A stretch of DNA of 64,000 nucleotides from Eubacterium sp. 1001713B170207_170306_E7 (lineage in GTDB: Bacteria > Bacillota > Clostridia > Eubacteriales > Eubacteriaceae). Made by a program: the position numbers and the translations under genes. Of the stretch, positions 1-64,000 are shown piece after piece. Below the pieces are notes generated by a model that saw nothing but the letters and a program-made list of their open reading frames with translations, had not been told where the DNA came from and ran no database searches. The DNA lies in NCBI RefSeq assembly GCF_015547515.1, contig NZ_JADMVE010000006.1:204609-268608 (forward strand), read 5' to 3'. Numbering within the stretch: position 1 is the first letter of the stretch; every line of letters starts with the position of its first letter.

Positions 1-828
1 CTTTCCTCCCTCCCGGGCGTTGCCGTTACTTCCGTTAAAATAGACGGTGTTCTTCATGAGTTCTCAACCATTCCCGGCGTACGGGAAGACGTTGTGGAAA
101 TCCTGCTGAACATGAAAGGTCTGGCTGCTGAAATCTTCTCAGACGAACCGAAGACCGTCCGTATCGAAGCAGAAGGCGAAGGCGAGATCACCGCTGGTGA
201 TATCATTACCGACGCTGATGTGGAAATCTTAAACCCCGACATGCACATCGCAACCCTGGCAAAGGGCGCAACCCTGAACATGGAAATGCGTCTGGAAAAG
301 GGCCGCGGCTATGTCGCTTCTGATAAAAATAAATACCCGGGTATGCCAATCGGCACTTTGCCGGTTGACTCCATTTTCTCACCAATCCGTAAGGTCAACT
401 TTCTGGTGGAAAATACCCGTGTCGGTCAGATAACCGATTTTGACAAGCTGACCCTGGAAGTGTGGACCGATGGGACCACCACGCCAGAAGAAGCCCTGTC
501 ATTATCAGCAAAAGTACTGAATGAACATTTGAATCTTTTCATTGATTTAACCGACCACGCAAACAGTGTCGAAATCATGGTAGAAAAAGAAGAAAATGAA
601 AAAGAACGCATCCGTGAAATGTCCATCGAAGAGCTGGAATTATCCGTGCGCTCAAGCAATTGCCTGAGAAGGGCAAATATTGATACCGTTGAAAAATTAA
701 CTCAGAAAACCGAAGAGGACATGATCAAGGTGCGTAACCTTGGCCGTAAGTCCTTAAATGAAATCAAGCATAAACTGGCTGAAATCGGGTTATCGCTGAG
801 TCAAGAAGACGAAAAGACAAAGGAGTGA
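1..828 (+). CDS. rpoA: RNA polymerase alpha subunit (5' end outside window)
   Basis: Alpha subunit of RNA polymerase, which scaffolds core assembly and contacts UP elements and activators. The reading frame is open from base 1, so the start lies upstream of the window and 275 residues are visible. The N-terminal dimerisation domain is present from its middle part ([16 protein letters not shown] near residues 27-42). It is followed by a linker and the alpha-CTD ([19 protein letters not shown] onwards, with the [11 protein letters not shown] helix-hairpin-helix). rplQ follows 7 bp downstream and its Shine-Dalgarno sequence lies in the last rpoA codons, which is the standard Firmicute arrangement. 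The identification is secure; only the 5' part is missing. Confidence 0.98.
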
Positions 829-835
829 TAGAATA

Positions 836-1177
836 ATGGCTGGATACAGAAAATTAGGCCGCCCAACCGATCAAAGAAGAGCAATGCTCAGAAATCTGAC
901 CACTTCACTTTTAGAGCACGGTAGAATCGAAACAACCGTTACCCGCGCAAAAGAAGTAAAAAGAATGGCAGATAAAATGGTCACCTTGGGTAAAAGAGGC
1001 GACTTACATGCCAGAAGACAGGCGTTAGCATACATCACTAAAGATGATGTAGTCAAAAGCCTGTTCGATGAAATTGCACCTAAATACGCCGAAAGACAGG
1101 GTGGATACACACGCATCTACCGTGTTGGACCACGCAGAGGCGACGGTGCTGAAATGGCAGTAATTGAATTAGTATAA
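836..1177 (+). CDS. rplQ: 50S ribosomal protein L17
   Basis: Large-subunit ribosomal protein of 113 residues, the usual bacterial length. The N-terminal signature [19 protein letters not shown] and the C-terminal [22 protein letters not shown] are the L17 hallmarks. The ATG is preceded by AAGGAG inside the end of rpoA. It closes the alpha/ribosomal protein operon, because a strong hairpin terminator follows 8 bp after the stop. Confidence 0.98.
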
Positions 1178-1185
1178 CAAAGAAT

Positions 1186-1219
1186 GGGATTAAGCCTTGC
1201 GCAAGGTTTAATCCCTTTT
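1186..1219 (+). terminator. Rho-independent terminator after rplQ
   Basis: A GGGATTAAGCCTTGC arm is followed at once by GCAAGGTTTAATCCC and TTTT. It ends the rpoA-rplQ operon and separates it from the ECF transporter genes. Confidence 0.9.
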
Positions 1220-1275
1220 GACGATTTAGTCAGAAATTTCAGAATTCCATAGAAAGTTGAGTGGGAGCATAAAGC

Positions 1276-2142
1276 ATGCCCTGCATTAAACAGAAAGAGA
1301 AACTCATGGAAAAAATTATCGAGGTTAAAAACCTGATCTATGAATACCCCAAAACCAATGAAAATGAAAGCACCATCGCGCTGCAAGGCGTCGATTTTAG
1401 TATAGAACGCGGGGAGTTCGTGGGGATTATCGGCCATAACGGCTCCGGTAAATCCACCCTGTCAAAGCTCCTCAACGCCATCATTCAGCCCACCGGCGGC
1501 GACGTCGTGGTCAACGGGATGAACACAAAGGACCCCGAACACATCTGGGACATCCGCCAGACCGCCGGCATGGTTTTTCAGAATCCTGACAACCAGCTGG
1601 TCGCCACCATCGTCGAGGAGGACGTGGCCTTTGGACCGGAAAATCTGGGCATACCGCCGGAGGAAATCCGCAGGCGCGTGGACGAGGCACTCGGCACCGT
1701 CGCCATGGAAGCCTACCGCCGGCAAAAGCCCCATCAGCTGTCCGGCGGACAGAAGCAGCGGATCGCCATTGCCGGTATCCTGGCCATGGAACCCGACTGC
1801 ATCATTTTTGATGAGCCCACTGCCATGCTCGACCCCTCCGGCCGGAAAGAGGTTATGCGGACCATCAAAAAACTGAACCAGGAAAAGAAAATGACCGTGC
1901 TGCACATCACCCACTATATGAATGAGCTCATCGACGCAGACCGGATCATTGTACTCGATAAAGGCAGAATCGTCATGCAGGGCCGGCCCAAGGAAATCTT
2001 CCGTCAGGTGGATAAGCTGAAGGAGATCGGCCTTGACGTCCCTCAGATGACCGAGCTGGCACATGGTTTGCGCCAGTCAGGCTACGATATTCCCGACGAT
2101 ATTCTGCATATCGAAGAAATGGTGAGTGCCCTATGCCACTAG
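1276..2142 (+). CDS. ecfA1: ECF transporter energy-coupling ATPase A1
   Basis: One of the two ATPases of the energy-coupling factor module that powers vitamin and metal uptake with exchangeable S components. It has 288 residues. The ABC domain shows Walker [10 protein letters not shown], a Q-loop region [24 protein letters not shown] typical of EcfA, signature LSGGQKQR and Walker [14 protein letters not shown] lies 8 bp before the ATG at 1276; an alternative ATG at 1306 would remove ten residues. It overlaps ecfA2 by 10 bp, so translation is probably coupled. No substrate-specific S component is encoded next to it, so this is a group II, shared ECF module. Confidence 0.95.
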
Positions 2143-2999
2143 AAATACAACATTTAGACCATACCTACTCGGAAGGCTCCCCCTTTGAGTTCAAAGCGCT
2201 GAAGGACATTAACCTGAACATTGAGGACGGAGAGTTTATCGGTCTGATCGGCCATACCGGCTCCGGAAAATCCACCCTGATCCAGCACCTCAACGGGCTG
2301 CTTCAGCCCACTGGCGGCACGGTTTTATTTAACGGGGCAGACATCTTTGCCGAAAAGAAGGAAGCCCTGATCCAGATCCGCCATAAAATCGGTCTGGTTT
2401 TCCAGTATCCCGAGCACCAGCTGTTCGAGGAGACCGTGGAAAAGGACGTGTCCTTCGGCCCCAAAAACCTGGGGCTGGATGAGGAAGAAATCAGCCGTCG
2501 GGTCAAGCACGCCATTAAAATGGTTGGCCTGAACTACGAAAAGGTCAAGGATAAATCGCCCTTTGAGCTGTCCGGCGGACAGATGCGCCGCGTAGCCATT
2601 GCCGGTGTGCTGGCCATGGACCCCGACGTGCTCATTCTGGACGAACCCACCGCGGGCCTGGACCCCAGCGGGCGGGACGAGATCCTGAACCAGATCAAGA
2701 CCCTGCATGAGAAAAAGAAAATCACCGTTATCCTCGTGTCCCACAGCATGGAGGACGTGGGCAAGCTGGTGGATAAAATCATCGTCATGCACGCCGGAGA
2801 GGTTGTCTTTTTCGACACGCCGGCCAGGGTTTTTACCCAGATCGACACCCTTGAGTCCATTGGGCTAGCCGTGCCGGAGGTCACCTACCTCATGCGTGAG
2901 CTTAAGAAAAAATATCCGGATATCCGGGAGGATATCTTTACCGTCGAAGCCGCAAGGCAGGAGATCGAGCGGGTTGTGGGGAGGGAACGTCATGTTTAA
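2133..2999 (+). CDS. ecfA2: ECF transporter energy-coupling ATPase A2
   Basis: Second ATPase of the ECF module, 288 residues, forming a heterodimer with EcfA1. Motifs seen are Walker [10 protein letters not shown], the EcfA-type stretch [24 protein letters not shown], signature LSGGQMRR, Walker B VLILDEPT and the switch VSHSMEDV. The start overlaps the end of ecfA1 and its last 8 bp overlap ecfT, giving a tightly packed three-gene operon. Confidence 0.95.
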
Positions 3000-3813
3000 A
3001 GATATTACCATTGGCCAGTACTATCCCACCGATTCCATCATCCACCGCCTGGACCCACGCACCAAGATCATTTTTACCTTTGCCTACATTGTCATGCTCT
3101 TTGTGGTCAATAACCTGTGGGGCTATATCGCGGCCTTCGCGCTGCTGGTCGGCATTATCATCGCCTCCAGAATCCCGCTTTCCTACATTGTGCGCGGGGT
3201 CAAGGGGCTGATCTTTATTATCCTGCTGACTGTTATCCTTAACCTGTTTATGACACCGGGGACTGAAATCGCCAGCCTGGGACCACTGCGCATTACCATG
3301 GAAGGGGTAAAGGTCGCGGTTTTTATGGCCATGCGTCTGATCTTCCTGGTGGTGGGCACCAGCATCATGACTCTGACCACCTCGCCCATTGATCTGACCG
3401 ACGGCATGGAGTTCTGCATGAAGGGCATTCCCTTTGTGCGCCGCTATGCCCATGAGCTGGCCATGATGATGTCCATCGCGCTCCGGTTTATCCCGACCCT
3501 GATGGAAGAAACCGACCGGATCATGAAAGCCCAGAAGGCCAGAGGCGCCAACTTTGAGACCGGCAATATCATTTCACGGGCCAAAGCCCTGATCCCCATA
3601 TTGGTGCCGCTGTTCATCAGCGCCTTCAGACGGGCCGACGAGCTGGCAACCGCCATGGAAGCACGGTGCTACCGGGGCGGCGAGAACCGTACCCGCATGA
3701 ACCAGCTGCGGTTTGCCAAGCGTGACGGCTGGGCCTTTGTGGTCATGTTTATCATGATCGCTGTCTTTATTCTGTCACGGTTTATCACCATACCGCTGAT
3801 TTTCCCAGCGTGA
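2992..3813 (+). CDS. ecfT: ECF transporter transmembrane protein EcfT
   Basis: Membrane scaffold of the ECF transporter, 273 residues, with several hydrophobic segments in the N-terminal half. The T-component coupling motifs [12 protein letters not shown] and MEARCYRGG (ARG-type helices that dock on the ATPases) are both present. The start is the ATG at 2992, overlapping the ecfA2 stop and preceded by GGGGAGGG. A longer in-frame extension upstream lies wholly inside ecfA2 and is not believed. Confidence 0.95.
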
Positions 3814-3827
3814 GCGTAAAAAACATG

Positions 3828-3854
3828 GAGGACCGGTAAAAGCTGCCGGTCCTC
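3828..3854 (+). terminator. Hairpin after ecfT, first of a duplicated pair
   Basis: GAGGACCGG and CCGGTCCTC form a stem around TAAAAGCTG. The T-run after it is poor, so termination is uncertain. A 23-bp core of the same sequence recurs at 4090-4112, on the other side of the interspersed repeat at 3880-4072. Confidence 0.55.
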
Positions 3855-3879
3855 AGATAATCAAAGAAGTGGAGCCGCC

Positions 3880-4072
3880 TGAGACTGCGCCTTTTATCCA
3901 GATAAGAAAAAGGTCCAGGCGCTGTGGATAACGGCCAGGAATCGTGCCGTTTTATCGAAGCCGCCGGACATCTGTGAGATAAAGCGTCAGCTTTAGTGAA
4001 GAAAGATAGCGTTGAGCGTGTGGTGCCCGCAGGACGCTTTTATCTGCCTTAGGTAAAAGGCTTCGTCTCTCA
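3880..4072. repeat. Interspersed structured repeat, copy 1 of 3
   Basis: A unit of about 190 bp related to the two tandem copies at 33605-33996. Shared blocks include GCGCCTTTTATCCAGATAAG at the left, GGATAACGGCC, GGAATCGTGCCG, GTGCCCGCAGGACG, and CCTTAGGTAAAAGGC at the right. The ends pair with each other (GCCTTTTA with TAAAAGGC; outside it GAGAC with GTCTC). No protein is convincing in it. It could be a MITE-like element or a structured RNA. Confidence 0.7.
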
Positions 4073-4089
4073 GATTTTTGACACTCGAA

Positions 4090-4112
4090 GGACCGGTAAA
4101 AGCTGCCGGTCC
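4090..4112 (+). repeat. Second copy of the GGACCGG hairpin
   Basis: Exact repeat of the core of the hairpin at 3828-3854, placed 24 bp before truA. With the first copy it brackets the interspersed repeat, as a target duplication or a segmental duplication would. Confidence 0.7.
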
Positions 4113-4135
4113 CGATTTATTTAAGGAAGCATACC

Positions 4136-4870
4136 ATGAAAAATATCCAGATGATCATCGCCTACAAAGGCACCCGATACGCCGGATGGCAGCGCCAGCC
4201 GAACGCTCTCGCCGTCGAGCAGGTTCTGACAGACGCCATCGAAGCCGTGACCCGGGAGAAGATCACCCTTTACGGCTCGGGCCGTACCGACGCCGGCGTC
4301 CACGCCCTCGGGCAAAGTGCCAACTTCCATACCGAAAGCCGGGTGCCGCCTGAGCGCTTCGCGGCCGCCATCAATACCAAGCTGCCGGAGGACATCCGGG
4401 TGCTGTCAAGCTGTGAGGTCCCAGAAGGCTTTCACAGCCGCTATTCGGCGCGCGGTAAGGTTTATACCTACCAGATTTGTTTAAATCCGGTTTTAAGCCC
4501 TTTTTACGCCGAATACAGCTGGCATATCCAATATCCTGTGGATGTTTCCAGCATGAAGGCAGCGTCAGCGGCTTTTTTGGGCGAGCACGACTTCCGCGGG
4601 TTTATGGCGGCGGGCAGCAGTGTCAGGGGAACCGTCCGCACGGTCCGCGCCATCGCCTTTGAACAGGAGGGGGACTTACTGCGCGTGACCTATACCGGCA
4701 ACGGCTTTCTGTACAACATGGTCCGGATCATGACCGGCACTCTGGCGGAAATCGGCATGGGCAGGCTGGAGGCAGCTGCGCTGCCGGAGATCATCGCTTC
4801 CTGCGACCGAAAACAGGCAGGAATCACGGCACCGCCCCAGGGGCTTTTTCTGCGGGAAGTGCTGTATTGA
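4136..4870 (+). CDS. truA: tRNA pseudouridine(38-40) synthase TruA
   Basis: Isomerises uridines 38-40 in the anticodon arm of tRNAs. It has 244 residues, normal for the family. The catalytic aspartate is D52 in GSGRTDAGVHALGQ, and the N-terminal IAYKGTRYAGWQRQP and C-terminal NGFLYNMVRIMTGTL motifs are present. AAGGAAG precedes the ATG. It sits between the ECF genes and rplM-rpsI, the usual Firmicute position. Confidence 0.96.
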   Translation: MKNIQMIIAYKGTRYAGWQRQPNALAVEQVLTDAIEAVTREKITLYGSGRTDAGVHALGQSANFHTESRVPPERFAAAINTKLPEDIRVLSSCEVPEGFHSRYSARGKVYTYQICLNPVLSPFYAEYSWHIQYPVDVSSMKAASAAFLGEHDFRGFMAAGSSVRGTVRTVRAIAFEQEGDLLRVTYTGNGFLYNMVRIMTGTLAEIGMGRLEAAALPEIIASCDRKQAGITAPPQGLFLREVLY

Positions 4871-4909
4871 AAAAACATCAAAAAAGCCGGAAAATTAAGC
4901 AAAAAAGAA

Positions 4910-4938
4910 TTGACACGCCAGGTGAGATGTAATAGAAT
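4910..4938 (+). promoter_or_regulatory. Promoter of rplM-rpsI
   Basis: TTGACA (4910-4915), a 17-bp spacer and TAGAAT (4933-4938), an almost ideal sigma-A promoter about 135 bp before rplM. Confidence 0.8.
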
Positions 4939-4944
4939 ATAGCG

Positions 4945-5060
4945 TGGACGTTATTGTATCACTAGCCCCGATACATTGATAAACGTGTTCCGGTAACCCC
5001 ACTTTTACTGGAAAGACACTATAGATTAACACAGAATAACCGAGTTTTTTAGAAGAATGA
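4945..5060 (+). promoter_or_regulatory. Untranslated leader of rplM, possible ribosomal-protein autoregulatory RNA
   Basis: About 120 nt lie between the promoter and rplM. They include local pairings such as GTATC/GATAC around CACTAGCCCC. Firmicute rplM leaders are a known class of r-protein-binding RNA, but I cannot confirm the fold here by eye. Confidence 0.35.
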
Positions 5061-5074
5061 AGGAGGAGCTTGAG

Positions 5075-5512
5075 ATGAATTCAAACGCAACAAAAATGCC
5101 AAAATCTCATGAAATAGAGCGTAAATGGTACGTTGTTGACGCCGAAGGAAAAGTATTAGGCCGTCTGGCAACTGAAGTAGCCAATATTTTAAGAGGAAAG
5201 AACAAACCATATTTTGCACCACACGTAGACTGCGGTGACTTTGTGATCATTATCAATGCAGACAAAATTGTCTTAACGGGTAACAAATTAGATCAGAAAT
5301 TATACAAAACCTATTCCGGACATCCAGGCGGATTAAAGGAAGTAACATACAGAAAATTCTTAGCAGACAAGCCAGAATTACTGGTGACCAAAGCCGTTAA
5401 AGGCATGGTTCCCCACAACAAGCTGGGCAGCCAGATCATGACCAAATTAAAGGTTTATGCCGGCAACGAACATCCGCATGCTGCGCAGCAGCCAGAAGCT
5501 TTAGAAATTTAA
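5075..5512 (+). CDS. rplM: 50S ribosomal protein L13
   Basis: Early-assembling large-subunit protein, 145 residues from the chosen start. The core [29 protein letters not shown] and [16 protein letters not shown] are diagnostic. The start at 5075 is chosen because AAGGAGGAG ends 8 bp before it. An upstream in-frame ATG at 5057 lies in front of that ribosome-binding site and would have none of its own. rpsI follows after 24 bp. Confidence 0.97.
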
Positions 5513-5536
5513 TGCTAAGAAGGGAGAAAAAATAGA

Positions 5537-5929
5537 ATGGCAAAAGTACAATATTTTGGAACAGGTAGAAGAAAAACCTCTGTCGCCAGAGTTCGTTTAT
5601 TACCAGGCGAAGGTAAATTCGTCATCAATGGCCGCAATATCGATGAATACTTTGGTATGGAAACCTTAAAAGTGATCGCGAGACAGCCATTAACCTTAAC
5701 AGGAACCACCGATACCTTTGACGTGATCGTCAACGTATACGGCGGCGGTTTCACCGGCCAGGCTGGTGCAATCCGTCATGGTATTGCAAGAGCCTTACTC
5801 GAAGCCGATGCCAACTTAAGACCAGAACTGAAAAAAGCCGGTTACTTAACCCGTGACCCAAGAATGACCGAAAGAAAGAAATACGGTCTCAAAAAAGCAC
5901 GTCGTGCACCACAGTTCTCAAAGAGATAG
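5537..5929 (+). CDS. rpsI: 30S ribosomal protein S9; 3' end rebuilt by an integrated element
   Basis: Small-subunit protein of 130 residues ending in the conserved [11 protein letters not shown] tail, which reaches the P-site tRNA. The first part is host DNA, but the last codons (AAG AGA TAG after CAGTTCTCA) are supplied by the integrated element. The native tail, CAG TTC TCA AAA CGT TAA, is found at 20562-20579 beside attR. The protein sequence is unchanged, so integration is silent for S9. The native terminator is displaced by 14.65 kb, and a new one lies at 6090-6131. Confidence 0.97.
5911..5922 (+). repeat. attL, left attachment core in rpsI
   Basis: ACAGTTCTCAAA, identical to 20561-20572. 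It covers the QFSK codons of rpsI. The sequence right of it still encodes KR-stop, as expected of an element that carries a replacement gene tail. Confidence 0.9.
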
Positions 5930-5971
5930 ATTTTATACTTTTTCGAGGAATTGTTTATGGCTGGGTTTTGT

Positions 5972-5987
5972 TGTAAAGGCCCGGAAA
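5972..5987. repeat. Left inner inverted motif of the element
   Basis: TGTAAAGGCCCGGAAA matches the reverse complement of 20548-20563 at 15 of 16 positions. The two sit about 50 bp inside attL and directly inside attR, in opposite orientation. They may be recombinase or accessory-protein sites. Confidence 0.6.
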
Positions 5988-6042
5988 TACAAGGTTTATA
6001 GAAGTTGTGAAAAGTTGTCAGTTGCATAGGATTTTTGGTGGT

Positions 6043-6072
6043 ATGCAACACAAATGCAACAAGCATGCAACA
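6043..6072 (+). repeat. Three direct ATGCAACA repeats, putative integrase arm sites
   Basis: ATGCAACA occurs at 6043-6050, 6054-6061 and 6065-6072 with an exact 11-bp period, close to one helical turn. An inverted GTTGCAT lies at 6021-6027. The position between attL and the integrase gene fits arm-type sites bound by the integrase N-terminal domain. Confidence 0.55.
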
Positions 6073-6089
6073 GTAATATCTGATATTCA

Positions 6090-6131
6090 GGACATTTTCC
6101 AGGGCACCGTTCTTTGGAAAATGTCCTTTTT
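6090..6131. terminator. Bidirectional terminator between rpsI and the integrase
   Basis: GGACATTTTCC pairs with GGAAAATGTCC, followed by TTTTTAT. It overlaps the integrase stop codon and can end transcription from both rpsI and int. It replaces the native rpsI terminator that was pushed beyond attR. Confidence 0.8.
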
Positions 6132-7185
6132 ATATTTTATTGATGGCATCGACCAGTTCTTGAGGATCAAAATGTGTGTACACTTTTTCACTCAAAGACA
6201 TTGCACCGGAGTGTCCCACAATTTTCTTTATAATTGTTTCATTGACATTCGCTGCGGCCAGAAGTGAAATGCAGGTATGCCTGCAGCAGTGAGGTGTCTG
6301 ATCCCAATGGAAATTGTCCATAATGGGCTTGAAATAACTGTCATAGTAATTTCGATATTTAAATTGCTTACCATCCTCAGTATGAATAAGGTAAGGGCAT
6401 TCAGGGTGATCTTCATACCACCATTGATAAAATGGAAAGACTTTTTCAGCAATAGGCACCTTGCGAATGCCATTTTCCGTTTTTGAGTCTATAACATCAA
6501 AGAAACGTTTTTCAAGGTTAACATCTTCTTTTTTTAAATTCAAAAATTCTGATATTCTTGCGCCATTATAAATAAGCATAAGAATAATTTGATAGTATCG
6601 ATCATTCTCTAAATCCCAGAGGGTTTTAATCTGCTCATCACTAAACTTCTTGCGATTAAACTGGTTGGGATTTTTATCTTTATACTGCAAAATATCGACA
6701 AATTGTGAGTAATCTTTGTTGCAGATTTCATTCATTAAAGCATAGTCATAAAGCTGATTGAACAAAACTTTTAATTTTCTCAGAGTTGGATAATTCTTTC
6801 CACAACTATCAATAATATATTGCAAATCGACCAGTTTAATTTCTTTAAAGATTTTGTTATGCAAAGTGCCGCATAGCTTGTAAGAGGCATTGTAGCCCTT
6901 AATATTTGAATCAGAACAGGTTGAAAACTTCTTTTCAGACCATTTTTTAAAAACTTCCTCAAAGGTTATCTTTGAAGCGTTGATATCATAGGGATTTTTA
7001 TTATAGTCTGCCAACATTTGAAGGCCATCCGCTTTTGTGGGAGCATAACCGATAATGACATATTCCTGTTTTTTCTTTTTTGTAACCTCATCAATTTTCC
7101 ATCCGACCGTTTTTCGGACAATGTACGGCTTTCGGCGCTTGCCGGAGAGTTTGACGACACTGCCGTAACCATTTGGTAACCTCAT
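6130..7185 (-). CDS. int: Tyrosine recombinase (site-specific integrase)
   Basis: Integrase of 351 residues that catalyses integration and excision at the rpsI attachment site. The catalytic set is complete: R210 in NGARISEF, H299 and R302 in PHCCRH, H325 in VGHSGA and the nucleophile Y336 in EKVYTHF. Residues 1-60 form an AP2-like arm-binding region, and 70-170 a SAM-like core-binding domain, as in Tn916/phage-type integrases. The start at 7185 is preferred because AAAGGA lies 9 bp upstream; an upstream in-frame ATG lacks such a site. The gene faces attL, the usual position for an enzyme acting on the adjacent end. Confidence 0.95.
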   Translation of the reverse strand: MRLPNGYGSVVKLSGKRRKPYIVRKTVGWKIDEVTKKKKQEYVIIGYAPTKADGLQMLADYNKNPYDINASKITFEEVFKKWSEKKFSTCSDSNIKGYNASYKLCGTLHNKIFKEIKLVDLQYIIDSCGKNYPTLRKLKVLFNQLYDYALMNEICNKDYSQFVDILQYKDKNPNQFNRKKFSDEQIKTLWDLENDRYYQIILMLIYNGARISEFLNLKKEDVNLEKRFFDVIDSKTENGIRKVPIAEKVFPFYQWWYEDHPECPYLIHTEDGKQFKYRNYYDSYFKPIMDNFHWDQTPHCCRHTCISLLAAANVNETIIKKIVGHSGAMSLSEKVYTHFDPQELVDAINKI

Positions 7186-7250
7186 ACATACCATTCCTTT
7201 CATAATAAATTTTATGTTATAGGATAAGAGTCCTGATAACAGCCTTGGGT

Positions 7251-7787
7251 TTATTCATCATGATTATCGGATTTATCCGTTAAAAGTGAATCTGAATAAT
7301 AAGCTAGTTTTTTCTCTTGCCATTCAGTATAGCTTTTTTTAGAAATCCAGTCAGTTTCTAAGAGATCGCGATGATTTTCGTAGTCTTCTAAAATTAGACA
7401 AATGGAAGAATTATATTTATGCTCTTTGTCCTGCCCGTCAAAAACAATTGAGCAACTCCATTCACCATCTTCTTTTGGCTTTTTTATGTCAAGATCAAAA
7501 TGTACTTCTTGTTTGTCATCTAACTGAAACAAAAAATTGATTAAATCGGCAACACATGTGACTTCAATATTACTTGTTGAATAGTAACCTAATAGATGGG
7601 CAGGGCTCGTTTTTAAAACTTTGGCAATATCATTGATTGTTGCAATGTTGAGCTCAATTTCACCGCTTTCATATTTTTGAACCGTCCGTAATGACTTGTT
7701 GAGGGCATCGGCGAGATCTGTTTGGCTCAGTTTCATTAATTTTCGAGATTCCTTAATACGCGCTCCAATTTCTTGAGATTTGCACAT
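7251..7787 (-). CDS. XRE-family (Cro/CI-like) repressor
   Basis: Protein of 178 residues with an N-terminal helix-turn-helix (IKESRKLMKLSQTDLADALNK, about residues 10-65) and a C-terminal region of about 100 residues that I do not recognise. It is transcribed divergently from the replication/mobilisation genes, with an almost perfect 28-bp palindrome in the shared intergenic region. The likely role is control of the element's maintenance and excision genes. No LexA-type Ser/Lys protease site is evident. Confidence 0.85.
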   Translation of the reverse strand: MCKSQEIGARIKESRKLMKLSQTDLADALNKSLRTVQKYESGEIELNIATINDIAKVLKTSPAHLLGYYSTSNIEVTCVADLINFLFQLDDKQEVHFDLDIKKPKEDGEWSCSIVFDGQDKEHKYNSSICLILEDYENHRDLLETDWISKKSYTEWQEKKLAYYSDSLLTDKSDNHDE

Positions 7788-7838
7788 TTTCTTAATCCTT
7801 TCTTAAATAAATGTATTTTGAGACAATCTAAAGGTCTT

Positions 7839-7866
7839 TAAATGTAAAGTGATCACTTTACATTTA
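7839..7866. promoter_or_regulatory. Palindromic operator between repressor and maintenance genes
   Basis: Perfect 28-bp palindrome centred on GATC, with half site TAAATGTAAAGTGA. It lies 52 bp from the repressor start and upstream of the rightward promoter, so it is the obvious binding site for the adjacent XRE repressor. Confidence 0.75.
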
Positions 7867-7927
7867 TATTAACACAAAGAAAAACGAATTTCAAGTACAT
7901 ATTATGAAATTAAAATACATAATTATA

Positions 7928-7957
7928 TTGACTTGGCCTAATGATGTGTATTATAAT
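7928..7957 (+). promoter_or_regulatory. Rightward promoter of the element's maintenance operon
   Basis: TTGACT (7928-7933), 18-bp spacer, TATAAT (7952-7957), followed by GGAGG before the gene at 8001. Confidence 0.7.
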
Positions 7958-8000
7958 TTCTTTATACGAACTAGAGTGCATATAAATAAGGAGGATAAAC

Positions 8001-8195
8001 ATGCAGATCGATTTAATGAAGTTTCAGATTTTAATGGCCCAGAAAAATTTTAATATTTCTAAATTGGCAGAAGAGAGTAATGTTTCCAGACAGACGATTT
8101 CATGTATTAAAGCAGGGAAAAGCTGTACACCCATTATAGTGTGTAAACTGGCGAAAGCTCTTGACGTTGAGATGGAAGAAATTTTAAAGGAGTGA
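8001..8195 (+). CDS. Small helix-turn-helix regulator (Cro-like)
   Basis: A 64-residue protein that is almost entirely one XRE helix-turn-helix domain (ISKLAEESNVSRQTISCIKAGKSCTPIIVCKLAKAL). AAGGAGGATAAAC precedes the ATG. It is the first gene of the rightward operon, facing the larger repressor across a shared operator, which resembles a Cro/CI pair. The next gene starts 7 bp after it. Confidence 0.85.
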   Translation: MQIDLMKFQILMAQKNFNISKLAEESNVSRQTISCIKAGKSCTPIIVCKLAKALDVEMEEILKE

Positions 8196-8202
8196 GGGAA
8201 AA

Positions 8203-8439
8203 ATGTTAGATTATCAGAAATTATATGTGGAATTACCCAAATTTAAAGGACGAAACGTTCCGATCACAGAGATTGCAAAAGCTATGGGTAAGGATGCTCA
8301 GTATATTCGCGTCGGATTACAGCAGGGAATTTTCAAATTTGGTTATGCTTTTAAGCTTAAGGATTCATCCGAATATAATTATTATTGCCCTGACCGTAAG
8401 GTGTGGGAGGAAACAGGCTATTTTAACGAGGAGGGATAA
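8203..8439 (+). CDS. Small DNA-binding protein, candidate excisionase
   Basis: A 78-residue protein with a single winged-helix-like motif, ITEIAKAMGKDAQYIRVGLQ followed by GIFKFGYAFKL. This pattern is common in small proteins of Gram-positive phages and integrative elements. Size and position between the Cro-like gene and the Rep ATPase fit an excisionase (directionality factor). That assignment is inference; no assay-level motif proves it. The stop overlaps the next start (TAATG). Confidence 0.6.
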   Translation: MLDYQKLYVELPKFKGRNVPITEIAKAMGKDAQYIRVGLQQGIFKFGYAFKLKDSSEYNYYCPDRKVWEETGYFNEEG

Positions 8440-9467
8440 TGTTGGATGAGAAACGATCAGGCGCCAATTTGAAAGATTCACAGGAACTTAAGCTTGTGCA
8501 ACTATCTGAGATAGAGGCAGAGGAAGTCGAATGGCTTTGGTATCCTTTTATTCCTTTTGGGAAAATCACATTATTACAGGGTGATCCGGGATGTGGCAAA
8601 ACATTTCTTATTTTAAAGTTAATCGCATTATTGACACGCGGTTTGTCTTTACCGGAATGCAAGGGGGAGCCTCTGCCCCCTTTTAATGTGATTTATCAAA
8701 CCGCAGAAGATGGGATTGCAGATACAATTAAACCCCGACTGGAACAGGCAGGGGCAGATTGTGAGAAGGTGTTTGTGATTGATGAAAGCAAAAATCCACT
8801 TTCATTTGTTGATGCGCGGATTGAACAGGCAATTATTCAACAGAAGGCCCGCCTTTTAATTCTGGACCCCTTACAAGCATATCTCGGTGAGATGGTTGAT
8901 ATGAATCAGTCCAATAAAGTTCGACCGCAGTTTGCAAGACTAGCAGGTATTGCAGAGCGGACAGGCTGTTCAATTATTTTAATCGGCCATCTTAATAAAA
9001 AAGAAGGCACTAAAGATTTATATCGTGCACTCGGTTCAATTGACATTGCGGCTGCGGTTCGTAGTGTCCTGCTGGTTACAGAGGCAATGGAAAATAGAGG
9101 GCGTAAAGTTATGTTACAGTTTAAAAATAATTTAGCGCCGATGTGTCCCGGAATAGAATTTGAACTTGGAGAAGCAGTACACTTTTTGGGCTATACAGAT
9201 ATTCCAACAGATACTTTTTTGAAAGGAATGGAAAAGCTTCAAGAAAAATCACAAGCAGAAAAATTTAATAAAGCGCTTAAACGGATTCCAGAAATTTTAT
9301 CCGAGCAGGCAGATTTAAGAATGCCATCTACTGAAATAATTCAAAGACTAGTTGATGAAGGGATCGGGAAACGAACCGCAGATAAAGCCAAGAAAGAATT
9401 AAATGTTCTATCTGTCAAAGAGGATAATATCTGGTATTGGTATCTGGATCATCCAGCAGAAAGTTAA
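8439..9467 (+). CDS. RepA-like RecA-fold ATPase/helicase
   Basis: A 342-residue AAA_25/RepA-type ATPase. Walker A is GDPGCGKT at residues 48-55, and Walker B is LLILD ending at D143, followed by PLQAYLG. A sensor-like LIGHLNKKEGTKDLYRALGS block follows. The C-terminal 80 residues look like a winged helix (ADLRMPSTEIIQRLVDEGIGKRTADKAKKEL). Such proteins act as hexameric helicases in small plasmids and mobilizable elements. Nested inverted repeats directly after the stop could be its origin. No primase gene is adjacent within the element. Confidence 0.8.
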   Translation: MLDEKRSGANLKDSQELKLVQLSEIEAEEVEWLWYPFIPFGKITLLQGDPGCGKTFLILKLIALLTRGLSLPECKGEPLPPFNVIYQTAEDGIADTIKPRLEQAGADCEKVFVIDESKNPLSFVDARIEQAIIQQKARLLILDPLQAYLGEMVDMNQSNKVRPQFARLAGIAERTGCSIILIGHLNKKEGTKDLYRALGSIDIAAAVRSVLLVTEAMENRGRKVMLQFKNNLAPMCPGIEFELGEAVHFLGYTDIPTDTFLKGMEKLQEKSQAEKFNKALKRIPEILSEQADLRMPSTEIIQRLVDEGIGKRTADKAKKELNVLSVKEDNIWYWYLDHPAES

Positions 9468-9557
9468 GGATGCAAGGTTGTACGCTTCTATATAAATGCA
9501 ATCTTGAAATACTCTGTTTAAGATTGCATTTTGTAAAGAGTGTGCAATCTTGCATCC
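9468..9557. other. Nested inverted repeats after the Rep gene, candidate replication origin
   Basis: GGATGCAAG (9468-9476) is inverted at 9549-9557. Inside it AATGCAATCTT (9495-9505) pairs with AAGATTGCATT (9520-9530), and TGCAATCTTGCAT follows at 9543. Several TGCAA-containing units repeat in about 90 bp. The hairpin lacks a T-run, so a plain terminator is less likely. An origin bound by the preceding Rep ATPase is a reasonable guess. Confidence 0.45.
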
Positions 9558-9619
9558 TTTTCCAGAGATACAAAGAAAAAAGAAGCAGCCAAATGTCATA
9601 GGGTGTAACAAGCATTGGC

Positions 9620-9690
9620 TTTGTGTTGCCACGCCGCCGAAACAGGGGGCAAAGCCCCCTGCAACCCCCAGTTCATGAAAGGAGAAGCCC
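9620..9690 (+). other. Candidate origin of transfer (oriT)
   Basis: CAGGGGGC (9643-9650) and GCCCCCTG (9654-9661) form a perfect inverted repeat with a 3-nt loop. GCAACCCCC follows and CACGCCGCCG precedes it, immediately upstream of mobC and the relaxase gene. GC-rich hairpins of this type next to mob genes are typical of oriT in Gram-positive mobilizable elements. The GC-rich patch stands out from its AT-rich surroundings. Confidence 0.6.
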
Positions 9691-10032
9691 ATGAGAAATC
9701 GAAGAGAAACCATTCAAATAAGAGTACGGGAAGATGAAAAAAATCAGATTATCACCAACAGCAAAAAGTGCGGATTAAGCGTTTCCGAATACCTGCGGAT
9801 GCTGGCCAGAGGGTACGAACCGAAGCCGTTGCCCTCTTTCCAATATAGGGAATTGATGACCCTATTATACGATATTCAGAATGCTTTAGGCGATTATGAC
9901 GCCCCAAAAGCCATCGCGGTCTTAGAAGAAACCCTGCTTGAAATGCATGCCGTTTTAGCCCCGGAAAGGAGAAAAAACAATGGCCATCACCAAAATCTGG
10001 CCCGTCAAGGACAGCTTGAACCGTGTCATTGA
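9691..10032 (+). CDS. mobC: Relaxosome accessory protein MobC
   Basis: A 113-residue protein with an N-terminal ribbon-helix-helix (RETIQIRVREDEKNQIITNSKKCGLSVSEYLRMLA), the arrangement of MobC proteins. These bind oriT and help the relaxase open the strand. AAAGGAG lies 9 bp before the ATG. Its 3' end overlaps the relaxase gene by 53 bp in another frame, as is common in mob operons. Confidence 0.88.
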   Translation: MRNRRETIQIRVREDEKNQIITNSKKCGLSVSEYLRMLARGYEPKPLPSFQYRELMTLLYDIQNALGDYDAPKAIAVLEETLLEMHAVLAPERRKNNGHHQNLARQGQLEPCH

Positions 10033-11344
10033 GTATGCCAAAAACGTTGATAAAACCGAAAATCCCGACTTTTTAAACTCCGATCTCTATCAGGTGCTGC
10101 ACTACGCAGCCGATGAAAACAAGACCAAATTTGAACGACAATACTATGTAACCGGCATTAACTGCGCCGTCAAAACCGCCGGACAGCAGATGCAGATCAC
10201 CAAAGAAAGGTTTGGCAAAACAGGTGGAATCCTGGCCCATCACGCCTGTCAAAGCTTCAGACCCGACGAGCTTACACCCAAAGAGTGCCACACAATCGGT
10301 GTCAAGCTCGCGCAAAAAATGTGGGGCGACAAGTATGAAGTGATCGTGAGCACCCACCTTAATACCAACTGCCTGCACAACCATTTCGTCATCAATTCCG
10401 TCTCTTTCCTTGACGGAAAGAAGTACAATGAACGCAAAGCAGAATACCAGCGGCTGCGGGATACCTCCGACGCTCTATGCCGAGAACAGCATCTGTCCGT
10501 GATTGAAAACCCCACAAAACGCAAACGGAGTCCGGGCCTTTACCAGGCAGAAAAACAGGGAGAGCCGACACGTTATGCCCTTTATCGTTCCGATATCGAC
10601 GAAGCCATTGAACGCTCAATGACGATGAAAGAATTCTACGACTATCTGAGACAAAAAGGGTATCAGATTAAAGGGAAAATTGATTCCTGCGCGCTGAAGC
10701 TGCCACATTATCCACGCTTCACACGCTTTAAAACACTCGGAGAAGCCTACTCCGTGCTGCACATTCAAGATCAGATCTATAGACAAAGAGGGCCAGAAGT
10801 CCGGGAAAGAAGCAAAGAACCCATTTTATTCTTTGTACCCACACCAAAGAAATTACAGATCGAAGGCATACTGGGATTTGGAGAGGAGTACCGAAAACTT
10901 CGCAACCTTTACTTGTTTTTTTGCTACCAATTGGGGATCTATCCCAAAAACAAAGGACAGGTTTCCATGAGCCCTTATATCAAAGAAGAAGTCCGCCGCA
11001 TGGAAGAAATATCCCAGCAGACCATCTTTTTGTGCAAAAATCAGATCGATACCTATGAACAGCTCAAAGAAAAACAGGAAGAAATTCAGACAGAGATGGA
11101 TGATTTAATCAACAAAAGAAAGAAGCTTAACAACAAAATGCGGCGGGCAGAGCCAAAATCGAAAGAGCGATTTAGTCAGGAGAAAAAGGAATTGACGAAA
11201 CAGATTTCAGGACTTCGTAAGGACTTGAAGTTGGCAATCGGCGTTGAAAAACGAGCATTAGATATGGTTGAGCAGCTTGAAACTACATTGATCGCTATGA
11301 ATAAAGAGAAAGTGATTATTCATAAAAAAAAGAAATATCGATGA
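9980..11344 (+). CDS. mobA: Relaxase (MobA/VirD2 family, MOBP type)
   Basis: A 454-residue nicking enzyme that starts conjugal transfer. The N-terminal relaxase domain shows the candidate nucleophile Y19 in RVIEYAKN, the GGILAHHACQSF block near residues 82-93, and the metal-binding histidine motif H126, H133, H135 in STHLNTNCLHNHF. The C-terminal third is charged and coiled-coil-like (EQLKEKQEEIQTEMDDL onwards). With MobC, oriT and integrase it makes the element mobilizable. Type IV coupling and mating-pair genes are missing, so a helper conjugative system is needed. Confidence 0.93.
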   Translation: MAITKIWPVKDSLNRVIEYAKNVDKTENPDFLNSDLYQVLHYAADENKTKFERQYYVTGINCAVKTAGQQMQITKERFGKTGGILAHHACQSFRPDELTPKECHTIGVKLAQKMWGDKYEVIVSTHLNTNCLHNHFVINSVSFLDGKKYNERKAEYQRLRDTSDALCREQHLSVIENPTKRKRSPGLYQAEKQGEPTRYALYRSDIDEAIERSMTMKEFYDYLRQKGYQIKGKIDSCALKLPHYPRFTRFKTLGEAYSVLHIQDQIYRQRGPEVRERSKEPILFFVPTPKKLQIEGILGFGEEYRKLRNLYLFFCYQLGIYPKNKGQVSMSPYIKEEVRRMEEISQQTIFLCKNQIDTYEQLKEKQEEIQTEMDDLINKRKKLNNKMRRAEPKSKERFSQEKKELTKQISGLRKDLKLAIGVEKRALDMVEQLETTLIAMNKEKVIIHKKKKYR

Positions 11345-11547
11345 TAAAATAAATTTAAGTAATTGGATTAAGATTCGACATATAAGTATAAAGTATTAAA
11401 TACAAAATATTCATTGGAAATTTTTAGTTAGCTAAGAAACTTAAAAAATATATAGAAGAAAAAGAATAATGCCAATGAAACACTTAAGTTAAAGTCTTTG
11501 TTATGATTAAATTGTATTTTTATAGAAAATCACTAAACATAAAGTTC
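11345..11547. other. AT-rich gap between mobilisation genes and cargo
   Basis: About 200 bp of very AT-rich DNA after the relaxase stop. No gene, terminator hairpin or repeat was recognised. It marks the junction between the mobility module and the eut cargo. Confidence 0.5.
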
Positions 11548-11576
11548 TTGACAAAAATAAGTATCTAATATAGAAT
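11548..11576 (+). promoter_or_regulatory. Promoter of the eut regulon
   Basis: TTGACA (11548-11553), 17-bp spacer, TAGAAT (11571-11576). Transcription would begin about 10 nt before the first ANTAR hairpin, giving a constitutive promoter followed by conditional termination. Confidence 0.8.
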
Positions 11577-11593
11577 TAAAGAAAATTAAATAT

Positions 11594-11677
11594 ATGTTTG
11601 TAGACGGATACAAACATTTTGATAGGTTTACGATGTAGCAAACTGAGATAACTTTTGGGGTCTCTGTTTGCTTTTTT
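11594..11677 (+). promoter_or_regulatory. ANTAR-type dual-hairpin antiterminator and terminator before eutV
   Basis: Hairpin P1 at 11594-11617 has a 9-bp stem and the six-base loop GACGGA. Hairpin P2 at 11626-11643 has the loop GATGTA. The 3' arm of P2 (GCAAAC) is also the 5' arm of a terminator, AGCAAAC with GTTTGCT plus six T (11637-11677). P2 and the terminator are therefore mutually exclusive, as in EutV-controlled leaders. Binding of phosphorylated EutV to P1-P2 should allow read-through into eutVW, giving positive autoregulation. Confidence 0.85.
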
Positions 11678-11716
11678 GTTAGTATCGATTTTAAAGGTTG
11701 GCAGGACGGTGATAAG

Positions 11717-12319
11717 ATGGAAGAGGTAATATTGGACGATAAGAAAAAAACAACGGTTGTTATTGTAGATGATGAACCCATTATTATCATGGATTTAGAA
11801 GAGGTTCTGGAAAATCTTGGATACAAAGTAGTAGGAAAAGCGCTTGATGGATTTGAAGCCATTGAAATATGTCGCTATAAAAAGCCGGATGTTGTGCTTA
11901 TGGATGTTGAGATGCCTGTCCTTGATGGGTTTGCGGCAGCTAACTGCATTTTGGAAGAGGCCCTTGCTGAAACCGTAATTATGGTCACAGCATATAATGA
12001 TAAAAAATTTGTAGATCAGGCAATGGAGATAGGCGCTTCAGGATATTTGGTAAAACCCATTAATGAGCGTTCCATCATGCCTTGTATCAATGTCGCTAGA
12101 GCCAGAAGCAAGGAGATTATACACCTTAAGCAAGAGGTGAAGAAGACAAAGGAGCTTGTAGAAGCAAGAAAGATTATTGAAAAGGCTAAAGGTTTGATTA
12201 TGAAGAAAAAAAATATCAGCGAAAATGAAGCTTATGAGTATATCCGTTTGATTAGCAAAGAAAAACAGATTTCGATGCAGCGAGTCGCTGAAATTTTACT
12301 TAAGGGAAGACGAAAATAA
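11717..12319 (+). CDS. eutV: Ethanolamine two-component response regulator with ANTAR RNA-binding domain
   Basis: A 200-residue antiterminator. The receiver domain (residues about 12-125) has the acidic pair in VDDEP, phospho-acceptor D63 in VVLMDVEMP, T91 region VTAYND and K113 in GYLVKP. A coiled linker leads to a C-terminal ANTAR domain (about 140-197, KGLIMKKKNISENEAYEYIRLISKEK). Known EutV proteins bind dual hairpins in nascent RNA when phosphorylated by EutW and prevent termination. Two such targets are present in this cluster. Its stop overlaps the eutW start (TAATG). Confidence 0.95.
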   Translation: MEEVILDDKKKTTVVIVDDEPIIIMDLEEVLENLGYKVVGKALDGFEAIEICRYKKPDVVLMDVEMPVLDGFAAANCILEEALAETVIMVTAYNDKKFVDQAMEIGASGYLVKPINERSIMPCINVARARSKEIIHLKQEVKKTKELVEARKIIEKAKGLIMKKKNISENEAYEYIRLISKEKQISMQRVAEILLKGRRK

Positions 12320-13707
12320 TGTCTGTACTTATTCGAAATTTATGTGAAAAATATACTAATTTAACGGAAGAAGATATTGATATCATTATAGAAAAGTCAG
12401 AAGTACTTGCTGATATTGCCTCCAAAACAGATCAAGATGTTTTTATTGACTGTCCCTGCATTCAAATATCTGAGGCGGTGGTTGTGGCAGAAGCTTTAAA
12501 AAAAGATTCACTTTACCAGCTAAGTACGTTAGGTTGTATCGTTCGTGAGGAAGATGAACCTGCGGTTTTTAGAACTTTTCGTTCTGGAGAGGAAACTGAA
12601 GAGGTTGAAGCCACAATTTTTTCTTCAAGATTAGAGGGAAGAGTCATTCAAAATGTTCAGCCAATAAAAAATAAGGATAAAACCATTGGTGTTTTAATTT
12701 TTGAGAGACCAACCAAGGAAGACTGGCCTTTAAAAAGAAATACAAAAAAATTGATGGCAAATACAGCGGGAACTTTGCCTATTTTAAAAGACTGTGTCTG
12801 GATTACAGAGTACTTTGATGATGCGCTTATTATTGTAAGTGAAAATGGCGTGATTTTATACCGCAATACAGTTGCTGCTAAACTGTACAGAAAACAGGGA
12901 TATGTTTATGATATTTTAGGACAGGAATATTCAAAAGTTTCACTCCATGGTGAGTTACTGCCCAAAGATGGTAAACGCTCCGAAGCAGACATGAAAATTG
13001 GGGCTTACTATTATCGTATACGACAGTTCAATTTAAAGGATAAAGGCGTATTTTTAATTGTTATTCGTGATATTACAGAACTCAGAATAAACGAACAGGA
13101 GTTGATTTTAAAATCCACTGCTATCCAAGAGATCCATCATAGAATTAAAAATAATTTGCAAACAGTGCACAGTTTGCTCCGTTTACAATGGCGTCGGGCA
13201 AAATCAGTAGAGACACAAACCGCTTTATCAGATGCTATGAACCGAATCCTTAGCATTGCTACAACACATGAAAGCCTTTTGTATAGTGGAGTAGATGAGA
13301 TTAGTCTTTTTACCGTCATTGAGGAAATTAAAAAAAATTTTACGGACTTAATGAATTTGGAAAAGCAAAAAATTGAAATAGATGTGACAGGTGATGATCT
13401 GCGCGTTTCTTCGGATATTTCATCCTCCATTGCCCTGGTCATTAATGAATTGATCCAGAACTCATTGAAATATGCCTTTGAAAATCGAAAGAATGGACGA
13501 ATTACAATCGCTGTTTCCGAAGGAAATATGGGGTATGCCAATATAACAGTAACTGATAATGGGACTGGGTATGAAGTTCAGCAAGAAAATAAAAGCCTAG
13601 GATTAAAAATTGTCGAAAATCTTGTGCAGAATAAGTTAAAGGGAAGATTGGAAATTCAATCAGGGAATGGCGGTACACAAGTAACATTTGATTTTAAAAT
13701 TAAATAA
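12319..13707 (+). CDS. eutW: Ethanolamine-sensing histidine kinase
   Basis: A 462-residue soluble-looking sensor kinase, partner of EutV. The N-terminal half (1-155) is a cysteine-containing sensor region (DCPCIQI, LGCIV) of the EutW type. It is followed by a PAS-like segment (165-255), then a HisKA_2 box QEIHHRIKNNLQ (H273/H274) and a HATPase domain with the N-box INELIQNSLKYAF and the G-box DNGTGYE. No transmembrane segment is evident, so the signal is intracellular; ethanolamine is the known ligand of EutW proteins. It is translationally coupled to eutV. Confidence 0.92.
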   Translation: MSVLIRNLCEKYTNLTEEDIDIIIEKSEVLADIASKTDQDVFIDCPCIQISEAVVVAEALKKDSLYQLSTLGCIVREEDEPAVFRTFRSGEETEEVEATIFSSRLEGRVIQNVQPIKNKDKTIGVLIFERPTKEDWPLKRNTKKLMANTAGTLPILKDCVWITEYFDDALIIVSENGVILYRNTVAAKLYRKQGYVYDILGQEYSKVSLHGELLPKDGKRSEADMKIGAYYYRIRQFNLKDKGVFLIVIRDITELRINEQELILKSTAIQEIHHRIKNNLQTVHSLLRLQWRRAKSVETQTALSDAMNRILSIATTHESLLYSGVDEISLFTVIEEIKKNFTDLMNLEKQKIEIDVTGDDLRVSSDISSSIALVINELIQNSLKYAFENRKNGRITIAVSEGNMGYANITVTDNGTGYEVQQENKSLGLKIVENLVQNKLKGRLEIQSGNGGTQVTFDFKIK

Positions 13708-13711
13708 TGTG

Positions 13712-13790
13712 TTTATGCGATGAAGCATAAATGAAAGAGTGACGAAGCTCGGCATACAGATATTATTTCTGTTTGGCGAGCTTTTTATTT
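13712..13790 (+). promoter_or_regulatory. ANTAR-type dual-hairpin antiterminator and terminator before eutA
   Basis: P1 at 13712-13731 has a TTTATGC/GCATAAA stem and loop GATGAA. P2 at 13737-13750 has a GAGT/GCTC stem and loop GACGAA. The GCTC arm of P2 is shared with the terminator GCTCG...CGAGC (13747-13781), which has an inner ACAGA/TCTGT stem and is followed by TTTTTATTT. The architecture and the GAYGNA loops match the leader before eutV. It should gate eutABCLHQ by EutV-P. Confidence 0.88.
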
Positions 13791-13807
13791 TGAAGGGGTC
13801 GGAAATT

Positions 13808-15244
13808 ATGAAAGAAAAAGTTTTAAGTGTAGGTATTGATATTGGAACCTCAACTACTGAGATGGTATTCAGCCATATTATTATTGAAAATATTGCATCA
13901 AACTTCAGAGTGCCAAACATTCAAATTGTAGATAAAGAGATTATTTACCGCAGTCCTATTTATTTTACACCACTGCTGTCAAACGCTGTGCTTGACACGG
14001 ACGGAATCATGGACATCGTTAAAAAGGAGTACGATACAGCCGGTATTAAGCCAAGTGATGTACAGACAGGCGCAGTAATTATAACAGGTGATACTGCAAG
14101 AAAAGAAAATGCTGAAAATGTACTAAGGGAGATCAGTGATTATGCAGGTGATTTTGTTGTCGCGACAGCGGGACCCGAGCTTGAAAGTATTTTGGCAGGA
14201 AAAGGTAGTGGCGCCTCAGAATTTTCAAGAAGAAATAAAGGAACTATTTTAAATTTAGATATCGGTGGTGGCACAACAAATGTAGCGCTGTTCGAAAATG
14301 GAGAAGTTCTTGAAGCGAGTTGTTTTGACATTGGAGGAAGACTCATTCGTTTTTCAAAGGAAACAAATGAAATAGAGTATATTTTCCCCAAAATACAAAA
14401 GCTTTTTCAGGCGATGGGGATAACCGTCAAAGCAGGCGGCACATTAACCGATGATATGTTTGACAAAATAACAGAAGTTTTGGCGAAAGGGATAATAGAG
14501 ATTATTGATCCATCACAAAGAAGCTTTCTCATTGATTTTTTGGCGACTAATAAAATTGTAAAAGATTTTGTTAAAATTCCAGACTATGTTTCACTTTCAG
14601 GTGGGGTCGGTGATCTTGTTTATCAAGAGCTATTGCCAAAAACAAATGTATTTGGTGATATTGGCGTGCTACTGGCAAAGAAAATAAGAAAAAATTTAGC
14701 TAAAGGTGCTGTTAATGTCGTTAAGCCAGCGGAGACAATTGGTGCAACGGTTGTTGGCGCTGGAAACCACAGCGTTAATATAAGCGGAAGCACCATCACT
14801 GTCACCGCCAAAAACTGTCTGCCGATTGTGAATACACCGATCATGAAGGTTGATAACCCAATAAACTATACAGATGAAGAAATAAAGAAAACTTTTGAAA
14901 AAAAAATAAATTGGATACATGGTGAAGATACATCAATGAATATTGCGTTGGCTATTGAAAGTGAAAAAATGTTGACGTTCGATGAGATACAGTTGATGGC
15001 CAGAAAGATTATTATCGGGATGCAGCCGATTATACAAAAACAGGAAGCGCTTATCGTAGTTTTAAAAGTAGACTATGGAAAGGTATTGGGACAATCTATT
15101 CAGAAATATCTTTCTGAGGATAAGCAAATTATCTGTTTGGATGGTGTTAATGTAGGTAATGGCGATTACATTGACATTGGAAGACCTGTTGGAGTAGGAG
15201 AAGCAGTACCCGTTGTAATAAAAACAATAGCATTTAGTTATTAG
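13808..15244 (+). CDS. eutA: Ethanolamine ammonia-lyase reactivating factor EutA
   Basis: A 478-residue ASKHA-fold ATPase that exchanges damaged cobalamin on ethanolamine ammonia-lyase. The phosphate-binding motifs VGIDIGTSTTEMVF (near residue 6) and LNLDIGGGTTNVALF (near 155) are intact. The start at 13808 is used because GAAGGGGTCGG precedes it and the protein then begins like other EutA proteins. Upstream codons in frame lie in the terminator hairpin of the leader and are not coding. It stands 13 bp before eutB in the same operon. Confidence 0.95.
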   Translation: MKEKVLSVGIDIGTSTTEMVFSHIIIENIASNFRVPNIQIVDKEIIYRSPIYFTPLLSNAVLDTDGIMDIVKKEYDTAGIKPSDVQTGAVIITGDTARKENAENVLREISDYAGDFVVATAGPELESILAGKGSGASEFSRRNKGTILNLDIGGGTTNVALFENGEVLEASCFDIGGRLIRFSKETNEIEYIFPKIQKLFQAMGITVKAGGTLTDDMFDKITEVLAKGIIEIIDPSQRSFLIDFLATNKIVKDFVKIPDYVSLSGGVGDLVYQELLPKTNVFGDIGVLLAKKIRKNLAKGAVNVVKPAETIGATVVGAGNHSVNISGSTITVTAKNCLPIVNTPIMKVDNPINYTDEEIKKTFEKKINWIHGEDTSMNIALAIESEKMLTFDEIQLMARKIIIGMQPIIQKQEALIVVLKVDYGKVLGQSIQKYLSEDKQIICLDGVNVGNGDYIDIGRPVGVGEAVPVVIKTIAFSY

Positions 15245-15257
15245 AGGAGGAGAAGCA

Positions 15258-16625
15258 ATGCGATTAAAAACAAAGCTATTTGGAAAGGTCTACCAATTCG
15301 ATTCAGTTAATGATGTTCTGGCAAAGGCAAATGAGCAAAAATCAGGAGATATTCTGGCTGGAATTGCGGCTGAGTCGGAACAGGAGCGTGTAGCTGCAAA
15401 AGAGGTATTGAGCAATCTTTTAGTTTCAGATATCCGAAATAACCCCTGTGTTCCTTATGAAGAAGATGAGGTGACCAGAATTATTCAAGATGATGTTAAC
15501 GAAGCGATTTACAGTGAATTCAAGAATATGACGATTAGCGATCTAAGAGAGTATATCCTGGATTATAAAACATCGGAACTGGATTTAAAACGTATGGCAA
15601 GAGGTATCACATCAGAAGTTGCCGCAGCCGTTGGGAAGCTAATGGGGAATATGGATTTGATTTATGCTGCGCAGAAGATACGTGTGGAGGCTACTTGTAA
15701 TACCACCATTGGAAAAAGAGGCATTTTGGCCAGTCGGATTCAGCCGAATCATCCGACGGATGATCCGGATTCTATAAAATTGTCACTGTATGAAGGCCTT
15801 AGTTATGGGTGTGGTGATGCGGTTCTTGGACTAAATCCTGTTGATGATACTATTGACAGTTTGACACGCAGTTTGAATTTATTTGATGAAATAAAACGTG
15901 AATTGGAGATTCCAACGCAAATTTGCGTTCTGGGGCACATTACGACACAGATTGAATGTCTGAAAAATGGAGTTCCAATGGATTTAATGTTCCAAAGTCT
16001 TGCGGGAACTGAAAAAGCAAATTCTTCTTTTGGAATTGATGCCGAGATGCTGCAAACTGGAAAAGACCTAATGCTTAAGCAGGGGACGTCTATCGGACCA
16101 AATGTGATGTATTTTGAAACTGGACAAGGTTCTGAATTATCCGCTGAGGCACATCATGGTGTAGACCAGATGACTTTAGAAGCACGTTGCTATGGATTAG
16201 CTAAGCGATATCAACCTTATTTAGTTAACACGGTTGTTGGCTTTATTGGACCGGAATATCTGTATGATGGCAGACAGGTTATTAGAGCGGCTCTTGAAGA
16301 TCATTTTATGGGTAAAATACAAGGAATTCCCATGGGCGTAGACTCAACAATGACTTGTCATATGGATTCTTCATTTAATGATCTAGATATGCTTGAATCC
16401 CTTTTGGCTTTGGCTGGATGTAATTATTTTATGGGCATTAATGGCGGTGATGATGTGATGCTAAACCACTTAACATCTTCTTACCATGATATGGCAACAT
16501 TACGTGAAATGACGAATAAAAAGGTTATTCCAGAATTTGGGGACTGGTGCCGCAAATGGGGAATTATGGATGAAAATGACCATTTGACAGAGCTGGCCGG
16601 CGACGCATCAATCTTTTTTAAATAA
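15258..16625 (+). CDS. eutB: Ethanolamine ammonia-lyase large subunit
   Basis: Catalytic subunit, 455 residues, of the adenosylcobalamin-dependent lyase that converts ethanolamine to acetaldehyde and ammonia. The TIM-barrel signatures NTTIGKRGILASRIQPNHPTDD, GLSYGCGDAVLGLNPVDD and GINGGDDVMLNHL are clear. AGAGGAGGAG precedes the ATG. No adenosyltransferase gene (eutT) is present in the cluster, so cofactor supply must come from elsewhere. Confidence 0.98.
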   Translation: MRLKTKLFGKVYQFDSVNDVLAKANEQKSGDILAGIAAESEQERVAAKEVLSNLLVSDIRNNPCVPYEEDEVTRIIQDDVNEAIYSEFKNMTISDLREYILDYKTSELDLKRMARGITSEVAAAVGKLMGNMDLIYAAQKIRVEATCNTTIGKRGILASRIQPNHPTDDPDSIKLSLYEGLSYGCGDAVLGLNPVDDTIDSLTRSLNLFDEIKRELEIPTQICVLGHITTQIECLKNGVPMDLMFQSLAGTEKANSSFGIDAEMLQTGKDLMLKQGTSIGPNVMYFETGQGSELSAEAHHGVDQMTLEARCYGLAKRYQPYLVNTVVGFIGPEYLYDGRQVIRAALEDHFMGKIQGIPMGVDSTMTCHMDSSFNDLDMLESLLALAGCNYFMGINGGDDVMLNHLTSSYHDMATLREMTNKKVIPEFGDWCRKWGIMDENDHLTELAGDASIFFK

Positions 16626-16643
16626 TCTAAGGAGGATGAGTAA

Positions 16644-17534
16644 ATGAATAATCAAATAAATGAAAAGCAAATATTAGAAGCGGTTATGAAAGTTTTGGGC
16701 GAAAGCAAAAACAATAATACTTCTCTTTTAACAGAATCCAGTAAAAATGAAGATCTGGTAGATATTACAGAAATAGATTTGCGTAAAGAGCTCTTGATAG
16801 ACCATCCCCAAAATGGAGAAATATATCTTCGCTTAAAAAGCAGAACGCCCGCAAGACTTGGCATTGGAAAAGCCGGTCCGCGTTATAAAACATCTACGAT
16901 GCTGAGAATACGCGCTGATCTTGCTGCTGCGCGCGATGCCGTTCAAACAATGGTTTCTCCAGAATTTATTGATGATCTGAAGTTGCCAGTAGTTAAAACA
17001 AAGGCAGAAGATAAAGCTCAGTATTTACTACGTCCAGATTTGGGAAGAATTTTCGATGAAGAAAACACGAAAATCATGAAGGAACGCTTAAAACAAAATC
17101 CAGATGTTCAAATTGTCATTGGTGATGGGCTTAGTTCCACAGCGATTGAGGCAAATATCCGTGAAATACTGCCGGCGTTAGAACAAGGGTTGAATTCCTT
17201 TGGTGTTGATCCCGGAACACCGGTTTTTGTTGAATACTCCCGTGTGGGAGCAGGTGATTTTATCGCTGAAACCGTTGGCGCAAAACTGGTTTTAATTCTT
17301 ATCGGAGAAAGGCCAGGGGTGGCTTCATCAGAGAGTATGAGTTGCTATATGACGTATAATCCAAAAGTAGGTATGATGGAATCTGGAAGAACTGTTATTT
17401 CTAATATACATCAGCATGGAACACCTCCTGCTGAGGCAGGTGCGCATATTGCGGAACTTGTCAATACCATGTTACGTGAAAAGAAAAGCGGTGTTGATTT
17501 AGTCGTTGAATCGAATAAGACAACAGTCTGTTAA
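16644..17534 (+). CDS. eutC: Ethanolamine ammonia-lyase small subunit
   Basis: Small subunit, 296 residues, completing the cobalamin-binding lyase with EutB. RTPARLGIGKAGPRYKT, VIGDGLSSTAIEANI and VGAGDFIAETVGAKLVLILIGERPG are family hallmarks. The first 20 residues (NEKQILEAVMKVLGE) form a short amphipathic helix followed by a variable linker. This is the typical encapsulation peptide that targets EutC to a microcompartment, although only one shell gene is in this cluster. Confidence 0.97.
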   Translation: MNNQINEKQILEAVMKVLGESKNNNTSLLTESSKNEDLVDITEIDLRKELLIDHPQNGEIYLRLKSRTPARLGIGKAGPRYKTSTMLRIRADLAAARDAVQTMVSPEFIDDLKLPVVKTKAEDKAQYLLRPDLGRIFDEENTKIMKERLKQNPDVQIVIGDGLSSTAIEANIREILPALEQGLNSFGVDPGTPVFVEYSRVGAGDFIAETVGAKLVLILIGERPGVASSESMSCYMTYNPKVGMMESGRTVISNIHQHGTPPAEAGAHIAELVNTMLREKKSGVDLVVESNKTTVC

Positions 17535-17546
17535 AGGGAGTTTAAA

Positions 17547-18200
17547 ATGAAAGGTGATCGTATTAAAACTTATGTCTTAAGTCAAAAGCTAATTCCTAAT
17601 GTTGATAAAGACATGTTTAAAGAACTAAAATTGCCGGATAATCACCGCAGTATTGGAATTTTTACAGCGGATAACGATGACGCAGCTTTTATCGCAATGG
17701 ATGATGCTACTAAAAAAGCAAATATTCAGGTTGCTTATGCAGAATCAACCTATGGTGGTGGAAGTTGTGCCTGGTCAAAATATGGTGGAGAAGTTATAGG
17801 CATTATTTCGGGCCCGTCCCCAGATGATGTGCGAAGTGGTCTGAACTATATCAAAGAATTTATTGAAACAAAATCTTCCCTTTACAGTGTAAATGAGGAT
17901 GATTCGGTTGTATATTATGCTTATAATATATCGAGAATTGGTAAATTTTACGCAAACTCTCTTGGACTGGAGGAAGGGACATCTCTTGCTTATGTGGCGT
18001 CTGCACCTCTGGAGTCGATGTATGCTCTGGACGCTGCGCTTAAAGCAGCAAATGTTCATGTGGCTGAATTTTGGGGGCCGCCAACAGTTACTAACTGCGG
18101 AGGAGCTCTTTTAACAGGAACACAGTCTGCCTGTAAAGCAGCAGTGGATGCTTTTGCCAATGCTGTCGCGTTTGCAGTGGATCGGCCGCTTGAGATTTAA
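17547..18200 (+). CDS. eutL: Ethanolamine microcompartment shell protein EutL
   Basis: A 217-residue tandem-BMC shell protein that forms pseudohexameric trimers with a gated pore. Two BMC-like halves are visible (residues about 1-110 and 115-217), with STYGGGSCAWSKYGGEVIGIISGP in the first and TNCGGALLTGTQSACKAA in the second, both usual for EutL. It is the only shell gene in the element. The canonical hexamer genes eutM/N/S/K, which normally follow or precede, are missing, and eutH starts only 19 bp later. Confidence 0.95.
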   Translation: MKGDRIKTYVLSQKLIPNVDKDMFKELKLPDNHRSIGIFTADNDDAAFIAMDDATKKANIQVAYAESTYGGGSCAWSKYGGEVIGIISGPSPDDVRSGLNYIKEFIETKSSLYSVNEDDSVVYYAYNISRIGKFYANSLGLEEGTSLAYVASAPLESMYALDAALKAANVHVAEFWGPPTVTNCGGALLTGTQSACKAAVDAFANAVAFAVDRPLEI

Positions 18201-18219
18201 AGGAATGGGGGAGTAAACT

Positions 18220-19326
18220 ATGAGTGTTAGTACAATTATTATTTATATCATGGTGGCTTTTATGTTTTGGGGAGCCATTGATAAAGTTTTTTTGAATAAT
18301 CGCTTTGGGTATGGGGCACAGTTTGAAGAAGGCATAAACACAATGGGGCCACTTGCAATGTCTATGGTAGGGATTATGTGTCTAGCGCCTGTTATCGGAA
18401 ATATTTTAACACCTATTGTCGCGCCTGCTTTTAATTTAATTGGTGCAGATCCGGCAATGTTTTCTGGATCACTATTAGCAATTGACATGGGAGGATTTCC
18501 GCTTGCACAGGTCATGACATCAAATCAGGACATTGTAGTTCTTTCGGGTATTTTGCTTGCGTCCATGCTGGGGTGTACCATTGTTTTCTCGATTCCGGTA
18601 TCTTTGAGTATTGTGGAAGAAAAAGATAAAACTTTTTTGGCAAAAGGTATGATGATTGGTATTATATCCATTCCCTTCGGAACTTTTATTGGTGCCATGA
18701 TTGCAGGCATACCGGTATTGTTGACATTGATCAATATTGTACCTGCGGCTTTACTCTCCATACTTCTGGCTATTGGATTATGGAAAATTCCAAATGGTTT
18801 GCTCAAAGGCTTCAGTGTATTTTCTAAAATTATTACGATCATTATTGTAATGTCTTTTGCATGCGCGATTGTCGAGGGACTGACAGGAATCGTTATTATT
18901 CCAGGAATGGACCCGATCGGTCCACAACTTGAAATTATCGGAACAATTGCTATTACTTTAGCAGGCGCTTATCCACTCGTGCATTTCATTACAACAACGA
19001 TGTCAAAACTTTTATCAAAATTTGGGAAAATTTTGGGTGTCAACGATATTGCAGTGGCTGGGATGATTGCAGCACTGGCAAACAGTATTCCAACCTTTGG
19101 AATGGTTAAGGATATGGATAATCGAGGAAAGGTTATTGCAATTGCTTTTGCTGTCCCAGCAGTAGCAGCATTGGGCGATCATTTAGGATATGTCTCTGCC
19201 AACGCACCGGAGTATCTTTTACCTTTAGTTATTGGAAAAGTTGCAGCAGGTATTATTGCTGTCCTGGTTGCCCTGCTATTTTTAAAGAATGATAAAAATG
19301 AAGCAATTAAAGTGGAAGGAGAATAA
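18220..19326 (+). CDS. eutH: Ethanolamine transporter/permease EutH
   Basis: Integral membrane protein of 368 residues with about ten hydrophobic segments, which brings in ethanolamine when the external concentration or pH is low. AIDKVFLNNRFGYGAQFEEGINTMGPLAMSM at the N-terminus and ANSIPTFGMVKDMDNRGKV near residue 285 are EutH-specific. GGGGGAG lies upstream of the ATG. It is co-directional with eutL and eutQ in one transcript. Confidence 0.95.
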   Translation: MSVSTIIIYIMVAFMFWGAIDKVFLNNRFGYGAQFEEGINTMGPLAMSMVGIMCLAPVIGNILTPIVAPAFNLIGADPAMFSGSLLAIDMGGFPLAQVMTSNQDIVVLSGILLASMLGCTIVFSIPVSLSIVEEKDKTFLAKGMMIGIISIPFGTFIGAMIAGIPVLLTLINIVPAALLSILLAIGLWKIPNGLLKGFSVFSKIITIIIVMSFACAIVEGLTGIVIIPGMDPIGPQLEIIGTIAITLAGAYPLVHFITTTMSKLLSKFGKILGVNDIAVAGMIAALANSIPTFGMVKDMDNRGKVIAIAFAVPAVAALGDHLGYVSANAPEYLLPLVIGKVAAGIIAVLVALLFLKNDKNEAIKVEGE

Positions 19327-19327
19327 A

Positions 19328-19774
19328 ATGGATGATAAACAAATATATGAAATTATTCATAAAGTATTAGATGAATTGACAGATAATACAATTAAAAATG
19401 AAGCTTTGGAATTTGAAAAAAAGGTTGATGAGAGTGGTGTGCTCTGTGTAAAAACGGATACCGTAAAGCCTGAACCTTTCGATACTGGAAAATCCGGCGA
19501 TAAAGTATTTTTAAAAGATATTGTTACATTAAACGAAAGTCCGCGTCTGGGAGCCGGAGTAATGGAAATGGATCATACAACATTCGACTGGACACTCGGG
19601 TATGATGAGTTTGACTATATCATAGAAGGCACGCTATGTATCAATATAAATGGCCGCTCCATTATTGGGAATAAAGGTGATGTTATTTTTATTCCCAAGG
19701 GGTCTTCAATTCAGTTTTCAGCTCCACAATTTGCAAGATTTGTTTATATCACTTATCCTGCGGATTGGCAATAG
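19328..19774 (+). CDS. eutQ: Ethanolamine utilisation protein EutQ (cupin acetate kinase family)
   Basis: A 148-residue cupin-fold protein. EutQ proteins were reported to have acetate kinase activity and to be needed in anaerobic ethanolamine use. The cupin core is GAGVMEMDHTTFDWTLGYDEFDYIIEGTL with IGNKGDVIFIPKGSSIQF. The N-terminal helix DDKQIYEIIHKVLDELTD resembles a microcompartment-targeting peptide. It is shorter than the roughly 230-residue enterobacterial EutQ because the N-terminal extension is reduced. The start at 19328 follows GGAAGGAG; codons upstream in frame belong to eutH DNA. It is the last eut gene before a terminator. Confidence 0.88.
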   Translation: MDDKQIYEIIHKVLDELTDNTIKNEALEFEKKVDESGVLCVKTDTVKPEPFDTGKSGDKVFLKDIVTLNESPRLGAGVMEMDHTTFDWTLGYDEFDYIIEGTLCININGRSIIGNKGDVIFIPKGSSIQFSAPQFARFVYITYPADWQ

Positions 19775-19804
19775 AGTTTGAAATAATAGTTATTCCTCTT
19801 AAAT

Positions 19805-19835
19805 CAGGGTCAATCTTTTGGCCCTGGATTTTTTT
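19805..19835 (+). terminator. Terminator of the eut operon
   Basis: CAGGG and CCCTG arms separated by 12 nt, followed by GATTTTTTT. It lies 30 bp after eutQ and separates it from the unknown gene at 19905. Confidence 0.75.
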
Positions 19836-19904
19836 AAACCTATATTTTCTTTTAATGCGTAATGGCGTAAAATTCGAATGGTGAATTTGTCGGAAGGTGA
19901 GAAG

Positions 19905-20381
19905 ATGAAACAAGAACAAAAATTTGCTAATGATTATATTGATAATTGGTATTCTAAATTTTTCATCCGAAATTTTGGTGACAAAAAAGGTCAGGATATT
20001 TTTGGTTTGTTTATAAATGAATATGTAAAATTAGTGGATATAGAAAATAAAGCTCATAATTACTTTGATAGAGAAACCCTGGGAATTGTCGCTCTTTACC
20101 ATACATTGGTAATTAAAAAAATCGAATGGGAATTTGTAGAGCCAATGATTAAGGAAACGATGAAATTTTACATGGATACTAGAAAAAGTAAGTATATTGA
20201 ATATTGTGTAAATGTAGACCATTCGTCGATTCCGGATTTTTGGGGACAGTATAAAAGAAATAGAAGTTTAGAAAACACCAGTTTTTCTGTGAGTGTTCCA
20301 TTAAATATGTTAAAAAGACATAATTGTGTGGTACTTCTTCCCCTATTTGATGAAATTGAAAAAAATTACCAGTATAGCTGA
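19905..20381 (+). CDS. Unknown protein at the right end of the element
   Basis: A 158-residue AT-rich reading frame (KQEQKFANDYIDNWYSKF at the start, LLPLFDEIEKNYQYS at the end). It has no signal peptide or transmembrane helix, is rich in aromatic residues and contains no motif I can name. GGAAGGTGAG lies just before the ATG at 19905; an in-frame ATG at 19878 lacks a ribosome-binding site. It has its own position between the eut terminator and attR, so it may be a separately transcribed cargo gene. Function unknown. Confidence 0.6.
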   Translation: MKQEQKFANDYIDNWYSKFFIRNFGDKKGQDIFGLFINEYVKLVDIENKAHNYFDRETLGIVALYHTLVIKKIEWEFVEPMIKETMKFYMDTRKSKYIEYCVNVDHSSIPDFWGQYKRNRSLENTSFSVSVPLNMLKRHNCVVLLPLFDEIEKNYQYS

Positions 20382-20547
20382 AATATAATTACACAAAAGA
20401 AAACAGGTAAAATATATTGATTTGCCGAAAAGATTGTGAAAGAGTTTCTAGATATCAAAAATACAATAGTAATAGATTGTTATAAGAAGAACTACATCGC
20501 CCAGAACATAAAACACACAAGCAACAAATCCTATAGAAAAACAAGCA

Positions 20548-20563
20548 TTTCAGGGCCTTTACA
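20548..20563. repeat. Right inner inverted motif of the element
   Basis: TTTCAGGGCCTTTACA is the inverted counterpart of 5972-5987 (15 of 16 positions) and runs into attR. Confidence 0.6.
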
Positions 20564-20572
20564 GTTCTCAAA
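20561..20572 (+). repeat. attR, right attachment core
   Basis: ACAGTTCTCAAA, identical to attL at 5911-5922. Right of it the host sequence continues with the native end of rpsI. Confidence 0.9.
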
Positions 20573-20579
20573 ACGTTAA
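20562..20579 (+). pseudogene. Displaced native 3' end of rpsI
   Basis: CAG TTC TCA AAA CGT TAA encodes QFSKR-stop, the original S9 tail, cut off from its gene by the element. The codons for K and R differ from those now used in the rebuilt gene (AAG AGA). The original rpsI terminator follows at 20609. Confidence 0.9.
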
Positions 20580-20608
20580 CAAAGAGATAATTATACCGAT
20601 ATCACAAA

Positions 20609-20635
20609 GCCCCGGATTTTATGCCGGGGTTTTTT
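20609..20635 (+). terminator. Native rpsI terminator, displaced
   Basis: CCCCGG and CCGGGG arms around ATTTTATG with TTTTTT. Its place directly after the orphan rpsI tail shows it ended the rplM-rpsI operon before the insertion. Confidence 0.88.
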
Positions 20636-20667
20636 ATATCAAAGTCGTTTTGATTTTTCTAAAGGCA

Positions 20668-20718
20668 TGCTCAAAAGACTCAAAACCCAATTTTCAGAGG
20701 TTTTGAGTCTTTTGAGCA
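20668..20718. repeat. Intergenic palindrome, copy 1 (full)
   Basis: TGCTCAAAAGACTCAAAAC and its inverted copy, separated by about 13 nt. First of a family of seven full and two half copies, all in intergenic DNA of the backbone and none inside the integrated element. Confidence 0.85.
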
Positions 20719-20755
20719 GGGGGCAGGAAAATAAAAAATAATGGGCAGGGCATTC

Positions 20756-20784
20756 TTGAAAAATTAAAAATCAAGTGTTATAAT
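20756..20784 (+). promoter_or_regulatory. Promoter upstream of the DUF2798 gene
   Basis: TTGAAA (20756-20761), 17-bp spacer, TATAAT (20779-20784). Confidence 0.75.
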
Positions 20785-20790
20785 AAACCC

Positions 20791-20848
20791 AGATTAGCGA
20801 GTAGTGCACGTCACGTAAGTCCAGTTGACGCCACGGCTCGCTTTTTTT
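20791..20848 (+). ncRNA. Compact hairpin leader or small RNA ending in a terminator
   Basis: Transcription from the promoter should start about where a segmented hairpin begins. AGCGAG (20796-20801) pairs with CTCGCT (20837-20842), GTG with CAC, and CGTCA (20809-20813) with TGACG (20826-20830), around a 12-nt loop. Seven T follow. The product would be a 55-60 nt RNA, either a stand-alone small RNA or a transcription attenuator for the next gene. I cannot match it to a named riboswitch class. Confidence 0.55.
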
Positions 20849-20872
20849 ATTTTCAGAATAAGGAGTGATTTT

Positions 20873-21364
20873 ATGCCAAAAACAAAATTACAGGAGATTG
20901 TTTACGCGGTTTTAATGACCTTTTTCATGGTGCTGGCCATGGAATTTTATAATACCGGGCTGCGCATGGGGGGAATGACCAACGAGGGATTCTTTATGGC
21001 CTTTGAGGAAATGCGGATAATGGTGCCGGTTTGCTTTGTGATGGGCTATTTTTTCATGGACCGGATCGCCCCCAAAATCGCCTTTAAAATGGTAACGCCG
21101 GGTGAGGACAAGGAAATATTCTGCGTGATTGTCCGGGCCGCGGTAACGGTCTGTCTGATGTGCCCGGTGATGAGTTTCTGGGCAACCCTGATTTTTAAGC
21201 AGCCGGGTGTGCAGTTTTTGGCCGTCTGGCTGGAGACCATTGTCATCAACTTCCCCATGGCCCTCTGCTGGCAGGTTTTCTTCTGCGGGCCGCTGGTACG
21301 GTTTTTATTCCGGACGATTTTTAAGGGGCAGCTTGAAAAGCAGGCGGTGGAATTGCAGGAGTAG
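20873..21364 (+). CDS. DUF2798 family membrane protein
   Basis: A 163-residue protein with four hydrophobic segments arranged as two similar halves, as in DUF2798 proteins (LQEIVYAVLMTFFMVLAMEFYN in the first, VRAAVTVCLMCPVMSFWATL in the second). Its role is unknown; it is predicted to sit in the cytoplasmic membrane. AAGGAG is 8 bp before the ATG at 20873. Codons further upstream overlap the hairpin leader and are not coding. It is monocistronic and its expression is probably conditioned by the leader. Confidence 0.8.
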   Translation: MPKTKLQEIVYAVLMTFFMVLAMEFYNTGLRMGGMTNEGFFMAFEEMRIMVPVCFVMGYFFMDRIAPKIAFKMVTPGEDKEIFCVIVRAAVTVCLMCPVMSFWATLIFKQPGVQFLAVWLETIVINFPMALCWQVFFCGPLVRFLFRTIFKGQLEKQAVELQE

Positions 21365-21452
21365 AGGTCTCTTTATCAGTAAAGAGACGCCTTAGGCTGT
21401 CAAAAAAGTGGCATAGAGGAGACTATGTCGATTAAGTTTTTTTGACGCGCTG

Positions 21453-21490
21453 AAGCCCGTATCCTTTAAAAAGGGATATGGGCTTTTTTA
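21453..21490. terminator. Bidirectional terminator between DUF2798 and fliB-like genes
   Basis: AGCCCGTATCC pairs with GGGATATGGGCT, with TTTTTT on the plus side and A-rich sequence on the other. Another hairpin without T-run (GTCTCTTTA/TAAAGAGAC) lies at 21368-21389. Confidence 0.75.
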
Positions 21491-21496
21491 TGGGGC

Positions 21497-22642
21497 TCAC
21501 ATTGCCATCAGCAGCCCCGTCAGCGCGGGAGGACTCAGCTCGGGGTCGCGGGTCAGGTGGTCACTCAGAAGGGCCTGATTTGGGATGGAATGCTCGATTT
21601 CGCGGGAGTAAGCGCAAAAGATGGCCTGGTGCTCCTTTTCGGACAGGGTGCGGCTGTTTTCGAGCCATTGGCGCTGTGAGAGCGCGTAGACGGCCAGGAC
21701 GGCCAGGGCGGTGTGCTGAATTTGCAGCAGGGGCTCGCAGGACCAGGCGCAGTCCATGAAGTAGCGGAACAGATGGTACACGCTTAAATGCTCGTAATAA
21801 TGGGCGTGAAGGTCCTGAAACCCGGCGTTGTCGAACCGGTTGGGCGCTGTTCTGAAGTGTGCCTGCACCTTTTCCAGCTGCCGGGTGAAGCTGGTCTGAC
21901 GGTGCTCGCATTGGCCGAGGCAGCGGAAGAGGGCCTCAAAGGTATCATGGGGCTTCGGGCCTTCGGGCCGGGGCGCGCTCCGCAGGGCGGACAGGGTACG
22001 GCTAAGCTGTTTATCATCCGAAAAGGTGGTGTACAGGGTATTTTCCGCAGCATCATCAGATATAAACAGCAGGGCGGTGAGCCGGGTGGCGAACTGGAGC
22101 AGCAGGGCCAGGCGCTCAAAGATTGTGAAGCGGCGGTTTTGCAGCAGAGTACGGCCAAGGTGCCGGGCTCTGAGCATGCGCGCGCAGAAAAGCGGATCGA
22201 GCTCAGGCTCGTAACCGGTAGGTCCGTCGTTCTGGGAGGTCACAAAGCCCATAGGCGCAGGATCGGACAGCATGAGCCGGGCGGCCTCTGGGCAGGACAG
22301 GGAAAGGCCCGCCTCCTGGAGGTTTCCATAGTTCGCATAAAAGCGCGGGTAGAGGCGGCAGGTCTCGCTCAGGGCGTCCTCGCCCAGGGCGATATGGATA
22401 TCGCAGAGATCTTTATGGTTGAGAAAGGGACAGCGGCCGGTCGGGTTGATGAAAATGCAGTCACCGTCCGCATCCAGGGTCATGGCGTCCCGGAGCCGCT
22501 TGCCGATGGCGCCCCCGGCGCTCTGGTAAAGCTGTTCGGCGGCCGGGTCGATGACCACCTCCCAGCCTGCGCAGCAGGTATCCGGGCAGGCTCCGGCCAG
22601 GCACCGGAAGGTATTAAAGGTTTCGGGTGTTTGAAAATTCAT
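21497..22642 (-). CDS. FliB-family flagellin lysine-N-methylase-like protein
   Basis: A 381-residue protein of the YkgJ/FliB family. The N-terminal cysteine cluster C14, C19, C23, C24 (FRCLAGACPDTCCAGW), then GRCPFLNHKDLCDIH and ETCRLYPRFY, form the metal/Fe-S binding core. FliB methylates lysines of flagellin in Salmonella. No flagellar genes occur here, so another substrate is possible. GGAG lies 6 bp before the ATG. The gene is convergent with DUF2798 and divergent from the membrane/kinase fusion. Confidence 0.85.
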   Translation of the reverse strand: MNFQTPETFNTFRCLAGACPDTCCAGWEVVIDPAAEQLYQSAGGAIGKRLRDAMTLDADGDCIFINPTGRCPFLNHKDLCDIHIALGEDALSETCRLYPRFYANYGNLQEAGLSLSCPEAARLMLSDPAPMGFVTSQNDGPTGYEPELDPLFCARMLRARHLGRTLLQNRRFTIFERLALLLQFATRLTALLFISDDAAENTLYTTFSDDKQLSRTLSALRSAPRPEGPKPHDTFEALFRCLGQCEHRQTSFTRQLEKVQAHFRTAPNRFDNAGFQDLHAHYYEHLSVYHLFRYFMDCAWSCEPLLQIQHTALAVLAVYALSQRQWLENSRTLSEKEHQAIFCAYSREIEHSIPNQALLSDHLTRDPELSPPALTGLLMAM

Positions 22643-22718
22643 GGGGTTCTCCTTTTTAACTGCCTTTATTATAGCAGAACCGGGGCATGTTTAAAAATAA
22701 AAACACGGCTGAACCGTC

Positions 22719-22765
22719 TTGACTTTTCAATGATTAGAAGTATAATAATTAGAGTTCTAATTATT
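22719..22765 (+). promoter_or_regulatory. Promoter with overlapping MarR-type operator
   Basis: TTGACT (22719-22724), 16-bp spacer, TATAAT (22741-22746). A perfect inverted repeat, AATAATTAGA-GT-TCTAATTATT (22744-22765), overlaps the -10 box. The second gene of the operon encodes a MarR regulator, so autorepression is likely. Confidence 0.8.
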
Positions 22766-22782
22766 GAGAAGGAGTGTGGAGA

Positions 22783-24123
22783 ATGACCGCAGGAGAAAAA
22801 ATGAAACGCTATATGGTCTTTACGATTGGGGTGCTCATCAACGCCTTTGGCATCAGCTTTATCACAAAGGCCAGCCTGGGGACCTCGCCGATTTCCAGCG
22901 TGCCCTATGTGCTGAGCCTGCGGTTTGAGCCGACGCTGGGTGAATTCTCATTCGTGCTCAACATGCTCTTCATTATTCTGGAGATCGCGCTGCTGCGCAG
23001 AAGCTTTGAGAAGATCCAGCTCCTGCAGATTGTGGTGAACGTGGTGTTCAGCTATTTCATTGATTTCAGCATGCTGCTGCTCGGAGGCTTAAACCCGGGG
23101 AACTATGCCATGAAGCTTGTGTTTCTGCTGGTCGGCTGCGCGATTCTGGCCTTTGGCATTACACTGGAGGTCTTTGCGGATGTGATCCTGGTGCCGGGCG
23201 AGGGGATTGTGAACGCCATCGCGGTGACCTTTAAGAAGCCCTTCGGGTCGGTCAAGGTGGGCTTTGACGTGACGCTGATGTCCACGGCCTGCATTCTGTC
23301 GCTGGTCTTTTTTCACGGGCTGCAGGGCATCCGGGAGGGAACGCTGATTTCAGCGCTGATTGTGGGCACGGTGGTCAGGTTTTACAGTAAACGTCTGGCC
23401 TTTCTAAAGGACTGGCTTTTTGGCGCGCGGGCGGCAGCCGGTGCGGCGGCGGACAAGCCCTGCCGCTGCCCGGTGATTACCGTCAGCCGGCAGTATGGCT
23501 GCGGCGGAAACGAGGTGGGCCGGCGTCTGGCCGGGGATTTGAAGATGGCCTTTTATGACGATGAGATCAGCCGTCTCACGGCCGCTGAGGGCGGCTACAC
23601 CAACCAGTATGTGGAGAAGGAGGAGCAGCGCTATACCAACAGCCTGCTCTACGACCTGGTGGCCTCCAATTATGCCATGGCGCCCGGAGAGGTGCCGCCG
23701 CTGGAGGCTCTGTTTGAAGTCCAGAGCCGGGTGATCCGCGCGCTTTCCTGCCAGGGCCCGTGTGTGATCATCGGGCGCTGCGCCGATTATGTGCTTAGGG
23801 ACCAGCCGGACGGTTTTCATGTTTACCTCAGCGCCAGCCTGGAGGACCGGGTCCGCCGGGTAATGGCAAAGGAACAGCTGGACGAGGCCCAGGCCAGACA
23901 GCGGATCGCGGAAAAGGACCGGGAGCGGACCAGCCATTATCAGCATTTTACCGGACGGACCTGGGGCGCCGCCGGGAATTACAGCCTGTCGGTGGACACC
24001 TCGGTTTTTGGCATTGAGGGGGCCGCCGAGTTGATTGAGCACGCCTTTGAGTGTGCCCGGAAAGGAAAAGAAAATGAACCAGAGCTTTCACAACCTGCTG
24101 TTTGTCAGCCAGAGTCTTTTTAG
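22783..24123 (+). CDS. Fusion of YczE/DUF6198-like membrane domain and cytidylate-kinase-like domain
   Basis: A 446-residue two-domain protein. Residues 1-205 are a membrane region with about five helices of the YczE/YitT-like type (NAFGISFITKASLGTSPISSVPYVLSL). Residues 225-440 resemble the cytidylate-kinase-like family, with a glycine-rich loop VSRQYGCGGNEVGRRLA, VIIGRCADYVL and the lid ERTSHYQHFTGRTWG. A soluble nucleotide-kinase fold tethered to a transporter-like membrane domain suggests substrate-coupled phosphorylation, which is inference. Start at 22783 with AAGGAG; an ATG at 22801 also has GGAG. It overlaps marR by 50 bp. Confidence 0.8.
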   Translation: MTAGEKMKRYMVFTIGVLINAFGISFITKASLGTSPISSVPYVLSLRFEPTLGEFSFVLNMLFIILEIALLRRSFEKIQLLQIVVNVVFSYFIDFSMLLLGGLNPGNYAMKLVFLLVGCAILAFGITLEVFADVILVPGEGIVNAIAVTFKKPFGSVKVGFDVTLMSTACILSLVFFHGLQGIREGTLISALIVGTVVRFYSKRLAFLKDWLFGARAAAGAAADKPCRCPVITVSRQYGCGGNEVGRRLAGDLKMAFYDDEISRLTAAEGGYTNQYVEKEEQRYTNSLLYDLVASNYAMAPGEVPPLEALFEVQSRVIRALSCQGPCVIIGRCADYVLRDQPDGFHVYLSASLEDRVRRVMAKEQLDEAQARQRIAEKDRERTSHYQHFTGRTWGAAGNYSLSVDTSVFGIEGAAELIEHAFECARKGKENEPELSQPAVCQPESF

Positions 24124-24493
24124 CAAGCGCCTTTACGCGGCGCTGCAGGGCACGGGCCTGACCTCTGGGCAGCCCAAGGTGCTGGAATACCTGAGCAAAA
24201 ATGACGGCAGTGTCCAGAAGGACATCGCGGCCGGCTGCCAGATCGAGCCGGCGACGGTCACCAGCCTGCTGCCCCGGATGGAGGCGGCCGGGCTCATCGA
24301 AAGACGCTCAGAAAACGGCAACCGCCGGTCCCTGTATGTCTATCTGACGGATAAGGGCAGAGCGGACGCCAACCGGATCGGGCAGGCCTTTGCGGATCTG
24401 GAGCGTCAGGCTTTTGAGGATATTGAGGATACGGAGCGCGAAGCGTTTATGTCGGTTTTAGGGAAGATCTGTGAGAACCTGAATGGAAAATAA
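24074..24493 (+). CDS. MarR-family transcriptional regulator
   Basis: A 139-residue winged-helix dimer. The DNA-binding core is LTSGQPKVLEYLSKNDGSVQKDIAAGCQIEPATVTSLLPRMEAAGLIERR with the wing ENGNRRSLYVYLTDKG. It overlaps the end of the membrane/kinase gene and shares its transcript. A 22-bp palindrome over the operon promoter is its likely operator. The start at 24074 follows AAAGGAAAAG; the in-frame codons upstream lack one. Confidence 0.9.
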   Translation: MNQSFHNLLFVSQSLFSKRLYAALQGTGLTSGQPKVLEYLSKNDGSVQKDIAAGCQIEPATVTSLLPRMEAAGLIERRSENGNRRSLYVYLTDKGRADANRIGQAFADLERQAFEDIEDTEREAFMSVLGKICENLNGK

Positions 24494-24532
24494 AGGAACG
24501 GGTTTCAGTTTTCAGTTTTTTTCATAAAAGAC

Positions 24533-24561
24533 TTGTGCTGAGGCTGGTTTTGCAGTATAAT
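24533..24561 (+). promoter_or_regulatory. Promoter upstream of typA
   Basis: TTGTGC (24533-24538), 17-bp spacer, TATAAT (24556-24561). The -35 box is weak. Confidence 0.55.
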
Positions 24562-24598
24562 AAAGGACGGATTAATTTTCAATCAATGCAATTTTGAA

Positions 24599-24632
24599 AA
24601 GATATCCAGGGGGAGGCCCTGGGTATCTTTTT
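24599..24632 (+). terminator. Hairpin with T-run in the typA leader
   Basis: AGATATCCAGGG and CCCTGGGTATCT around GGAGG, then TTTTT. It lies between the promoter at 24533 and typA, so it acts either as an attenuator or as the end of a short RNA of about 65 nt. It can also be the terminator of marR. Confidence 0.65.
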
Positions 24633-24676
24633 CTGATTATACCTCTTGACTGTCTGCGGTGAACCTTTATCCCCCA

Positions 24677-24695
24677 TGCTCAAAAGACTCAAAAC
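24677..24695. repeat. Intergenic palindrome, left half only
   Basis: TGCTCAAAAGACTCAAAAC, the left arm of the palindrome family, without the inverted partner, 44 bp before typA. Probably a decayed copy. Confidence 0.75.
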
Positions 24696-24738
24696 ACCGG
24701 ATACAGTGAAAATTTTTAATGAAGAAAGCAGGAAACAT

Positions 24739-26556
<1,818 letters not shown>

Positions 26557-26566
26557 GATAAAAGCG

Positions 26567-26599
26567 AGAACCCGTATCACGGCGATACGGGTTCTTTTT
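26567..26599 (+). terminator. Terminator of typA
   Basis: GAACCCGTATC and GATACGGGTTC around ACGGC, followed by TTTTT. A near-identical stem occurs after the CsoR-like gene at 39128. Confidence 0.9.
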
Positions 26600-26666
26600 G
26601 ATTCTCAGGCAAAATTAATACAAAGTGGGTATACTAGACTTAGAAAGAAATGAAAGGAGCTGGCAG

Positions 26667-27845
26667 ATGGTATTTAAGAAGAAAAATATGAAGGATTATA
26701 TCCTCCTGATCACCTATGCGGTCTGCCTGCTCATGGCGCTGGTCAACATCCAATATATCTGGAACGGCCTGGGCATTCTGGTGGATATTGTCATGCCCAT
26801 GCTCATCGGAATCGGGATCGCCTTTGTGCTCAACATTCCCATGAGCTTTTTCGAGCGCTATGTCTTTAAGTTCATGAACCGGATCCGGGGCAGGCGGCTG
26901 AGGGAAAAGGGCAAGCGGGCCGCGGCCATGGTGCTCACCTTTATCTTTATCGGCCTGCTGATCACCGGAGTGGTCACCTTTGTGATCCCCCAGCTCCAGA
27001 AAAGTATTGAGATGCTCATCACCAAATTTCCGGGCTATGTGGCCAGCTTTAACCTGCTGGTCAACCAGGTGCTGGAATGGCTGCACCTGCCCGAGGACGC
27101 CTGGAACCAGCTCTCGAGCCAGTGGCAGGACCTGTTCCCCAAAATCAGCAGCAGCCTGATCGGGGCCATGCCGGAGATTGTCAACACGACGGTCAGCATC
27201 ACCCAGGGCGTGTTCAACTTTCTCATGGGCTTTATCATCTCGGTCTATATGCTGGCCGACAAGGAACGCCTGCTGGCGCTGAAGGATAAGCTCATGTACG
27301 CCTATATCCCGGACAGGGCCAGGCTGTTTATCAACGAGGTGGGCCACACGGCCAACCAGACCTTCCACGGCTTTATCGCCGGACAGATCACCGAGGCCTT
27401 TATCCTGGGCACGCTGTGCGCCGCCGGGCTGGCCATTCTGCGGGTGCCCTACGCGCTGCTCATCGGCGTGCTGGTGGGTGTGACGAGTATTATCCCCATC
27501 TTCGGGGCTTTTCTGGGCGCAGTGCCCAGCGGGCTGATTCTGCTGGTGGTCAAGCCGGTGTACTGCCTGATCTTTATTGTTTACATCATCTGCCTGCAGC
27601 AGGTGGAGAGCAATGTGATCTACCCCAAGGTGGTGGGCACCTCGGTGGGGATTTCGGGCCTGTGGGTGCTGATCGGCATGCTGCTGGGCGGCAGCTTCTT
27701 CGGCTTTACGGGCATGATCCTGGGCATACCGGGCTTCGCGGTGCTGTACTCAGTGGTGCGCACCCTGACCAATGCCCGCATCGCCAGAAAGCAGGCGGCC
27801 GAGCGGCGCGAGACCATCGAGGTGAAGGATTTGGAAGATTCATAA
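26667..27845 (+). CDS. AI-2E family transporter
   Basis: A 392-residue membrane protein of the AI-2E/PerM-like family with seven or eight hydrophobic segments. Typical blocks are FPGYVASFNLLVNQVLEWL in the central soluble part, then GQITEAFILGTLCAAGL, SIIPIFGAFLGAVPS and VESNVIYPKVVGTSVGISGLW. Members export autoinducer-2 or small ions, and the substrate cannot be read from sequence. The start at 26667 follows GAAAGGAG. The rhodanese gene begins 32 bp later in the same direction. Confidence 0.88.
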   Translation: MVFKKKNMKDYILLITYAVCLLMALVNIQYIWNGLGILVDIVMPMLIGIGIAFVLNIPMSFFERYVFKFMNRIRGRRLREKGKRAAAMVLTFIFIGLLITGVVTFVIPQLQKSIEMLITKFPGYVASFNLLVNQVLEWLHLPEDAWNQLSSQWQDLFPKISSSLIGAMPEIVNTTVSITQGVFNFLMGFIISVYMLADKERLLALKDKLMYAYIPDRARLFINEVGHTANQTFHGFIAGQITEAFILGTLCAAGLAILRVPYALLIGVLVGVTSIIPIFGAFLGAVPSGLILLVVKPVYCLIFIVYIICLQQVESNVIYPKVVGTSVGISGLWVLIGMLLGGSFFGFTGMILGIPGFAVLYSVVRTLTNARIARKQAAERRETIEVKDLEDS

Positions 27846-27877
27846 ATTAAAATCAAAAATATAAAGGAGTGAATGAC

Positions 27878-28210
27878 ATGAGTCGGGAATTAAAAAGTAT
27901 TGAACCGGACGAATTGGAGGCTTTACTGGAAAAAAATGATGGAAACACCGTCTTATTGGATATTCGGGACAAAATGGAAATTCACAATGAGTTTGAGGAT
28001 CAGGCGAATGTGGTGAACATTCCGCTCAAGCTTTTGCCCTCGCAGCTGGAGGCCCTCGCGCCTTTTAAGGATAAGACCATTGTGCTGGTGTGCCGGTCGG
28101 GCATGCGGGCGTCCAGAGCCCAGAAGCTGCTGGCCCAGAAGGGCTTTAAGGACCTGCGGGTGCTGAAGGGCGGCGTGGTGCTCTGGGAAAGGTTTAAGAA
28201 CCATTCATAA
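27878..28210 (+). CDS. Single-domain rhodanese-like sulfurtransferase
   Basis: A 110-residue rhodanese domain. The active-site loop is VCRSGMRAS with the persulfide-carrying cysteine, and LLDIRDKMEIHNEFEDQANVVNIPL is the usual N-terminal half. Such proteins pass sulfane sulfur between partners; the partner here is unknown. AAAGGAG stands 8 bp before the ATG at 27878. Confidence 0.9.
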   Translation: MSRELKSIEPDELEALLEKNDGNTVLLDIRDKMEIHNEFEDQANVVNIPLKLLPSQLEALAPFKDKTIVLVCRSGMRASRAQKLLAQKGFKDLRVLKGGVVLWERFKNHS

Positions 28211-28228
28211 TTTTGTCTGAAGATATGA

Positions 28229-28277
28229 TGCTCAAAAGACTCAAAACAGCCTGTGAAAGGGTTTTGAGTCTTTTGAG
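28229..28277. repeat. Intergenic palindrome, copy 2 (full), acting as terminator
   Basis: CTCAAAAGACTCAAAAC and its inverted copy, followed by eight T. It lies between the convergent rhodanese and GGDEF genes and can terminate transcription of the former. Confidence 0.85.
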
Positions 28278-28285
28278 TGTTTTTT

Positions 28286-31012
28286 TTATGGGGTATTATT
28301 TTTTTTGTACGGTGTGATGTCGTGGCAGGACAGCAGCCAGGCCGGCGTATTTTTCCAGGAAATCACGGAGGCGTCGGCGGCCGACCAGACCTTGAGCACC
28401 GGATTGTAAACCTCCAGGGTGGAGCTGTTGTTCTCAGCGCTCAGCCCCCGGACCGGACAGGCCTCGCAGGGGGTTTCCTGGTCGAAAAAGGCCTGGTGGC
28501 AGGTCATGCCCACCTCGGAGGCGGGCGCGATGCTTTTGGTTTTGCGGTTGATGTACAGGAGCCGGTAGCTGGCGGGCTCGACGACATAAATCCAGGCGTT
28601 CTGGCTGTCGAGCACCTCTGTGAGCGCGGCCAGGGACTGCTCGGCGCGGTCCTGGGCCCGTTTTTTGAGCAGAAAGGTGCTCAGAATCTCGGCGATAAAG
28701 GACAGGGCGCTCACCTGCTCCTGGGTCCAGAGGCGGTTGCTGCGGCATTCGTCAAAGCCCACGTAGCCCTTGGCGTGGCCGTTATCGTTGATGGCGCACT
28801 GGAGCAGGGATTTGACGCCCTGAGGGGCCAGAATGGCGTACTCGGCCTCGGACAGGGTGCGGATATCCTGACAGTAGAAAATGCCGTTTTCGTCGAAGTT
28901 TTCCAGGTAATGGCCCTTCAGGTCATCCTCGTAGGAGAGCAGGGCCAGGTTCTCGATCTCGGGCGTGATGCCCTCGTTGCACCACTCGAAGGTGTTGCTG
29001 CAGTACAGGTCGTCCTCGCTGTTTTCAAAGATATAGACCCGGCTGACGTCGAACTGGCGTCCGACGATCTCGAGGATGGAGCTGACCGCTGCCTCCAGGT
29101 CGATGGACTGGTAGAGGATGCGGAAAACGTACTCCACCAGCTGGCTGTTGAGGGCGTGCGGGACCGACTCGGTGTCCGAATCAATGCGGGCGCCGACGGC
29201 GCTGTACATGCCGGATGCCGCGTCCTTAAAGGCCATGTCCTCAATGGTCTGGTTAAAGACGACGAACTGGTTTTTGCCCTGCCGTTTGGCCTGGTAGAGG
29301 GCGTAGTCGGCACATTTGTAGAGAGCGTGGAAGTCCACGGCGTTATCCGGATAGCAGGCAATGCCAATGCTGCAGGAGGTATCGCCGCCGTCGAAGTTGA
29401 ACTCGTCGAGGTGGTGGAAATTCTCAAGGACCTGGACGGCCTTGGCGGTCGCCACCGCGGTGGCGGGAATATCCCGCAGAAAGACGATGAACTCATCGCC
29501 GCCGATGCGGCCCACGATATCGCTGCTTCGGAACAACGACTGGATCTTGGCGGAGATTTCCATGAGGAAGGCGTCACCGAACAGGTGCCCCCGGGTGTCG
29601 TTGACGTTTTTGAAATTGTCAATGTCGATGATCATCAGGGCGCAGCGGGTGTTCTCCTCGCAGAAGGAAAGCTGGCTTTCGATGAGGCTCTCGGCGGTCC
29701 CCTTGTTGTAGAGCTTGGTGAGGGTGTCGCGCTGGGCCTTCTGGGTCAGCTCCTCGGATTTCTTCCGTTCGTTGTCGATGTCGACGAAAACGCCCACGGC
29801 CTTAAAGGGATGGCCGCTCTCATCGTACTGGGCGGTGATGCGCACACGGCACCAGAGGTACAGCCCGTCGTTTTTCTGGATGCGCACCTCGGCCTCCACA
29901 TAGGACTCGCCGTTGCGGATACGGTTTAAGATGCCGGCAAAAACAGGCACGTCGGCCGGGTGGAGGTGGGATTTGGCGGTGAGGTTCACGCTCACGTTCT
30001 CGGTGATGGGCTGATAGCCGAATTTTTTCTGCCAGTTGTGGGAAAACACAAAATTATCCCGCCGGATATCCCACTCGAAGATGATGTCATTGGCCTGATC
30101 CATGATGATCTCATGGCGCTCCAGGCTCAGGCGCAGGTTCTCCTGGGCCTCCTTGCCGGCAGTGTCGTCGATGAGAATGCAGTAGAAGGACGGCGGCCCG
30201 TCACTGGTGGTGATGAGCTGGCCCTTGTCAAGCACCCAGATGGTCCTGCCGTCGCCCCGGGTCACCCGGTATTCGATCTGCTTGGTGTTGCTGAGGCCCA
30301 TCTGGCGCTCCACCTCCTGCCAGGTGGCGGCCCGGTCCCGGGGGTCGATCATGGCGAAAAAGCTGTCGTTGAATTTCTCGCGGATTTCAGAGCGGGTGTA
30401 GCCGAACATGGAAAGAAAGCCGTCGTTAACCTGCAAAATGGTCAGGCGGGCGTCGTACAGGCAGCGGAAAATGCCGCCCGGAATGTTTTCGGTCAGCTGC
30501 TGAAGGTCCCGGTTGCGGGCGTCCAGCTCCCTGGTGGTGTCCTCGATCAGCTTGTGGACATTGGCGTCAGGGGGCAGGTCCATATCGCGCAGAAGGGCGT
30601 CCGGCCCGTCGGGATTGGCATAAATCCGGGCGAGGTGCAGTTGGCGGAGCAGGATCCTGCCGCCGATGAGGCTGCAGGCCAGGCTGGCGGAAAGGCGCAC
30701 GTCGTGCCCGGAACGCTCCGGGGCGTTATGGCGCAGGGTCAGCTGGCACTCGGCCAGACAGTTTTCCGGCCCCAGGGCTGTGGTCTGGACGCTGGATTCC
30801 AGGACCGTAAAGGCATGGGGAGACCGCTTGAAATCCTCGCGGAGGATGGTCTCCAGGCGCCCGGAACCAGCAGGCGCACAATCGTGATGAAACAGGCCGG
30901 ACCAGATCACGTCTTCTGCGGCCATGCTGCATATCTTCTCAATGTCTCTCTCTTCAAAATAGGCTCTTTGCAGCGCTCCAACAAAGGCCTGCGTCTTGCT
31001 TTCGATGCTCAT
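28286..31012 (-). CDS. Diguanylate cyclase with SnoaL-like, PAS, GGDEF and GAF domains
   Basis: A 908-residue soluble signalling protein. In order it has an N-terminal SnoaL-like region (about 1-140), a PAS domain (165-290), a second PAS (300-420), GGDEF (430-590) with an intact RIGGDEF active site, a GAF domain (620-770) and a C-terminal PAS-like segment with CHQAF and CEACPVRG cysteines. It should make cyclic di-GMP. Placing the cyclase in the middle, with sensors on both sides, is unusual. GAGG precedes the ATG. No transmembrane helix is seen. Confidence 0.88.
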   Translation of the reverse strand: MSIESKTQAFVGALQRAYFEERDIEKICSMAAEDVIWSGLFHHDCAPAGSGRLETILREDFKRSPHAFTVLESSVQTTALGPENCLAECQLTLRHNAPERSGHDVRLSASLACSLIGGRILLRQLHLARIYANPDGPDALLRDMDLPPDANVHKLIEDTTRELDARNRDLQQLTENIPGGIFRCLYDARLTILQVNDGFLSMFGYTRSEIREKFNDSFFAMIDPRDRAATWQEVERQMGLSNTKQIEYRVTRGDGRTIWVLDKGQLITTSDGPPSFYCILIDDTAGKEAQENLRLSLERHEIIMDQANDIIFEWDIRRDNFVFSHNWQKKFGYQPITENVSVNLTAKSHLHPADVPVFAGILNRIRNGESYVEAEVRIQKNDGLYLWCRVRITAQYDESGHPFKAVGVFVDIDNERKKSEELTQKAQRDTLTKLYNKGTAESLIESQLSFCEENTRCALMIIDIDNFKNVNDTRGHLFGDAFLMEISAKIQSLFRSSDIVGRIGGDEFIVFLRDIPATAVATAKAVQVLENFHHLDEFNFDGGDTSCSIGIACYPDNAVDFHALYKCADYALYQAKRQGKNQFVVFNQTIEDMAFKDAASGMYSAVGARIDSDTESVPHALNSQLVEYVFRILYQSIDLEAAVSSILEIVGRQFDVSRVYIFENSEDDLYCSNTFEWCNEGITPEIENLALLSYEDDLKGHYLENFDENGIFYCQDIRTLSEAEYAILAPQGVKSLLQCAINDNGHAKGYVGFDECRSNRLWTQEQVSALSFIAEILSTFLLKKRAQDRAEQSLAALTEVLDSQNAWIYVVEPASYRLLYINRKTKSIAPASEVGMTCHQAFFDQETPCEACPVRGLSAENNSSTLEVYNPVLKVWSAADASVISWKNTPAWLLSCHDITPYKKNNTP

Positions 31013-31179
31013 CCTTACACCTCTTCCGGCAGGTTCTCTGCGCGATTATCCTTCACGTGTGATCATCCTCAAAATCACTAAAATCACTTTTCACAGCGGC
31101 AAAGCGCTATGGCGGGAGACCGGTTTTCAAAATTAATTAATTTATGCTATTATACAGCTAAAAGCCCTAAATAACAAGC

Positions 31180-31216
31180 GAAAAGAAAAAGAGACCCCCG
31201 CGTGAAAGCGGGGGTT
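31180..31216 (-). terminator. Terminator of leuA
   Basis: On the minus strand ACCCCCGC and GCGGGGGT arms are followed by CTCTTTTTCTTTT, 56 bp after the leuA stop. Confidence 0.85.
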
Positions 31217-31271
31217 AGAATCCAGACGCAGGATACTAAGGGCCGTTTATTCTAAGGCCGGAACAGGCCTT

Positions 31272-32930
31272 TTACAGGGCCCGGTTGATGGCTGAAACCA
31301 GTGCGGTAACGGAGGCGACGATGATGTCGTTGTGGATACCGGCGCCCCAGACGGTGCGGCCGCCGGGCATGGTGATGCCCACATAGGCGGCGGCCTGGGA
31401 GGTCGAGCCTTCTTCCAGCGCGTGCTCCTTATAGATCAGGTCGGTATACGGGGTGTCGAGATAGTCCTTGAGCGCGTTGCTGACCGCGTCGAAGCGGCCG
31501 TTGCCCTCGGCGGCGACCATGGTTTTCTGTCCGTCGCGCTCAATGGTGATGGTGGCTTTGATGTGTTCGCCCACCTGCTCGAAATGGTATTCGGGCAGGG
31601 TGACCGGGTGCTGGATATTGACATAGGTTCTTTCAAAAATATCCCGGACCTCCTCGGCGGAGAGCTCCTTGTGCTTGTGGTCGGACACGTCCTTGACCGC
31701 ATAGCCCAGGTCCTCGCGCATGCCCTTTGGCAGGTCGTAGCCGTACTTCTGTTCCAGCACATAGCCGATGCCGCCCTTGCCGGACTGGCTGTTGATCCGG
31801 ATCACATCCTTTTCGTAGCGGCGGCCCAGGTCGGTGGGGTCGATGAGCAGGTAAGGCACGGTCCACTGGTCGCAGTGCTTTTCCTCACGCCACTGCATGC
31901 CCTTGGCGATGGCGTCCTGGTGGGAGCCGGAGAAAGCGGCAAAGACCAGCGCGCCGCTGTAGGGCTGGCGTTCGTAGACGTGCATGCGGGTGGTGCGCTC
32001 GTACACCTCGGTGATCTGGGGCAGATTGCTGAAATCGAGTCCCGGGTCCACGCCGTGGGTGTACATGTTCAGCGCCAGGGTGATGATGTCCACGTTGCCG
32101 GTGCGTTCGCCGTTGCCAAAGAGGGTGCCCTCAATGCGGTCGGCTCCGGCCAGAAGGCCCAGCTCGGTGTCGGCCACGGCGCAGCCGCGGTCATTGTGGG
32201 GGTGCAGCGAGACGATGACGTGCTCGCGGTTATTCAGGTTTTTACACATGTATTCAATCTGGCTGGCGTACACGTGGGGCATGGACATGGACACGGTGAC
32301 GGGCAGGTTGATGATGACCTTGCTGTCCGCGGTGGGTTTCCAGACGTCGAGCACAGCGTTGCAGATGTCCAGGGCGAAATCGACCTCGGTACCGGTAAAG
32401 CTCTCTGGCGAATACTGGAACTGGAAGTTGCCCTCGGTTTCAGCGGCCAGGTCTCTGAGCATGACGGCTCCGTCCACGGCGATCTGGATAATCTCTTCCT
32501 TGGATTTGCGGAAGACCTGCTCGCGCTGGGCCACAGAGGTGGAGTTGTACAGGTGGACAACGGATTTCTTGCAGCCCTCCAGCGCCGCGAAGGTTTTGCG
32601 GATAATGTGCTCTCTTGCCTGGGTGAGCACCTGAATGGTCACGTCGTCGGGGATCAGGTCCTGCTCGATCAGGGTTCTCAGAAAGACGTACTCGGTTTCG
32701 GAGGCCGCCGGGAAGCCGACCTCGATTTCCTTAAAGCCCACGGCCACCAGGGTTTTAAAATATTCGATCTTTTCCTCCAGGCTCATGGGAATGATGAGGG
32801 CCTGGTTGCCGTCGCGCAGGTCCACTGAGCACCAGATCGGCGCTTTGGTAATGTATTCCTTGTGCACCCAGTCGGTGGATTCTTCGGGGGGCATAAAATA
32901 ACCGCGTGTGTATTTTTTGGGGTTCATCAT
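31272..32930 (-). CDS. leuA: 2-isopropylmalate synthase
   Basis: First committed enzyme of leucine synthesis, condensing acetyl-CoA with 2-ketoisovalerate. It has 552 residues from the chosen start, the length of the LeuA form with an RYFMPPEE-like N-terminus. APIWCSVDLRDGNQALI starts the HMGL barrel, SLHPHNDRGCAVADTELGLLAGADRIEGTLFGNGERTGNVD carries the metal ligands, and a C-terminal leucine-binding regulatory domain follows. The frame stays open much further upstream through two 135-bp repeats, but AAAGGAG lies 8 bp before the ATG at 32930. Expression is governed by the T-box leader. Confidence 0.95.
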   Translation of the reverse strand: MMNPKKYTRGYFMPPEESTDWVHKEYITKAPIWCSVDLRDGNQALIIPMSLEEKIEYFKTLVAVGFKEIEVGFPAASETEYVFLRTLIEQDLIPDDVTIQVLTQAREHIIRKTFAALEGCKKSVVHLYNSTSVAQREQVFRKSKEEIIQIAVDGAVMLRDLAAETEGNFQFQYSPESFTGTEVDFALDICNAVLDVWKPTADSKVIINLPVTVSMSMPHVYASQIEYMCKNLNNREHVIVSLHPHNDRGCAVADTELGLLAGADRIEGTLFGNGERTGNVDIITLALNMYTHGVDPGLDFSNLPQITEVYERTTRMHVYERQPYSGALVFAAFSGSHQDAIAKGMQWREEKHCDQWTVPYLLIDPTDLGRRYEKDVIRINSQSGKGGIGYVLEQKYGYDLPKGMREDLGYAVKDVSDHKHKELSAEEVRDIFERTYVNIQHPVTLPEYHFEQVGEHIKATITIERDGQKTMVAAEGNGRFDAVSNALKDYLDTPYTDLIYKEHALEEGSTSQAAAYVGITMPGGRTVWGAGIHNDIIVASVTALVSAINRAL

Positions 32931-32968
32931 GGGTTGTTCTCCTTTTTGTTTTACAGGTATTTTAATCA

Positions 32969-33231
32969 GATCATCTTTTCCTTTAATCCTTTTGATGCCG
33001 GTGTTGAGAAGGATCGAATGAAAAGACATTTGTTTTGTTACCGCTCGTCCGCTGACGCTCCTTACGCGCTGCCAAATTTTTTTAAAATTTGGACAGTTTA
33101 ACGGATCATCTTTTCCTTCAATCCTTTTGATGCCGGTGTTGAGAAGGATCGAATGAAAAGACGTTTGTTTTGTTATCGCTCGTCCGCTGACGCTCCTTAC
33201 GCGCTGCCAAATTTTTTCAAAATTTGGACAA
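32969..33231. repeat. 135-bp tandem duplication between T-box and leuA
   Basis: Two nearly identical units begin at 32969 and 33104 (GATCATCTTTTCC), ending with CCAAATTT...AAATTTGG, a small palindrome. The unit length is a multiple of three and lacks stops on the minus strand, which explains the long leuA frame. It lies inside the untranslated leader downstream of the T-box terminator. Confidence 0.85.
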
Positions 33232-33235
33232 AACA

Positions 33236-33523
33236 TCAAAAAACCGCCTCTACGCGCATTTTTATAAATGACGTATAGAGACGGAAGATTTTATCTTACG
33301 TGGTACCACTCTAATTTCACAGCGTAACGCTGCCTCATTGGCAGATACGGACCGGCAGGGCCTTATATCCTCCTGGGGTAACGGTCAGGAACCGGCGCCG
33401 CCTACTCTCGTAGATTTCAGCTTGCCACTCCGAGGCCAGTTCAGACGCCTTTCCCAACTGCTTCGCATCAACCAGCAGCTTTCTGAATGTTCCGGGAATC
33501 CTACTACTCCTCATCAAGGTGTT
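33236..33523 (-). promoter_or_regulatory. Leucine T-box leader of leuA
   Basis: On the minus strand: stem I with GATGAGGAGTAGTA and the specifier region ending CTCGGAGTGGCAA, in which CTC (33432-33434) reads as Leu. The T-box AGAGTGGTACCACG lies at 33298-33312, followed by a terminator with arms CCGTCTCTA and TAGAGGCGG plus T-run (33236-33284). Uncharged tRNA-Leu should stabilise the antiterminator and allow leuA expression. Confidence 0.92.
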
Positions 33524-33529
33524 GTGATA

Positions 33530-33558
33530 ATCATAATCATTTTAAAGTGATTTGTCAA
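33530..33558 (-). promoter_or_regulatory. Promoter of the leuA T-box transcript
   Basis: On the minus strand TTGACA (33553-33558), 17-bp spacer, TATGAT (33530-33535). Confidence 0.8.
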
Positions 33559-33604
33559 GAAAAAAATTGTTAAAGTTGGGAAACCAATTGTGCGGAGGCG
33601 GTAT

Positions 33605-33800
33605 GGGAGCCTGCGCCTTTTATCCAGATAAGAAAAAAGAGTCCAGGCGCTGCGGATAACGGCCGGGAATCGTGCCGCTTTATTGGAGCAGCCGGACACT
33701 GGAGCGATCGAGGGCTGGCTTTAATAAGGCAGATACAAGGTGTACGTGCAGTGCCCGCAGGACGTCTTTTTGCTTCCTTAGGTAAAAGGCTCCGGCGCTT
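33605..33800. repeat. Interspersed structured repeat, copy 2 of 3
   Basis: Starts GGGAGCCTGCGCCTTTTATCC and ends TTAGGTAAAAGGCTCCGGCG. Tandem with copy 3 at a period of 196 bp and related to copy 1 at 3880-4072. The termini pair over GCCTTTTA/TAAAAGGC. Short reading frames in it are not convincing. Confidence 0.75.
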
Positions 33801-33997
33801 GGGAGCCTGCGCCTTTTATCCAGATAAGAAAAAAGAGTCCAGGCGCTGCGGATAACGGCTGGGAATCGTGCCGTTTTATTGGAGCAGCCGGACACCGGAG
33901 CGATCAGGGGCTGGCTTTAATAAGGCAGATACAAGGTGTACGTGCAGTGCCCGCAGGACGTCTTTTATCTTCCTTAGGTAAAAGGCTCCGGCGCTCA
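33801..33997. repeat. Interspersed structured repeat, copy 3 of 3
   Basis: Second tandem unit. It differs from copy 2 at few positions (for example GGCTGGGAATCGTGCC for GGCCGGGAATCGTGCC). After it, to 34110, only a small hairpin TTGATCCT/AGGATCAA (34002-34030) is seen. Confidence 0.75.
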
Positions 33998-34110
33998 GGT
34001 TTTGATCCTTATGTCAAATCGCAGGATCAACGCCGTCAATGCTTATCCAATCTTACACACACAATCCTTTGACAGCCACGCCACACACACAATGCGTGTG
34101 CCCGACCTTA

Positions 34111-34162
34111 AGCTCAAAAGACTCAAAACCCCCCAGCGTTGAAGTTTTGAGCCTTTTGAGCA
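34111..34162. repeat. Intergenic palindrome, copy 3 (full)
   Basis: GCTCAAAAGACTCAAAAC with the inverted arm GTTTTGAGCCTTTTGAGC. It lies 15 bp after the uppP stop (minus strand) and may serve as its terminator. Confidence 0.82.
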
Positions 34163-34177
34163 TGCCGCTTCATATTT

Positions 34178-35011
34178 TTATGCAAATAACACCGCGTAGA
34201 TAATGACAATGATGCCGAGCACAATGCGGTAGTAGCCGAAAGCCTTGAAGTCGTGCTTGCGGATATAGCCCATGAGGAACTTGATGGCAAAGACGGAGAC
34301 CACAAAAGCCACGATCATGCCGACCAGCAGGATGCCGACCTCGATGCCGGTAAAGCCCACGCCGGTTTTCACAAAGAACTTCACGATCTTCAGCAGGCTG
34401 GCGCCCAGCATAACCGGCACCGCGAGGAAGAAGGAGAACTCGGTGGCCACATAACGGGAGCAGCCCAGCAGGGTCGCGCCAATGATGGTGGAGCCGGAGC
34501 GGGAGGTGCCCGGGATCAGGGCCAGAATCTGGAACACGCCGATAAACAGGGCGGTTTTGTAGTCCAGCTGCTCAAAATTGCGGATGGTGGGGTGCTTGGT
34601 GCGCTCCATGTTTTCCACCACAATAAAGGCAATCCCGTAGACGATCAGGGTGATGGCCACGGTCACGTAGCCGTAGAGCTTGTCGGTGATAAAATCATCA
34701 AATAAAAGCCCGATAACCGCTGCCGGAATAACCGCCACCAGCACCTTGCCCCAGAGGGACCAGGTCTCCCTTTTCTGGACCGGTGATTTCTTAGGTGAAA
34801 AGGGATTAAGCTTATGAAAATACAGCAGCACAACGGCCAGAATGGACCCAAACTGGATAACCACCAGAAACATATCCCAGAAATCCTTGGATACATTCAT
34901 GTGGATAAACTGCTCAAAGAGGATCATGTGGCCGGTACTGCTGATGGGCAGCCACTCGGTAATCCCCTGGACTACGCCGAAAAAGGCGGCTTTCAGCAAT
35001 TCTAAAAACAT
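34178..35011 (-). CDS. uppP: Undecaprenyl-diphosphate phosphatase
   Basis: Membrane phosphatase of 277 residues (BacA/UppP family) that recycles the lipid carrier of cell-wall synthesis and contributes to bacitracin tolerance. GVVQGITEWLPISSTGH and PGTSRSGSTIIGATLLGCSR are the two active-site motifs. About eight hydrophobic segments are visible. AAGGAG lies upstream of the ATG. Confidence 0.96.
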   Translation of the reverse strand: MFLELLKAAFFGVVQGITEWLPISSTGHMILFEQFIHMNVSKDFWDMFLVVIQFGSILAVVLLYFHKLNPFSPKKSPVQKRETWSLWGKVLVAVIPAAVIGLLFDDFITDKLYGYVTVAITLIVYGIAFIVVENMERTKHPTIRNFEQLDYKTALFIGVFQILALIPGTSRSGSTIIGATLLGCSRYVATEFSFFLAVPVMLGASLLKIVKFFVKTGVGFTGIEVGILLVGMIVAFVVSVFAIKFLMGYIRKHDFKAFGYYRIVLGIIVIIYAVLFA

Positions 35012-35212
35012 ATAAATAACTCCTTATGTATTGATTTTTTAACCGTGTAATATTTTACCACAACAGCTGGCAAAAAAACATTAAAAAATTCTTACATTTT
35101 CAGTCCTTCGCGCCATAAAAGCCCTGTCGGCCAGGACTTAAGGATGAAGATTGATTTTATCCGTATTTTATTGTAAGATTATAAGGATGAAAATGATAAC
35201 AAGAAGGAAAAG

Positions 35213-36511
35213 ATGAAAAATACATGCTTACAAAAATGCGCCGCGCTGCTCGCGGTGCTGCTGCTCCTGCCTGCGCTTTTGTCAGGCTGTCAGAGCGCTG
35301 AGGATCAAAACTATACAGTTCCGGATACGGAGAGCGCTGAAACGGTTACGCTGAAATTCTTTGGCAATAAGAACGAAGCCCTGAACGTGATGGTCATTGA
35401 GAATATCTTAAAGGCCTATATGGAAGAGAACCCCGGGATCAACATCACCTATGAGAGCGTCAAGGGCACCGACTACTTTGACGTGCTTAAAAAGCGGGTG
35501 AAAAGCGGCAACGGCGACGATATTTTTATGGTCAACCACGACACCACGCTGGCCTTTATTAAAACAGGGGAGCTGGCAGATCTGTCCGGCCTCTCCACGC
35601 TTTCGGATTTCAGCCCCAGCGTGCGCAGCCAGATGGAAATTGACGGCGCGGTTCCCTTTGTGCCTACCAGCATCTCCGCATTTGGGCTCTACTGCAATCT
35701 GGATCTGCTCAAAGCGTATAACGTGGCGGTTCCGGAAACCTATGAGGAATTTCTGGCGGCTTGCGATACCTTTGTGGAAAAGGATAAAATCCCCATTGTG
35801 GCGAACAATGACATTTCGTTGAAAACACTGGCCATTTCCCGGGGAATGTTTGACGTCTATCAGGATGAAAACGCCGATAAGCTGCTGGAGCAGATGAATG
35901 CAGACCCCAGCCTGCTGGCTCAGTACATGCGCCCGGGCTTTGAGATGGTCGAGCTTTTTATCGACCGCGGCTATGTGGACGCCGGGCGGGCTCTGGAAAC
36001 CGAAAAGACAAAGGATGATCTCGACGATTTCGTCACAGGCCAGTACCCCTTTATGCTCACCGGAGCCTGGGCGTCGCCGCGGGTAGAAGCCATGAACCCG
36101 GATTTCAGTTATAAGGTTTATCCCTATCCGGTACAGGCGGACGGCAGCGTCCTGGTGACCAATGTGGATACCCGGGTGGCGGTTAACGCGCGGGGAGCCC
36201 ATGTGGACGAGGCCAGAAAATTTTTGGAATACCTGACCCAGAAGGACGTGATGTGGGAATTTGTGGATGGTCAGAGCTCCTTCAGCCCCCTGAACGACAA
36301 ACGGCTGCCCAGCGACCCGGCCGTACAGCCGCTGAGCGCCAGTATGACCAGCGGCAGAAGCGTTCTGGGGACCGACAGCAATCTCAAATACCCGATCTGG
36401 GATCTCTCCAGGGAGAGCGTGCGGCAGCTGCTGAAGGGTCAAAAAACCGATACCGTGCTGTCGGACTTTGAGGAAGGTCTCAGGAAAAGTCAGGAAGGAG
36501 GCTCAGAATGA
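35213..36511 (+). CDS. Extracellular solute-binding lipoprotein
   Basis: A 432-residue family 1 ABC-type solute-binding protein. A lipoprotein signal ends with LLSGC (C26). The body has [37 protein letters not shown] and the [10 protein letters not shown] region usual for sugar-binding proteins. No permease or ATPase is encoded nearby. Instead its stop overlaps the start of a GGDEF-EAL membrane protein (ATGA). This suggests it serves as the ligand-binding input of that protein rather than in uptake; that is inference. A promoter-like TTGATT-N17-TAAGAT lies about 40 bp upstream. Confidence 0.87.
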
Positions 36512-38763
36512 AACACAGGCATCTGTCCATATTGCTGGCAACCGCCGTGCTGTCCCTTGCCCTGCTGGCCGGCGGCATGCTTTTATACATCAACCGTGTC
36601 AACAGCTCGCTCTGGAACCAGTCCGTCGCCAGTATTCTGGAGCTGACCAGACAGGGCGGGAACACGCTGGACACCTTTATCCAGAAAGATTATGATACCC
36701 TTCAGGTCTTTGCCAGTGAGATGAGCGAAAGACCCTCAGACGACCAGGCATGGATCCGGAGCAACCTGACCAGCTTTGAGTCGCCTCTTAAGGACAGCTA
36801 TTACTGCATCGACCTGACCGCGAACCGGGTATACCATAACGACGGCATCACGGATCTCGGCGTCGAGCAGGCCGGGTATCTGGCGGGTATAGGCGATCAG
36901 GGGGTGCTGGAGCCCTACAACAGCGCAGAAAACGGAGTCCGCTCCCTGGGCGTCTATAAGCGTTTTACCTTCGGGGACGGCCGGAGCGGCCTGGTGTTCA
37001 AGCAGCACCGCCTGGAGGACGTGACCGACAGCTTTGCGCTGTCCTTTTACAATGGCAGCGGCTTTTCCTACGTGGTTAAAAATGACGGCGAGGTGCTGAT
37101 CCGTTCGTCCAATAAAAACAGCAACCGGACCTTCAAAAACCTTTATGACATTATCGACCTGTCCGGAAAAAACAGCGAGGCGGCCCTCACGTCCTTTAAG
37201 GAGGCCATGGCGGGCGGCCAGGCAGGCGCTGCGGTTTTCAGCTACAACAAAGCCCGGAATGTGTTCTGCTATGTGCCCATCTCAAGCGTAGAGGGATGGT
37301 ATCTGGTTTCCATTATCCCCAACAGCGTCATCATGAAGCAGGCCGACAACATCATCAACTGGACACTGATGCTCTGCGGGCTCATCACCGTTCTGATACT
37401 GGCCATCATTCTGATCTATAACCGCAGCAGCCGTGAACACCGGCGGGAGGTTCGTCAGATTGCCTATTATGACAGTCTGACCGGGCTGCCCAATTTTGAG
37501 AAGTTCAAGCTTGACGGCGCAGGCCTGGTGGCGGAGGCCTCTGGGGTCAAATGGTCGGCGCTGTATATCGACCTCACAGGCTTTAAGCTGGTAAACGACG
37601 TCATGGGTTTCCAGTTCGGCGACGAGGTGCTCTGTTATCTGGCCGACGTGCTCACCCGTGAGAAGGATGAGGGGGACATCGTATGCCGCTTTTCGGCCGA
37701 TAATTTCCTGATGCTGCACGCGTACAAAGCGCGCGCAGAGGTTGAGGACCTGTGCCGGCGCATTATCCGCGGCATGAGCAGCCCCACCATCGGCGATAAG
37801 CAGAACGTGCCGCTGTCGGTCCATATCGGGACTTTCTGCCTGGAGGACGATCCCGCAGCGTCGGACATCAGCCTCATGGTGGACCGCGCCCACATGGCTC
37901 AGAAAAGCATAAAAAATGGCCGCAGCAACCAGTACTGCGCGTACAACAGCCGGATGCGCTCCGAAATGCTGCGCCGTTCCGAGATCGAGGGCGCCATGGA
38001 ACAGGCGCTGGCCGACGGTCAGTTTGTCTTTTACCTCCAGCCCAAATACGAGGTGTCCGGAAAGCAGGTGGTGGGGGCCGAGGCCCTGGCCCGCTGGATA
38101 CAGCCTGGGGGAAAAATTGTCAGCCCCGGGGAATTTATCCCCGTTTTTGAGCAGAACCACTTCATACTCCAGCTGGACGAGTATATCTTTACCAGAGTGT
38201 GCGAATCGGTCCGGGAACGTCTGGAACAGGGGCTGCCCGTGGTGACGGTCTCGGTCAATGTCTCCCGGGTGCATGTGCGCCAGCCGCACTTTGTCAGAAA
38301 CTACCGGGCGATCAAGGACCGCTGCCAGATACCCGACGGCCTCATTGAGCTTGAGCTCACGGAAAGCATTTTTTTAGAAGATATTGACCGCATCGGCGCG
38401 ATTATCCGTGAGCTGAGAGAGGCGGGCTTCGGCTGCTCCATCGACGACTTTGGCTCAGGCTATTCCTCCCTCAATGCCTTAAAGGGGCTGCCGGTCAATG
38501 TCATCAAGCTGGACCGGAATTTCCTGCTGGACGAGGGCAGCACCGGAAAGGGCGCGATCATTGTCCGCAGTATCATACAGATGGCCAAGAAGCTGGATAT
38601 GGAGACTGTGGCCGAGGGCGTCGAGACGCCGGAGCAGCTGGCCTTTTTAAAGGAGGCGGGCTGCGATATGATCCAGGGCTTCATCTTCTCGAAGCCTCTG
38701 CCGGAGCCGGAGTTTGTGCAGCTTCTGGCGGCGGACACGCAGCCGGCAGCGGAAACTTTTTAA
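36508..38763 (+). CDS. Membrane GGDEF-EAL protein, probable c-di-GMP phosphodiesterase
   Basis: A 751-residue protein. Transmembrane segments near residues 7-27 and 280-302 flank an extracytoplasmic dCache-like domain. The GGDEF domain (about 315-480) is degenerate, with RFSADNF where RxGGDEF is expected, so cyclase activity is unlikely. The EAL domain (about 495-745) keeps [23 protein letters not shown] and AEGVET, so hydrolysis of c-di-GMP is likely. It is translationally coupled to the solute-binding lipoprotein, a possible periplasm-equivalent ligand sensor. Confidence 0.9.
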
Positions 38764-38846
38764 CCGCTCCGTTGCTATTCCCGGAAAAATGTGATAGGAT
38801 AAATAGCTAAAGAGAACTTAAAGAGAGCCGAGACAAAGGAGATACG

Positions 38847-39122
38847 ATGAGAGAATGTATGGAAGACTTACCGAAGCTGCAGGCGCGGCTGAAGCGCATC
38901 GAGGGGCAGATCCGCGGCATTTCGGATATGATGGAAAAGGACGTGCCCTGCAATGAAATCCTGATTCAGATCAACGCCGCCAAATCGGCCCTGCACAAGG
39001 TAGGGCAGATGGTGGTGGAGGGACATCTGCACCACTGTGTCAAGGACAGCATCGAGCACGGAAATACCGAACAGACTTTAAAGGATCTGTCAAAGGTCAT
39101 CGAATATTTTTCGAGAATCTGA
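38847..39122 (+). CDS. CsoR-family metal-sensing repressor
   Basis: A 91-residue all-helical repressor of the CsoR/RcnR/FrmR family (LPKLQARLKRIEGQIRGISDMMEKDVPC). Ligand residues C35, H60 and C64 give the C-H-C pattern of copper sensors. Copper is therefore the best guess, but no copper ATPase or chaperone gene adjoins, so another metal or a sulfur signal stays possible. AAAGGAGATACG precedes the ATG. Confidence 0.88.
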   Translation: MRECMEDLPKLQARLKRIEGQIRGISDMMEKDVPCNEILIQINAAKSALHKVGQMVVEGHLHHCVKDSIEHGNTEQTLKDLSKVIEYFSRI

Positions 39123-39127
39123 CAGAA

Positions 39128-39162
39128 AAGAACCCGTATCGTGGGGATACGGGTTCTTTTTT
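39128..39162. terminator. Terminator after the CsoR-like gene
   Basis: GAACCCGTATC and GATACGGGTTC with TTTTTT, nearly the same stem as after typA. It separates convergent genes. Confidence 0.88.
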
Positions 39163-39168
39163 ATGGGA

Positions 39169-41172
39169 TTACAGCAGCCTGCTGACCTCTTTGTTGAGCG
39201 CTTCGATGTTAAAGGGCTTGGCCAGATGGCTGTCCATGCCCGCTTTTCTGGCGGCCTCCACATCCTCGGCGAAGGCGTCGGCGGTCATGGCCACAATGGG
39301 CACGGACGCGTCGCTCCGGTCCAGGGCGCGGATCTGCCGGGTGGCCTCGTACCCGTTCAGGTTCGGCATCTGGATATCCATCAGGATCAGGTCGTAATAG
39401 CCCTCCGGCGAGGCGTTAAACCGGGCTACGGCCAGAGCCCCGTCCTCGGCGGTTTCGACGGCAGCGCCCATGGTCTGCAGCAGCTCGACGGCAATCTCAC
39501 GGTTTATGGGATTGTCCTCGGCCAGCAGGAGGGTCTTGTGCTGCAGGGAGTGCAGGATCCCTTTTGCGTGGTCATCGGGCAGCGCCTTCCCGCTGACAAA
39601 GTGCTGGATGCCGTCGCGCAGCGTGGATTTAAACAGCGGCTTCTGAATAAAGCCGTCGATGCCGGACTGTTCCGCCTCTGCCCGAATATCGCCCCAGTCA
39701 TAGGCGGAGGTGATGATGATCGGGGTGATGGTGCCAATGGCCTCCCGGATTGCGGCGGCGGTCTGCACGCCGTCCATTTCCGGCATTTTCCAGTCCAGCA
39801 GGATGGCGTCAAAATCGCGGCCCGAGGCGTGGGCCTTAAGCACCTGCTCCAGGGCGTCGGCGCCGTTGGTGGAACAGACGGGCTGGATCTCCAGCTCCTG
39901 CAGGGTTTCTGCCAGATAGTCGCAGGCGATGGCGTCGTTATCCACGACCAGTATCCGCATCCCCGCGCAGGAGGCTGACCCTTCGGCCGGGGTGGTGATC
40001 TGCATGGGCAGCACGACTTGGAAGGTGGTACCTTTGCCTAACTGGCTGTCCACGGTGATGGAGCCGCCCAGCAGCTCGACGAGCCGTTGGGTAATGGCCA
40101 TGCCCAGGCCGCTGCCCTCGGTCTGGTCCACACGGCTGTCCCGCTCCCGTGTGAAGGCGTCAAAAATATGGGGCAGGAAGTCCGGCTTGATGCCGATCCC
40201 GCTGTCCGAGCAGGTAAAGCGGAACAACGCGCGCTCCGGTTCGTCCGAAGACAGCTCCTCCACCTCAAAGACGATGGCGCCGTTATCGGGGGTAAACTTG
40301 GACGCGTTTGATAAAAGGTTGATAAAGACCTGCCGCAGGCGCAGGGCGTCGGAGATCAGGTCCTCATGCTGCACATGCTGGAGCCGGATGGAAAAGTGCT
40401 GCGCGTGCTCCCGGACCATGGGCTGCATAATGGTTACCACGTCCTCCAGCAGGCAGGGAAGGGACATCCGTTCCTGGTTGAGGGCGATACTGCCGCTCTC
40501 AATCTTTGACATGTCCAGCACATCGTTGATCAGGCCCAGAAGATGCTGGCTGGACAGCGATATTTTTTTCAGGCAGTCCTGTACCTTGCCGCGGTCGTCG
40601 AGGTGCATGGCGGCAATGCTCGTCATCCCGATGATGGCGTTCATGGGGGTGCGGATGTCGTGGCTCATCTGGGAGAGAAAATCGGATTTGGCCCGGTTGG
40701 CTTTCTCGGCCATGGCCAGGGCGTCGGTCAGCTGCCGGGACTGCTGCTCCAGCTGCCGCTGCATGGTTTTCAGCCGGGTGATGTCGGTGTAGATCGTGTA
40801 GATGACCGGAATCCCCTCAAAGATCTCGTCCGTGAAGCGTCCGGTAACCCGTATCCAGACCGTGTCGCCGCTCTTGGTGTGCATGGGGCATTCAAATTCA
40901 TACCCCGGCTCCCGGCGTTCATAGGCTTCCAGGATCGTTTTGCCCATCATGGCCACAGCCTCTGGATCGTCCCGGTAGTATTCGTCTACATGGTTATGGA
41001 AAAGGGACTCGTACTCCTCTTTGGGGTAGCCGATGAGCTCGTAAAAATAATCGTTGGCCCACAGCACGGTAAAATGCTCGTCGAACAAATGCTTGCTGAC
41101 GCTGACGTTCATGACGCTCATGAACGCGTTGTACTCGTAATCCATTACTTTATTGGCGTAGTTTTTAATCAT
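39169..41172 (-). CDS. PAS-containing hybrid histidine kinase with two receiver domains
   Basis: A 667-residue cytosolic hybrid kinase. In order it has a PAS domain (about 15-140), HisKA with SHDIRTPMNAIIG, HATPase with INLLSNASKFTP and SDSGIGI, then two receiver domains with phospho-acceptors in AILLDWKMPEMDG and LILMDIQMPNLNG. No DNA-binding output or Hpt domain is present, so the phosphate must pass to a partner encoded elsewhere. GGAGG lies upstream of the ATG. Confidence 0.92.
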   Translation of the reverse strand: MIKNYANKVMDYEYNAFMSVMNVSVSKHLFDEHFTVLWANDYFYELIGYPKEEYESLFHNHVDEYYRDDPEAVAMMGKTILEAYERREPGYEFECPMHTKSGDTVWIRVTGRFTDEIFEGIPVIYTIYTDITRLKTMQRQLEQQSRQLTDALAMAEKANRAKSDFLSQMSHDIRTPMNAIIGMTSIAAMHLDDRGKVQDCLKKISLSSQHLLGLINDVLDMSKIESGSIALNQERMSLPCLLEDVVTIMQPMVREHAQHFSIRLQHVQHEDLISDALRLRQVFINLLSNASKFTPDNGAIVFEVEELSSDEPERALFRFTCSDSGIGIKPDFLPHIFDAFTRERDSRVDQTEGSGLGMAITQRLVELLGGSITVDSQLGKGTTFQVVLPMQITTPAEGSASCAGMRILVVDNDAIACDYLAETLQELEIQPVCSTNGADALEQVLKAHASGRDFDAILLDWKMPEMDGVQTAAAIREAIGTITPIIITSAYDWGDIRAEAEQSGIDGFIQKPLFKSTLRDGIQHFVSGKALPDDHAKGILHSLQHKTLLLAEDNPINREIAVELLQTMGAAVETAEDGALAVARFNASPEGYYDLILMDIQMPNLNGYEATRQIRALDRSDASVPIVAMTADAFAEDVEAARKAGMDSHLAKPFNIEALNKEVSRLL

Positions 41173-41317
41173 TCAGACCTCCTTCTCAGGTCTCCGGTAG
41201 GTGGATTTCTTCTTTATCTGAGTATAGCATTTATGGTCCGCCACGTCAAAAGTTTCCTCGTTTTAATGGATTTTACAGCCTCAAAAACGCTTTTTTGTTA
41301 AATTTTCTTAACAGGCC

Positions 41318-41367
41318 TTGATTAATCTGGTCAACAGCTTATAATGGAGATTAACCGATCGGGTTAA
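41318..41367 (+). promoter_or_regulatory. Promoter and inverted-repeat operator of the TetR-ABC operon
   Basis: TTGATT (41318-41323), 16-bp spacer, TATAAT (41340-41345), then TTAACC-GATCG-GGTTAA (41351-41367) at the expected transcription start, a likely site for the TetR regulator encoded next. Confidence 0.75.
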
Positions 41368-41381
41368 TGAAAGGATACGCT

Positions 41382-42002
41382 ATGGTCAATGACAAGTTTT
41401 ACAGGATGCCGGCTGAGAAGCAGCAGCGCATCATCAACGCGGCGCTGAAGGTCTTTGCCCGCAATCCCTATAAAAAGGCGAATACGGCGGACATCGCGGC
41501 GGCTGCGGGTATCTCAAAGGGGCTTTTGTTTCACTATTTTAACAATAAGCAGACCCTGTACGAGTACCTGTTCCAGTACGGCACCGACGTCATGCGGGAG
41601 CACATCGCCGAGGTGCTGCCCTCCAGCGAGTCGGATTTTTTTGAAATCTGGATGAAGGCGCAGCGGGCCAAAAGTGAGATCGTGATCCGCAACCCGCATC
41701 TCATGGATTTTATGATCCGGTCCTACTACGACCGGGAGCCGGAGAACGACGGCAACATGAATTATTACGACAGTCTTGAGGTCTCGAGTCTCGCCGTGAT
41801 CATGGCCCGGGTGGACCGGTCCAAATTTAAGGAGGAGACGCCGCCGGAGAAGGTCATGAGCTGGCTGATGTGGGCGGCCGAGGGCTTTATGAAGCGCCAG
41901 ACCGAAAGGGGCGGCCTCGATCTGGAGGCGCTGGACACCGCGTTCAGTGAGCTCGTTCTGTTTATGAAACAACACTGCTACAAGGAGGAGGCATTACAAT
42001 GA
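41382..42002 (+). CDS. TetR-family regulator of the adjacent ABC transporter
   Basis: A 206-residue regulator with an N-terminal TetR helix-turn-helix (RIINAALKVFARNPYKKANTADIAAAAGISKGLLFHYFNNKQTLYEYLF) and a divergent ligand domain. Start at 41382 with GAAAGGAT upstream. The stop overlaps the ATPase start by 4 bp, so the three genes form one operon, probably self-controlled through the palindrome before it. Confidence 0.92.
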   Translation: MVNDKFYRMPAEKQQRIINAALKVFARNPYKKANTADIAAAAGISKGLLFHYFNNKQTLYEYLFQYGTDVMREHIAEVLPSSESDFFEIWMKAQRAKSEIVIRNPHLMDFMIRSYYDREPENDGNMNYYDSLEVSSLAVIMARVDRSKFKEETPPEKVMSWLMWAAEGFMKRQTERGGLDLEALDTAFSELVLFMKQHCYKEEALQ

Positions 42003-42889
42003 TCAGCGTGAATCAGTTGACCAGAGACTACGGCGAGGGACGGGGGATATTCAACCTGTCGCTGGAGGTAAAGCAGGGGGAGGTTTTTGGCTACCTGGGG
42101 CCCAATGGCGCCGGGAAGACCACCACCATCCGGCACCTCATGGGGTTTTTGAAGCCCAAAAAGGGCCAGTGTGTGATCGACGGGCTGGACTGCTTTAAGC
42201 AGGCGGCGGCGATCAAGGAATTTTTAGGCTACCTGCCCGGGGAGATCGCTTTTTTCGACAGCATGAGCGGTGTGGAGTTTTTAAACTTTATGGCGGAGAT
42301 GCGGGGCATGAAGGACCGGGCCAAGATGGAAAAGCTCATTGCCTTTTTCGACCTGAACCCAAAGGGAAAGATCCGGAAGATGTCCAAGGGCACCAAGCAG
42401 AAGCTGGGGCTGGTGTCGGCCTTTATGCACGACCCCGAGGTGCTGATCCTCGACGAGCCCACCAGCGGTCTGGACCCGCTCATGCAGAACCGGTTTATCC
42501 GCCTCATTCTCAATGAGAAAAAGCGGGGCACCACCATTCTCATGTCCTCCCACAGCTTTGAGGAGGTGGAGCGCACCTGCGACCGGGTGGGCATCATCCG
42601 GGCCGGGGAGCTGGTGGCCCTGGACAGCGTGGCCTCCCTTAAGGCCGAGCGCCACAAGATCTACCGAGTCAGCTTCGCCAGTGAAGCGGAGGCCGCCGAT
42701 TTTAGCCGCCACGCAGGCGGCACCCGGCAGATGAAGGAGCACCCCCAGGTGGTGGAGGTACGGATAGCGGGCAGCATGGACGCCTTTTTAAAAATGCTCA
42801 CCGCCTACCACGTCACCGATATGGACACAGTTTCTCAGGATCTGGAGGATATTTTTATGCAGTATTACGGAGGTAAACACCATGCTTAG
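41999..42889 (+). CDS. ABC transporter ATP-binding protein
   Basis: A 296-residue ATPase with Walker A GPNGAGKTT, a modified signature MSKGTKQKLG, Walker [14 protein letters not shown] and switch MSSHSFEEVE. The C-terminal extension of about 75 residues is typical of ABC-2 export ATPases. It overlaps the permease gene by 8 bp. Substrate unknown; drug or lipid export is usual for TetR-linked pairs. Confidence 0.93.
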   Translation: MISVNQLTRDYGEGRGIFNLSLEVKQGEVFGYLGPNGAGKTTTIRHLMGFLKPKKGQCVIDGLDCFKQAAAIKEFLGYLPGEIAFFDSMSGVEFLNFMAEMRGMKDRAKMEKLIAFFDLNPKGKIRKMSKGTKQKLGLVSAFMHDPEVLILDEPTSGLDPLMQNRFIRLILNEKKRGTTILMSSHSFEEVERTCDRVGIIRAGELVALDSVASLKAERHKIYRVSFASEAEAADFSRHAGGTRQMKEHPQVVEVRIAGSMDAFLKMLTAYHVTDMDTVSQDLEDIFMQYYGGKHHA

Positions 42890-43688
42890 CTGGCCGCTTT
42901 TCAAAAAAACCTTTAAGTCACAGCTCAAAATGCTCATAATCTTCGCGGCCATCCTGGCCATGTACATGAGCGTTGAGATCAGTATGTTCAACCCGGACTC
43001 CATGGACGGCATCCAGCAGATGATGGACATGCTGCCCCAGCAGATGATCAGCGCCATGAACCTGGACGTCAGCGCAGAGACAAGCCTTGTGGGCTTTCTG
43101 GGGTCCTACTTTTACGGCTTTATCGTCATCATGGTGCCCATGATTTTTAACATCATCGCCAGCAACAACGCGGCGGCTAAGCTGGTAGACAGCGGCGCCA
43201 TGGCCTGCCTGCTGTCCGCGCCTAACTCCCGGACCAAGGTGATTTTCACCCAGGCGCTGTCGCTGATTTTGTCCAATATCATCCTCATGACTTTTGTGAC
43301 CGTGATGGGCATTGTGGTGAGCCAGGCCCTGTTCCCGGGCGATCTGGACATCAGAGCCTTTCTGCTCGTCAACGCCGGCGCGCTGCTCATGCAGCTGGCC
43401 GTCAGCGCCATCGGCTTCTTTGCCTCCTGCCTGTTTAATGAGAGCCGGTTCTCCCTGGCCCTGGGCGGCGGGCTGCCAGTGCTGTTTCTGGTGCTGATGA
43501 TGCTCTCCGGCGTCAGCGAAGATCTGGACGCGGTGCGCTACACCACCATGTACAGCCTGTTTGACCCTGCCGAGATCATCGCCGGAGGCGATACGGTCGG
43601 CCTGTGCCTGGCCGGGCTGGCCGCCATCTTTGTGGTGCTCTACGCTCTGGGCATTTTGGTGTTCAGACGGAAGGACCTGCCCCTGTAA
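42882..43688 (+). CDS. ABC-2 type permease
   Basis: A 268-residue membrane protein with six predicted helices (LKMLIIFAAILAMYM, FYGFIVIMVPMIFNIIASN, ILSNIILMTFVTVMGIVV and others) and the methionine-rich extracytoplasmic stretch GIQQMMDMLPQQMISAMN. It is the membrane partner of the preceding ATPase. Confidence 0.9.
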   Translation: MLSWPLFKKTFKSQLKMLIIFAAILAMYMSVEISMFNPDSMDGIQQMMDMLPQQMISAMNLDVSAETSLVGFLGSYFYGFIVIMVPMIFNIIASNNAAAKLVDSGAMACLLSAPNSRTKVIFTQALSLILSNIILMTFVTVMGIVVSQALFPGDLDIRAFLLVNAGALLMQLAVSAIGFFASCLFNESRFSLALGGGLPVLFLVLMMLSGVSEDLDAVRYTTMYSLFDPAEIIAGGDTVGLCLAGLAAIFVVLYALGILVFRRKDLPL

Positions 43689-43714
43689 ATCAAAAGGTAA
43701 GCTGGAAAAAGAAC

Positions 43715-43762
43715 CTCAAAAGACTCAAAACCCATTATTCAGAGGGTTTTGAGTCTTTTGAG
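43715..43762. repeat. Intergenic palindrome, copy 4 (full)
   Basis: CTCAAAAGACTCAAAAC and inverted copy, 27 bp after the ABC permease stop; it may end that operon. Confidence 0.85.
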
Positions 43763-43885
43763 CTTTTACCTTGGAGCATTCTTATAAAAACCGCGCGGCC
43801 GGTTATTCTTTCCTGAAAGTGGTATGTACATAGAAAGGGCACTGCCAGAGGCAGGCCCAAAGCACTGATGAAAGAAGGAAGAATG

Positions 43886-44656
43886 ATGAGAATTGCCATT
43901 GTGACCGGGGCGTCCAGCGGGCTTGGACGCGAATTTGTAAGACAGATCAGCGCGCGTGGGCAGCTGGATGAAATCTGGGCCGTTGCCCGGAGGCGGGAAA
44001 AGCTGGAGGCGCTGGCCGGGGAAGTGAAAACACCGGTGAGGCCAGTGGTCATGGACCTGACCGATACCGCCAGCTTTCCGGCGCTGACAGCCCTGCTGGC
44101 CGAGCACCAGCCCGACGTGCGGCTGTTTATCGGCGCCGCAGGCATGGGCAAGCTGGGAAAATACGACGAGGTCTCCGAGGCCGACGCCAATGCCCTCATT
44201 GATTTAAACTGCCGTGGGGCAGTGGATATGACCCTCAGGGTGCTCCCCTATATGAACCGGGGCGCCCGTCTGATGCAGATCTGCTCGGTGGCGGCCTTTC
44301 TGCCCCTGCCGGGCCTGAACCTGTACGCGGCCTCCAAGGCCTTTCTGCTCAGCTATACCAGGGCCCTGCGCCGGGAGCTCTCCGGCCGGGGCATCCGGGT
44401 GACGGCCGTGTGCCCCTACTGGATCAAAAACACCGAGTTTGTGTCCCGGGCCAGCGCCAACGCGGACCGCTCCGCAGTGCGGCACCTGCCCTTTGCCTCC
44501 ACACCGCAGACCGTTGCGGGCCGGGCCCTGGCAGACAGCCGCAGGGGCGTGGCTGTATCCACTCCCGGGCTCATCAGCCTGAGCCTGCGGATTTTTAACA
44601 AGCTCGTGCCCCAATCGGTGGGGATGAGCCTCTGGAACGCCGTCCGCCGGCTGTGA
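43886..44656 (+). CDS. Short-chain dehydrogenase/reductase
   Basis: A 256-residue classical SDR. The cofactor motif is VTGASSGLGREF, and the catalytic Tyr-Lys pair lies in LYAASKAF. GAAGGAAG is 7 bp before the ATG at 43886; ATGs at 43868 and 43883 are possible. Substrate unknown. Confidence 0.88.
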   Translation: MRIAIVTGASSGLGREFVRQISARGQLDEIWAVARRREKLEALAGEVKTPVRPVVMDLTDTASFPALTALLAEHQPDVRLFIGAAGMGKLGKYDEVSEADANALIDLNCRGAVDMTLRVLPYMNRGARLMQICSVAAFLPLPGLNLYAASKAFLLSYTRALRRELSGRGIRVTAVCPYWIKNTEFVSRASANADRSAVRHLPFASTPQTVAGRALADSRRGVAVSTPGLISLSLRIFNKLVPQSVGMSLWNAVRRL

Positions 44657-44837
44657 GGTTTTAAAGGGCGCGGCCATAAATGTGTCCGGCAAAAAGTTTG
44701 TTGGCGTCATCGGCAAAAGCCCTTTTTGAAAGGACCGCAGCCATGGTGTGGATTTCGGCTTTTTCGGTTCTTTGTCAACCGTGGGTGTAAAATTTAAGGC
44801 TTTTACATAAAAAGAATAAAATATTATTCCGGCCTGT

Positions 44838-44886
44838 ACTCAAAAGGCTCAAAACAGAAAAAATGGCAGTTTTGAGCCTTTTAAGC
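44838..44886. repeat. Intergenic palindrome, copy 5 (full, diverged)
   Basis: ACTCAAAAGGCTCAAAAC with GTTTTGAGCCTTTTAAG. The A-to-G change in the left arm is matched by a T-to-C change in the right arm, so pairing is kept. Confidence 0.8.
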
Positions 44887-44960
44887 AGGGTTTCCGAAAG
44901 TATAATAAAAAAATAAAGCAATAACAAATGATTATTCATCAGTTAAACTTTTAACAATTG

Positions 44961-44989
44961 TTGACTTAAACAGCGTTTCATTATATAAT
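44961..44989 (+). promoter_or_regulatory. Promoter of the CHC2/DUF3987 module
   Basis: TTGACT (44961-44966), 17-bp spacer, TATAAT (44984-44989). Confidence 0.78.
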
Positions 44990-45038
44990 GCAAACCATAT
45001 CACGATGAAAGTCGGGTATAAAACGATTTTGGAGGGGA

Positions 45039-45755
45039 GTGCTGATAAAAAACTATCGATCAATCTTTAACGTCGTCCGGGAAGAAACCAGCATTGTGAC
45101 GGCTGCCCGCTTTTACGGGGTGGCAGTTGACCGGCATGGGAGGGCCTTGTGTCCATTTCACAACGACCATCATCCCAGTCTGTCTTTTAAAGACAACCGG
45201 TTCACCTGCTTTGCCTGTGGGGCCAGGGGGAGCGTCATTGATTTGGTTATGCAGATTTTCCATATTTCTCCATTAGAAGCGGCCATTAAGCTTCAGGAAG
45301 ATTTCAATCTAACGGTGGAGGTCAGAGCTCAAAGCCATAAGACCAAGAACGCTGCGGCGAAAGGAGCGGCGGATACAAGAAGCGTGAAACAGGAAACGAA
45401 CGGGACGAAAAGCGCGCGGCGCAAAGCGAAACCAACGAACACCCTGTGCCACCCTTCGCGTATAACGGCGCCGACGGACAGCGCGGAGGCGGTACTGGCA
45501 GCGGCGCTCCGGAACCGGCTGGCAGATATGGAAGCGTACTATAGCAGAATACACCGTGAGCTAAGTGAAAATACTGAGAAATATAAGCCTTGCGAATCAC
45601 TGGAAACCGTGCCCGACAAGTATGTCGAGGCCATGTTTCAATTGCCCGTGGTATCCTATTACCTGGATATCCTGGATAGCGGAACACCCTCCGAGAGGGT
45701 GGAGCTTTACCGCGCGTTTAAAAGAAAGGAGCTTATACAGTATGAACAACGATAG
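45039..45755 (+). CDS. CHC2 zinc-finger (primase-type) protein
   Basis: A 238-residue protein with an N-terminal DnaG-like CHC2 zinc finger (C38, H41, C57, C60 in LCPFHNDHHPSLSF and FTCFACG). A basic, low-complexity middle and a C-terminal helical part follow. No TOPRIM catalytic domain is present, so it is not a full primase. The start is unclear: GGAGGGG sits only 1-4 bp from the GTG at 45039, so a slightly later non-ATG start is possible. It overlaps the DUF3987 gene by 14 bp. The context suggests a plasmid- or phage-derived replication module. Confidence 0.75.
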   Translation: MLIKNYRSIFNVVREETSIVTAARFYGVAVDRHGRALCPFHNDHHPSLSFKDNRFTCFACGARGSVIDLVMQIFHISPLEAAIKLQEDFNLTVEVRAQSHKTKNAAAKGAADTRSVKQETNGTKSARRKAKPTNTLCHPSRITAPTDSAEAVLAAALRNRLADMEAYYSRIHRELSENTEKYKPCESLETVPDKYVEAMFQLPVVSYYLDILDSGTPSERVELYRAFKRKELIQYEQR

Positions 45756-47397
45756 AACACAGCGACAGCCTGCAGACGACATCGAGGCCATGAAGGGCCT
45801 TTTAACCGAAGAAGAGCGAAAAGATCTGATCATTGAGGAAACCAGGAAAAAAATAAATTTCAAGCCCATCATCCCGCTTGACGGCAGCGCGGTCAACGCC
45901 GTGCCGGATTTTCCGGTACACAGCCTGCCTGGCGCGGTACAGGATTTTGTGCTGGCGGCCGCGGCCAGCATCGGGGTGCCGGTGGCCATGACCGGCAGCG
46001 CGGCCCTGGGGGTTCTGGCCGCCGCGGTGCAGAAAAAAGCCAAGGTGAAAGCCAAAGCCGACTGGACCGAGTCCCTGTGCCTTTACATCCTGCTGATCGC
46101 CCGATCATCGGAGCGGAAATCCCCGATGATGCGTAAAATGACCAGGCCCATCGAGCTTTATGAGGAAATGGTCAATGAAAAGATGGCCGAAGACATCGAA
46201 GCGTACGATCATCAGGAGCAGTTTTTTAAGAAGAAAATCAAGTATCTGGAAGGAAAAGCTGCCCGGGGCGTCATTAACTACACCGACGCTCAGGAGGCCC
46301 GGGAAGAGCTGGCAAAGCTCAAGCCTGCGCGCCCCCTGCGCCTGACAGCAGGCGATGTGACCCCCGAGGTGCTGGTCAACCTTTTGGAAGAGAACCACGA
46401 GCGCATGGCCATTTTTGCGGCGGAGGGCGGTCTTTTCGGCACCATGAGCGGCCGTTACAGCGGCGCGGTCAATATCGACGTGTTCCTCAACGCCTACTCC
46501 CAGGACAAGATGACCGTCGACCGGGTGGGCCGCCGCACCCGGATCCTCCGAGACGCCCACCTCACCATGGTCATGGCCGTACAGCCCCATGTGGTGTGTG
46601 AATTTGAGGCAAAGAAAGAATTTCAGGAGCTGGGCCTGACCGGCCGGTTTCTGTACGCCATGCCCGACAGCCTGGTCGGCACCCGCAACAGCCGGGAGGC
46701 GCCCGACATCCCGCCCCAGGTCGAAGCGGTCTACTGCGAGCTCATCACCGAGCTCCTGGCCATGGACGCCGGGATTAAAGGCGGTGTGATGCTGGAAATG
46801 ACCGAAGAAGCCAGAGATTTGTTCTTTGACTTTGACCATGACACCGAAAACCGCCTGACCGAAGACTACGAGTGCATTGAGCCCTTTGCTGGAAAGGTCA
46901 GCGGTACCGTCCTGCGGATGGCGGGCATTCTTCACTACGCAGCCCACGGCCCCCGGGCGTCTGAGCGCAGCATCAGCCGTTCGACCGTGGCCAAGGCCAT
47001 CGATCTGGCCGAGTATTATCTGGCAGAAAAGCTGCGGGTCTTTAACCTGACAAGCAGCGACGCCGAAACCCAGACCGCGGCCTACGTCCTCAAACGGGCC
47101 CTGACCGCGGGCAAAGACAGCCTGACCAAACGGGAGATCGCGCAGCGCTGTAAGGGTAAAGGGATGCACGCAGACGATGTGGAATCGCCACTGGCGCTGC
47201 TGGCAGCCCACCACTATCTGGTGCCCGTACCGGCCGAATACGCCGGAACCGGACGCCGGAGCATCCGTTATTTTATCAACCCCGAACTCCTTAAAACAGG
47301 CACCACGGAGGAAGAGGGCCACAATGCCCTCGTGCCGGTGATCACACTGGCGGAACCCGAGGACTTCACACAGGAGGAAAGGGCGGTGACGGTATAA
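45742..47397 (+). CDS. DUF3987/YfjI-family protein
   Basis: A 551-residue protein of the DUF3987 (YfjI-like) family, found in phages, plasmids and islands next to primase-like genes. FPVHSLPGAVQDFVLAAAASIGVPVAMTGSAALGVLAAAV near the N-terminus, SSERKSPMMRKMTRPIE and EGGLFGTMSGRYSG are family blocks. A winged-helix-like end (SLTKREIAQRCKGKGM) may bind DNA. AAAGGAG precedes the ATG at 45742. Its stop overlaps the next start (TAATG). Confidence 0.82.
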   Translation: MNNDRTQRQPADDIEAMKGLLTEEERKDLIIEETRKKINFKPIIPLDGSAVNAVPDFPVHSLPGAVQDFVLAAAASIGVPVAMTGSAALGVLAAAVQKKAKVKAKADWTESLCLYILLIARSSERKSPMMRKMTRPIELYEEMVNEKMAEDIEAYDHQEQFFKKKIKYLEGKAARGVINYTDAQEAREELAKLKPARPLRLTAGDVTPEVLVNLLEENHERMAIFAAEGGLFGTMSGRYSGAVNIDVFLNAYSQDKMTVDRVGRRTRILRDAHLTMVMAVQPHVVCEFEAKKEFQELGLTGRFLYAMPDSLVGTRNSREAPDIPPQVEAVYCELITELLAMDAGIKGGVMLEMTEEARDLFFDFDHDTENRLTEDYECIEPFAGKVSGTVLRMAGILHYAAHGPRASERSISRSTVAKAIDLAEYYLAEKLRVFNLTSSDAETQTAAYVLKRALTAGKDSLTKREIAQRCKGKGMHADDVESPLALLAAHHYLVPVPAEYAGTGRRSIRYFINPELLKTGTTEEEGHNALVPVITLAEPEDFTQEERAVTV

Positions 47398-47762
47398 TGA
47401 ACAATATCGATGCGCTGGCCGTTTATGATACCCCATTAAAACAACAGGGCAGCAGGCCCCCGGCCGATACGGCAGAGGCCGCCTGCGCGCCGCCGCCATA
47501 TCAAAATCAAAGCACCGTTAAAAACATTCTCAATGACATAAACGCCAGCAAAACGCTGGCCGCTGAAGAGATTCAAAGAGCAGAAACCCTCAGGGAAGTC
47601 GACAGGGAGCTGAAATCCGCCGCCATTAAAATGCTCGAAGACAAAGTGTCTCTTGACAGAATCATCCTGAAACTCAGCAATATCATCATGCACCAGAGCG
47701 GCGACAAAGCGTTTTATAAAAAGGTTCAGGCGTTGGTGCATAAAAATTACAGCGATCGTTAA
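47397..47762 (+). CDS. Small hypothetical protein of the DUF3987 module
   Basis: A 121-residue helical protein (AAEEIQRAETLREVDRELKSAAIKMLEDKV in the middle). No domain is recognised. It is coupled to the DUF3987 gene and ends just before a strong terminator, so the three genes form one transcript. Confidence 0.65.
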   Translation: MNNIDALAVYDTPLKQQGSRPPADTAEAACAPPPYQNQSTVKNILNDINASKTLAAEEIQRAETLREVDRELKSAAIKMLEDKVSLDRIILKLSNIIMHQSGDKAFYKKVQALVHKNYSDR

Positions 47763-47768
47763 GATATC

Positions 47769-47798
47769 AAAACAGGCATCCGGGAGGGTGCCTGTTTT
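47769..47798 (+). terminator. Terminator of the DUF3987 module
   Basis: AAAACAGGC and GCCTGTTTT arms separated by 12 nt. Confidence 0.8.
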
Positions 47799-47820
47799 AG
47801 CATTTAAAATAGAGCGTCTA

Positions 47821-47872
47821 TGCTCAAAAGACTCAAAACCCGAAGTCCGCAGGGTTTTGAGTCTTTTGAGCA
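47821..47872. repeat. Intergenic palindrome, copy 6 (full)
   Basis: TGCTCAAAAGACTCAAAAC and inverted copy around CCGAAGTCCGCAGG. Confidence 0.85.
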
Positions 47873-47987
47873 GGAGAACAGCCCCGGCATTATCTGTTTT
47901 GTTTGACGGGTTCGCTTAAATTTGGTAAACTTAGAATAGTAAAAAGAAACTTTTAACGGCCCTTTTGATTTCAAGAACGGAGCTAAA

Positions 47988-48452
47988 ATGAAAAAAATCA
48001 TCACTTCGGTGGAAATCGGGTTGGTTTTGCTGTGCCTCTGCCTGGCGTTTCCAACAGAGATACCCGCGCCGGCATCGGTTCCGGCGGCCACCTTTTCTGC
48101 CGAAAAGTACATCGGCCCCAGCACAGATCTGGCAATGACCGTTGTCAGCGACAGAATCACGCCAGACACTGGGGAGCTTACCCTGCTGCTGGTAAACCAC
48201 AGTGGAGAATACCAGACCTATGGCCGGATTTTTTATCTGGAACGGGAGGAGAAGGGACAATGGCTTCCGGTTACGCCGCTTCCGGGCACAGCCTTTGAGG
48301 AGATCGCAATAATGCTGCCGTCCGATAAAGCAAATGAGGAAACGCTGGACATCGGGACCTGTTACGGCAGTCTCCGGCCAGGCGCCTACCGTGTGGTCAA
48401 AACCTTTGGCGATACCTACGCCATTGCGGAATTCCAGGTTACAGAAGTTTAG
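47988..48452 (+). CDS. Secreted protein with bacterial Ig-like fold
   Basis: A 154-residue protein with an N-terminal signal or anchor (IITSVEIGLVLLCLCLAF). The beta-rich domain has LAMTVVSDRITPDTGELTLLLVNHSG, YGRIFYLEREEKGQW and LRPGAYRVVKTFG, a pattern shared by immunoglobulin-like domains of Firmicute surface proteins. Function unknown. It lies alone between two palindromes. Confidence 0.65.
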   Translation: MKKIITSVEIGLVLLCLCLAFPTEIPAPASVPAATFSAEKYIGPSTDLAMTVVSDRITPDTGELTLLLVNHSGEYQTYGRIFYLEREEKGQWLPVTPLPGTAFEEIAIMLPSDKANEETLDIGTCYGSLRPGAYRVVKTFGDTYAIAEFQVTEV

Positions 48453-48459
48453 CATGTTA

Positions 48460-48511
48460 TGCTCAAAAGACTCAAAACCCCAGGCCAGCAGGGTTTTGAG
48501 TCTTTTGAGCG
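48460..48511. repeat. Intergenic palindrome, copy 7 (full)
   Basis: TGCTCAAAAGACTCAAAAC and inverted copy, between the convergent Ig-like and GH3 genes, where it can end transcription from both sides. Confidence 0.85.
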
Positions 48512-48536
48512 TGTGTTTCCAAAAATATATTTATTT

Positions 48537-49901
48537 TTAAAGCAGGCCCAGCGCCATTTTCCAGATCAGCACCCGTTTGACCGAGGCGTCAATCTGGTCC
48601 TCGGAGAGGGTTCCGCCTTTTACGGCCTCGATCACCGCTGGAATCTCGATGGTGTAGCGGGAGCTCAGGATCATGTCGTTGCCGGCGGCCACAGCCTGGA
48701 CAGCAGCGGTATCGGCGCCGTAGGCCTTGGTGATGGCCTCCATGTCCAGATCATCGGTGAGCACCACTCCGTCGAAGCCCAGCTCGTTCCGCAGAACCTC
48801 GTGGACTCTGGGCGACAGTGAGGCGGGATGGTCCGGGTCCATGACCTCGATGACGTTGTGGCTGACCAGTACACTGCCCGCGCCGGCCTGGACGCCGGCC
48901 TTAAAGGGCAGAAAATCCTGGGCTTCAAAGGTCTCAAGGGGCCGTCCGTCCCGGGAGAAATCCTTGTGGGTGTCGCCGCCCGGGCCATAACCCGGGAAAT
49001 GCTTGAGCACGCTGCCCATGTGGTCGGCCGTCATGGCGCTGACCACCTTTGTGACGTAGGCGGCCGTGGCGTCCGCGTCCTGGCCGGTGGTTCGGGAGTA
49101 GATGTAATCCGCGGGGTTCTGGGACAGGTCACAGACTGGGGCGAAATTGACGTTGATGTTCAGGGATTTCAGCAGCGCGTCCTTTTCATGGGCGTCGGCC
49201 GTGACGGCGTCCAGGCCTCCGGTCTGGAGCAGGGTCTGGGGTGAGGGAAAGGCAGCGGCCCGCAGGGCCGGATTGCCGCTGACACGCACCACGTCGCCGC
49301 CCTCCTCGTCCACGCCCACCAGCATGGGAACCCTGGCTGCTTCCTGACAGGCGTTGATTTCGGCCCGGACCAGATCCGGGCTTTTATCCTTAAAGTCGCG
49401 GCCAAAAAGGATGGTACCGCCAAACTGCCAGGTTTTTTCAGCCTCGGGCCCGGAAGGGCCGGGGTAACGGGCAAAGAACAGCTGGCCCACCTTTTCCTCA
49501 AGGCTCATGCCGTCCAGAAGCTGGGCGGCCCGCAGGCGGTTAAAGCTGGACCTTGCCTCGTCTGCAGGCGTCAGGACGTCCAGCTTTCTGGCGGGCAGCG
49601 GGGTGCCTTCGGCCTGAAGGGCATCGGTGTCGGTGCCGGTTTTCAGCGTGATTTTGACCTCTGAGCCGGTATCGGGCAGGTTTTCCGGTATCAGGGTGGT
49701 ACGGTCGAAAACACGGGTTACAGGCGCTTTTTCGCCATCGTTTTGGCACAGCAGGGTCAGGGTGGTGTCATCGCTGTTCAGGAGGTATCCGGTATAGGCA
49801 GCGGGTGTAAAAAGCTGAGACAGGGTGAGGGCCGGTGAGCAGCCTGAGAGCAGGAGCCCGCAGGCCGGCAGGATTAATAAGAGGGTTAAAAGTCGTTTCA
49901 T
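48537..49901 (-). CDS. Glycoside hydrolase family 3 lipoprotein (beta-N-acetylhexosaminidase-like)
   Basis: A 454-residue lipoprotein (lipobox LLLSGC, C21). After a linker region (25-115) comes a GH3 barrel with VGQLFFARYPG, GVDEEGGDVVRV, LKHFPGYGPGGDTHKD and the nucleophile region GVVLTDDLDMEAIT. The KHFPG and D-T-H loop is typical of NagZ-like enzymes that remove N-acetylglucosamine from muropeptides. Location outside the membrane fits cell-wall turnover. Confidence 0.9.
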   Translation of the reverse strand: MKRLLTLLLILPACGLLLSGCSPALTLSQLFTPAAYTGYLLNSDDTTLTLLCQNDGEKAPVTRVFDRTTLIPENLPDTGSEVKITLKTGTDTDALQAEGTPLPARKLDVLTPADEARSSFNRLRAAQLLDGMSLEEKVGQLFFARYPGPSGPEAEKTWQFGGTILFGRDFKDKSPDLVRAEINACQEAARVPMLVGVDEEGGDVVRVSGNPALRAAAFPSPQTLLQTGGLDAVTADAHEKDALLKSLNINVNFAPVCDLSQNPADYIYSRTTGQDADATAAYVTKVVSAMTADHMGSVLKHFPGYGPGGDTHKDFSRDGRPLETFEAQDFLPFKAGVQAGAGSVLVSHNVIEVMDPDHPASLSPRVHEVLRNELGFDGVVLTDDLDMEAITKAYGADTAAVQAVAAGNDMILSSRYTIEIPAVIEAVKGGTLSEDQIDASVKRVLIWKMALGLL

Positions 49902-50013
49902 GAAGGCTTCCTTTACAAAGTTTAAGCCCTTTTCAGGGACGGGTCTATTGTATCATATTCTCTGAAAAATAGGACCTTAATTTTGGTAAGGAAAAGGCCG
50001 TTGCCGTAAAATT

Positions 50014-50056
50014 AAAGAGGGCTCCCGCGCAGCTTTTGCGGAGGCCCTCTCTTTTA
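50014..50056 (-). terminator. Terminator of the ferritin-like gene
   Basis: Stem GAGGGC/GCCCTC with an inner CCGC/GCGG part. T-rich sequence follows on the minus strand (and CTCTTTT on the plus strand), 28 bp after the stop at 50084. Confidence 0.75.
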
Positions 50057-50083
50057 GGAGATGTCTTTTGACAGGAGGCAATC

Positions 50084-51322
50084 TTATCCGCGGCCCACTT
50101 CGGTGTTGTCATGCTTGCGGTCGCGGAGGGCTTTTACGGGGGACGGCTTGTCTTCAAACCGGTAATCCTCACCGTTTTTGCCAATGTATTTTTCAATAAC
50201 TTCGTGGGACGGCACATATTGGCCGTTGACCATTTCCTGGTATTTAAAGAAGCGGTAATCCTTGGGCAGCTTGCTGCTGTCTTCGTAATCTTCGCCCTTT
50301 TTACCCAGGCCTGCCTGGTTTTTGAGGACGTCGCGGACATATTCTTTATTGGAGGTCAGGTGCAGAAGCTTCGGGAAATGCCCGTCGACGACCTCGTTCC
50401 ATTCTTTTTTCTCATATTTTTTCAGAAGCTCGGCGGCCTTATGCAAGTGGCCGATTTCCTTCTGAAGCTGTTCTTCCCATAACAGCTTGATGATCTCATT
50501 CTTTTCTTCACGGTAGAAGGAGTAGTACAGGTAGGCTTCCACATAATCGTGCAGCAGCAGGTTTTCAAGCCAGGTAGAGCTGGGGTCCAGCAGGCCGCCG
50601 TAGTGGGTGACATGCTGCTCCTCAACCATACCGATTTCCAGGTAAAGGCTGCGGCCCAGATCGTCCGGATAATGGTTGCCCACGTTCATGTAAAAGTTCA
50701 TGGTCTGCTGTTCGCCGGCGACGATGATCATGGTGTTGAGCTTCGTCTGAATGTCGGCGGTTTTGGCGTCGATGGGGCGGTTGATGGTGTCAAAGGGATG
50801 CCGGTGATGGGCGATGGTAGGCCGTCCGGGCATGATTTCGGTGTAGCCGCCGACCAGCTCCTCGGCCTTGATGCCCTTGTCCATTTCCAGCAGGTCCGCG
50901 TAGCGGTACAGGTGGTCAAAGTCCTCGAGCAGGGCAAAGTCCATTGCCTGCTTGACGTAATCGTCGGGTTCATTCTGAGCCAGCCAGGCGGTCAGGTCAA
51001 CGGCCAGCTGTTCGTAGCCGATGGCCATTTCCAGCACGGACTCGTCAGCCGGCGGCAGCCAGTTGATCATTTTCTGCTGCTGCTGTTCGATGCGGCGGGT
51101 CATGGCCAGCTCGCGGCGCAGGTCGTTGTCGGTGCAGTTGCGGTGGAATTGGTGTGAAAACAGGGCGGCCTCGACTTCGATTCCGTTCATCAGGATGATA
51201 CGCGTCTTGGTGTAAGGGTCAATCTGGTCTTTCGCGTAGGGAATCGGGGTCAGCTTCTTCCAGTCTTCAGCCTGCTTTTCAACAGGAATGCCTTTTTCGT
51301 CAAATGGGTTAAAACTGCTCAT
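50084..51322 (-). CDS. Ferritin-like-fold protein of unknown function
   Basis: A 412-residue soluble protein with long helices. E/H-rich patterns such as MAIGYEQLAVDLTAW, LLEDFDHLYRYADLLE and LEIGMVEEQHVTHYGG resemble the ExxH metal-binding helices of the ferritin-like superfamily. The N-terminal 60 and C-terminal 80 residues are outside that fold. A di-metal oxidase or peroxide-handling role is conceivable but not shown. GGAG precedes the ATG, and it stands alone. Confidence 0.65.
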   Translation of the reverse strand: MSSFNPFDEKGIPVEKQAEDWKKLTPIPYAKDQIDPYTKTRIILMNGIEVEAALFSHQFHRNCTDNDLRRELAMTRRIEQQQQKMINWLPPADESVLEMAIGYEQLAVDLTAWLAQNEPDDYVKQAMDFALLEDFDHLYRYADLLEMDKGIKAEELVGGYTEIMPGRPTIAHHRHPFDTINRPIDAKTADIQTKLNTMIIVAGEQQTMNFYMNVGNHYPDDLGRSLYLEIGMVEEQHVTHYGGLLDPSSTWLENLLLHDYVEAYLYYSFYREEKNEIIKLLWEEQLQKEIGHLHKAAELLKKYEKKEWNEVVDGHFPKLLHLTSNKEYVRDVLKNQAGLGKKGEDYEDSSKLPKDYRFFKYQEMVNGQYVPSHEVIEKYIGKNGEDYRFEDKPSPVKALRDRKHDNTEVGRG

Positions 51323-51577
51323 GGAAAAACTCCTTTTCTGGTGATTGTTTAAAATGAATTCTTTTATTACTTACCCATAATATTTTTAGTTGTAACGGAG
51401 AATACAAGGATTAAAGCAACTTTTAAGGAGGAAAACCAATAGAATAAAATGGTGGGACGATTAAAAAGAGCATGAAAAAGGCCTGTCTTTACAGGCCTTT
51501 AGTAAAATAGTACAACTCTGTCTGTAATTTAAAAACATAAAGCCTAAAGATGTCTTTTATGATAAAGACAAGCCTAG
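51323..51577. other. Gap upstream of the ferritin-like gene
   Basis: Contains the 5' region of the minus-strand gene, a hairpin AAAGGCCTGT/ACAGGCCTTT (51477-51500) and a smaller one TGTCTTT/AAAGACA (near 51551-51570). No gene was recognised. Confidence 0.55.
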
Positions 51578-51614
51578 CATAAAGAAAAAAGCACTTTCCG
51601 TTTCCGGAAAGTGC
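51578..51614 (-). terminator. Terminator of ptb
   Basis: GCACTTTCC/GGAAAGTGC stem; on the minus strand it is followed by TTTTTTCTTT. Confidence 0.85.
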
Positions 51615-51644
51615 AAAAGGTACCGAACAGACAGGGCGGTGGAC

Positions 51645-52562
51645 TCAGCGTTTCTGATGGGCTGCCAGAAGCAGTGCCATGGCCACGCTGTTGAGCTTGG
51701 CTTCGGCGGTGTCGGCACGGGAGGTCAGAACCGCGGGTTTGGCGGTGCCCATGACCACTGCGCCGCTCTTGGCGCCTGCCAGATAGGTCATGGTTTTCCA
51801 GAAAATGTTGCCGGCCTGGAGGTTGGGCATGAGCAGCACGTCGGCTTTGCCGGCCACCGGGCTCACGATCCCCTTGTGCTCGACGGACATTTCGGAGACG
51901 GAAAGGTCCATGGACAGAGGGCCGTCAATCACACAGCCCTTGATCTGGCCGCGTTCATTCATTTTTGAGAGCACTGCAGCGTCATAGCCGTCCGGCATGT
52001 TGGCGTTGACAGTTTCAACCGCGCTCAGGCAGGAAATTTTTGGCATTTCACAGCCCAAAGCGTTGGCCAGGGTGGTGGCATTGCCGATCATTTCAATTTT
52101 ATCCTCAAGGGTAGGGGACACGATCATGCCACAGTCGGTGGCCAGGAACATCCGGCCCAGGGCAGCGGATTCAAAGGCGGTAACGGCGTTTAAGAGCTTG
52201 CCGGTCCGCAGGCCGTGTTCCTTGTTCAGGATGGCCTTCAGGTAGGTTTTGGTCTGGAGCAGGCCTTTCATAACAATGTCGGCCGCGTCGTTGCGGGCCA
52301 GCCCGACGGCCACGTTGGCAGCCTGACTGTCATCCTTTATGTCAACCACGGTGTTTTCTTCCAGATTGCACCCGGTTTCTTTGGCGAAATACTCAATTTT
52401 GGCTGCGTCACCCACCAGAATGGCGGTTCCGAAGCCATAGTCATTCATCATTTTAACGGTCTGTAAAACAGGCAGATCGCCGGCGGCTGCGACCGCCACA
52501 ACGGCTTTTTTGGTCTGGGCCTGTTTGATCAGCTGATCACGCATCTCCTTAAAATGGTACAT
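51645..52562 (-). CDS. ptb: Phosphate butyryltransferase
   Basis: Converts butyryl-CoA and phosphate to butyryl phosphate, the step before butyrate kinase. It has 305 residues, the normal length. VMKGLLQTKTYLKAILNKEHGLR and SDPT-like LMPNLQAGNIFWKTMTYLAGAKSGAVVMGTAKPAVLTSRAD are family blocks. A related branched-chain or acetyl transferase activity cannot be excluded. No butyrate kinase gene adjoins, unlike the usual ptb-buk pair. Confidence 0.9.
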   Translation of the reverse strand: MYHFKEMRDQLIKQAQTKKAVVAVAAAGDLPVLQTVKMMNDYGFGTAILVGDAAKIEYFAKETGCNLEENTVVDIKDDSQAANVAVGLARNDAADIVMKGLLQTKTYLKAILNKEHGLRTGKLLNAVTAFESAALGRMFLATDCGMIVSPTLEDKIEMIGNATTLANALGCEMPKISCLSAVETVNANMPDGYDAAVLSKMNERGQIKGCVIDGPLSMDLSVSEMSVEHKGIVSPVAGKADVLLMPNLQAGNIFWKTMTYLAGAKSGAVVMGTAKPAVLTSRADTAEAKLNSVAMALLLAAHQKR

Positions 52563-52825
52563 ATTGTCCCCTCACTTTCTCATTAAAAACTTTATAATAT
52601 GGTATACAATCTTATTATACGCTTTAGCTTTAAAAGCAACAAGAAAAAGGAAGGATAGAAAATTGTATTTACAGGTAAAATATAACCATTATAAACGAGA
52701 AAGGATAAAAAATTGTTCCTTAAAGGGGTTAATTTTTAAAGGCTTTCATTGACAGCCCTTATTCCGCCTGTTATGATGAAAGAAATGAAATTTTAATCTG
52801 AAAAGATGGAAAAGGAAGCGGTAAG
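52563..52825. other. Gap between ptb and the small lipoprotein gene
   Basis: About 260 bp, AT-rich, between divergent genes. GGAAGCGG before the ATG at 52826 is the next ribosome-binding site. No RNA structure or repeat was recognised. Confidence 0.5.
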
Positions 52826-53335
52826 ATGAAAAAATTTTGTTGCCTGCTGATGGCAGTGCTTCTGTTTTTTACCCTGACAGGCTGCGGGCCGTCAGAGCAG
52901 AGCGATCCCCATACTCAAAAGCTGTCGGACGCGGCGGAGTTCCAGGGGGCCGGCGGCCTGGATTTTACCTTTGACAGCCTGCCGGAAAACATGGGCGCGG
53001 CCCATTACGCGGTGGTGGACGGCGCGGTGGCCCAGGTGCGGTTTATCCGTGACAGCCGGACTTATATTGTCCGGAAAGCCCATTACGCACGGTCTGCGGA
53101 CATCAGCGGTGTCTACACAAGCTTCAGCGACCAGGCGGTTTTTTTGCAGAAGGCCGATATTCTGACCAATACGGGCACGATTGATGTGTATTTCACCCCT
53201 GTGAATAAGGATACGGGCGAGGCGCTGGCCTGCTGGGTAACGCCTGAGGGCTTTGCCTATTCGGTCTATTGCCCTGAGGATATTGAGGTTAAGGATTTAA
53301 AGGCGCTGGAGGGTATCTGCCAGGCGGTATCCTGA
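52826..53335 (+). CDS. Small lipoprotein of unknown function
   Basis: A 169-residue protein with a lipoprotein signal (LLFFTLTGC, C20). The mature part is beta-rich (AAHYAVVDGAVAQVRFIRD, YIVRKAHYARSADISGVY) and unlike any family I can name. It is followed 56 bp later by the TMEM175-like gene. Confidence 0.7.
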   Translation: MKKFCCLLMAVLLFFTLTGCGPSEQSDPHTQKLSDAAEFQGAGGLDFTFDSLPENMGAAHYAVVDGAVAQVRFIRDSRTYIVRKAHYARSADISGVYTSFSDQAVFLQKADILTNTGTIDVYFTPVNKDTGEALACWVTPEGFAYSVYCPEDIEVKDLKALEGICQAVS

Positions 53336-53391
53336 GATTACAGGCCTCAAATATGGGTACTTCTTAATCAGTACGGTTAAGGAGCAGCAGC

Positions 53392-53961
53392 ATGCAAAAA
53401 GGACGTTTAGAGGCTTACACCGACGCGGTGCTGGCCATTTTAATGACCATTCTGATTTTAGGAATAAAAATCCCAGATGAGCCGACCTTTGAGGCGCTTT
53501 TTAAAATAAAAGAGCAAATTTTTGCTTATATCCTCAGCTTTTTACTTTTTACGGTTTATTGGAACAACCACCACCATATGTTCCAGCTGGCGGAGAGGAT
53601 CAATGGAAAGGTCATGTGGGCCAATTCCTTCTGGCTTTTCTTCCTGTCTCTGATCCCAGCGGCCACCAACTGGGTGGGCACCTTTATGGGCGGCTTCGCG
53701 CCGGAGATCACCTACGGGGTGCTCTTTATGCTGGTCAGCCTTTCTTATTTTTTCCTGAACCACACCCTGGCTGCCGCCAATGGGGCGGACTCAGCGGTTT
53801 ACAGGGCCATCGAGCATGACCGCAAGGTTCCGGTCACACTGGTGATCAACGTTATTTCTCTGGGAGCCGCTTTTATCAACCCCATGCTCACCCTTATCGG
53901 GTGTTATGTGGTCATTATCATCTGGTTTATTCCCAACAGGCGGGTCGAAAAATTTTTCTGA
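53392..53961 (+). CDS. TMEM175-family (DUF1211) potassium channel-like protein
   Basis: A 189-residue membrane protein. The N-terminal RLEAYTDAVLAILMTILIL matches the R-x3-Y/F-x-D-x-V signature of TMEM175 proteins, and HHHMFQLAERINGKVMWAN and FFLSLIPAATNWVG follow as usual. Six hydrophobic segments can be counted. Bacterial members form K+-selective channels as tetramers. GGAG lies before the ATG. Confidence 0.87.
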   Translation: MQKGRLEAYTDAVLAILMTILILGIKIPDEPTFEALFKIKEQIFAYILSFLLFTVYWNNHHHMFQLAERINGKVMWANSFWLFFLSLIPAATNWVGTFMGGFAPEITYGVLFMLVSLSYFFLNHTLAAANGADSAVYRAIEHDRKVPVTLVINVISLGAAFINPMLTLIGCYVVIIIWFIPNRRVEKFF

Positions 53962-53971
53962 AACACGGCAT

Positions 53972-54005
53972 TAAAAACCGGCGGCTCACTCCGCCGGTCT
54001 TTTTG
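53972..54005. terminator. Bidirectional terminator between the TMEM175-like and ABC genes
   Basis: AAAACCGGCGG and CCGCCGGT arms with TTTTT, A-rich on the other side. Confidence 0.88.
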
Positions 54006-54008
54006 GTT

Positions 54009-55847
54009 TCAGGATGCTTTGACCGTAAACTGGCTGTTGTACAGGTCGGCGTAAAAGCCATTCTGTTCGAGCAGACCCTGGTGGGTGCCCTGTTCCACGA
54101 TGGTGCCATTCTGCATGACCAGGATATGGTCCGCGTCGATGATGGTGGACAGCCGGTGGGCGATGACAAAGCTGGTGCGCCCTTTCATCAGGTGATCCAT
54201 GGCTTTCTGGATTTCGAGCTCGGTCCGCGTATCCACGCTGGAGGTGGCTTCATCCAGAATCAGGATGGCCGGATCGGCCAGAATGGCACGGGCGATGGTC
54301 AGCAGCTGGCGCTGTCCCTGTGAGATGTTGGAGGCTTCGTCGTTCAGGATGGACTGATAGCCCTTGGGCATGGTACGGATAAAATGGTCGGCCCGGGCGG
54401 CCTTGGCAGCCTGGATAATTTCTTCCCTGGTGGCCGCGTTGCGGCCGTAGGCGATATTATCCTCAATGGTTCCGCCAAAGAGCCAGGTATCCTGGAGCAC
54501 CATACCAAACTGTGCGCGCAGGTCACCCCGGCGCAGGTCGCGGATATCAACACCGTCGATCAGAATACGGCCGCCGTCCAGCTCATAAAACCGCATGAGC
54601 AGGTTGATCAGCGTGGTTTTCCCAGCGCCGGTGGGGCCGACAACGGCGATCTTTTCACCGGCCTTCACGTCAATGCTGATATCCTTCATCAGCAGGCGGT
54701 TGGGGCTGTAGCCAAACTGGACGTGCTCGAAACGCACGTCACCTCTGGGCTCGACCAGAGCCTTTGCGGGCGAGATATCCGGCACCTCGTCATCCTCGTC
54801 CAGAACCTCAAAGACACGTTCGGCCGAGGCGATGGCTGCCTGCATGGAGTTGAAAATGTAGGCCGCTTCGGTGATCGGCTCAGAGGCCTGGTTCACATAC
54901 TGGAAGAAAGCCTGGATCACCCCAAGGGACAGCCGCCCCTGGATTACAAAGAAGGCGCCGAGGACAGCGATCAGCACATAGCCGATCTGGTTCATGAGCC
55001 GGATCAGCGGATTGACCGCAAAGGTGATGAACTGGGCGTTGCGGCTGGCCGCGTAAAGGCGCTCGTTGACCTCCTCAACGGTCTGGGTCGAGGCGTCCTC
55101 CCGGTTAAAGGCTTTGATGACCACCTGCCCGGTAAAGAATTCCTCGATATGACCGTTGAGCTCGCCGAGGGTTTTCTGGTTTTTGGCAAAGCAGTGCTGG
55201 CTGCGGCGCGCGACCAGAGCGGTGATCACCATGCCGACAATGATCATCACAAAGGCGATCAGCGTCAGCAGCGGGCTGATGACCAGCATCAGGGTTACGG
55301 CCCCGATGATGGTGACCACCGTGATGATAAACTGCATCAGGCCCTCCTGGAGGGTATCCGCGACCTTTTCAAGGTCGTTGGTGGTCCGGCTCAGAATATC
55401 CCCTTTCTTGTGGTTGTCAAAATATTTCAGGGGTGTCCGGGCGAGCTTGGCGCTCAGGGATTCCCGCAGGGTCAGGGTGAGCCGCTGGGAAACGCTGGCC
55501 ATAAGGTATTGCTGCAGATAGTTAAAGGCTGCGCTGAACACGTACAGGCCCAGCAGCAGGCCCAGTATCCGGCCCATGGCGCCGAAGTTGAGCGTAAAGG
55601 CGGCGCCGGTCTCGATGGAGTGGCGCACACTGTCAAAAATCTGGTTGATGGCCTGGCCGATCACCATGGGTGCGGCCAGCGTAAAGGCACAGCTGAATAC
55701 CACAGAGATCAGCACGATGATCAGCTTGCCCTTTTGTTCTAAAAGCTTTGAGAAAAGCCGCTTCGCAGTTTTTCCGGCATAGCGTGCTTTTTCGGCGGAC
55801 ATGCCGTCGTTAGAAGTGGTTACTTCGTTTTCCGGACGTTCACTCAT
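54009..55847 (-). CDS. ABC exporter half-transporter, catalytically competent subunit
   Basis: A 612-residue membrane-ATPase fusion. Six transmembrane helices (residues about 35-340) precede an ABC domain with Walker A GPTGAGKTT, signature ISQGQRQ, Walker B ILILDEATSS (with the catalytic Glu) and the switch histidine in IAHRLST. It pairs with the preceding gene product, with which it overlaps by 4 bp, as a heterodimeric multidrug-type exporter (BmrCD-like). Confidence 0.93.
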   Translation of the reverse strand: MSERPENEVTTSNDGMSAEKARYAGKTAKRLFSKLLEQKGKLIIVLISVVFSCAFTLAAPMVIGQAINQIFDSVRHSIETGAAFTLNFGAMGRILGLLLGLYVFSAAFNYLQQYLMASVSQRLTLTLRESLSAKLARTPLKYFDNHKKGDILSRTTNDLEKVADTLQEGLMQFIITVVTIIGAVTLMLVISPLLTLIAFVMIIVGMVITALVARRSQHCFAKNQKTLGELNGHIEEFFTGQVVIKAFNREDASTQTVEEVNERLYAASRNAQFITFAVNPLIRLMNQIGYVLIAVLGAFFVIQGRLSLGVIQAFFQYVNQASEPITEAAYIFNSMQAAIASAERVFEVLDEDDEVPDISPAKALVEPRGDVRFEHVQFGYSPNRLLMKDISIDVKAGEKIAVVGPTGAGKTTLINLLMRFYELDGGRILIDGVDIRDLRRGDLRAQFGMVLQDTWLFGGTIEDNIAYGRNAATREEIIQAAKAARADHFIRTMPKGYQSILNDEASNISQGQRQLLTIARAILADPAILILDEATSSVDTRTELEIQKAMDHLMKGRTSFVIAHRLSTIIDADHILVMQNGTIVEQGTHQGLLEQNGFYADLYNSQFTVKAS

Positions 55848-57571
55848 GCTAATTCCTCCTTACTTAACTGTGATTCCGCGATTTCACGGTAAACCGGGCA
55901 GTTTTCGAGCAACTCGCGGTGGGTGCCCCTGCCGGCAATAATGCCGTTGTCCAGTACGATAATCTGGTCGGCGTCCACAATGGAGCTGACCCGCTGCGCC
56001 ACCACAATGATAGCGGCGTCGTGAATCTCGGCCTTTAAAGCCGCCCGCAGGCTGGCGTCGGTTTTAAAATCCAGGGCGGAGAAGCTGTCGTCAAAAATAT
56101 AGACGTCCGCTGCTTTTACCAGAGCCCGTGCGATGGCGAGCCGCTGCTTCTGGCCGCCGGAAAAATTGTTCCCGCCCTGGGCCACACGCGTCTCATAGCC
56201 GTACTTTAAATCGCCGATAAAGGCGTCGGCCTGGGCGATACGGGCAGCGCGGCGCAGCTCATCCAGCGTGGCGTCCTCTTTCCCGTAGCGCAGGTTATCG
56301 GCAATGGTGCCAGAAAATAAAAAAGCCTTCTGGGGCACAAAACCGATTTTATTCCGAAGCTCTTTTTGGGACAGGGTTTTGATGTCCCGTCCGTCAATGG
56401 CGATACTGCCGGCCTGAATGTCGTAAAAACGGGGAATCAGGCTGGCAATGGTTGACTTGCCCGAGCCGGTGCCGCCAATGATGGCAGTGGTTTGCCCAGC
56501 CCGGCAGGTAAAATTCAGATCGCTTAACACAGGCTCCTCCGCCCCCTGGTAACAGAAGGTCACATGGTGGAAGGCCAGCTTTTCGTCAGAAGGCTGAACG
56601 GTCAGCTCAGCCGGCGCATCGCCGATCTCAGGCTCCAGATCCAGAACCTCCGAGATACGCTTGGCGCAGGCTTCCGCCCTTGGGATCATGGTAAAGACCA
56701 TGACCGCCATGACCAGGTAGAACAGGATCAGCATGGCGTATTCGATCACGGCCATAATATCGCCGATCTCCATGGCGCCCCGGCCGATCTGTATGCCCCC
56801 GAACCAGATAATGGCCAGAGTGCAGAGGTTTAAGAGCATCAGGACCAGTGGCATGGCAACCGCAAAGATCTTGTTGATGCGGATAGCCGTGTTCGCGTAC
56901 TCCTCAAAAGAGGTGTTGACACGCCTGCGCTCAAAATCGGTCCGGTTAAAGGCGCGGATGACCCGCACCCCGGTAATGTATTCCCGCATGAAACGGTTGA
57001 TTTTGTCCATCCCGGTCTGCAGCAGACCGAACAGGGGCATGGTTTTCCGCTCAATGAGCACCGCCAGCACCATGAACAGGACCATGGTTACCACGATGAT
57101 GCCGCCCATGAAGGCGTTCTTGGAAAAGGCCAGGATCAGCCCTGCGATGGCCATGATAGGGGCTGGCAGCATCATCTGAAGCACCATGATCAGCGCCTGC
57201 TGGATCTGGTTGACATCACTGGTGTTGCGCGTGATCATGGACGCGGTACCGATGCTGTTAAAATCATTGATCGAAAAACGCTGGGCCTTTCTGAACAGAG
57301 CGTTTCGGATGTCCCGCCCGGTGCCGGACGAGAGAATGGCCGAAAACCAGGTGCCCAGAATGGCAAAAAGCCCGGTTAATACGGCAAAAAGCAGCATCAT
57401 GCCGCCGGTTCTGATGATGTAGGGAATATCCCCGTAGACGATACCGTTGTTTACGATATCTGCCGTAAGGGTGGGAATATAGAGGGTTCCCAGTGTCTGC
57501 AGAAACAGCAGCACGGCGACGAGGACCAGTGTTTTGCGATAGGGTATTAAGAATTTAAATAATCGAGTCAT
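55844..57571 (-). CDS. ABC exporter half-transporter, degenerate-site subunit
   Basis: A 575-residue half-transporter with six helices and an ABC domain. Walker A is GGTGSGKST and the signature FSGGQKQR. Walker B reads VYIFDDSFSALD, so the catalytic Glu is replaced by Asp, and the switch His is replaced by Gln in VAQRVSSI. This is the usual asymmetry of heterodimeric exporters, in which one ATP site is non-hydrolytic. It is the first gene of the operon, driven by the MerR-type promoter at 57617. Confidence 0.93.
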   Translation of the reverse strand: MTRLFKFLIPYRKTLVLVAVLLFLQTLGTLYIPTLTADIVNNGIVYGDIPYIIRTGGMMLLFAVLTGLFAILGTWFSAILSSGTGRDIRNALFRKAQRFSINDFNSIGTASMITRNTSDVNQIQQALIMVLQMMLPAPIMAIAGLILAFSKNAFMGGIIVVTMVLFMVLAVLIERKTMPLFGLLQTGMDKINRFMREYITGVRVIRAFNRTDFERRRVNTSFEEYANTAIRINKIFAVAMPLVLMLLNLCTLAIIWFGGIQIGRGAMEIGDIMAVIEYAMLILFYLVMAVMVFTMIPRAEACAKRISEVLDLEPEIGDAPAELTVQPSDEKLAFHHVTFCYQGAEEPVLSDLNFTCRAGQTTAIIGGTGSGKSTIASLIPRFYDIQAGSIAIDGRDIKTLSQKELRNKIGFVPQKAFLFSGTIADNLRYGKEDATLDELRRAARIAQADAFIGDLKYGYETRVAQGGNNFSGGQKQRLAIARALVKAADVYIFDDSFSALDFKTDASLRAALKAEIHDAAIIVVAQRVSSIVDADQIIVLDNGIIAGRGTHRELLENCPVYREIAESQLSKEELA

Positions 57572-57616
57572 TTCGTCTCCTTCCTATGGATGTTGTACTC
57601 CGGTTTGATGTATGTT

Positions 57617-57647
57617 ACTATAAACTGTAGAGTAACTGTACAGTCAA
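57617..57647 (-). promoter_or_regulatory. MerR-type promoter of the ABC exporter operon
   Basis: On the minus strand TTGACT (57642-57647), a 19-bp spacer and TATAGT (57617-57622). The long spacer contains the inverted repeat CTGTA/TACAG. An over-long spacer with an internal dyad is the hallmark of promoters activated by MerR-family proteins, and a MerR gene is divergently encoded. Confidence 0.85.
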
Positions 57648-57689
57648 GCAGAAAGATGAAAAAATTTAAGGTTTAAGGAAAGCTAAAAC

Positions 57690-58532
57690 ATGGAAAACAA
57701 GGCAACATTAACCATCAGCGAGTTTGCGAAGCTCTCGGGCGTCAGCCGCAAAACGCTCATCTACTATGATAAGATCGGTCTTTTCTGCCCGGAGAGAGTA
57801 GAGCCTGAAAGCGGGTACCGGTACTACTCTTATCTGCAGCTGGACGTGATCAGCGCCATTTACGCCCTGAAAGAAATCGGGACGCCTTTAAAGGACATCA
57901 AGGTTTATCTGGACAAGAGGACCCCGGAAAAGCTGGTGGCGCTTTTTGAGGAGCGGAAGGCCAAGATCGACGCGGAGATTAAAAGCCTGAAGCGGATCAG
58001 CGATATGATGGAGTCCAGGATCGAGATGACCCGGGCCAGCAGCACCATTGATACCAGCCGGGTTTCTGTGGAGTACATGCCGGCCGAACGTATTTTTATC
58101 AGTCCAGATATTTCAAATGTCGATGATGAGTCCATCTGGGATATTATCCAGGAATTCTATGAATACTGCGCCCTCTATAACATCAGCTATGGTTATCCGG
58201 TGGGGGACATTGTGTCCATGGAAAGCCTGCTGCAAAAGGCGTGGCATTTCCCTACCTGGTATTTCGCAAGGCTGGACGAGCCCATGGCGCTGCCGCACAT
58301 CGGCCTCAAGCCCGCTGGCTATTACGCGGTAGGCTATATCTACGGAAATTACGACAGTATTGACGCGCTGTACGAGCGGATCGACGCTTATATCGAAGAA
58401 AAGGGCCTGACGATTGACGGCTGTGGCTACCGCGAATCCATTCTGGATGAGATCGCCGTCCAGAACCCGGAGGATTACCTGTTTCAGGTGTCTGTAAAGG
58501 TGGAAAAGCCGCCGGAAGAAGATAAAAAATAA
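57690..58532 (+). CDS. MerR-family regulator with GyrI-like effector domain
   Basis: A 280-residue activator. The MerR helix-turn-helix is TISEFAKLSGVSRKTLIYYDKIGLFCPERVEPESGYRYYSYLQL. A dimerisation coiled coil (about 90-125) and a C-terminal GyrI/BmrR-like ligand domain follow. It is transcribed divergently from the ABC exporter genes and is very likely their drug-responsive activator. Confidence 0.92.
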   Translation: MENKATLTISEFAKLSGVSRKTLIYYDKIGLFCPERVEPESGYRYYSYLQLDVISAIYALKEIGTPLKDIKVYLDKRTPEKLVALFEERKAKIDAEIKSLKRISDMMESRIEMTRASSTIDTSRVSVEYMPAERIFISPDISNVDDESIWDIIQEFYEYCALYNISYGYPVGDIVSMESLLQKAWHFPTWYFARLDEPMALPHIGLKPAGYYAVGYIYGNYDSIDALYERIDAYIEEKGLTIDGCGYRESILDEIAVQNPEDYLFQVSVKVEKPPEEDKK

Positions 58533-58556
58533 GGACCTTGGAAATTCCCGGGTCCT
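58531..58556 (+). terminator. Terminator-like hairpin after the MerR gene
   Basis: AGGACC and GGTCCT arms around TTGGAAATTCCCG; a half palindrome follows immediately. Confidence 0.55.
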
Positions 58557-58573
58557 CTGAGCCTTTTGAGCAG
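58555..58573. repeat. Intergenic palindrome, right half only
   Basis: CTGAGCCTTTTGAGCAGG matches only the right arm of the palindrome family. A truncated copy. Confidence 0.7.
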
Positions 58574-58610
58574 GGTTTTTAAAGAAAAAATTTTATGTGA
58601 TTACAGGATT

Positions 58611-58847
58611 TTAAGGCTTCATAATATATTGCAGAGCGCCGCTGGGGCAGGTTTCAACGACTGTCTTGACCTCCTCGGCGGAGGCGTTGTCTGGCAGGAT
58701 CCAGGGCCGGCGGCAGACCTTGAACACCTCTCCGTTGCCGTGGGTGCAATTGCCGGAATGGCAGCAGATCGCTTTATTATAAAAAACGTCGATGTCTTGG
58801 CCTGTGTATTTTTTATAGCCTTTTTCAATCAGTTCTTTTTCAGTCAA
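58611..58847 (-). CDS. Small Fe-S (divergent Fer4/CDGSH-like) protein
   Basis: A 78-residue protein with AICCHSGNCTHGNGEVF and VVETCPSGALQY, the pattern of the Fer4_19 type. It probably binds one iron-sulfur cluster through C29, C34 and the later Cys/His residues. AGTGAAGAAC precedes the ATG. Monocistronic, partner unknown. Confidence 0.85.
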   Translation of the reverse strand: MTEKELIEKGYKKYTGQDIDVFYNKAICCHSGNCTHGNGEVFKVCRRPWILPDNASAEEVKTVVETCPSGALQYIMKP

Positions 58848-58917
58848 TGTTCTTCACTCCTTTATTGGATTTAAAAATATTCTTGTTTAATATATCCATT
58901 TTGAGCCGCTCTAAACA

Positions 58918-58947
58918 AAAAAGGACCTCCCGCTAAGGGAGGTTCCG
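58918..58947 (-). terminator. Terminator of the coiled-coil membrane protein gene
   Basis: GGAACCTCCC/GGGAGGTCC stem followed on the minus strand by TTTTTTG. Confidence 0.85.
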
Positions 58948-58948
58948 A

Positions 58949-59809
58949 TTATTCTGTTTTGCTGGGGTTTATGACCGAGTTGATGGCATCTTTAATCTGT
59001 TCGGCAGGATTGTTTTTCTTTTTTTCTTCCTCCTCGGCTTTCTTAGCCTCCTCCTCAGCCTTGCGTTCAGCCTCGCGGGCTTCTTCTTCCGCGATGCGGG
59101 CCGCCTCCTGGGCGGCTTCCTGGGCTTCAACCTTTTTTCGGACCTGGCTGATCGCGAAATTCATATCAGTCTGGGTGTCCGGGTTTTCAAGCTGGGCCAC
59201 CAGCTCCTGGGCCTCGTCGCAGGCGTCTGAGGAAGCATCCTCGGAGAGCTCGCTGCGGGCGGAGCCGTCCGTGAACTGTGAATCCAGAAGATCATTGATC
59301 TGCTTGTAGATATTATACTGGTTCTGGGCATCGGCAAAATCCTGCCTTACCGCAGCCGTAAAATCTGTTTTGCCCATGGCGTCCAGCTCAGACAGGTTTT
59401 TATTGATATTGTCGATCTGGAAGGGCTGTATGGTCCTCACGACCACGCGGGACCCGTCCTCCTTTGTCTGGTAGAGGGCAGCCACCCCGTTGAGGGTATC
59501 CGCCATCTTCTGCGCGGTGGAGGTGCGCTCCAGCAGAAAGCTGCGCATGGCCTCATCCCTGACCTGATTGGCTTTTTTAATGCTGTCAGAGATCTGTCCG
59601 GTGTTCTGGGCAACACCGTCAGCCAGCCCCGCATCGTTTTCAGTAAAAAGTGCGTTGACGGACTGAACCGCCCGGTTTTGAACCAGCAGCGGTATATGAT
59701 AAATGGCAGCGCCGATTCCGACAATGGCAGAAATCAGCAAAAGCAGTAAAATAATGGTGAGGACTTTACCGCGGGGCGCCATTCGGTTCCATAGTTTTAG
59801 TGGTTTCAT
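58949..59809 (-). CDS. Membrane-anchored coiled-coil protein of unknown function
   Basis: A 286-residue protein with one N-terminal transmembrane helix (VLTIILLLLLISAIVGIGAAI), an extracytoplasmic helical region and a C-terminal charged coiled coil (EAAQEAARIAEEEAREAER with Lys/Glu repeats). The C-terminal Ala/Glu/Lys stretch is low-complexity. Start at 59809, because AGGAG is 9 bp upstream; the ATG two codons earlier is only 3 bp from it. No family recognised. Confidence 0.7.
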   Translation of the reverse strand: MKPLKLWNRMAPRGKVLTIILLLLLISAIVGIGAAIYHIPLLVQNRAVQSVNALFTENDAGLADGVAQNTGQISDSIKKANQVRDEAMRSFLLERTSTAQKMADTLNGVAALYQTKEDGSRVVVRTIQPFQIDNINKNLSELDAMGKTDFTAAVRQDFADAQNQYNIYKQINDLLDSQFTDGSARSELSEDASSDACDEAQELVAQLENPDTQTDMNFAISQVRKKVEAQEAAQEAARIAEEEAREAERKAEEEAKKAEEEEKKKNNPAEQIKDAINSVINPSKTE

Positions 59810-59877
59810 CAGCATTTACTCCTAAATGTTGTGGATAACTTTAATCTTATCAGAACTTGCGTCGATTTTCAATTAGA

Positions 59878-59906
59878 AATAAAAAAAGATGGGCATGTTC
59901 CCATCC
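59878..59906 (-). terminator. Terminator of the FUSC-type gene
   Basis: GATGGG/CCCATC stem around AACATG, followed on the minus strand by TTTTTTT. Confidence 0.85.
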
Positions 59907-59920
59907 TTATATATAGGCCT

Positions 59921-60937
59921 TTAATTTTCCGGGTCTGGCGTCATGGTGCTGAAAAAGGTTTTTCGGGTAAAGGCCCCCAGATGGCGGATGACCACAACAA
60001 TCAGAATGCCGGTCAGCAGGCAGAGCACCCGGTTGATGATGGCCGAGGTGAGGTCAAAGAGCACCAGAGAGGCAAAAAGCGCGCTCATGAAGTTGATAAC
60101 CTGCTGGTATTTATAGGGCTTGGCAAACTGGTAATTGCCGATATAGCCCAGCAGCAGGATCAGAAATCCGCCGTATCCCTCGGGCACCAGCATTTGAAAG
60201 AGCAGCACGAAAAGCACAATCCCCGCCAGTGTGGCAACAGACCGGTGCTTGATCCGCGTCAGGGTTTCACCGTAGTCCGCCTGCGTGAGCGACATGACCA
60301 CAATGCTGATCCAGAGCGGCTTTCTCAGGCCGAAGGCCATACCGATAAACATGGCCAGAGTAAGTCCCAGTGTCATCTTCAGGATAAGAGCCTGATCCTT
60401 TTTTTGGCAGAGCCGGACCTGCTGCTTCAGACTGCGCTGGCTGGAGGGGTCAAAGCCCTTTATTTTCCAACAGACCGCAGTCACAGCCGCAGTGATAGCA
60501 GCGCCGGTTAAAAGGCCGGCCATCCTGAGGGTAAAGGCATGCCCTGTCACAGGGCTGGCCTGACAGAAAATATAGCAGAGTAAAAAGATGATGTGGGGCC
60601 TGAGCGCCGAGGGCTCCGAGCAAAAGGCCATCATCAGGTAAATAAAAATAAAGTTCAGCGCAAGACCAGCCCACAGGTTGAGAAGGGAGAGCGCCGAAAC
60701 CAGGCCTGAGCCCACGAAAAAGAAGAAAAGCAGAAAGGTCATGGAGCTGGGCTTTAACGCCATATCACAGACCGGGAAGGTCAGGAGCGCAACGATAATG
60801 GCAATGGAAGGGAGAAGATTTTCCTGTCCAAAGAAACGCGCGAAGAGATTGATAAAAAGAAGAATGAACGCAAAGCGCACCGTGTTGATAAAAAATGTTT
60901 TAATTCCGGCTTTTACCGTCGTCTTATTTAAGGTCAA
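59921..60937 (-). CDS. FUSC-family (aromatic acid exporter-like) membrane protein
   Basis: A 338-residue membrane protein with two blocks of hydrophobic helices around a short soluble loop (KGFDPSSQRSLKQQVRLCQKK), the FUSC/ArAE layout. FGLRKPLWISIVVMSLTQADYGETLTRIKHRSVATLAGI is the family-specific block. A TTG start at 60937 is preferred, since GGAGG lies 8 bp upstream. An ATG ten codons earlier (60967) overlaps that site and lacks its own. Substrate unknown. Confidence 0.82.
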   Translation of the reverse strand: MTLNKTTVKAGIKTFFINTVRFAFILLFINLFARFFGQENLLPSIAIIVALLTFPVCDMALKPSSMTFLLFFFFVGSGLVSALSLLNLWAGLALNFIFIYLMMAFCSEPSALRPHIIFLLCYIFCQASPVTGHAFTLRMAGLLTGAAITAAVTAVCWKIKGFDPSSQRSLKQQVRLCQKKDQALILKMTLGLTLAMFIGMAFGLRKPLWISIVVMSLTQADYGETLTRIKHRSVATLAGIVLFVLLFQMLVPEGYGGFLILLLGYIGNYQFAKPYKYQQVINFMSALFASLVLFDLTSAIINRVLCLLTGILIVVVIRHLGAFTRKTFFSTMTPDPEN

Positions 60938-61129
60938 GCAGTATTCCTCCAATCCAGTATTGATCATTAAAACCTATCATAACGGAATACAGGGCAAAAA
61001 ACAAGAACGTCGTTTTGGCGGAATTTCAGTGAATCCGGTTGCAATTTTGCGTTCATTGAAATAAAAATAATGAATTGAAACTTTTTAAAACGGTCATTAA
61101 GGAAGCTTAAGAAAAGCTTTTGTGGCGGA

Positions 61130-61363
61130 TTACCATTCCGCCAGATCCAGCACCTCAGTAAAAAAGGCGTCGTGGTTCTCATAAATTGTCTGGGGAGCAT
61201 ATTCCGCGAAATCCTCCTCGTTGTAAACCACACTGACCTGTACGCCTGTATGGATGGTCATTTTTGCCAGTCGGCGCGCCTGCTCCTTCAGGGTGTCATT
61301 GGCCTCGGACCGGATGGCGATACAGCCGGGTTTGTCAAATTGTCGAGCGATAAGATAAGCCAT
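61130..61363 (-). CDS. Small DUF6718-like protein
   Basis: A 77-residue soluble protein (AYLIARQFDKPGCIAIRSEAND at the start, VSVVYNEEDFAEYAPQTIYENHDAFF near the end), resembling the DUF6718 family of small Firmicute proteins. Function unknown. AAGGAATG precedes the ATG. Confidence 0.7.
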   Translation of the reverse strand: MAYLIARQFDKPGCIAIRSEANDTLKEQARRLAKMTIHTGVQVSVVYNEEDFAEYAPQTIYENHDAFFTEVLDLAEW

Positions 61364-61557
61364 TTTGATTCATTCCTTTTTATTTTTATTATAGCATACC
61401 AGCGGGCAGCCGGGAAAAGGGATACGGATAAAAAATAGTCTCCTTAAAAAAAGAATCCGTTTTCAGCGAAAAAAATAACGTTTTTAAATATAAATACAAA
61501 CTATAAATAACGTTTAAAAGCGTATAGAATGGGTAAATACCATTAAGATATGTTAGT
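61364..61557. other. AT-rich gap before cfa
   Basis: About 190 bp between divergent genes, with no gene, clear hairpin or repeat recognised. Confidence 0.5.
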
Positions 61558-61587
61558 TTGACAATACTTCTTAAAGGGGTGTACAAT
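61558..61587 (+). promoter_or_regulatory. Promoter of cfa
   Basis: TTGACA (61558-61563), 18-bp spacer, TACAAT (61582-61587). A GC-rich hairpin (GCGCC/GGCGC near 61610-61628) lies in the leader. Confidence 0.7.
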
Positions 61588-61659
61588 CTATAAAGTAAAG
61601 CTCTACCGCGCCGGGCTTTTGGCGGCGCGTTTGAGTCTGATGTGATAAGGAGAATGAAC

Positions 61660-62826
61660 ATGAAGCTTGAAGATAACCTGATGATTCAATTTTTAAAGAA
61701 GTTTGATGAAAACCCGTTTCTGATTAAAATAAACGGCAAGGAAGTTTTATTGGGCGAGGGCGAGCCGACCTTTGTGGTTCGGTTCAATAAGAGCCTGGAC
61801 ATCAAGGAGCTCAGGCGCAGTACCTCGCTGGCGCTGGGCGAGGCCTACATGCGAGGCGATATCGAAGTGGAAGGCGACCTCTTTCAGGCCCTCGACCAGC
61901 TTCTGGGACAGATAGGAAAATTTTCCCTGGATCAATCGGCCTTAAAAAAGCTGATCTTCACCTCGAATTCCAAAAAGAACCAAAAGGATGAGGTATCCTC
62001 CCACTACGATATCGGCAATGATTTTTACAGGCTCTGGCTGGACGATACCCTGAGCTACTCCTGCGGTTATTTTAAAAACCCGGACGATACCCTTTATGAC
62101 GCCCAGGTCAATAAGGTCGATTATATCCTGGAAAAGCTGTATCTGAAAGAAGGGATGAGCCTTCTGGATATTGGCTGCGGCTGGGGATTTCTGCTCATCG
62201 AGGCGGCTAAGAAATACGGGATCAACGGCGTGGGCATTACCCTGAGCCAGGAACAGTATAATAAATTCAGCCAGCGCATTGTGGAGGAAGGCCTGGAGGG
62301 CCAGCTGACAGCAGAGCTGATGGATTACCGAGATCTGCCCAAATATGGAAAGACCTTTGACCGCATTGTCAGCGTGGGCATGGTCGAGCATGTGGGCAGA
62401 GACAATTACAACCTCTTTTTATCCTGCGCAGATAAGGTTTTAAACCCCAAGGGACTGTTTCTGCTGCACTATATCAGCGCATTGGAGGAACACCCTGGAG
62501 ACCCCTGGATTAAGAAATACATTTTTCCGGGCGGCATGGTTCCCTCGCTCCGGGAAATGATCAGCCTGGCCGCGACGCACCGTTTCTACGTCATTGATGT
62601 GGAGAGCCTGAGACGGCATTACACCAAAACCCTGCTCTGCTGGGACGCAAATTTCAGAGCGCATCTTGACGAGGTGCGCGAGATGTTCGACGATGAATTT
62701 GTCCGGATGTGGGACTTGTACCTCTGCTCCTGCGCGGCGACCTTCCACAACGGCATCATTGACCTGAGCCAGATTCTGATGACCAAGGGCGTGAACAACG
62801 ACCTGCCCATGACCCGGTGGTACTGA
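61660..62826 (+). CDS. cfa: Cyclopropane-fatty-acyl-phospholipid synthase
   Basis: A 388-residue S-adenosylmethionine-dependent enzyme that adds methylene bridges to unsaturated lipid chains. SSHYDIGNDFYRLWLDDTLSYSCGYF and LLDIGCGWGFLLIEAAKKYG (SAM site) are diagnostic, and EHVGRDNYNLFLSCADKVLNPKGLFLLHYIS follows. Start at 61660, 7 bp after AAGGAG; the ATG at 61654 is too close to it. Confidence 0.96.
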   Translation: MKLEDNLMIQFLKKFDENPFLIKINGKEVLLGEGEPTFVVRFNKSLDIKELRRSTSLALGEAYMRGDIEVEGDLFQALDQLLGQIGKFSLDQSALKKLIFTSNSKKNQKDEVSSHYDIGNDFYRLWLDDTLSYSCGYFKNPDDTLYDAQVNKVDYILEKLYLKEGMSLLDIGCGWGFLLIEAAKKYGINGVGITLSQEQYNKFSQRIVEEGLEGQLTAELMDYRDLPKYGKTFDRIVSVGMVEHVGRDNYNLFLSCADKVLNPKGLFLLHYISALEEHPGDPWIKKYIFPGGMVPSLREMISLAATHRFYVIDVESLRRHYTKTLLCWDANFRAHLDEVREMFDDEFVRMWDLYLCSCAATFHNGIIDLSQILMTKGVNNDLPMTRWY

Positions 62827-62859
62827 AAAAAGAGAACCTGATCAAGGTGGCAGGCAGAA

Positions 62860-62896
62860 AAACGCTATGCAAAAGCTTTTGCATAGCGTTTTTTTA
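62860..62896. terminator. Terminator of cfa
   Basis: AACGCTATGCAAAAGC and its complement form a near-perfect stem, followed by TTTTTTT. Confidence 0.9.
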
Positions 62897-62941
62897 TGGA
62901 GTGTCCTGATTGACAGCGTACAGGTAAAACAATAAGCCCAG

Positions 62942-64000
62942 TCACGCGTCAACCCGCTTTAGAGGATTGGATCCCTTCAGCTTAATAAAGAGCGGCACAT
63001 ACTCCACGATCACCGAGGTGTTTTCCAGGCCATACCATTGTACCGGGGAGCCGGCAATACGCCGGATCGCGTATTTCAGAGAAACCGCGGCCCAGTCTGA
63101 AGGAGGGATATCACTTTCAGGCACCAGCATCTTGCGCAGAATGCAGAACCGGAAATCGCCCACCGTGCTGTTGTCGCCGATGGAGTACCGGCGCTGCTGG
63201 GGCGGCAGCTCCTGGCTGGCAATCAGGTCGCTGACAATCTGACGCAGGTAGACATTGATGCGCTGGTCCACCTTAAAGCCCAGGTGCAGCTTTACCCTGA
63301 ACAGGTAATCTGTGCCAAAGCTCTCGACAGCATATTCGCGGGTATAGGGCTCATCGCTGACGCTGACACTGACAAACCAGTAGGCTCTGGCCCGTTTTGT
63401 CTTTTTGTCAAAAACAGAGTACAGGATGTCGCGGTCGATGGTATCCCCCTGGGTTTCATTCACCAGGTAGACCAGATTATCCGATATAGTGGTGAGCCTT
63501 TTATCCATATGCACGTCTCTGAACATGCCGATATAGTCTGAAATATGCAGCTTTAAGGCCTGGGAACGCTCAATATCTGTGCCGCGGTGCCAGACAGCCA
63601 TAATGGCAAAGAGGAGCGTGGCAATGAGCAGCGCCACATAACCCCCGCTTTCAAATTTTGAAAGGCTTGAGAGAAAAAAGATGCCCTCCAGCCCGCCGAA
63701 AAAGATGAGGAAGATAAAGGGGAGGATTTTCAGACCCTTCAGACAGCGAAGATACATGAACAGCAGCAGCGTTGTCATGAGCATGGTCAGGGTTATGGCC
63801 AGCCCATAGGCCGATTCCAGACGCGCGCTGGAACGAAAATAGAGGATGACACCGCTGCAGGCCAGCCACATAATCAGGTTGACTAATGGAATATAGAGCT
63901 GGCCTTTGGTTTCCGAAGGATAAGTGATGCGCATATGCGGCATGAGATCAAGGCGGATCGCCTCAGATACCAGTGTAAAGGTACCGGTGATCAAGGCCTG
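62942..64000 (-). CDS. kup: KUP-family potassium transporter (5' end outside window)
   Basis: C-terminal 352 residues of a Kup/HAK K+ uptake protein; the frame runs off the window at QALITGTFTLVSEAIRL. Visible are the last transmembrane helices (LVNLIMWLACSGVILYF, GLAITLTMLMTTLLLFMYL and others) and the cytoplasmic C-terminal domain (NLVYLVNETQGDTIDRDILYSVF). Length and order of segments are normal for the family. Confidence 0.95.
   Translation of the reverse strand, partial: QALITGTFTLVSEAIRLDLMPHMRITYPSETKGQLYIPLVNLIMWLACSGVILYFRSSARLESAYGLAITLTMLMTTLLLFMYLRCLKGLKILPFIFLIFFGGLEGIFFLSSLSKFESGGYVALLIATLLFAIMAVWHRGTDIERSQALKLHISDYIGMFRDVHMDKRLTTISDNLVYLVNETQGDTIDRDILYSVFDKKTKRARAYWFVSVSVSDEPYTREYAVESFGTDYLFRVKLHLGFKVDQRINVYLRQIVSDLIASQELPPQQRRYSIGDNSTVGDFRFCILRKMLVPESDIPPSDWAAVSLKYAIRRIAGSPVQWYGLENTSVIVEYVPLFIKLKGSNPLKRVDA

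Follow-up and report, generated by a model that had tools for sequence, protein, structure and literature searches.

What is the function of the short segmented hairpin that lies between the promoter and the start codon of a DUF2798 gene in the window, the 64,000-nucleotide stretch of Eubacterium DNA analysed here? An earlier note on this DNA had described a promoter, a segmented hairpin at 20796-20842, seven T and the DUF2798 gene, and we found each of these elements, together with a ribosome-binding site, in place. The promoter is of the σA type (TTGAAA-17-TATAAT with an extended TG; 20756-20784, plus strand), agrees with the consensus at 11 of 12 positions and was the joint best among 12 sites in 4 kb in a promoter scan. 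The position of its -10 box (20779-20784) predicts a transcription start at about 20791 and, thereby, an off-state RNA of about 55-57 nt. The hairpin and the T run (20842-20848) together constitute an intrinsic terminator (20796-20848, plus strand). Its predicted RNA fold has an energy of -19.2 kcal/mol, compared to -11.6±2.8 for shuffled sequences (z -2.7), and with a loop of more than 8 nt it escaped a simple terminator scan. Further downstream on the same strand are a ribosome-binding site recognised by inspection (AAGGAG, 20860-20865) and the gene for a membrane protein of 163 residues (20873-21364, ATG at 20873), which matches Pfam PF11391 (DUF2798) with 34.2 bits against a cut-off of 23.5. 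Between its promoter and its start codon the locus thus carries a stable hairpin with an adjoining T run, as is characteristic of attenuators that use intrinsic terminators.

The same region also contains a 47-bp palindrome (GCTCAAAAGACTCAAAAC, about 12 nt, reverse complement), of which about eight copies occur within 28 kb (window 20670-48509). Copies are located at 20670, 28231, 34113, 43715, 47823 and 48462, with further or degenerate ones at 24679 and 44839, and at ≤2 mismatches the palindrome is absent from the rest of the 4.27 Mb genome. One copy, also present in a same-genus relative, lies just upstream of the studied promoter, and miRNA matches from Rfam at 20665-20721 were dismissed as a reflection of this palindrome. 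A T-box leader (101.9 bits) is present on the minus strand of the window at 33274-33526.

We compared the upstream regions of DUF2798 genes from 80 homologous loci in other genomes, together with relatives found by whole-genome searches. These regions fall into a few recurrent leader types, and the leader in the window was assigned to type C, the members of which share CRUAAGUCCAGUU within the hairpin. The window region shares 87% identity with its counterpart in a same-genus genome, and the leader is kept in the same-genus genome G003 and in Eubacterium callanderi (L003, L072). In both, the DUF2798 orthologue is frameshifted, and at L003 and L072 the promoter is retained along with the leader. 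The hairpin region is also kept upstream of other DUF2798 genes, and the non-conservation that had been named beforehand as evidence against the proposal was not seen. A sequence model built from ten type C leaders (R2) was searched in 391 genomes of the class, and a structured model built from 39 leaders (R3) in 398 genomes of the phylum as well as in the genome that contains the window and in 40 genomes from the same family. Altogether, 60 distinct leaders were collected, all from Bacillota. This family of related leaders supports the idea of an attenuator of very small size in which a sequence element is conserved.

The conserved, aptamer-like core delimited by R3 covers only 35 nt (20794-20828, plus strand), and R3 scores the core in the window with 42.1 bits (E 2e-9), the window sequence being among the 39 used to build it. 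The pairing within the core was found by using its two constant strands as anchors and comparing the flanking bases: for P1, the 5 nt before the first strand (J1) with the 5 nt after the second (J2), and for P2, the start and the end of the segment between them. All parts lie on the plus strand. P1 is formed by UUAGC (20794-20798) and GUUGA (20824-20828), and P2 is the hairpin GUG-CACGU-CAC (20804-20814). The internal loop between them consists of GAGUA (J1, 20799-20803; GWGYR in the family) and GUAAGUCCA (J2, 20815-20823), the latter delimited by alignments A5 and A6 and by composition. The family fold can be summarised as P1 (ANC/GNU), a conserved internal loop (GWGYR/GUAARUCCA) and P2 (GY/RC). 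It should be noted that the search pattern fixed some core bases, so that their conservation is partly by construction: G1 and G3 of J1 occur in all 65 regex matches, but both positions were required by the pattern. In the R2-based alignment A6, G6, G8 and G11 are invariant too.

The pairs themselves covary. Of the 60 leaders, 59 maintain pair 2 of P1, by way of A-U, U-A, G-U, C-G and G-C, and the same number maintain pair 2 of P2 (C-G or U-A in 58 of 60), while pair 3 of P2 varies. When 41 leaders were compared with shuffled controls, pair 2 of P1 was standard in 40 (A-U 20, U-A 11, G-U 5, C-G 2, G-C 2) with 0 of 5000 shuffles as good, and pair 2 of P2 was also standard in 40, with 0 of 20000 shuffles as good for pairs 2 and 3 of P2 together; these counts should not be taken as probabilities, since the 39-60 leader sequences are phylogenetically related. 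Pairs 4 and 5 of P1 were not significantly better than shuffles in this set. For a MAFFT alignment of 39 leaders the covariation score was 0.451, compared to 0.196±0.025 after shuffling (0 of 500 as good), and 85% of the cells were paired, compared to 27-51% once one side was slid. Furthermore, L336 and L337 exchange the near-constant closing pairs C-G and A-U of P1 for U-A and G-C. A scan of viral contigs with the exact 14-mer CGTAAGTCCAGTTG gave chance matches only (120 occurrences, none with both helices). The strongest argument against a chance origin is the comparative one, namely the 87% identity within the genus and the family of 60 leaders.

These findings change the picture of the hairpin in two respects. 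Firstly, the three helices of the hairpin as drawn are not the conserved unit but those of the terminator, the stem of which varies among the leaders, and the covariation favours the competing P1/P2 fold instead. Secondly, the 12-nt loop that had been suggested as a sensor is a genuine conserved element, but its main part, GUAAGUCCA, forms the 3' side of an internal loop facing GAGUA and is not a hairpin-loop sensor. Judged by its sequence, the hairpin would make a good terminator, and it might merely lower basal expression of the gene, with the core being conserved for another cause, such as polymerase pausing. We consider this very unlikely, because neither an invariant GUAARUCC nor covarying pairs incompatible with the terminator would be required in a plain terminator.

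The terminator hairpin covers the whole conserved core from 20796 onward, and the two folds are mutually exclusive. In all 49 leaders that were folded, the core fold does not survive intact in the minimum-energy structure of core plus terminator, L240 alone retaining 4 core pairs. In the window, none of the 8 aptamer pairs persists in the structure predicted for the full leader, and the core fold has an energy of -0.7 kcal/mol versus -19.1 kcal/mol for the terminator. A core fold that is this weak in the absence of a ligand requires either kinetic trapping or a binding partner. Covariation thus maintains a fold that is thermodynamically disfavoured, which fits the behaviour of an antiterminator relying on such a partner. 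The hairpin and T run are accordingly accompanied by a conserved antiterminator fold. In addition, 51 of the 60 leaders have a -10 hexamer (5 or 6 of 6 matches) that ends 2-13 nt before P1, whereas 14 would be expected from shuffled upstream sequence. With the -10 box so near to P1, the aptamer is the first thing to be transcribed.

The searches were driven by the motif and not by genes, and downstream genes were scanned afterwards. The leader precedes DUF2798 genes in the window and at L270, L272 and L289; the genes at L291 and L294 resemble DUF2798 but fall below the Pfam cut-off. It also precedes MATE genes (e.g. L276, L280, L283, L288, L330, L333, L343), MFS genes of the EmrB/LmrB type (L273, L314) and other MFS genes (L336, L337), an MsbA-like ABC exporter gene (L267), genes for CarD-like proteins (L268, L313, L329, L334) and, once, a UvrA gene (L279). 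The signal is thus not specific for DUF2798. A second copy in the window's genome (C1:993503-993534) lies before a MATE gene and neighbours a DUF2798 paralogue that bears a leader of another type (type B, see below). L042 combines both types: its DUF2798 gene carries a type A leader, and downstream of this gene a type C leader precedes an MFS-like gene, which was named by eye. No recognisable downstream gene was found at the matches L275, L277, L318, L327 and L332. At L281, a c-di-GMP-I riboswitch (1802-1885) is located about 250 nt downstream of the type C leader. As would be expected of a riboswitch, the leader is a conserved structured RNA that precedes a number of unrelated gene families linked by a shared theme. 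Speaking against a switch for efflux genes, CarD and UvrA are not transporters, and for some members no downstream gene is annotated.

The same context bears on the suggestion that the element is a separate, trans-acting small RNA of about 57 nt. A short terminated transcript would indeed be expected in the off-state, but the motif recurs directly upstream of efflux-type open reading frames, in most loci on the same strand and with a ribosome-binding site, and it was not seen at a separate genomic position. We regard this suggestion as barely credible.

We consider it fairly probable that the leader is a cis-acting transcription attenuator with a minimal aptamer, in which a ligand-stabilised antiterminator serves as an ON-switch for efflux genes. 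The core, the covariation of P1 and P2, the terminator overlap and the recurrent efflux-gene context are established by comparison and computation; the leader would, in our interpretation, bind a small molecule directly and act by induction rather than repression. Transcription would begin a few bases before P1, and the nascent RNA would first be able to form P1, the internal loop and P2 (20794-20828). Binding of a ligand, probably a small toxic molecule that is exported by the downstream gene products, in the internal loop GAGUA/GUAAGUCCA would allow the P1/P2 fold to persist, thereby leaving the terminator strand unpaired, and the polymerase would read through into the DUF2798 gene. In the absence of the ligand, the longer hairpin at 20796-20842 would form and transcription would stop at 20842-20848.

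The main rival is that the partner of the core could be a protein and not a small molecule. The RAT antiterminators of the LicT/SacY family are short interrupted hairpins that exclude an overlapping terminator, and they control sugar-utilisation genes together with a linked PRD-type protein. The likeness extends to the size of about 35 nt, the asymmetric internal loop, the terminator overlap and the weak fold, so that an RNA-binding protein might stabilise P1/P2 here as well. However, neither sugar genes nor a PRD protein were seen: the targets observed are of the efflux type and not concerned with sugar uptake, they are diverse and spread across classes of Bacillota, the loci examined show no regulator gene linked to the leader, and no Rfam leader family matches. 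A RAT-like system thus appears unlikely, albeit worth bearing in mind.

The motif corresponds to no Rfam 15 family at the gathering threshold, and a relaxed threshold gave unrelated or chance matches only. In the open-access literature we found no description of DUF2798 or MATE/CarD leaders or of the core sequence, which older or paywalled motif lists could contain, and among the terminator-embedded aptamers described there the present leader does not appear. The closest functional analogue in the literature examined is the guanidine-IV riboswitch, which differs in size and architecture (PMC7736828, PMC9788692, PMC11611296, PMC12186494). This element (mepA/GGAM-1 motif) precedes MATE-type pumps in Firmicutes, and its terminator overlaps the sensing element, with read-through being proposed upon stabilisation of the aptamer (PMC7736828, PMC9788692, PMC11611296). 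The leader shares with it the MATE genes, the terminator overlap and the ON-switch logic (PMC7736828, PMC9788692). Yet guanidine-IV and its variant Gd4v are about 90-95 nt long and consist of two hairpins joined by a pseudoknot or kissing loop (PMC7736828, PMC9788692), whereas the present core is a single interrupted hairpin of 35 nt near +1, and upstream of P1 the promoter, its -10 box ending 2-13 nt away in 51 of the 60 leaders, takes up the space that a 5' hairpin would need. On this description guanidine-IV and Gd4v were set apart. In contrast to the present leaders, in which ANCG and CGUAA are conserved, GGAM-1 has no ACG trimer that is conserved (PMC7736828). Guanidine-IV is associated with sugE, PnuC, GNAT or transaminase genes, while the present leader precedes DUF2798, CarD, ABC, MFS and UvrA genes, with no sugE/SMR gene seen downstream. 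Rfam 15, which may or may not contain a guanidine-IV model, gave no guanidine match to the leaders. On the grounds of architecture, sequence and gene context, another guanidine riboswitch or a guanidine-IV variant is very improbable.

Two other systems are related in part. The HMP-PP (thiS motif) riboswitch is described as a terminator-embedded aptamer as well, with thiamin-related genes and an otherwise unrelated context (PMC6478431). The yjdF (azaaromatic) riboswitch candidate precedes a different gene of unknown function and is proposed to respond to broad, possibly toxic compounds (PMC4793209); the present leader has no such Rfam match. Attenuators of this terminator-overlapping, riboswitch-like kind are known, and it is the class that appears to be new.

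At least four further unrecognised leader types precede DUF2798 genes elsewhere, and types A, B, D and E have no Rfam 15 match. Type A consists of AUAGAAAUAAGUC..GGCGUAGUCUAU and a terminator, and is found upstream of DUF2798 at L041, L043-L051, L053, L054, L056, L070 and L030. Type B, AUUGGAAACG-n-ACA-hairpin-ACGAACAACAC, is near-invariant in 34 aligned examples and occurs upstream of DUF2798 at L058, L062, L075, L086, L031 and other loci; its model gave 12-13 strong matches in 391 genomes, and those examined precede DUF2798-type genes. RNAalifold proposed no pairs for the type B alignment, and the structure was therefore set by hand. Type D is GGUAGUGAG..ACGAAAGUUAU (L081, L088, L113, L250, L025), type E is ACGACACAUGU-hairpin-GUAAAUCUGAUUACGG (L038, L253-L255, L262, L264, L265), and type F leaders are present at L029, L037 and L261. 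Types D, E and F are conserved, carry terminators and lie before DUF2798-like genes. The shared strings UAAGUC and GUAARUC are suggestive of types A and E being permuted or extended versions of the type C core.

The DUF2798 protein itself, of which we found passing mention only in the literature, gave a confident AlphaFold2 model (47 aligned homologues, pLDDT 92.5), an all-helical bundle of long helices. This model had no convincing fold match in the PDB: the best Foldseek E-value was 0.57, and the best VIA-align 2 Z-score was 5.2, with ECF S-components at Z 4-5, within the noise for helical bundles. The presumed exporter role of DUF2798 is consequently drawn from the shared leader only.

The occurrence of the leader before four transporter families, CarD and UvrA suggests that the ligand is a toxic compound. 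Since CarD and UvrA genes join the transporters, it is perhaps a planar or transcription-blocking xenobiotic, and one may speculate that it is harmful to transcription or DNA. Guanidine is sensed by four riboswitch classes, which offers a parallel for several leader types sensing one compound. Tentatively, we propose that the leader represents a new riboswitch class, among the smallest and located at the 5' end, that senses a toxic compound, and that types A, B, D and E sense the same compound before DUF2798 as its dedicated exporter. Identifying the ligand should name the substrate of several orphan efflux systems in gut and soil Bacillota. The shared sensor ties DUF2798 to MATE, MFS and ABC exporters and gives a handle on this family. 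Moreover, a 35-nt aptamer that starts near +1 would be a compact and well-defined model for co-transcriptional switching, and would also suit simple genetic sensors in anaerobes.
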